Virus record (IMG/VR): IMGVR_UViG_3300028027_000221
Coordinates: 1 to 25,288 of that record
From: a virus
Direction: 5' to 3' (one strand)
DNA length: 25,288 bases
Below, one piece after another: positions 1-25,288 of this stretch. Within the stretch, counting starts at the first letter, position 1; every line of letters begins with the position of its first letter. The notes beneath the pieces were generated by a model. The model was given only the letters and a program-made list of their open reading frames with translations. It did not search any database and had not been told where the DNA came from. The position numbers were made by a program, and so were the translations under genes.

Positions 1-30
1 CAAAAAAAGGGGAAGTAAAAACCTCCCCTT
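1..30 (-). terminator. Intrinsic terminator ending the late operon
   Basis: Read on the minus strand, a 7-bp stem AAGGGGA/TCCCCTT (positions 24-30 and 7-13) with a 10-nt loop is followed directly by a run of T (positions 8-2). This is the usual Rho-independent form. It starts 23 nt after the stop codon of the 174-aa structural gene and marks the likely 3' end of the virion gene operon. Confidence 0.8.
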
Positions 31-52
31 AATTTTATTTAACATAATAATT

Positions 53-577
53 TTACACTAATAAAGCAGCCGCAATAACAGAACTTACCTTAGGGCAATT
101 CTTTTTTTCCTTACCTGCAAATGTTAACGTAACTCCGTTCATGTCTTCAAATTTTTGGCCTGATGTACGTTCAAAATTGAATTTAACACCATTATCTAAA
201 CCTAACACTTCTAAACTACCATCATTTAAAGTAGCAATCAAACAAAGTCTATCCTTAGATAAGTCTTCTAATTGTTGAATCATAGTTGACGTATTACCTG
301 CTAATTTAATGTTTCCTGTTATCTCAAAACCACTCGAAGCATTCTCTCTTGTACCGATTGATTTAACTGAAAAATCAGACATTTCAACATCAACAGTGAT
401 TGTATAGAACAATTTTAAACCTACGTTTGCCATTGCAGTTAACGAACCATCCGTACGAGAGTATGTATAATTAGCTGCTCCTGTTGCTTCATCTCTTAAA
501 GAACCAATATACCAAGTAGCTACACCACCAACGGAGTCACAATTTAGAGTATTGAATCCACTTAAAATCTCACACAT
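53..577 (-). CDS. Probable tail tube (major tail) protein
   Basis: The protein has 174 residues, is beta-rich, and has no signal peptide or membrane segment. It starts with a segment containing CDSVGGVATWYIGSL and ends with a DMNGVTLTFAGKE segment. I recall this layout (an early CDSxVGGV-like motif and a late NGxTLTFxGKE-like motif) from tail tube-like structural proteins of Bacteroidota phages, but I could not run a profile search. It follows the major capsid gene, separated by a hairpin, and a strong terminator comes after it, as expected for an abundant virion protein. It could instead be another abundant structural protein such as a head decoration protein. Confidence 0.5.
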   Translation of the reverse strand: MCEILSGFNTLNCDSVGGVATWYIGSLRDEATGAANYTYSRTDGSLTAMANVGLKLFYTITVDVEMSDFSVKSIGTRENASSGFEITGNIKLAGNTSTMIQQLEDLSKDRLCLIATLNDGSLEVLGLDNGVKFNFERTSGQKFEDMNGVTLTFAGKEKKNCPKVSSVIAAALLV

Positions 578-594
578 ATATATAAAGTTTTATA

Positions 595-616
595 AAGGGA
601 GTTTTTACGCTCCCTT
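595..616 (-). terminator. Hairpin between capsid and tube genes, possible leaky terminator
   Basis: AAGGGAG and CTCCCTT form a perfect 7-bp stem with an 8-nt loop. On the minus strand the stem is followed by TTATAAAACTTTAT, a broken T tract. This suggests a weak terminator or an mRNA-stabilising 3' end between the major capsid gene and the next structural gene. The same stem arms recur in the late leader near 13387-13422. Confidence 0.55.
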
Positions 617-626
617 CAATTAATAA

Positions 627-1595
627 TTATGCTTTTTTCAATCTTACGAAATACTGAGGAAATACGTATTGTACACCTAATCTGAAAGAAGTATCAACTT
701 TTAACTTCTCATTATATGCATCGTACTTAATATCAAAATTCTCATCATCTCTTGAATCAGTACCTAAAAATACTAATGAAGTAGGAACCGCAAAAATATC
801 ACCTTTACCATCTAATGCAGGCAAAGTAACAACTTCTACATTTGTTTGTGGTAACAAGAAACGAATAGCACCACCTTCAGAAGTGTAAGTGATTCGGTCA
901 TATGCATTTGCTGTATTCCATTGTGAAATGATTGCTAAAGCCTCAGTACGTCCTGTGAATAATTGAACCTCAACTTGGTTGTCAAAGATTTCAGCCGGTA
1001 TCTTAGTGAAAACCTCGTAAGCTGCTGAATAAGCATTTGAAGTTGTCAAAGAAGCGTAAGTTGCTGTTGTTTTCAATACTGCTGAATCTGCTTCTAACAA
1101 TTTTTTTAACCCATCAAAGTGAACAAGTTCAGCATCTAAAGATGTAGTATCACCCAACCAAACGATACGCTCAGCTTTCTTTTGAAGTTGCTTAGTTAAG
1201 TAAGCCATTAAGATAGTTTCCAAAGGTGCCGGTAATTGTCCGTCTTGGTTTTTCATCCCTAAAGCGTTTAATACTTGAGTCATTTTAGTATTTAAAGACT
1301 CGTTGCAGAATTCAACACCCATGTAAAGTGGTTTAGTTGTTAACACTTTTTCAGTGAAAACTACAGAACCATCAGGCGAAGGAGCACACGCTGCTTTTGC
1401 TTGTAAAGATACTGAAGAAGAAAGTAATGCAATCTCTCTTGAACCTTTTACACCTTCTTCTAACATCAATTTTTCTAAGAAAGTAGATGTACCTACTAAA
1501 TCTGCTGTGATGTTTGGAAGTGTGTTGTCTTTCCATGCCGCAAGTCCTGATACGTCATATCCGAATTTGTCTTTCAATGTTTTGTCTAATCTCAT
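627..1595 (-). CDS. Major capsid protein
   Basis: The protein has 322 residues, a usual size for an HK97-fold capsid protein, with no signal peptide or membrane helix. The N-terminal third is mostly helical, followed by a mixed alpha/beta body and a beta-rich C-terminus ending in RLGVQYVFPQYFVRLKKA, an ending common in phage capsid proteins. It is placed directly after a prohead protease and a scaffold-like protein, the standard protease-scaffold-capsid order. Only 2 nt separate it from the scaffold gene and a hairpin follows it, consistent with high expression. The assignment rests mainly on this context and overall character. A cysteine-containing segment near residue 70 (KAACAPSPDG) has no obvious role. 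Confidence 0.75.
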   Translation of the reverse strand: MRLDKTLKDKFGYDVSGLAAWKDNTLPNITADLVGTSTFLEKLMLEEGVKGSREIALLSSSVSLQAKAACAPSPDGSVVFTEKVLTTKPLYMGVEFCNESLNTKMTQVLNALGMKNQDGQLPAPLETILMAYLTKQLQKKAERIVWLGDTTSLDAELVHFDGLKKLLEADSAVLKTTATYASLTTSNAYSAAYEVFTKIPAEIFDNQVEVQLFTGRTEALAIISQWNTANAYDRITYTSEGGAIRFLLPQTNVEVVTLPALDGKGDIFAVPTSLVFLGTDSRDDENFDIKYDAYNEKLKVDTSFRLGVQYVFPQYFVRLKKA

Positions 1596-1597
1596 AA

Positions 1598-2083
1598 TTA
1601 TTTGTTTTTTACTTGGTTTAAAATTTCTGAAACACTCATTGTTTCTTTTACTTCTACTTTTTTACGTTCGTCTTTGAATTTAGACTCTTTTACGTTTGCT
1701 AACTCGTTGAATTTATCCTCTAATGCTTTGAATCTTGCATCAATATCATTAATGATTTTTTCAGTCATAGATGAAAACTCAACCTTAGACATCATCTCTT
1801 CTGCCATTGGTTCTTCTTCTACTGCAACATCTTCAATTGCTGTTACAACTCCGTTTACGTCAACGTTTACGATTTTAATTCCTTCCAATTCAACTTGGTA
1901 TTGACCTTCTGGTGCTGGTATTTGATTACCTTCTGCATCCAAAACAAATACTGCCGAACCTTCTGCTAAATCGCCATCGTACTGCATAACCACCCCGTCA
2001 ATAGTAGTAATTTCTGCAAACGTTACTTTAACCTCTTCATCCTTTTTAAAGAAGTCAAAGATTGATTTCATAGGTTTACTCAT
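1598..2083 (-). CDS. Putative capsid scaffolding protein
   Basis: The protein has 161 residues in two parts. Residues about 18-85 form a small beta-rich domain (ATEG-like turns, IPAPEGQYQVELEG, DVNGVVTAIEDV). It is followed by a very acidic stretch (VAVEEEPMAEEMM) and a charged, predicted coiled coil from about residue 100 to the end. Acidic, coiled-coil proteins between the prohead protease and capsid gene are typically scaffolds that guide shell assembly and are then cleaved or expelled. It overlaps the protease gene by 8 nt and ends 2 nt before the capsid gene. The beta domain preceding the coiled coil recalls similar arrangements in other Bacteroidota phages. A capsid-associated accessory protein is the alternative. 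Confidence 0.6.
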   Translation of the reverse strand: MSKPMKSIFDFFKKDEEVKVTFAEITTIDGVVMQYDGDLAEGSAVFVLDAEGNQIPAPEGQYQVELEGIKIVNVDVNGVVTAIEDVAVEEEPMAEEMMSKVEFSSMTEKIINDIDARFKALEDKFNELANVKESKFKDERKKVEVKETMSVSEILNQVKNK

Positions 2084-2612
2084 TTATCTTTTTTTTTAAG
2101 TTAATTACTTTGTTATCAAAATATCCCTCAACGCTAAACCCTCCAAACATTCCTTTTTTAACAGCACTCCAAATTGTAGGATTTTCAATCTTATAAGAAG
2201 CTATCCAAGTACCGATTTGTAAGTTTTGATTTCTAAATTGTAAAGGAAGTTGTTTAGTGTCGCTAATAATGTAAGATGAAACCATATTAACACCACTTAA
2301 CGTGCGGTTGCTATCATGTTCAACGTTTACGTTGTTCTCAAACTTATTAGCGTGGAATTTAGATCTAATCTTTTTGATTGTTTCCGCTTTGAATAATACG
2401 AACCTCTCAGGATTGCTTCGGTAAATTGGTGTGTTTGCTGAAATCATTACCCCCGTAACAATTCTTTTTTCCTCGTTAAAATGATATTTGATTGTGTTCT
2501 CTTTATTAAACGCAAAATATGGCTTTCCATGTGCTGGACGTAGCACGAAAGCGTTAAAATCAACTCCTGTATCTTGACTTTCGTCAACTGTTAATTCGTA
2601 AAATGGTAGCAT
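2076..2612 (-). CDS. XkdF-like prohead serine protease
   Basis: The protein has 178 residues and matches the pattern of the XkdF/Peptidase_S78_2 family of phage head maturation proteases. Visible family features are GVMISANTPIYR near residue 55, an ETIKKI segment (normally F-x-x-E-T-I), the NVNVEHD segment carrying the likely catalytic His, and GGFSVEGYF near residue 155 carrying the likely nucleophilic Ser. These enzymes cleave the scaffold and capsid N-termini during prohead maturation. Its position directly upstream of the scaffold and capsid genes agrees with this role. It starts 38 nt after the tape measure stop codon is passed on the genome map, and is one of the best-supported assignments in the late block. 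Confidence 0.85.
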   Translation of the reverse strand: MLPFYELTVDESQDTGVDFNAFVLRPAHGKPYFAFNKENTIKYHFNEEKRIVTGVMISANTPIYRSNPERFVLFKAETIKKIRSKFHANKFENNVNVEHDSNRTLSGVNMVSSYIISDTKQLPLQFRNQNLQIGTWIASYKIENPTIWSAVKKGMFGGFSVEGYFDNKVINLKKKINE

Positions 2613-2650
2613 TTAAAGAACTTTGTTAATTAAAGATAATAATTATTATG

Positions 2651-4732
2651 TTAAATAGTACTTATTGCTTGTACTTTTTTTGTTTTGTCTTGCATTTTGG
2701 TAATATCACTATCAACTACGACAACTTTATAAGTACTTTGTGCTTGCACTTGTTGTTGTGGTGTGGATATTCCTGTACCTGCAATTCCCATATTTGCGTT
2801 TGCTCCTCCGCCAGTTGTTGGTGCTGAAACAGAAACCCCACTACCTAAAATAGACTTAACACGTGCCATGCTTGCAAATATCTTTGCAGTTCCTGTCGCT
2901 AATTGAATATAAGGTGCTAGAGGATTGATTTTATTAGCTGGATTTGCTGGGCTAAATGAAATAGCTGTTAAGCCACTTATTGCTGTTGCTGTGTCTATTG
3001 CGACCTGTGTGATAGCGAAAGCCTTTTGAATTGCCGAACCTTGTTTAGCCAAGCCTGCTAATTCCCCAAAGATTGAACCAACCGCTGTAATTAATTGCTG
3101 TTTACTTTCTTTTAAAGCTAAATCGATTTGTAATTGACGTTCCTTGCTTTCGTCTGCTATGCCTACTAAATTAGCTTCGTGTTGTGCTGTTATTTTCTCA
3201 CGTTCACCATTTGTTAAAGTGGTGTTAGCCATTTGTTGTGCGAAGTCCAAATTCTCTAATTCAATACGTTTTTGTTGTTTCAAATTAAAATCTTCCTCTG
3301 CTCTAATCAAATCAGCTTCAATTTTTGATTTAGCATCTAAATTTTCCCTATCTCTTTTTTCTTTTGTCGTTTGTTCTGCTAAAGCCTTTTCTTCAATTCC
3401 TTGTTGAATCTTTAATTGCTTTTCAAGTTCTGCAAATTCTTTCTTTTTACCATATTGCAAAGTGATTTCTTCAAGTTCTCTTTTATGCTTTTCTTTTAAA
3501 GCGACAAGTTCCCTTGTATCTGTATCTTCAATATTAGCAATAGTTAAATCTGTTATTCTACGCTCTAATGCTTTTTGTTCTTCAATGGCTTTTAGTTTTT
3601 CTTCTTTAACTTTTTGGTTGGTTTCTTTTGTTTTCTTTATTTGCTCCTCACTTGCCTTTGTACGTTGTTCTTTACTATTAGCATAGAACTCGGTGTCTAA
3701 TACTTGCATAGATAGTTTTAAACCGCTTATTTCATCATGTGTTGCTCTCGCTTGTTCACGTTCTTTTTTACTTAATAAATCGTAAGAGTTGTATCGAACC
3801 TGTGCGTTGAATAATTGCTTATCTAATACCGCACGTTCTAATTTGTATAGTTCAGCATCGCTAACACCTTTCGCTTTGCTTAGTGCTAATTCCTTTTCTA
3901 AGTCATTTAAACCGCCTTTTTTAGCATTACGTTTTCTTTCGCTTGCATCTATTACTTGGTTTAATACACTCAATCCTTTTTCTTCTGCTGCATTTTGTTT
4001 TTCTATTGCTTCAGTTGTTTTATCCGTTGAACTACCAAACAATCCCATCGCTTCCGCTGCCATTCCTAATGCTACAACAATCAAACCTATTCCAGACGTT
4101 GCTAAAGCTATTCTAAAGCCTTTCATCGCACCTGTAGAAGTACCAACTACGAACGCATATACTTTTTGTAGCGTTGTCATTGTACCTGTCGCACTTGCGT
4201 TGGCTAATTCTGCTGTGGTTAACGAGGCGAAAGCTCCTAATACTTTACCTTTAATCGAGTTTGCAAGTTCTAAACTATCATTACGTAACTCTTTCATTGC
4301 ACTAATACCTTGTGTTAAGGCAATTGCACCTTGAACTTTAAGCATCTGTTTTTCGATTTCCTCACTATTCTTACCAAACAACGCTTGTGCTCCTGTAACC
4401 ACTGAGAAAGCTCCTGCAATTCCTTCGGCTGTTCTTTGAAATTTACCTCCAAACTTCTCAGGGTCTGCGTCATTAATAGCATCGGCAACCCCTCTTAATT
4501 GTTCTTTAATTTTACCTGCTCTACTTGCTACTTGTTCAAATTCTTTACTCGCTGGGTCTAATCCTTGAAGCTGAATAGTAAGTTGTCTAAGTTCTTTTTT
4601 TAGGTTCACGAAACTTCCGCTTGTTTTCTTAGCCTCTTTATCTACACCCTCAATAGCATCACCTACGCTATTAACCTTATTAACGCTATCTCCTGTATCA
4701 ACTCCTACTTTAAATATTATTTCTTCTGCCAT
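2651..4732 (-). CDS. Tail tape measure protein
   Basis: This 693-residue protein begins with a short charged segment and a long helical region (about 30-130) typical of flavobacterial tape measure proteins (VDKEAKKTSGSFVNLKKELR, then SKEFEQVASRAGKIKEQLRG). A hydrophobic helix lies near residues 208-232 (IALATSGIGLIVVALGM), a long Glu/Lys-rich coiled coil at about 240-545, and further Ala/Gly/hydrophobic segments at about 550-620. Tape measures set tail length inside the tube and may cross the host membrane during injection. With about 0.15 nm per residue, a tail near 100 nm would be expected, which is inference. It is the second-longest late gene. It starts one base beyond the fibre gene's stop codon. 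Unusually, it is far from the tail assembly chaperone. Confidence 0.88.
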   Translation of the reverse strand: MAEEIIFKVGVDTGDSVNKVNSVGDAIEGVDKEAKKTSGSFVNLKKELRQLTIQLQGLDPASKEFEQVASRAGKIKEQLRGVADAINDADPEKFGGKFQRTAEGIAGAFSVVTGAQALFGKNSEEIEKQMLKVQGAIALTQGISAMKELRNDSLELANSIKGKVLGAFASLTTAELANASATGTMTTLQKVYAFVVGTSTGAMKGFRIALATSGIGLIVVALGMAAEAMGLFGSSTDKTTEAIEKQNAAEEKGLSVLNQVIDASERKRNAKKGGLNDLEKELALSKAKGVSDAELYKLERAVLDKQLFNAQVRYNSYDLLSKKEREQARATHDEISGLKLSMQVLDTEFYANSKEQRTKASEEQIKKTKETNQKVKEEKLKAIEEQKALERRITDLTIANIEDTDTRELVALKEKHKRELEEITLQYGKKKEFAELEKQLKIQQGIEEKALAEQTTKEKRDRENLDAKSKIEADLIRAEEDFNLKQQKRIELENLDFAQQMANTTLTNGEREKITAQHEANLVGIADESKERQLQIDLALKESKQQLITAVGSIFGELAGLAKQGSAIQKAFAITQVAIDTATAISGLTAISFSPANPANKINPLAPYIQLATGTAKIFASMARVKSILGSGVSVSAPTTGGGANANMGIAGTGISTPQQQVQAQSTYKVVVVDSDITKMQDKTKKVQAISTI

Positions 4733-4733
4733 C

Positions 4734-6077
4734 TTACTTTATTTCTGTAATTACTAAATTCATATCTGTAACAGTTACATTAACAGCGCTTGAAGTGTTA
4801 GATACGTGAAGCTCTATGTAGTCGTTTTGAGAGTGAGAGACAACACAAGCTAAATGTACATTTTCAGCACGCCCCGAAGCGTTTGCCGTAGCTTTTGTTT
4901 TACTTGGTGTTCTTACGGCAGTTAATTTACTATCATAAAAACCAAACTCACACACATCACCATTACCGGAGGTAAACGAAAGTGAACATTGTATTAAGTA
5001 CTTACGACTAATTGTAGCATCGTTTGTAAGTCTATTATTTGCGTGTATATATTTAGCATTGTCAGAACTTGCCGTAGTTGTACCTAATGCTTTGTAAAAT
5101 GTATTTATAGCCCCTACAACTGTTGCAGTTGCGTTACCGTGCATGTACATCTGCCCATTTACCGCTGTATTATCTATACCTACGCAATTAATGAATAATG
5201 ATTTATTAGATGTTTGGTCAACCCCTGTTATATAAGTGCCACCACCTGCAAAGTTTACAGTATCTAAAATATATCTTTCATTACCAATTGTAGCACTTGC
5301 GCTTACATTTAAAGACGTTTCACCACTCGACGTAACAAATGAACTATATATAATTCTAAACCTACGTGTAACGTTACAAGTTGAAGCTATTGTAATAGCC
5401 GTTGTTGAGGCGTAGTTATCAAATAAACATTGCGTAAATCCAATAGTTCCTATCGTTCCGTCCAAAGTCATACCACCACTATTCAAAAACGCTGAATCTT
5501 GCATAATGAAGTTTGTATAATCTTTGATTGTGCCTATTGTTTGACAATCTTTGAAGTTCACACCAAACCAATCTAATGCTGTCGTTGTTCCATCCCCATC
5601 TAAATTCAATGCTGTGCCGTGTGTTATTGATATATTACGAATAGGCAAAGAATAAACAGAAGTAATTAATGCCGTTCCACTGCTTAACCCTGTAGATTTA
5701 AGAAAGCAATTTTCAGACGAGCCACCGATTAAGGTAGTGTTTTGACCACATACAAGCCTATCCCCTAATAAATCAACTGTAGTAGTTATAAAGTAAGTAA
5801 CATTATCCTCTAATGTGATTACATTCGCTACTGCTGTAGGAAAGTCTGCTTTTGAAGAAACAAATACAAGGTTATTATCCGTTCCACTTGTTGTCGCAAC
5901 GCTATTAATCCCACTTGCTGAACGTGTGTATAGTATTCCTGTAGTCGTGTTTAGGTAAAATTCACCCTCGTAAATATCAGTTGCTAACCAGCTTCCATCT
6001 CTATGGTCTGAACTTGTTGGAATAGTGGGAGTTCCACTACCTTTTTTTATTATTATTCTTGCCGTTAAATCACTCAT
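4734..6077 (-). CDS. Tail fibre or tailspike-like protein, beta-helix
   Basis: The protein has 447 residues, rich in Thr, Ser, Gly and Asn. Residues about 30-55 include GEFYLNTTTGILYTR, a motif often found near the N-terminus of phage fibre proteins. Residues about 70-320 show repeated short strands with polar turns (for example TIKDYTNFIMQDSAFLNSGG and TIGTIGFTQCLFDNYAS), consistent with a right-handed parallel beta helix. The C-terminal 120 residues look like a separate beta-sandwich domain that could bind the receptor. No catalytic residues for polysaccharide cleavage can be identified by eye. It overlaps the Lcl-type gene by 8 nt, and together they form the adhesion part of the tail. Confidence 0.7.
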   Translation of the reverse strand: MSDLTARIIIKKGSGTPTIPTSSDHRDGSWLATDIYEGEFYLNTTTGILYTRSASGINSVATTSGTDNNLVFVSSKADFPTAVANVITLEDNVTYFITTTVDLLGDRLVCGQNTTLIGGSSENCFLKSTGLSSGTALITSVYSLPIRNISITHGTALNLDGDGTTTALDWFGVNFKDCQTIGTIKDYTNFIMQDSAFLNSGGMTLDGTIGTIGFTQCLFDNYASTTAITIASTCNVTRRFRIIYSSFVTSSGETSLNVSASATIGNERYILDTVNFAGGGTYITGVDQTSNKSLFINCVGIDNTAVNGQMYMHGNATATVVGAINTFYKALGTTTASSDNAKYIHANNRLTNDATISRKYLIQCSLSFTSGNGDVCEFGFYDSKLTAVRTPSKTKATANASGRAENVHLACVVSHSQNDYIELHVSNTSSAVNVTVTDMNLVITEIK

Positions 6078-6639
6078 TTATTATAATTTTAGAATTCTTA
6101 CTTGTTCCATTTATTCCCCCTATCAATTTATAAACATCTTCATCTTCATTATTTACACCACCACTAATAATAGGTGCGTTTTTTGACGCGTCACTCATTC
6201 TATTTACTACAATAGTGTTATTAATGGCTTCTTTTCTCGTAGGTATAGATAGGTAACTAACATTCTTATTTGCACTTATACGAAGTCCTGTGGTTGTATT
6301 GAAAGCGTAAGCATTGTTTAAGTCTATTTCTGTTGATGACCAATATATATCGGTTGTACCTATTGAGCCACCACCCAAAGCAAACATATCTTCTAACTCC
6401 TCAATACTTGGTAAATACCAATCTGTAAAACCTCCGTAAGTTGACGAAGCGTTAAGACTTGCAGCATACGTTCCAGCCCCTTGTAAGTCTACTATGTTTT
6501 CCGTGTTATACTCACCTGTTGAACTATCAATTGCACCTGTTAAAATATAGCTACCATTGTACCACGTTGAAGCATACCAAAAGATACTCCATATCTGTAA
6601 CGTGTAATCATCCGTTGACTTTATGTTAATAGTTGCCAT
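6070..6639 (-). CDS. Lcl/DUF1566-type C-type-lectin-like virion protein
   Basis: The protein has 189 residues. Residues 69-85 (GGFTDWYLPSIEELEDM) and 99-114 (YWSSTE, then AYAFN) match the Lcl C-terminal/DUF1566 pattern, normally G-x-SDWRLPT-x-x-EL, then YWSST and an aromatic-rich strand. This domain belongs to the C-type-lectin-like group of folds, used in adhesion and in variable receptor-binding proteins. The gene sits between the large tail-tip gene and the fibre gene (1 nt and 8 nt overlaps), so a role in host recognition is likely. The C-terminal 60 residues (NNEDEDVYKLIGGINGT) may attach it to the fibre or baseplate. No signal peptide is present. Confidence 0.7.
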   Translation of the reverse strand: MATINIKSTDDYTLQIWSIFWYASTWYNGSYILTGAIDSSTGEYNTENIVDLQGAGTYAASLNASSTYGGFTDWYLPSIEELEDMFALGGGSIGTTDIYWSSTEIDLNNAYAFNTTTGLRISANKNVSYLSIPTRKEAINNTIVVNRMSDASKNAPIISGGVNNEDEDVYKLIGGINGTSKNSKIIINE

Positions 6640-8822
6640 TATCTAAGATATTTTAGTAGTTCAACTTCCGTACTTTCAAACGCATCACTATCGAAGTCCT
6701 TAATTAAGTTCAAACGATATAACACACCATCTATTTTTTTAAGTGTTGAGAAGTCTAAGGAGTAAATATCTTTGCTTTTTAATTGCATATATAAATTTAC
6801 TAACTTAGAATCAATTGAGGTCAACTCATTAACAAATTTTTCGTGATATTTTGTAAATAGATTGATACTTGGATAGGCTTGAATACCATCGAATGTATAT
6901 GAACGTGAACTAAAATGAATATCAAACTCCGGTGTAATATAACTATTTTCGTTTTTAAACCTAAAATGGTGAATAAAAGGATAGGTATATTTTAAATCTT
7001 TTGTAGTATCGTTATTGTTAGCTATGTACATATCACCACGCCTAACTCCGTTATAATACATAATCATACCTTTACCCTTATAAGGCTTCACAACTCCATT
7101 TTGTTGCTCTATAACTCTAATAACTCGAAGCTCTGAATTCTCAATTTTAATAGGTACATATTGCGAAAATGGTAACACCCACTCTCTATCCCCTGTTTGC
7201 CACGTGTCAACGTGTAAATCGTAACGTCCATACGCTTGACCTGTTATATTCTTGTATTGCGTATTGAAATAGTCCTTTTCCTCATTGTATCTGAACACAT
7301 AGTTACTACCTTCTACAAATGCATTTGATTGTATCTTTATATCTTTTTTATCGTCAATCTTATCAGTCCAATCTTCTGCTAAACTTTCATCTTGGTAAAA
7401 ATCTTGAAGCGTGCCTATTGTAATTACGTTCTCTATTGGATCACTAACGTACAAGTAAAACATATTCATTATACCTGTAAGAAATTCCGAACATTTAATA
7501 TCTGGAATAAAATTGCTTAGTCTAATCGGTGAATTATCACCTGTAGCACCATCCAAAGACGTGATGTCAAAATCAATCGCTGTCCATTCGTAAACTATAT
7601 CATTTGCCGCTCTTGGATTTGACTCAGCATAAAATGAAAGTTCTAATTTTAAAACATCATTAATAGCAACATTTCTTAAATCAACAATTTCATCAAAGGT
7701 AACATTTTGATAGGCAGTTGTTATATAACGTCTTTCCTGTTTAAATAAAACACGTGTGTTATTATTATAAATAGCAATATTGAAATCACTATGACCACCA
7801 TCAACAGAAGTCATTTTAACTTTTAACGTGCCTTGAAACCTAACCTTGTAATTACCTGTTGAACGTATTGTTATTTGACCAACAGAATTAATTGTATTTA
7901 TATCTTGAATGACTGATGTTTGGTTGTATATACCACTCGAAGCTAATAGGTTAATAGTGTCAATGTACTCTTTTCTGCTTCCTGTTGCGTTTATACTCAT
8001 TTTCTTAGTAACATTGTCCGTGTTACCGATAGTTTGCATTCTTAATTTAGCAATATCCGTATCGTTTAGCTTAGTCTTTTCACCACCACCGAAGCCATAT
8101 ATTAGCTTATTAAAGTTAGTAGAAGCAAATACACCGCTCGTTAAGTCAATCGTATAGCTTGTGTCTTCTAAAGCGTAATCAAATATCTTCTCAACACACT
8201 CTTTTACATAAACAAAAGGTGCTAAATCACCTGTTTTATAAGTGATGAAGTTATCTTTTGGATAGCCATAATCAATAACAGGGTAAACATAACCAAAGCC
8301 CTTAGGTTGGTAACCTCTTTTATCTGCTCCGAAGTTCTTAGTAACAACGTTATTCTTTATAATAGACTCAGTCCAACTATTTACAACGTTTGTACGTGTT
8401 AAATTATGCGTGTATTCCGACCAATCAAGTTCGCTCAACTTCTTATCTTTTAACTTAGCGAAATAATCAACGGTATCACTATACAAAGTACAATCAAAAG
8501 AGTACATTCCATTGTTAATCGTAACCTCGTTTAATTTGAATTTACCACTGAATACAAGTAAGCCATCTTTAAAATACTTGCAATTTTGTTTCTCGTTCGG
8601 TCTGAATGAAATAGTAGTACTTTCTTCTAAATTCATAGGCAAAGCATAGGCACTCACGAAGTAATTTAAGTTATTTTGCGTACCCTCTAAGGCAATAGAT
8701 TTACTAAACGACCTCCTACGTTTCTGTGGCTCTTTAATGTCCGCAATCGCAAAATTCAAAGGTACTGCAACACTACTACTCAAATCGAGTTCAAAGTCAT
8801 TAACAATTAATTGAGCATTCAT
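6639..8822 (-). CDS. Large tail-tip/baseplate hub protein (Tal-like)
   Basis: The protein has 727 residues. The N-terminus (about 5-60) holds a beta domain with KEPQKRRRSFSKSIALEGT, a motif I associate with tail-tip proteins of Bacteroidota siphophages, where it precedes gp27-like hub domains. The body is beta-rich with many aromatic residues and no membrane segment. Position after a distal-tail-like gene and before the receptor-binding genes agrees with a tail-associated hub that closes the tube and carries the adhesion device. No lysozyme or peptidase motif is visible. It overlaps both neighbours (4 nt with the upstream gene, 1 nt with the downstream gene). The family name is inferred from position and general character. 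Confidence 0.6.
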   Translation of the reverse strand: MNAQLIVNDFELDLSSSVAVPLNFAIADIKEPQKRRRSFSKSIALEGTQNNLNYFVSAYALPMNLEESTTISFRPNEKQNCKYFKDGLLVFSGKFKLNEVTINNGMYSFDCTLYSDTVDYFAKLKDKKLSELDWSEYTHNLTRTNVVNSWTESIIKNNVVTKNFGADKRGYQPKGFGYVYPVIDYGYPKDNFITYKTGDLAPFVYVKECVEKIFDYALEDTSYTIDLTSGVFASTNFNKLIYGFGGGEKTKLNDTDIAKLRMQTIGNTDNVTKKMSINATGSRKEYIDTINLLASSGIYNQTSVIQDINTINSVGQITIRSTGNYKVRFQGTLKVKMTSVDGGHSDFNIAIYNNNTRVLFKQERRYITTAYQNVTFDEIVDLRNVAINDVLKLELSFYAESNPRAANDIVYEWTAIDFDITSLDGATGDNSPIRLSNFIPDIKCSEFLTGIMNMFYLYVSDPIENVITIGTLQDFYQDESLAEDWTDKIDDKKDIKIQSNAFVEGSNYVFRYNEEKDYFNTQYKNITGQAYGRYDLHVDTWQTGDREWVLPFSQYVPIKIENSELRVIRVIEQQNGVVKPYKGKGMIMYYNGVRRGDMYIANNNDTTKDLKYTYPFIHHFRFKNENSYITPEFDIHFSSRSYTFDGIQAYPSINLFTKYHEKFVNELTSIDSKLVNLYMQLKSKDIYSLDFSTLKKIDGVLYRLNLIKDFDSDAFESTEVELLKYLR

Positions 8823-10000
8823 ATATTAATGGATTTTCGAGTGTGAGTAAATTTAGCATCTATTATTTCGTTAAACAATTCTTCATGTTCTGACTGCTTG
8901 AATTGGTAAGATGAATTTTCTATTTCTATATTCTCATATAATGTACCTTCGTTAATATAAACTAATGGGCTTTCATATACTTGCACAACAAAATTTTGTT
9001 CTACTTGACTTAACCAATCTGAGACTATTTGTATCTTATCTGTAATAGTTTTCAAGTAGGTTAAACTTCCTGTATCTTTTGGATTTAAAACGTAATCAGT
9101 ACCATCAAACGAACCTAATCTCTTACCATATGATTTGCTACTAACATCTGACTTTAAGATATTATTATAAGTGAATAGGAATGTATCATATGCTCCGAAC
9201 TTATTTAACCAAACTAAATTCTTACCATTAAAACAACCTTCGCGATTTATGTTAATTCTTTTTAATTCAGAGTAAGGTGAACTACCTGATGGGCTACGCA
9301 TCTGTACTTTAAAATACGTTGTGTTTGATACTTGTGTTGGTGTGAATATTGTCTCTAATAATGTAGTTGATAATTTTAATTGTGTTATTTGAATACCACT
9401 TGATGGAATGAAGGAGGAAGCGATTAAAGTATCTGTTGAATCATAAATGTAAATGTATACCCTAACATCTGTATCTGTAATTATTTGCATTAACGTTTCG
9501 TCTGTTTCTCTAAGCTCAACTATGTTTGGATTGTCCGTTAAGAATTTACGACCTAAGCCACCTACGGAATAATCAGCATAGTTCCAACTATTGAACTCTT
9601 TGTTTGACAAACAACCTTTAAAAACAAAGTAATCGCTTGAAGATAATTGTGCTGATTGGTCACTTGCTGCATCATTTGGATTTGTAGAATACCAACAATT
9701 AACATTGATTGAAAAAGTTGCATAATTAGCCGCATCTGCTACTATTCCTGTTTGGTCTGTTGTAGCCTTATCTACATACGATTTAATGATGTTAGAAATA
9801 TCAATATAACCACTATAATAGTTTATATCGTTTAACACGGGAAAGTAGTCAAATACACCGATTAAAACACCATCTAAGATAACACCTATCTTAAAGACGT
9901 GGTTATATTCACCTACATTATTATCGTACATGAATACAAACATAATAGGGTTGTCGCTCGGTGTGTAAACTACAGGGTTTTGGGTTATGTAAACAGGCAT
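8819..10000 (-). CDS. Tail protein, possible distal tail component
   Basis: The protein has 393 residues and is beta-rich. It begins with ITQNPVVYTPSDNPIMFVF, an opening I recognise from tail proteins of Bacteroidota phages that lie directly before the large tail-tip gene. The domain from about residue 15 to 125 has alternating strands and a YYSGYIDISNIIKSYV helix. A second half contains SSYSELKRININREGC-like strand and loop segments. There is no enzymatic motif and no signal peptide. By position it could be the Dit-like adaptor between tube and tip. It begins one base before the stop of the gp10-like gene and overlaps the next gene by 4 nt. Confidence 0.5.
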   Translation of the reverse strand: MPVYITQNPVVYTPSDNPIMFVFMYDNNVGEYNHVFKIGVILDGVLIGVFDYFPVLNDINYYSGYIDISNIIKSYVDKATTDQTGIVADAANYATFSINVNCWYSTNPNDAASDQSAQLSSSDYFVFKGCLSNKEFNSWNYADYSVGGLGRKFLTDNPNIVELRETDETLMQIITDTDVRVYIYIYDSTDTLIASSFIPSSGIQITQLKLSTTLLETIFTPTQVSNTTYFKVQMRSPSGSSPYSELKRININREGCFNGKNLVWLNKFGAYDTFLFTYNNILKSDVSSKSYGKRLGSFDGTDYVLNPKDTGSLTYLKTITDKIQIVSDWLSQVEQNFVVQVYESPLVYINEGTLYENIEIENSSYQFKQSEHEELFNEIIDAKFTHTRKSINI

Positions 10001-10573
10001 TTATTTTGGTTTTTTAATTAGTAATTTGATTGATTGTCCTATTAAGTTAGAAATACTTTCCTTCATATAGTCTTTTTTTTCTCTATTCAGAACTTTATCT
10101 GCAAAGTGAGTAGCTTCTATACCTGTCATTCTAACATGGTTTACTATCATTCCAGCTAATTGCTCACGTGTTACACCTTCTTCATTCGGTGTGATACCTT
10201 TATCATAAATCCATTTACGTATTGACTCGTAAAACGTCATATTACCTTTAGGTGCTTTACCATGTGTTGGAGCACCTCGATTGACTTTAATACCATTAAC
10301 ACCATAGTTAATATATTTCCAATGCGGTGCTGCATATGTTTCGATTAACTCAGGGCTTAGTTTGGTAGGTTGAAAAGATTTGGCTAACTCACCACTCGCA
10401 TAAGCTTTATGACCTTCTGAATTAGGTACAAGTAATTGTTCCCTTAATTCCTCAATGATTTCATTTGTAAGCCTCAATAAAAGTTCAGTCAAAGGATTGT
10501 CAGAAGTATTTTTTAATATACTCTCAGCCCTTCCACTATCTAAACTATCTATTAAATCACTTTCGATTGACAC
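10001..10573 (-). CDS. HK97 gp10-like tail completion/neck protein
   Basis: The protein has 190 residues. The central segment APHWKYINYGVNGIKVN followed by HGKAPKGNMTFYESIRKWI resembles the core of gp10-like tail terminator/completion proteins, where an A-P-x-x-Y-x-x-Y-V-x-x-G strand is followed by a helix with WI and KGI. The C-terminal part (MTGIEATHFADKVLNREKKDYM, then a long helix) matches the usual GT-x-x-F-x-x-K-V ending. Such proteins cap the tail tube or join it to the neck. It starts inside the chaperone frameshift extension (17-nt overlap). The assignment is by pattern and position. A small tail protein without this role is possible. Confidence 0.55.
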   Translation of the reverse strand: MSIESDLIDSLDSGRAESILKNTSDNPLTELLLRLTNEIIEELREQLLVPNSEGHKAYASGELAKSFQPTKLSPELIETYAAPHWKYINYGVNGIKVNRGAPTHGKAPKGNMTFYESIRKWIYDKGITPNEEGVTREQLAGMIVNHVRMTGIEATHFADKVLNREKKDYMKESISNLIGQSIKLLIKKPK

Positions 10574-10817
10574 GCTGTATGGTATTAATTTCTTTCTCTT
10601 TTGTAAAGTTAATAAATTTAAGTCTATGATTGAACGTGAAAATGTTCCAGCTTGTAACTTCCTCCCAACTTACACTAAATTCTTTTGATAAGTAGTGGAT
10701 TAATTGCTCCCAAACATAAGATTGCTTAGTGTTCCCTTTATCCTCACTCTCTTTATTCTGCTTTCCATGAATTTGCTCATTGATTTGAGTGATTGTCGCA
10801 AAAAAAAATCTACGCAA
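10557..10817 (-). CDS. T-like extension of tail assembly chaperone (-1 frame)
   Basis: This 86-codon frame opens at a TTG (10817) inside the 202-aa gene and has no good start of its own. It lies in the -1 frame relative to that gene, and the two meet at a run of nine T. Slipping at T-TTT-TTT would give a 250-residue fusion: 169 residues from the upstream frame and 81 from this one. The C-terminal part (WEQLIHYLSKEFSVSWEEVTSW, shown here in pieces as WEQLIHYLS and WEEVTSWNIFTFNHRLKF) fits the pattern of T domains in gpGT-type chaperones: W-x-x-L/I, a polar stretch, E-x-V, then a helix ending in a charged KEKE-like tail. It is probably made only as the fusion. Confidence 0.65.
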   Translation of the reverse strand: MRRFFFATITQINEQIHGKQNKESEDKGNTKQSYVWEQLIHYLSKEFSVSWEEVTSWNIFTFNHRLKFINFTKEKEINTIQRVNRK

Positions 10818-11308
10818 TTAAGGTATATAGGTAGTGGCAAATGTTCTTTAAACAACTCCATACGTACACTATTAGGGTGTTTCATATTCTTATTTTCGTC
10901 AAGCTCACCATATGTAGTACCGTGTTCAACGTACATCATTGCGACCAATTTTTCAGGCTGTTTTGTAAAGTCTGAATTACTCACATCTATATGCCAACCT
11001 ATACCAACTTTTGAAGGATTTACCAAATCGAATAATTGACCATTAACAATTATTTGTTCTTTCGGCTTCATAGGTTTGTAGTCGTTAAACAACGTTATGC
11101 AGTGCTTATACACATCTTCTATGTTTGAGATATATGCCTTTCTTAAATCGCTTAATTTCGCACCTGTGATAAGAGATACAAACTCAATCATAAGTTCAAT
11201 ATCAAACTTGTTTTGAAACTTTGGATTCGTCAACACTTCAACGTGTCTAATTCTTAAATCATTAATCGTCTTAGGTGCTGTAACCTTAATATACTTCGAA
11301 GTACCCAT
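10700..11308 (-). CDS. Tail assembly chaperone (gpG-like)
   Basis: The 202-residue soluble protein starts with YIKVTAPKTINDLRIRHVEVL, followed by helices (ELMIEFVSLITGAKLSDLRKAYI) and a small beta portion near 85-110. This arrangement resembles the G-type chaperones of Bacteroidota siphophages that coat the tape measure during tail assembly. Support comes from the nine-T slippery site at 10800-10808, where a -1 shift adds a T-like domain. Without the shift, 33 further codons are read before the stop at 10700. It overlaps the end of the large terminase gene by 23 nt. Chaperone genes normally lie next to the tape measure gene, but here five virion genes intervene. Confidence 0.65.
   Translation of the reverse strand: MGTSKYIKVTAPKTINDLRIRHVEVLTNPKFQNKFDIELMIEFVSLITGAKLSDLRKAYISNIEDVYKHCITLFNDYKPMKPKEQIIVNGQLFDLVNPSKVGIGWHIDVSNSDFTKQPEKLVAMMYVEHGTTYGELDENKNMKHPNSVRMELFKEHLPLPIYLNCVDFFLRQSLKSMSKFMESRIKRVRIKGTLSNLMFGSN
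10799..10810 (-). other. Slippery run for programmed -1 frameshift
   Basis: On the minus strand GA is followed by nine T (10808-10800) and then G. In the chaperone frame the codons are GAT TTT TTT TTG. Sliding back one base keeps Phe-Phe pairing (heptamer T TTT TTT) and enters the T-like frame. A weak CTCA/TGAG hairpin lies about 13 nt downstream. A nine-base homopolymer could also cause transcriptional slippage, where one extra U gives the same fusion. Confidence 0.6.
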
Positions 11309-12485
11309 TTCTACTATTTTTCTTTACTGATTGTATTGCAAGTGCTAAACTCATCACTCCATCATCGTGTACACCTTGTGGCGCACCATATTGTACTCTA
11401 CGAGTTTTCTCGTTGTAAATATAAGTAAATGCGTTTAATTCATCTACAAGCCAATTCTCGTTTAATATGCTTATTTCTTTGCTCTCAAATAATACCGCTA
11501 AATCTTCAATCATTATCGGCTTAGTTGATACGCTTGTTACAAATGGATGTACGTATTCGTAACACTTGTTTTGCAGCATCTCAAAGAAAACGTCCCCTTG
11601 GTTATTCACCTCGACAAAAGTTTGTGCTCTATACTCTTTAATTTTGTTTGCTACTTTGTCTATGATAGTGTTCCATTCGTCGTGCCTCCAACGTTCAACA
11701 TAAACCATTTGATTATATTTGTTGACTATTGAAAGTACAGTGTAATCGTCCGCTCTACCTATATCTAAACCTGCATATAGTTGAGTGTTATTCTCTGTTG
11801 GTTGTTTAATAGCTTGGTCAACGTGTTTGAATAAACCACTTGCATTATCTATAAATTCTGCCAAGTATTCCTGTCTGAATATATGATCAGGTAAACTACG
11901 TTTTCTTTCGTCCAAATCCGCCTTATCAATCATAGGGTTGTCATAACTTGTAAACTGAAAGTATTTGTATCTTTCATCGTAGTTATGCTGCATCGATAGT
12001 TGATAAAAATGATTTTTACCTTTTGGAGTACTAATAAATATTACCTTCTTACCCTTAACTAAGACAGTTGCACTTAGCACTTCGCTCCATAACTCTGAGC
12101 GTGTGAATGCTGTCTCATCTATGATAAGATAGTCGAATGTATTACCTCGAATGTTGTCGGGTCTTTCACCACTAAAAAATTGAATCTTAGAACCAAAACC
12201 ACTAATCGTTAAATCACTTCTATTATACTCGAATAAGCCACTATTTTTCGTCACCGCTTCCAACTCATCAAACACTTTCTTTCCTTGCTTATAAATAGGT
12301 GTAACCCACGCAATAGAGCAACCTTTATGATTGATAGCCCAGTAAAGCATTTGATTAATACCAAGCATTGTTTTGCCAAACTGCCTACCTATGTTTAGGA
12401 TATAATATTTGTAACTCTCTTTGTTAATTGAGTTATGAATAAGTAATTGTTTTTCGTGTGGTTTGTAACCTTTAATCGTTGACAT
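11286..12485 (-). CDS. terL: Terminase large subunit
   Basis: This 399-residue DNA packaging motor has both expected domains. The ATPase part carries Walker A GRQFGKT (33-39), Walker B YLIIDET (119-125) with the catalytic Glu124, and the coupling motif STPKG (152-156). The nuclease part shows Asp240 in AGLDIGRADD, the acidic FVEVNNQGD segment near 295, and Asp374/Asp375 in GVHDDGVMSL, the RNase H-like metal-binding set. Length is normal for compact terminases. The enzyme cuts concatemeric DNA and pumps it into the prohead through the portal. It overlaps the small subunit gene by 14 nt, the usual coupling. Confidence 0.95.
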   Translation of the reverse strand: MSTIKGYKPHEKQLLIHNSINKESYKYYILNIGRQFGKTMLGINQMLYWAINHKGCSIAWVTPIYKQGKKVFDELEAVTKNSGLFEYNRSDLTISGFGSKIQFFSGERPDNIRGNTFDYLIIDETAFTRSELWSEVLSATVLVKGKKVIFISTPKGKNHFYQLSMQHNYDERYKYFQFTSYDNPMIDKADLDERKRSLPDHIFRQEYLAEFIDNASGLFKHVDQAIKQPTENNTQLYAGLDIGRADDYTVLSIVNKYNQMVYVERWRHDEWNTIIDKVANKIKEYRAQTFVEVNNQGDVFFEMLQNKCYEYVHPFVTSVSTKPIMIEDLAVLFESKEISILNENWLVDELNAFTYIYNEKTRRVQYGAPQGVHDDGVMSLALAIQSVKKNSRNGYFEVY

Positions 12486-12879
12486 CGAAGTCGAATTTTT
12501 CTACATTCTTATTCTCAATATGTTGTTTGTCATGCATTCCTAAACGATTTTTAGCATAGAATATACCTTTGCCTTCATTCGCTACTATATCGGTTGCTAA
12601 AGCCTTAAATTTATCGTTAATACTTTTTATAGTGTTCGATTTAGTTTCATCTTCTGACTTTAACCATTCGTAAAATGTAGACTTTGCCATTGTGTCGAGT
12701 TTCAATAAAGGCAACCATATATTAAGAAAATATTCTATTGTAGGAATATGCCTATCTCTAACCTCTATTACTTTACCGCTTCCTGAAACTACTTCTTTCG
12801 TGTTTGATAAGCATTCACTTATATACACATCTGCGTGTTTCTCTATTGATTGTATGAAGTCGTTTGATTTAGCATTCAT
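12472..12879 (-). CDS. terS: Terminase small subunit
   Basis: The protein has 135 residues. The segment HIPTIEYFLNIWLPLL followed by STFYEWLKSED, then SINDKFKALATDIVANEGKG and FYAKNRLGMHDKQ, matches the pattern of small terminase subunits in Bacteroidota phages. The first part is likely the DNA-recognising helix-turn-helix and the second the oligomerisation helices. It would bind the packaging site and hand DNA to the large subunit, whose gene it overlaps by 14 nt. The acidic tail (EKFDFDVND) may contact the motor. Position and pattern agree well. Confidence 0.8.
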   Translation of the reverse strand: MNAKSNDFIQSIEKHADVYISECLSNTKEVVSGSGKVIEVRDRHIPTIEYFLNIWLPLLKLDTMAKSTFYEWLKSEDETKSNTIKSINDKFKALATDIVANEGKGIFYAKNRLGMHDKQHIENKNVEKFDFDVND

Positions 12880-12883
12880 AACC

Positions 12884-13147
12884 TTATGCTTTTGGTTTTC
12901 TTACTCTCGTTTTCTTTACCTCTACTTCTTTCGGTTGGCTTACATAGAATTGTTCAAACCAATTGTTAAGGATTTGGTAGGCTGTTATCATACAACCTGT
13001 GCAACCTTTGTTTATTGGCTTACCTGTTATTTCTGCATAGACTTCGTTAAGAAGTAGCATTTCGCTATCTGTTGTTTTTACCTTGCGGTCTATTATCGTT
13101 TGCTTTACTTTCTCGAAAGAATCAAAAGCTTCCTTTGATAGAATCAT
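12884..13147 (-). CDS. Small protein of unknown function, cysteine pair
   Basis: The protein has 87 residues and is mostly helical. The centre has LLNEVYAEITGKPINKGCTGCM followed in the same helix by ITAYQILNNW; here the CTGC pair could bind a metal or form a disulfide. The C-terminus is basic (KKTRVRKPKA), suggesting nucleic acid or protein binding. Similar short proteins with an LNxLYxEITGK-like motif and a cysteine pair occur beside terminase genes in Bacteroidota phages, to my recollection without known function. It ends 4 nt before the small terminase gene and overlaps the membrane protein gene by 26 nt. Confidence 0.6.
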   Translation of the reverse strand: MILSKEAFDSFEKVKQTIIDRKVKTTDSEMLLLNEVYAEITGKPINKGCTGCMITAYQILNNWFEQFYVSQPKEVEVKKTRVRKPKA

Positions 13148-13370
13148 ATACTTTAAAAATTAAAAAAACTCCCATAGGAATATAGAAGTTTTGTGTTGTT
13201 AATAATGTGCCTATTAATGTGATCCAAAATGAGAAACACGGAAGGCAGTCTAATACTTTAATCGGTTTACTTATTCGTTGTCCTGTCCACTTTCTAAGGT
13301 AGTAACCTATGTTTAGTTCTTGGTGAAGTAGGATAATTACGAATGAGTATATTATAATTTGATTTGTCAT
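13122..13370 (-). CDS. Small integral membrane protein
   Basis: The protein has 82 residues. It has a hydrophobic helix at about 4-16, a polar middle with a basic patch (RKWTGQRISKP), and one or two hydrophobic helices from about 45 to 76. CLPCFSFW sits at the start of the second hydrophobic part and recalls the C-x-x-C-x-x-FW motif of small membrane proteins such as DUF1360. It is the first gene after the late promoter. Its size and membrane character would allow a holin-like role, but nothing specific supports that. Confidence 0.6.
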   Translation of the reverse strand: MTNQIIIYSFVIILLHQELNIGYYLRKWTGQRISKPIKVLDCLPCFSFWITLIGTLLTTQNFYIPMGVFLIFKVYDSIKGSF

Positions 13371-13386
13371 TTTGATTTGAATTAAT

Positions 13387-13422
13387 AAGGGAGCAACATC
13401 TCGATTGACCGACTACTCCCTT
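13387..13422 (-). promoter_or_regulatory. Hairpin in the late-operon leader
   Basis: AAGGGAG (13387-13393) and CTCCCTT (13416-13422) pair over 7 bp around a 22-nt loop, inside the presumed 5' leader between the late promoter and the 82-aa membrane protein gene. The arms are identical to those of the hairpin after the capsid gene. There is no strong T tract on the minus strand, so it could be a weak terminator of the upstream unit or a 5' stabilising structure. Confidence 0.5.
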
Positions 13423-13440
13423 TTCTTTTAACTTGGCTTA

Positions 13441-13472
13441 CAAATATAGTAATTAAAATGGTAAATCATCAA
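13441..13472 (-). promoter_or_regulatory. Bacteroidota-type promoter for the late operon
   Basis: On the minus strand TTG (13472-13470) is followed after 21 bp by TATATTTG (13448-13441), fitting the Bacteroidota TTTG/TAnnTTTG pattern. It overlaps the end of the DUF3127 gene and lies about 70 bp before the first late gene. The predicted start is near 13434. Confidence 0.55.
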
Positions 13473-13803
13473 CTACTTCTTTACTTTCTACTTGTGCTGG
13501 TGCTTGTTTAGTAGCTATTGTTTCATCTTGGTAATTCATTCTCCATACCTCTAATGTATTAAAGTATTTCGTTTCACCTTGTGGGTTTACCCATTCCTTA
13601 CCTCTTAAATTATATGCAAGTGCTACTTTATCCCCTTGTTTAAAAATGTCTACTAATTCGCAATTATCTTGTGAAAGCTGGAATAATATATCTTGTGGGA
13701 ACTTATCTTCTGTTGTTAATACAAATTCTCTTTTCTTATATTTTTCGCTAATTACTTGCGTTGGTTTGATTGCTTTAATCATTCCTTTTACTTCTGTACT
13801 CAT
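13453..13803 (-). CDS. DUF3127 single-strand DNA-binding-like protein
   Basis: The protein has 116 residues. The OB-fold-like segment runs from about 5 to 90: GMIKAIKPTQVIS, then YKKREFVLTTEDKFPQDILFQLS, KGDKVALAYNLRGKEW in approximate form, and YFNTLEVWRM. This is the DUF3127 pattern, a Bacteroidota family related to SSB. It ends in DDLPF after a flexible linker, the acidic-aromatic tip by which SSB proteins recruit replication partners. It likely protects single-stranded DNA during replication and ERF-driven recombination. It is the last gene of its unit, and the late promoter overlaps its 3' end. Confidence 0.85.
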   Translation of the reverse strand: MSTEVKGMIKAIKPTQVISEKYKKREFVLTTEDKFPQDILFQLSQDNCELVDIFKQGDKVALAYNLRGKEWVNPQGETKYFNTLEVWRMNYQDETIATKQAPAQVESKEVVDDLPF

Positions 13804-13850
13804 CTTATTTATTTTTAGATTATTTATTTATTTAATACTTATAACATTTC

Positions 13851-13877
13851 ATAAGCGCCATTAAAACGAGCGCTTAT
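13851..13877. repeat. Inverted repeat ATAAGCGC
   Basis: ATAAGCGC (13851-13858) and GCGCTTAT (13870-13877) are perfect 8-bp arms around an 11-nt spacer in the gap before the DUF3127 gene. No T tract follows on either side, so a terminator is unlikely. It may be an mRNA hairpin or a protein-binding site. Confidence 0.5.
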
Positions 13878-13884
13878 ATGGTAG

Positions 13885-14133
13885 TTATGGTAAATTTTGA
13901 ATATGCTGTCCAATATACCTACGAGCCTCTGCGTCACTCTCACTTTTCCTTATTCTTTCAATGTTTTTGTGGTCAAAACTTCCCATAACAGCGTGTAAAT
14001 GCAATTGCTTAAATTCGTGCGCCCAACGAAGCCCTTGCTCTGCTGTTATTAGTTCTTGACTCAATGTTACCACCTCCTTATTTGGGTGCAACTCTTTAAT
14101 TTTGTTTCTGAAAAATTCTTCTGCTGTTATCAT
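13885..14133 (-). CDS. Small protein of unknown function
   Basis: The protein has 82 residues from the chosen ATG at 14133 (MITAEEFFRNKI). An in-frame ATG at 14163 would add ten residues (MSVANLKTKI), but the A-rich leader before 14133 and the normal MITAEEF opening favour the shorter form. It is mostly helical, with a charged amphipathic start and a His-rich middle (FKQLHLHAVMGSFDHKN). The C-terminal segment SDAEARRYIGQHIQNL is helical. No motif identifies a function. It lies between an acidic coiled-coil protein and the DUF3127 gene in the recombination unit. Confidence 0.6.
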   Translation of the reverse strand: MITAEEFFRNKIKELHPNKEVVTLSQELITAEQGLRWAHEFKQLHLHAVMGSFDHKNIERIRKSESDAEARRYIGQHIQNLP

Positions 14134-14187
14134 AATTTTAGTTTTTAAATTCGCAACTGACATTTACACGCAAACCGTTATAAGCTA

Positions 14188-14382
14188 TTAACTACCGCAG
14201 GCTTCACATTCGTCAAGGTCTTGTTCTGGGTTGTTTACCATCTCAGGATTGATTAACTTCTTTAGCTCATAGATTTGGTTGTGTAGTTCCATATCATCGA
14301 ACAGATTTCCTGTTAATTGTGTTTTAAGTTCTTCAATTTGTCGTTGAAGTTTTTCTTTAATCGTTTCAGTTGTTGTCGTCAT
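14188..14382 (-). CDS. Small coiled-coil protein with C-terminal cysteines
   Basis: The protein has 64 residues. Residues about 5-45 form a heptad-like helix (KEKLQRQIEELKTQL), and the end carries CEACGS after an acidic patch, so a C-x-x-C metal or redox pair is possible. Function is unknown. It may pair with a partner in the same unit. Confidence 0.55.
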   Translation of the reverse strand: MTTTTETIKEKLQRQIEELKTQLTGNLFDDMELHNQIYELKKLINPEMVNNPEQDLDECEACGS

Positions 14383-14446
14383 TTGCTTGATTTTTAAGTT
14401 TGTTTTTAAACGCTCGAAAGGTACATTTACCCCCTCTTAATTTGTG

Positions 14447-14473
14447 TCTAAGGTACAATAATTCTGCCTTAGA
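14447..14473. repeat. Inverted repeat after the MazG-like gene
   Basis: TCTAAGG (14447-14453) and CCTTAGA (14467-14473) form a 7-bp stem with a 13-nt spacer just after the MazG-like stop codon. There is no T tract, so it is more likely an mRNA processing or stabilising hairpin than a terminator. The rest of the 95-bp gap holds no gene. Confidence 0.4.
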
Positions 14474-14477
14474 TTTC

Positions 14478-14765
14478 CTATTTTTCACGTATAAACGTTC
14501 CGTTTTTTGTTTCACCTTTTCTATTTTTAATTTCGTTGTATGCTATCTCTGTACATGCTTCTAAGGAATACCCAAGTTGAGCTGCTAATATAACTAATGT
14601 TATCACACAATCACCTAATGCATCTTTTATCTCTACTTTATCGTTTTCAAGCATAGCCTTAGAAAGTTCTCCAGCTTCTTCTATGAATTTTAAATACTGA
14701 GTATATCTATTATCGTACTTCAGTAAGTTTCGAGCGTCAGCCCAATCGAGAATTAATTTTTCCAT
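14478..14765 (-). CDS. MazG-like nucleotide pyrophosphohydrolase
   Basis: The protein has 95 residues, the size of single-domain MazG-like enzymes. The metal-binding pattern is visible: EEAGELSKAM near residues 29-38 (E-E-x-x-E) and EIKDALGDCVITLVILA near 45-61 (E-x-x-D then a helix). Such enzymes hydrolyse nucleoside triphosphates to monophosphates and pyrophosphate. Phage copies may clear non-standard nucleotides or lower alarmone signals, which is family knowledge and not shown here. It overlaps the RlpA-like gene by 13 nt. Confidence 0.85.
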   Translation of the reverse strand: MEKLILDWADARNLLKYDNRYTQYLKFIEEAGELSKAMLENDKVEIKDALGDCVITLVILAAQLGYSLEACTEIAYNEIKNRKGETKNGTFIREK

Positions 14766-15079
14766 TTTATTATATTTACTTTAACATTTATCCTGCCTTC
14801 GTCTAAGTTAGCTATTTTACTAAATGCACCTTTACTAAGGTCGATAACGTGCATTGGCATTTTTCCACAATCATTGATACGAACTATTACCGACTTCTTG
14901 TTATCCTTATTAGTTACTTTCAATATTGCACCTATTGGGAACTTGTTACTTGCTGCGGTCATTTTATTGCTTTTAAAAACCTCTCCGCTCTTAGTGATGT
15001 TACCTTCTAAGTTATACCAAGTACTCTCATAGAATGAACTTAAACACCATATGCACATTATTCCTATTGCTATCTTCAT
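14753..15079 (-). CDS. Secreted RlpA-like double-psi beta-barrel protein
   Basis: The protein has 108 residues. Residues 1-16 are a short hydrophobic signal-like segment (MKIAIGIMCIWCLSSF). Residues 19-106 follow the RlpA double-psi beta-barrel: STWYN, SGEVF, MTAASNKFPIG (40-50), LKVTN, SVIVRINDCG (63-72) with Asp70, then HVIDLSKGAFSKIA. RlpA enzymes are lytic transglycosylases acting on naked glycan strands. The His usually found in TAAH is Ser44 here while Asp70 is kept, so activity is uncertain. There is no SPOR domain. It could serve in lysis or in envelope modification, and it is the only cell-wall-type protein in the window. It overlaps its neighbours by 4 and 13 nt. Confidence 0.8.
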   Translation of the reverse strand: MKIAIGIMCIWCLSSFYESTWYNLEGNITKSGEVFKSNKMTAASNKFPIGAILKVTNKDNKKSVIVRINDCGKMPMHVIDLSKGAFSKIANLDEGRINVKVNIIKWKN

Positions 15080-15282
15080 AATTCTTTAGTTAAAAAATAC
15101 CTTGCGAAGCGACTGCCTTTATACTCTTCAATTATCGTATGTATGTTATATCCTTTTCTTTTTAAGTCAAATATAATACTACTCAATCGAGTTGCGTTGT
15201 ATTGGTGGATTGCTTCCAAAGGTGAAATGTTACCTTTTGTTTTCAAGTGTTCTAACACCGATTTTATTTTAGTTTCTTTCAT
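15076..15282 (-). CDS. Small winged helix-turn-helix protein
   Basis: The protein has 68 residues and fits the phage HTH domain of the HTH_39 type: VLEHLKTKGNISPLEAI, then ATRLSSIIFDLKRKGYNI and RFARYFL. The recognition helix is likely TRLSSIIFDLKRKG and the wing the following strands. Such proteins may regulate transcription or replication. No partner can be named. It overlaps the next gene by 4 nt (ATGA). Confidence 0.8.
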   Translation of the reverse strand: MKETKIKSVLEHLKTKGNISPLEAIHQYNATRLSSIIFDLKRKGYNIHTIIEEYKGSRFARYFLTKEL

Positions 15283-15595
15283 CTTGTTGATAATTTAATA
15301 TTTCACTTACTACTTTTTTACTTACATTATATATGTCTTTTTCTGACATATAGTTGAACTCGTCTTTTAATTCAAACAATGTTTTGGTTAATTTTTCCTT
15401 ATATTTTTGTCGGTCAATTTTAGCTTTATGCTCACGTTCAAAAAGCATTTTTTGGTCTCGTAAATAACCTAACAAATTTAAAGAGCCTTGTTTTAGTTTA
15501 TAGTATTCATAGTGTTCTAATATTTGTTTTTTATCTCGGTAAATAGTATAATTTTCACCATATACTTGACCTCTTATTATTATCGTTGTTTTCAT
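15269..15595 (-). CDS. Protein of unknown function, helical
   Basis: The protein has 108 residues. A short beta start (TTIIIRGQVYGENYTIY) is followed by long charged helices (EREHKAKIDRQKYKEKLTK). Nothing identifies a function. It lies between Gp157 and the HTH gene with a 4-nt overlap to the former and 14 nt to the latter, so it belongs to the same translated series. Confidence 0.55.
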   Translation of the reverse strand: MKTTIIIRGQVYGENYTIYRDKKQILEHYEYYKLKQGSLNLLGYLRDQKMLFEREHKAKIDRQKYKEKLTKTLFELKDEFNYMSEKDIYNVSKKVVSEILNYQQDERN

Positions 15596-16083
15596 TTTAT
15601 CGCTAAATTAATATTTTCAACTATTCTGCAACCTTCGATTTCTTGACCGCTTTCGATTGCTTTCTTTATTGCAGTTTTGTCAGGTGATTCAGTTACCTTA
15701 ATGCTTTTAAATTCCTTTGGCAAATCGTTTGTATCAATAGTTACTTCTACTGACTTTGATTTTCTTGTACTTAATTTCAAAAATCCAGCTTCAAAATTAC
15801 CAAACATATTAACCGCATTTAAGAGATTGTTTTTAAGCCTTAATACAAGACTATCATTTGCTTTCTTAATAGCTTGTAAACGCTTAATTTCTTCATCTAT
15901 TCTCGCGTTAAAAGACTCTCTTTGCTTAATAACTTCAACATAAGCTATCGATTTTACTTCTAACTCTGATTTATTGATTGTTAAAGCACTTTCTAACTCA
16001 GTAGTTAGTTCTCCTTCTGCTTGTTCTATTTGAGAAATTAGATCTAAATATTCCTCTTTGATTATATATAAACTCTTTTCCAT
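15592..16083 (-). CDS. Siphovirus Gp157-like protein
   Basis: The protein has 163 residues with the Gp157 layout. The N-terminal 95 residues form a long coiled coil, followed by GNFEAGFLKLSTRKSKSVEV, then DLPKEFKSIKV, SPDKTAIKKAIESGQEI and GCRIVENINLAIK. Gp157 proteins occur beside single-strand annealing proteins in many siphophages and have been linked to phage resistance, though the mechanism is unclear. Here it is three genes from ERF and is in the same unit. The start codon overlaps the stop of the 46-aa gene (TAATG). Confidence 0.88.
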   Translation of the reverse strand: MEKSLYIIKEEYLDLISQIEQAEGELTTELESALTINKSELEVKSIAYVEVIKQRESFNARIDEEIKRLQAIKKANDSLVLRLKNNLLNAVNMFGNFEAGFLKLSTRKSKSVEVTIDTNDLPKEFKSIKVTESPDKTAIKKAIESGQEIEGCRIVENINLAIK

Positions 16084-16223
16084 TACTTTTGATTTTCTTC
16101 GATTATTACTTTTTTTAACGTTGTCAACATATGTACTACGTTTTCTTCTGATAAGCTGTGTAACTCTTTATTTTCAATCATTTCTAACCATCGGTCAATA
16201 AGTCTAATTGGTAACTCTTGCAT
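16083..16223 (-). CDS. Small 46-residue protein, unknown
   Basis: An ATG at 16223 opens a 46-codon frame beginning MQELPIRLIDRWLEMI and ending EENQK. It is predicted to be two amphipathic helices. The stop TAA shares bases with the Gp157 start (TAATG), and the previous gene ends 2 nt upstream of this ATG. This tight packing, with no other use for the space, supports a real gene. Function is unknown. Confidence 0.65.
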   Translation of the reverse strand: MQELPIRLIDRWLEMIENKELHSLSEENVVHMLTTLKKVIIEENQK

Positions 16224-16225
16224 AA

Positions 16226-16324
16226 CTATTTATTTAAATTGATTAGTATTTCTTCTAATAAGGCACACTCTATATGTGCCTGTTCTTGTTCGCTTACTTC
16301 GTTATATAAGTCTTCGTTTCTCAT
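16226..16324 (-). CDS. Very small 32-residue protein, unknown
   Basis: The frame starts at ATG 16324, overlapping the ERF stop codon as ATGA, and runs 32 codons (MRNEDLYNEVSEQEQAH onward) to a TAG, 2 nt before the next gene. It is acidic and helical. The ATGA coupling supports translation, but at this size the call stays tentative. Confidence 0.5.
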   Translation of the reverse strand: MRNEDLYNEVSEQEQAHIECALLEEILINLNK

Positions 16325-16833
16325 CCTAACACTTCTTTGATTTCTAACTCTTGTTGTGGTGTTAAAGTATAGCTATCTTTTAATTTAGCATATAACTCAA
16401 CTTCTCCATTAATCATACGCTCGATTGCTGAACTAAATGCTTTGTCTGAAAGTGTTGGTTTTACCTTAGTGATGTTTTGACTTGCAGTATTCCCGTCGTC
16501 ATCAACAACTTCCAAACTTAAAGCACTCTGCAAACTATAACGTCTGTAATAAGTTATTTGAGAACCTCTTTGCTGTGGATTTAAACTACCATCTAATTCT
16601 AAAATACTTTCGATTTTCTCACCTGTTTCAACATCGATTATTTGAGTAACCAACCTGCCATTAATAATCGGTTGTAATAGTAGTAATCCATTCTCTAACA
16701 ACACTGGCTCAACTACTTCGATAAGTGCATTAATGTCGGCATACGTGTTTTTAAAGTGGCTATTCTTCATGGTCTTTTTAACCTTTCCGATTTGCTTCTT
16801 AGCTTCTAATAACTTTTGATAAATTTTGCTCAT
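16321..16833 (-). CDS. erf: ERF-family single-strand annealing recombinase
   Basis: The protein has 170 residues from the ATG at 16833. A ten-codon upstream extension would need a TTG start and is not favoured; the leader ATCAAAAGTT before 16833 resembles that of other genes here. ERF features are FKNTYADINALIEVV, VLLENGLLLLQ, TGEKIESILEL, then QRGSQITYYRRYSLQSALSL and DDDGN. ERF proteins anneal complementary single strands and repair or circularise phage DNA. It lies in one unit with Gp157 and a DUF3127 SSB-like protein, a normal recombination set. The C-terminal 45 residues are variable. Confidence 0.9.
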   Translation of the reverse strand: MSKIYQKLLEAKKQIGKVKKTMKNSHFKNTYADINALIEVVEPVLLENGLLLLQPIINGRLVTQIIDVETGEKIESILELDGSLNPQQRGSQITYYRRYSLQSALSLEVVDDDGNTASQNITKVKPTLSDKAFSSAIERMINGEVELYAKLKDSYTLTPQQELEIKEVLG

Positions 16834-16881
16834 AACTTTTGATTTAAAATGTGCGTTAACCAAGTCGCACCCCTTGTTATA

Positions 16882-17028
16882 TTATTTGATTAAATTTCCT
16901 AATTGTTGTCCAAAATTTCCTAACTCTGAGTAGTTCCAACCAGCTACCTCTACTTCTTTTTTTTCGTTTTCAAAATCAAACATTTCGTTAAATTCTTTGC
17001 TTTCTAAGATGTCATTTAAAGTTTCCAT
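16882..17028 (-). CDS. Small 48-residue protein, first gene of its unit
   Basis: An ATG at 17028 opens 48 codons (METLNDILESKEFNEMF to LGNLIK). It follows the promoter at 17050-17080 by about 15 nt from the predicted start site, a placement that strongly favours a real gene. It is acidic in the first half, with an aromatic Gly/Gln-rich tail (AGWNYSELGNFGQQLGN). Function is unknown. A 48-nt gap to ERF holds only an A-rich leader. Confidence 0.65.
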   Translation of the reverse strand: METLNDILESKEFNEMFDFENEKKEVEVAGWNYSELGNFGQQLGNLIK

Positions 17029-17049
17029 ATCTTTTCGTATTTGTTTCTA

Positions 17050-17080
17050 CAAAGATACACATAAATTACACTTATACAAA
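17050..17080 (-). promoter_or_regulatory. Bacteroidota-type promoter of the recombination unit
   Basis: On the minus strand TTTG (17080-17077), 19 bp, then TATCTTTG (17057-17050). This is an exact fit to TTTG-N19-TAnnTTTG. Transcription would start near 17043 and run into the 48-aa gene and ERF. The -33 element sits inside the inverted repeat at 17062-17094. Confidence 0.75.
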
Positions 17081-17094
17081 CTAAATGTAATTTA
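17062..17094. promoter_or_regulatory. Inverted-repeat operator candidate
   Basis: TAAATTACA (17062-17070) and TGTAATTTA (17086-17094) are perfect 9-bp arms with a 15-nt spacer holding the -33 element. A protein bound here would block RNA polymerase. A close copy with the same 15-nt spacing lies at 25184-25212 over another promoter. It also covers the stop codon of the VRR-NUC gene. Confidence 0.6.
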
Positions 17095-17355
17095 TTTTAA
17101 TAATAATTTTAATTCATCGAGTGAACGCACAACATAATACTTGAATCCTTGTGTTTCAATTAGATGTTGTTGATACTCTTGCAACTTACTTTGTTTGCCT
17201 ATTTCTGTTTTAAACTCAATGAAAATAGTTTGACCATTTTTGAAAATAGTTAGGTCAGGATATCCATTAACATTGCATCTAATTACTTTTAAACAATACC
17301 AGCCTTCTTTTTTAAGGTAATTAATACACTTACTTTGTATCTCTGATTCTCTCAT
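17092..17355 (-). CDS. VRR-NUC domain nuclease
   Basis: The protein has 87 residues, the size of a stand-alone phage VRR-NUC domain. It has ESEIQSKCINYLKKEGW at the start, NVNGYPDLTIF (about 28-38) with the catalytic Asp34, FIEFKTEIGKQSKLQEYQ (about 45-62) with the Glu-x-Lys pair and the Q of the motif, then YYVVRSLDEL. VRR-NUC enzymes are PD-(D/E)XK-type, often acting on branched DNA or flaps. It overlaps the helicase gene by 26 nt, suggesting the two act together in replication or repair. Confidence 0.88.
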   Translation of the reverse strand: MRESEIQSKCINYLKKEGWYCLKVIRCNVNGYPDLTIFKNGQTIFIEFKTEIGKQSKLQEYQQHLIETQGFKYYVVRSLDELKLLLK

Positions 17356-18541
17356 ACATTTTACTTGTAAAGTTTTTTTTCTTTTTTACTACATTGTGTA
17401 CACGTTCGGTTAGTGATTTCTTACCATACACAAAATAAACATCGTTTACCATCCTTTCTTTGGTCGTTAACCTATCAATTGATTGAATATAATTCGTGCC
17501 ACTGAATCCAAAATTGTAGAATACTAAGCAATCCGCTTTTGATAAGTTTACACCTAATGCATTCGAATATTGTTGACCGATATAAACCTTATCTGTTGTG
17601 TTAAATTCGTTTAAATCCAGCGTATTATTCAAAAAAACAGATTGTAATAACTCTAATTCCTCAATATAATAATAGAATATTGCTATTTTTTTACCTTTAA
17701 AGTAATCAAGTATAAATTCAGCTTTTGATTTATCCAAAGTCATAGTGTTACCACTTTCGAATTTAATAGTGCCACTTTCTAATTGATGAATTTTACTCAT
17801 TAATTTAGCTCCTGTATCTCCTAATATAACTTCGTCTTTACCTTGAATGATTAAATTTTTCTCTAATTCAATACTATACCTTTCACAACAGGAAGGAAAA
17901 TAAAGTATATGTTCGTTAACCTTTGATTGAAAACCGCTTTCTTCTTGCGTGTACTTCAAAACATATGGATTAATAACCTTATCAATTAAATCAACATTTG
18001 CTCCTGAATAATCATTAACTACTGAATAGCCTAAATGCTTTGGTTTAATCTTAACGTATGTATTTGCCCATTTATAAAATGTATTTTCTTTGAATGGAGA
18101 GTAATGACTTACCCAAAATTGGTGATACATTTGAGAATATGATTCTGCTGCTGGTGTACCACTTAAAAAAATCATAGGTTTGTTTCCGTACATCTTATTA
18201 AATAGCTGTACCCTTTTAGAAGGCTTTGGAAAAGCTCCAAATCTATGGTGTTCATCGTGTATAATTAAATCATAGTTAGTATCTAATTTTTCGATTTGTT
18301 CATCGTTAATAACGTTTAAATTGAAATTGTAACCAAACTCTTTATAATCTTTAATTATTGAGTCTATTGCCTTTTTTTTAGTTAAAAATAATACGTTGTT
18401 AGCACCAAACAACATTGCTGTGTTTAGTGCTGTTAACGTTTTTCCTGTTCTAACTTGCATAGCTAAATAAACTATATGCTTTTCTTTGAGTATATCACAA
18501 GCCTTTTGAGATATATCTATTTGGTAATCCCTTAAAATCAT
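17330..18541 (-). CDS. SNF2/DEAD-like superfamily 2 helicase
   Basis: The protein has 403 residues. It shows LRDYQ at the start, Walker A-type QVRTGKT (29-35), the box DEHH (96-99), motif III LSGTPA (126-131), and in the second domain KKIAIFYYY near 285 and a late QSIDRLTTKERMVNDVYFV segment matching motif VI (Q-x-x-x-R). These make a complete ATP-driven DNA translocase or helicase. Phage relatives work in replication or recombination. It overlaps the primase gene by 4 nt and the VRR-NUC gene by 26 nt, so it belongs to the replication block. Confidence 0.88.
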   Translation of the reverse strand: MILRDYQIDISQKACDILKEKHIVYLAMQVRTGKTLTALNTAMLFGANNVLFLTKKKAIDSIIKDYKEFGYNFNLNVINDEQIEKLDTNYDLIIHDEHHRFGAFPKPSKRVQLFNKMYGNKPMIFLSGTPAAESYSQMYHQFWVSHYSPFKENTFYKWANTYVKIKPKHLGYSVVNDYSGANVDLIDKVINPYVLKYTQEESGFQSKVNEHILYFPSCCERYSIELEKNLIIQGKDEVILGDTGAKLMSKIHQLESGTIKFESGNTMTLDKSKAEFILDYFKGKKIAIFYYYIEELELLQSVFLNNTLDLNEFNTTDKVYIGQQYSNALGVNLSKADCLVFYNFGFSGTNYIQSIDRLTTKERMVNDVYFVYGKKSLTERVHNVVKKKKNFTSKMYERIRDTK

Positions 18542-20745
18542 TTTTCTATTGTTTTTACCCAGCCATAAATAGTTGTTCTCGAAACATCTAACATTTCAGC
18601 TGCAACACTTTTATTTAATTTTTTATCGGCTTCATACATAGCTTTAAATTTGTCAAAAACGTTTACTTTATCCTTAGATATATTCTTTAAATCTGTTTTT
18701 TGCCTTGCATCTTGTTTTACTAACTTAGCCATATTTATAAAATACTCTGATAATCTTTCAGCTCTCAATATAGATTCTTTTTTAACCTGCTGGTAAGGAT
18801 ATGAAGTATCTGTTACACTCCATAAAGTATTTAACAATAATGCAAATCTTGGAATATAAGTCTTTTGTTTTGGCAGCATTGATTTCATATACTCATTTTC
18901 ATCGTCTGAATTTTGCATATTAGTTATTTTATCATGAATTCGCACCCATTCTCTTTCGCTTTCATCATTGAATTTAATAACGTGTGGTACTATCTCATCA
19001 TTTTCATCCATTCTTAAAAACTCTCTTGTTATTGTTTGCTTCATATTTATAACAAAATCACCATACCATTGTATGGCTTCAGGGCTTATGTAGTTATTAT
19101 TGTATTTATTAACTTTTAAATCAGGATAACATATCAAAATCCTATCTACAAAACCATTCTCTTTGTTTACACCATTACTAAAATCCTCGAAGATACTTGG
19201 TTGAATACCTCCAATAACAGGAATGAATGGTTTATCTACAAATGCGTTTTTTGTTGTCTTTCTGTTTAATGAAATAGGTGATCCACTCCAAGAGGATAGC
19301 CAAAACTCTAAATCTGAACCTGCTCGGTATTTATTCATATCTTTAAACCATCCTGCTAATTCGTCTTTAAATATTCCAACAGCATTTGGGTTTTCTTCGT
19401 GTAAATCAACTAAGGCTTCAATAGTAATATCACCTACGATAAATTGTTTGTTTTTAGGTTTCTTTATTTCTTCGCTTCTTTCTTTTTCCTTTTTATCTTT
19501 CGCTTCATATTCCAACCATTTTTGGTATTGCTTTTGATAATCTTTTTGCTCTTTTACATTTAAACTTCTTAGAGGTGAAATCATTTGTTGAATAGAAGGT
19601 GTTTTACCTATACCTGGTTTACCTACCAATGCAATCCATAAACTACAAACCTCCCTCCATCCTGGCTTTACTTCCATAACCATAGTATTACCAATAATTA
19701 GAGATAACATCCACATAAATGAACATCCCATATAATCAATAGATAAACCTAATGTGTTTGAACTTTCAGTTATAAAGTGTTGAATCTCAATAGGAAAAAT
19801 ATCTAACGGGAAACTTGATCTAATAATAGGCTCGTTTTTAACTATCTCTATTTTTTTTACCTGTCTACTACCATAACCATTTGTATATAATTCACTTGCT
19901 GCCTTATTAAAATCACCATTATGATTTTTATAAGCATACATCGTAAAAGGACTTAATAGTTTTTCGTTTGGGTAAATTGTACCTGTTGAAAAAAGAAACA
20001 TACACCCACTATCTTTGAATATATATCCTGAATGTGGGCTTTCTGCTCCATACCTTTTTATAACATAGCTTTTAGAGGTGTTTTTTACTATTGTAAAATC
20101 ATTAGAGATTAGATCTAAACAACTATGTTTTGAATTATAATCGTCCCATGGTGTTACCTCACTTATTGTAAATTCATTCTTTATTTCAATTTTAGCTGTC
20201 TCAGGATTTTTATAGTCGTAAGTTTTAGATATTGACCATATTATATCTCTTTCATCTTCTGATATATAATCAATTTCATGATATTCTTTTTTAGTTAAAA
20301 AATTATCGTAAATAACAACATAACCACCTGAACCTCTCGTTTCTATTATAGCTTCAGTCATACCCTCTAACTTAGCCACCTTTGTGTTACCCTTTTGTGT
20401 TTTAGTCTTGTAAAGAATATGATAACCGCCCTTTTGTGTTTTAGATATTACCACTTTATCCATAAAATCCTCGACGTTGTCGCAAAGAAAAGCGAGATAT
20501 TCGTCCCACCACTCTTTTTTCTCACTTACAGTACCTAAAACTTTTAAATCTATATCTATTACCTCTAAATCATTAAAACCTGTTACAAGTCCATATTTAG
20601 AGCAGTTTAAAAAATCTAATTCATCACTCGTTCTTTTACTTGTTTGATATTGCTTCCAAGAACCAATAGGTACTTTTTTTTCATCAACAGGAATAATACT
20701 AAAACCTATCGAACCTAATTTTTTTATGTAGTCTTTTGTAATCAT
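18538..20745 (-). CDS. Primase-polymerase/DUF3987 helicase fusion
   Basis: The protein has 735 residues in three parts. Residues 1-180 are a PrimPol domain: DID (64-66) for metals, SKTQKGGYHILYK (101-113) with His109, and ETRGSGGY (135-142). Residues about 230-295 form a primase C-terminal-like linker (SPFTMYAYKNHNGDFN, GYG). Residues about 310-680 are a DUF3987 ATPase: Walker A GKPGIGKT (375-382), KDELAGWF near 458, and later sensor elements. The last 25 residues (SVAAEMLDVSRTTIYGW) are a helix-turn-helix. The protein likely primes and unwinds DNA at the phage origin. It overlaps both neighbours by 4 nt. Confidence 0.9.
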   Translation of the reverse strand: MITKDYIKKLGSIGFSIIPVDEKKVPIGSWKQYQTSKRTSDELDFLNCSKYGLVTGFNDLEVIDIDLKVLGTVSEKKEWWDEYLAFLCDNVEDFMDKVVISKTQKGGYHILYKTKTQKGNTKVAKLEGMTEAIIETRGSGGYVVIYDNFLTKKEYHEIDYISEDERDIIWSISKTYDYKNPETAKIEIKNEFTISEVTPWDDYNSKHSCLDLISNDFTIVKNTSKSYVIKRYGAESPHSGYIFKDSGCMFLFSTGTIYPNEKLLSPFTMYAYKNHNGDFNKAASELYTNGYGSRQVKKIEIVKNEPIIRSSFPLDIFPIEIQHFITESSNTLGLSIDYMGCSFMWMLSLIIGNTMVMEVKPGWREVCSLWIALVGKPGIGKTPSIQQMISPLRSLNVKEQKDYQKQYQKWLEYEAKDKKEKERSEEIKKPKNKQFIVGDITIEALVDLHEENPNAVGIFKDELAGWFKDMNKYRAGSDLEFWLSSWSGSPISLNRKTTKNAFVDKPFIPVIGGIQPSIFEDFSNGVNKENGFVDRILICYPDLKVNKYNNNYISPEAIQWYGDFVINMKQTITREFLRMDENDEIVPHVIKFNDESEREWVRIHDKITNMQNSDDENEYMKSMLPKQKTYIPRFALLLNTLWSVTDTSYPYQQVKKESILRAERLSEYFINMAKLVKQDARQKTDLKNISKDKVNVFDKFKAMYEADKKLNKSVAAEMLDVSRTTIYGWVKTIEK

Positions 20746-21050
20746 AATTCAATAGTTTTACTTCTTCTATGATACACTCTATTATCGTCATTATATGTTT
20801 TAGCCAGCTTTATATTAAAAACTACCTTGTTAACTACCTTAGATATATTAAAATCATAATTAACACCATCTTTTTTCATTTTAAATCCTAACTCAGTCAT
20901 TACATCAATAATCTCTTGATTAGATACATAAACTCCGATTGAACTTTCACAAATATGTTTTAAACCATAAGAACTTGGAGCATTAGAATTAACGTTTTTT
21001 GTTCTTGTAATGGCATTTTCAACCCATTGTTTTATATAATCTTTTTTCAT
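20742..21050 (-). CDS. Small protein beside the primase, unknown
   Basis: The protein has 102 residues. It starts with helices, then SSYGLKHICESSIGVYVSNQEIIDVMTELGF and NYDFNISK, a layout I recall from small proteins of Bacteroidota phages that lie beside replication genes. The C-terminus is basic (YHRRSKTIEL). It may assist the primase or helicase. No enzymatic motif is seen. It overlaps the primase gene by 4 nt and starts 4 nt after the lipoprotein stop. Confidence 0.65.
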   Translation of the reverse strand: MKKDYIKQWVENAITRTKNVNSNAPSSYGLKHICESSIGVYVSNQEIIDVMTELGFKMKKDGVNYDFNISKVVNKVVFNIKLAKTYNDDNRVYHRRSKTIEL

Positions 21051-21054
21051 AATG

Positions 21055-21216
21055 CTACTTGTTTAAGTTAGGATGTTCTACATATACCCAGGTCGTACCA
21101 TTTTCAAACTTGGTTACGTGTGCTGTATAGGCTACATTTTTTAATACTAATGGCTGCTCCTTCTTTGAGCAACTTGAGATAACCAATAGGCTAACTGCGA
21201 TAATCATTTTTTTCAT
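21055..21216 (-). CDS. Small lipoprotein
   Basis: An ATG at 21216 opens 53 codons. Residues 1-16 are a lipoprotein signal: MKKMIIAVSLLVISSC, with Cys16 as the likely lipidation site and lipobox I-S-S-C. The mature part is about 38 residues (SKKEQPLVLKNVAYTAHV onward) with two or three possible strands. It is the first gene of the replication unit, about 145 nt after the predicted start site. Small phage lipoproteins sometimes block the receptor and exclude other phages, which is only a possibility here. Confidence 0.75.
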   Translation of the reverse strand: MKKMIIAVSLLVISSCSKKEQPLVLKNVAYTAHVTKFENGTTWVYVEHPNLNK

Positions 21217-21276
21217 ACGATGTTATTTATTTATGTTTGTTGTTTACTATATTGTTTTCCGTTATGCCAAAACGAA

Positions 21277-21354
21277 AAAACCCAAACGAAGGTAGCCACA
21301 TCGAAAGGCGTTCCTTTGTAAGGGTTTTAAAAAAGTCTTTTGTAATTTCGATGT
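21277..21354 (-). promoter_or_regulatory. Structured leader, possible attenuator
   Basis: In the 5' leader of the replication unit, ACATCGAAA and TTTCGATGT (21346-21354 and 21298-21306) form a 9-bp long-range stem. A second pairing, AAAACCC with GGGTTTT (21322-21328 and 21277-21283), ends in a short T run like a terminator, and a small AAAGG-AACG-CCTTT hairpin lies between. The small hairpin uses bases of the 9-bp stem, so the folds partly compete. Confidence 0.4.
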
Positions 21355-21367
21355 TACTTCAGATATA

Positions 21368-21400
21368 CAAATATAACTTATTTTCTTTAATTAGATACAA
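21368..21400 (-). promoter_or_regulatory. Bacteroidota-type promoter of the replication unit
   Basis: On the minus strand TTG (21400-21398), 22 bp, then TATATTTG (21375-21368). The -7 element and spacing equal those of the promoter near 25169. The predicted start is near 21361, giving a 145-nt leader before the lipoprotein gene. Confidence 0.6.
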
Positions 21401-21442
21401 TCTATTGTTATTTATATTAATTCTAAATAATAATGCGTTTTA

Positions 21443-21627
21443 GTGTAAAGTAGTGTAAAGTGTACACTATGTTTTTACATCAACTTTACACCTTCAAACC
21501 CTTATAAACATTGAGTTTTTTAGCAAAAGTGTAAAGTGTACAGTGTAAAATTTTTATTTTCAATTATTTTGTGTTAATTCTTTTAGATAATGTGTGTAAA
21601 GTAAACATTACACACACAACTTTACAC
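21443..21627. repeat. GTGTAAAG repeat cluster, candidate origin or operator array
   Basis: The motif GTGTAAAG occurs at 21443-21450, 21453-21460, 21529-21536 and 21594-21601, and inverted (CTTTACAC) at 21484-21491 and 21620-21627. A one-mismatch copy is at 21543-21550. The palindrome AGTGTACACT lies at 21459-21468, and TGTACA at 21537-21542. TGTGTGTAA/TTACACACA adds an inverted repeat near 21591. The intervening DNA is very AT-rich. The site is gene-free and next to the primase-helicase unit, as for iteron-type origins. Confidence 0.6.
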
Positions 21628-21654
21628 AAAAAAACCCACTCGTTTGAGTAGGTT
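21628..21654 (-). terminator. Intrinsic terminator after the lipoprotein gene
   Basis: On the minus strand AACCTACTC (21654-21646), a 4-nt loop AAAC, and GAGTGGGTT (21641-21633) pair over 9 bp with one wobble. A T run follows (down to 21628). It lies 18 nt after the lipoprotein stop and should end the early unit before the repeat cluster. Confidence 0.8.
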
Positions 21655-21672
21655 TACTGTTGTTTTATCTTG

Positions 21673-21879
21673 TTATTTATTAATACAAATTTCTTGACCT
21701 ATGTGAGCGTTCATCCAATCACCAGGATATAGCACGTGTGTTTCAACCCTTCCACCACGTTTGCGAATAGTGATTGAGTAATCGTGTACATTGTCATCAA
21801 TGATAGTTCCACACGTTTGATTTTCTTTCTCGCAACTAAATAACGTTGCTAATCCTAATACTAATATAACTTTTTTCAT
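21673..21879 (-). CDS. Small lipoprotein
   Basis: The protein has 68 residues from the ATG at 21879. A longer frame from 21915 would add 12 basic residues ahead of a perfect signal and is rejected. MKKVILVLGLATLFSC is a lipoprotein signal with lipobox L-F-S-C and Cys16. The mature part (EKENQTCGTIIDDNV, then HDYSITIRKRGGRVETHVL, then an AHIGQEICINK end) is beta-rich with two more cysteines. It is the last gene of unit 1 and is followed by a terminator. A role at the host envelope, such as superinfection exclusion, is possible but unproven. Confidence 0.78.
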   Translation of the reverse strand: MKKVILVLGLATLFSCEKENQTCGTIIDDNVHDYSITIRKRGGRVETHVLYPGDWMNAHIGQEICINK

Positions 21880-21883
21880 CCTC

Positions 21884-22486
21884 TTAAATATTATTTTCTT
21901 TTTTCCACAATTCAATTACTACAATAGACTTATCTAAATCCTCAATAAACACACCTTTTTTCTTGGCTCTTTCTAATCGTTTCACAATATCGAATAGGTA
22001 AGCATTCCAGCCCCTTTCTTGTGCTACCTTATACAAAGTGCCTTTGTCATTATTATAATGTTTAGGTATGTTTAATTCTTTATTATTTTCATCCCATTCA
22101 TTTAAACATTTGTCAAATATATTTAATTCGTTTTTATCTCTATCAATCAATAGATACAACGGATAAGATACAATATTATTAGAAAACTTAATAGTTACCC
22201 ACTCTTCTTGTATTCTTTCTACAACTCCTGTCTCGTTTGATAGGTCGTGTCCTGTAAGTTTTAAACCTCTAACTTTGTCTCCAATTCTTATTGTGTTATT
22301 TAATTCTTTAACCTCATCAAACCATACACCAGGCACATCGCTAAAATCAAACCAATGTGTAAGACCTTCTACTCTGAATTGTAATTCGTCTCGGTTTACT
22401 TGTTTTACCTTGTAAATTACATCCTTAATCACTCCTATGTTTTCAGAGCTGTGGCAACCTTTTAATTTTTGTCCTAAACTAACCAT
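21884..22486 (-). CDS. Two beta-barrel domains fused to a DUF3310-like domain
   Basis: The protein has 200 residues. Residues about 1-60 and 65-115 look like two small SH3/KOW-like barrels (LGQKLKGCHSSENIGVIKDV, then IRIGDKVRGLKLTGHDLS and GVVERIQEEWVTIKF). Residues 139-197 match the DUF3310 pattern: PKHYNNDKGTLYKVA, then WNAYLFDIVKRLERA and EDLDKSIVVIELW. The usual form is PxHY, then a helix with IKYIxR, then EDLxKAxxYL. DUF3310 proteins are common in phages and their function is not settled. The fusion is unusual. It starts within the 64-aa gene's end (8-nt overlap). Confidence 0.65.
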   Translation of the reverse strand: MVSLGQKLKGCHSSENIGVIKDVIYKVKQVNRDELQFRVEGLTHWFDFSDVPGVWFDEVKELNNTIRIGDKVRGLKLTGHDLSNETGVVERIQEEWVTIKFSNNIVSYPLYLLIDRDKNELNIFDKCLNEWDENNKELNIPKHYNNDKGTLYKVAQERGWNAYLFDIVKRLERAKKKGVFIEDLDKSIVVIELWKKENNI

Positions 22487-22673
22487 TACTTATATCTTTA
22501 AATTTTTTACCTATTTCTTTCTCGTTAAAGTAACACACAAAGTTGTTATCCGTTGTAACACTGAAATATCTGGAAGTTCCGAAGGTTTCAGTCCTTTTAA
22601 TTGTGTAAATTTTACCTTTTGTCATGTAGTCTATTCCTAACTCTAACAATAATAATTTATCTCCCACTTTCAT
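22479..22673 (-). CDS. Small SH3/KOW-like barrel protein
   Basis: The protein has 64 residues and looks like a single small barrel: MKVGDKLLLLELG, GKIYTIKRTETFG, YFSVTTDNNFVCYF, then a short end. It resembles the N-terminal halves of its neighbours at 21884-22486 and 24132-24584, so these may come from one family. Function is unknown. It overlaps both adjacent genes (8 and 4 nt). Confidence 0.6.
   Translation of the reverse strand: MKVGDKLLLLELGIDYMTKGKIYTIKRTETFGTSRYFSVTTDNNFVCYFNEKEIGKKFKDISNG

Positions 22674-25288: not shown

Follow-up and report, generated by a model that had tools for sequence, protein, structure and literature searches.

Gene pair and T run in the window

The window analysed here was the whole 25,288-nt stretch of IMG/VR virus record IMGVR_UViG_3300028027_000221 (positions 1 to 25,288). 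Its minus strand carries two open reading frames that share 118 nt (10700-10817). The zero-frame ORF (10700-11308) starts at an ATG and encodes a short product of 202 aa followed by a stop codon, and the -1-frame ORF (10557-10817) encodes 86 aa with a TTG as its only start. The frames meet on the minus strand at ...GTA GAT TTT TTT TTG CGA..., where a run of nine T (T9; 10808-10800) contains T TTT TTT, phased on the zero frame as a -1 shift requires, an in-phase X XXY YYZ heptamer of the type used in -1 ribosomal frameshifting.

Joining residues 1-169 of the zero frame (11308-10802) to 81 residues of the -1 frame (10802-10560) gives a 250-aa fusion, the long product (10557-11308). The same fusion is reached by a -1 shift or by one additional U in the mRNA. 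Its shared N-terminal, gpG-like domain of 169 aa (10802-11308) was modelled by AlphaFold with a mean pLDDT of 87, and its C-terminal, T-like domain comprises 81 aa and a stop codon (10557-10802). Two overlapping ORFs giving a short product and a -1 fusion are the architecture of gpG/gpGT-type chaperones. The overlap of 118 nt, the nine T and the sum of 169 and 81 to 250 residues agree in every number with the original prediction.

On both strands of the window, three T9 runs were observed and nine were expected from shuffling. T9 by itself is not rare here; the evidence lies in the conservation and the position of the run.

Gene order and predicted function

The gene of the terminase large subunit (TerL; 11286-12485, minus strand; Terminase_6N profile match) is directly upstream of the pair and is its conserved neighbour. 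The next gene downstream encodes 190 aa (10001-10573, minus strand), and its GTG start falls within the last codons of the -1 frame, 17 nt inside its end (10557-10573). Judged from this overlap, its translation may possibly be coupled to that of the fusion. The operon runs from TerL through the pair and genes of 190, 393, 727, 189 and 447 aa to the tape measure protein (2651-4732, minus strand; PHROG 3336, E = 0.00045), an XkdF-type protease and a capsid-like protein. An A9 run near the end of the protease gene (2089-2097) was considered as a second slippage site and rejected, since a stop codon precedes the next gene's ATG in its frame and slippage there would not fuse the genes.

Neither domain gained a hit in PHROGs and Pfam profile searches of the window proteins, nor a credible match in PDB when searched by fold and by sequence profile. 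The proposed resemblance of the added part to gpGT T-domains thus found no database match in its support. The N domain of one relative (L043) matched Phage_TAC_7 weakly (E = 0.0019, 18.6 bits, with a curated cut-off of 25). From the gene order, the recoding architecture and this weak match, we infer that a tail assembly chaperone is the most likely role; the identification given in the original prediction stands on these three points.

The recoding could be real and the product something else, such as a protein of the neck or an accessory to packaging. This question concerns function and is independent of the mechanism. The pair adjoins TerL, five genes separate it from the tape measure gene rather than placing it directly upstream as in gpG/gpGT, and no profile match rose above threshold. 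However, the fusion pair lies within the tail operon, the weak match of the L043 relative is to a chaperone family, and in prophage contig L264 a homologous pair lies immediately before a 946-aa tape-measure-like gene and overlaps its start, though this gene itself matched no tape-measure profile. Gene order in prophages L266 and L269 is much like that of the window, and both have tape-measure matches. A product other than a chaperone is, on this evidence, quite improbable.

Viral relatives and conservation of the run

Relatives were collected from scans of viral contigs with the terminase as a handle, which returned about 190 loci. Nearly all of them have the same pair downstream of the terminase. 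After removal of exact duplicates, 119 homologous viral pairs remained: 118 with T9, and L167 with T10. With N-domain redundancy set at 93%, T9 was present in 54 of 55 pairs. Two near-identical contigs retain both frames and T9. This constancy holds although N domains have as little as 13-20% identity to the window protein and C domains as little as 10-20%. Only at the two TTT codons do consecutive nucleotide columns of the N domain reach 98% identity or more; these columns number six. The comparison of homologues bore out the proposed programmed fusion strongly, with both frames conserved.

The run occupies all three codon phases, with at least three phase changes on the tree at constant length. 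T TTT TTT is in phase for a -1 shift in every T9 member, as would suit the rival explanation, in which the ribosome alone shifts by -1 on U UUU UUU in the manner of lambda gpG/gpGT and the extra T's are kept for efficiency or coding constraint; T9 could be tuned for ribosomes. Exact run length independent of codon phase speaks against that explanation, as does the substitution pattern. Changing T8 to C would alter neither protein in most phase-1 lineages and would leave U UUU UUC in place, but the change occurs in no phase-1 lineage, and TTC is frequent in several of them. No T8 was seen among the homologues, which have either T9 or canonical heptamers. An A/T homopolymer of at least nine at the junction with conserved length is what transcriptional slippage would call for.

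The only T10 runs seen were those of L167 (L167:3829), which keeps the -1 pair, and of L121 (L121:4418), which has one single 252-aa frame. The terminase of L121 is also frameshifted, which suggests sequence errors, and its T10 is likely one of them. L121 is the one contig that favours a sequencing or assembly error, a mutational frameshift or replication-slippage phase variation of a single gene. Against it stand the T9 runs of the 118 distinct pairs, which come from independent assemblies, and those of two cultured phages. Run lengths would be mixed under phase variation, and L121 itself is probably wrong. Since T9 is constant and the -1 frame is under selection, error and phase variation were rejected for the family, and their probability is negligible.

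A few loci have no T9. L038 has other genes downstream, L044/L098 (the same contig) has an N domain that breaks off, and L057 has N and C domains in two frames with the junction deleted. These may be replaced or damaged loci. The MAG contigs L200 and L202 also have no T9, and their terminase is 43% identical. Between L040 and the window, the terminases are 76% identical and the chaperone N domains less than 20% identical. By this sequence comparison, the chaperone cassette seems to have been exchanged between phages.

Host and cultured relatives

The window protein sequence found no relative in the cultured-phage collection. A fold search of BFVD with the N-domain model (pLDDT 87) led to protein gp38 of Nonlabens phage P12024S, which adjoins TerL, and a tblastn search from L050 confirmed the homology (P12024L, E = 5e-7, 99% coverage). 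Nonlabens phages P12024S and P12024L have exact T9 and the -1 C-domain, the latter not annotated as such. In the GenBank record of P12024S (JQ823122; L203:23136-23830), the pair is represented by gp38 and a 55-aa gp39 inside the missed -1-frame domain. Flavobacterium phage 6H, a weak fold match, and Polaribacter phage P12002L yielded no clear homologue when examined.

The Nonlabens phages, a Chitinophagaceae MAG contig (L199) and many Bacteroidota prophages among the relatives make a Bacteroidota host likely. The earlier description as a Bacteroidota phage is thus upheld through relatives, not through the window's own host.

Selection on the two frames

Beyond the zero-frame stop, the differences between close relatives fall on -1-frame codon positions 1, 2 and 3 in the numbers 428, 51 and 1464. 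This pattern indicates that the -1 frame is translated and under purifying selection. In the overlap, zero-frame codon positions 1, 2 and 3 differ 213, 743 and 642 times, with position 2 the most variable, and the zero-frame tail ranges from about 10 to 70 aa among relatives. It is therefore not the zero-frame protein that maintains the extra T's. Only about 10 aa of zero-frame tail follow the run in L036, L037 and L039, and almost no tail would thus be needed in the short product.

Long A/T runs in the same loci

Runs of at least nine were counted elsewhere in these loci (461 kb). One T run was observed compared to about 20 expected, and five A runs compared to about 51 expected. The depletion is strong, and the number of runs falls sharply at length nine. 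Such avoidance in the same loci is a further mark of transcriptional slippage. Bacterial slippage at 9T has been reported, and avoidance of nine-long runs is evident in a large share of bacterial genomes (PMC1088944). Among the prophages examined, T9-type loci carry exactly one run of at least nine each, and the heptamer-type L264 and L267 carry none. Two T9 prophages have a local GC of 0.63, at which 0.002-0.004 such runs per locus are expected.

Prophage homologues and structure downstream of the shift site

Prophage homologues were obtained from about 2000 genome searches across Bacteroidota, in which some genomes were repeated, and class assignment was limited to homologues with both domains recognised. 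Exact T9 was present in L209, L213-L217, L221, L225, L232, L233, L237, L247 and L259, at local GC from 0.34 to 0.63. Other homologues have a canonical ribosomal heptamer with no surplus T in place of T9: T TTT TTT (L218, L230 and L231), T TTT TTA (L219 and L226), T TTT TTG (L222 and L239) or A AAT TTT (L223 and L238). The heptamer-type homologues carry T4-T7. L263 has a -1 pair in which the site was not recognised. Some distant relatives are single-frame; of these, L210 is the best supported and the others have weak C-domain matches. In L210 (G177), the N and C domains lie in one uninterrupted frame, and the junction has no T run.

On the combined tree, the T9 and heptamer modes required four changes, and well-supported branches make at least two of these unavoidable. 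L221 (T9) and L238 (A AAT TTT) are sisters.

Structure 3' of the site was compared with dinucleotide shuffles. The heptamer class was more structured than these (mean z = -2.1, n = 9), with long near-perfect stems 3' of the heptamer in L222, L239 and L223 (z = -4.5 to -4.9). The T9 class was at background (mean z = -0.01, n = 14; and -0.04, n = 55). The classes differed with p = 0.004 and 0.0007, values that are optimistic since the fold window was picked after a first look, though with three windows in agreement, and since the members of the heptamer class, a small one (9), are partly related. Control windows elsewhere in the genes gave no significant difference. No upstream or downstream structure above background was found in T9 members, and SD-like tetramers lie upstream in only two of the 55 members of the T9 set. 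Thus, T9 members show neither of the ribosomal stimulators sought, 3' structure or an upstream SD. By analogy with dnaX, this contrast would be expected for two different mechanisms.

The use of heptamers in homologous prophage genes also adds to the case for a purely ribosomal shift in the T9 members, and the T7 relatives L218, L230 and L231 suggest that U UUU UUU can act through the ribosome in such hosts. Nevertheless, the T9 class is without the 3' structure or SD, unlike the heptamer class, and together with the exact run length and the missing T8 this leaves a purely ribosomal shift unlikely. Substantial slipping of both polymerase and ribosome on the same run would agree with a run that satisfies the requirements of both in all members; the additional constraint observed is, however, the one expected for the polymerase, and such dual slippage appears very improbable.

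A prophage of G444 (L264:4772-8448) has a 661-aa gene between two homologous chaperone genes whose ribosomal-type heptamers differ. The 661-aa gene sits in the tail operon, and its start resembles a SIR2-type defence protein by eye.

Proposed mechanism

We consider, with a probability of about 0.7, that the pair encodes a tail assembly chaperone resembling gpG/gpGT and that transcriptional slippage is the main source of its fusion, a reading drawn from comparative sequence analysis. RNA polymerase would slip on T9. Most mRNAs would carry U9 and yield the 202-aa short form, and a part of them would gain one U (U10) or lose two. In the U10 mRNA, the 81-aa C-terminal domain would be in frame, and ordinary translation would give the 250-aa fusion. 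The ratio of short to long form would then be set by the slippage frequency. By analogy with lambda, the N domain may be the binding partner of the tape measure protein, and tail-tube subunits may be recruited by the C domain.

The polymerase as the slipping agent is inferred, as are the direction and rate of slipping. A ribosome needs only T TTT TTT, yet two further T's are kept in any phase, which points to the polymerase rather than the ribosome. The polymerase is also favoured because the T8 to C change is never seen, long A/T runs are depleted elsewhere and stimulators are absent, and because a sister class has canonical heptamers and stem-loops. The original prediction had left the mechanism open; this comparison favours transcriptional slippage, and the gpG/gpGT strategy that the prediction had named is probably not used in its ribosomal form.

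More broadly, it is fairly probable that control of the gpG/gpGT ratio moved from the ribosome to RNA polymerase in a widespread chaperone family of Bacteroidota phages, in which T9 is exact across nearly unrecognisable proteins and the mechanisms switched more than once. The ribosomes of Bacteroidia do not recognise SD sequences (PMC9976891). A frameshift stimulator would therefore be missing in these hosts, which is a possible reason why polymerase slippage was favoured.

Programmed ribosomal frameshifting has a textbook example in the tail chaperones, and a large family appears to do the same job at transcription. Homologues that still have heptamers and stem-loops offer a natural experiment on replacement between two recoding levels. 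Recoding at a T run would explain a fusion missed by gene finders in Bacteroidota phages, as in the cultured Nonlabens phages where it is unannotated. A cultured phage-host pair allows a direct test of the mechanism.

Comparison with known recoding systems

A recoding review (PMC5009743) and the GeneTack survey (PMC3711429) treat tail-chaperone ribosomal frameshifting and transcriptional slippage separately. Full-text searches of open-licence papers for the two subjects combined turned up no case in which slippage produces a phage tail chaperone, and the novelty is accordingly provisional.

Lambda gpG/gpGT (PMC5009743) shares with the window pair a short product and a -1 fusion from overlapping frames, a place in the tail operon and the probable chaperone role. 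However, lambda uses ribosomal frameshifting and the conserved signal here is exactly T9, no sequence similarity between the two was found, and the window pair sits after TerL, unlike gpG/gpGT, which directly precedes the tape measure gene. Pfam family Phage_TAC_7 (tail assembly chaperone proteins, E, or 41 or 14) is linked to the pair by the weak L043 N-domain match, which is below the curated cut-off, and the window protein itself has no match to it.

In the Shigella mxiE and spa13 genes (PMC1088944, PMC5009743), polymerase slippage on an A/T run, a U run in mxiE, likewise joins two overlapping ORFs. They are bacterial secretion genes, not phage genes, and their slippage is not known to extend across such divergence. 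In Citrobacter rodentium tssM (PMC4256274), a phage-tail-like machine needs both length variants, which arise from transcriptional frameshifting, but the run is A11 in a prematurely interrupted gene reported from few species. Two modes are also seen in dnaX of Thermus and E. coli (PMC3711429, PMC1088944), homologous genes that arrive at the same pair of products either through polymerase slippage (A9) or through a ribosomal heptamer. Slippage in dnaX shortens the product, whereas slippage in the window gene would lengthen it.
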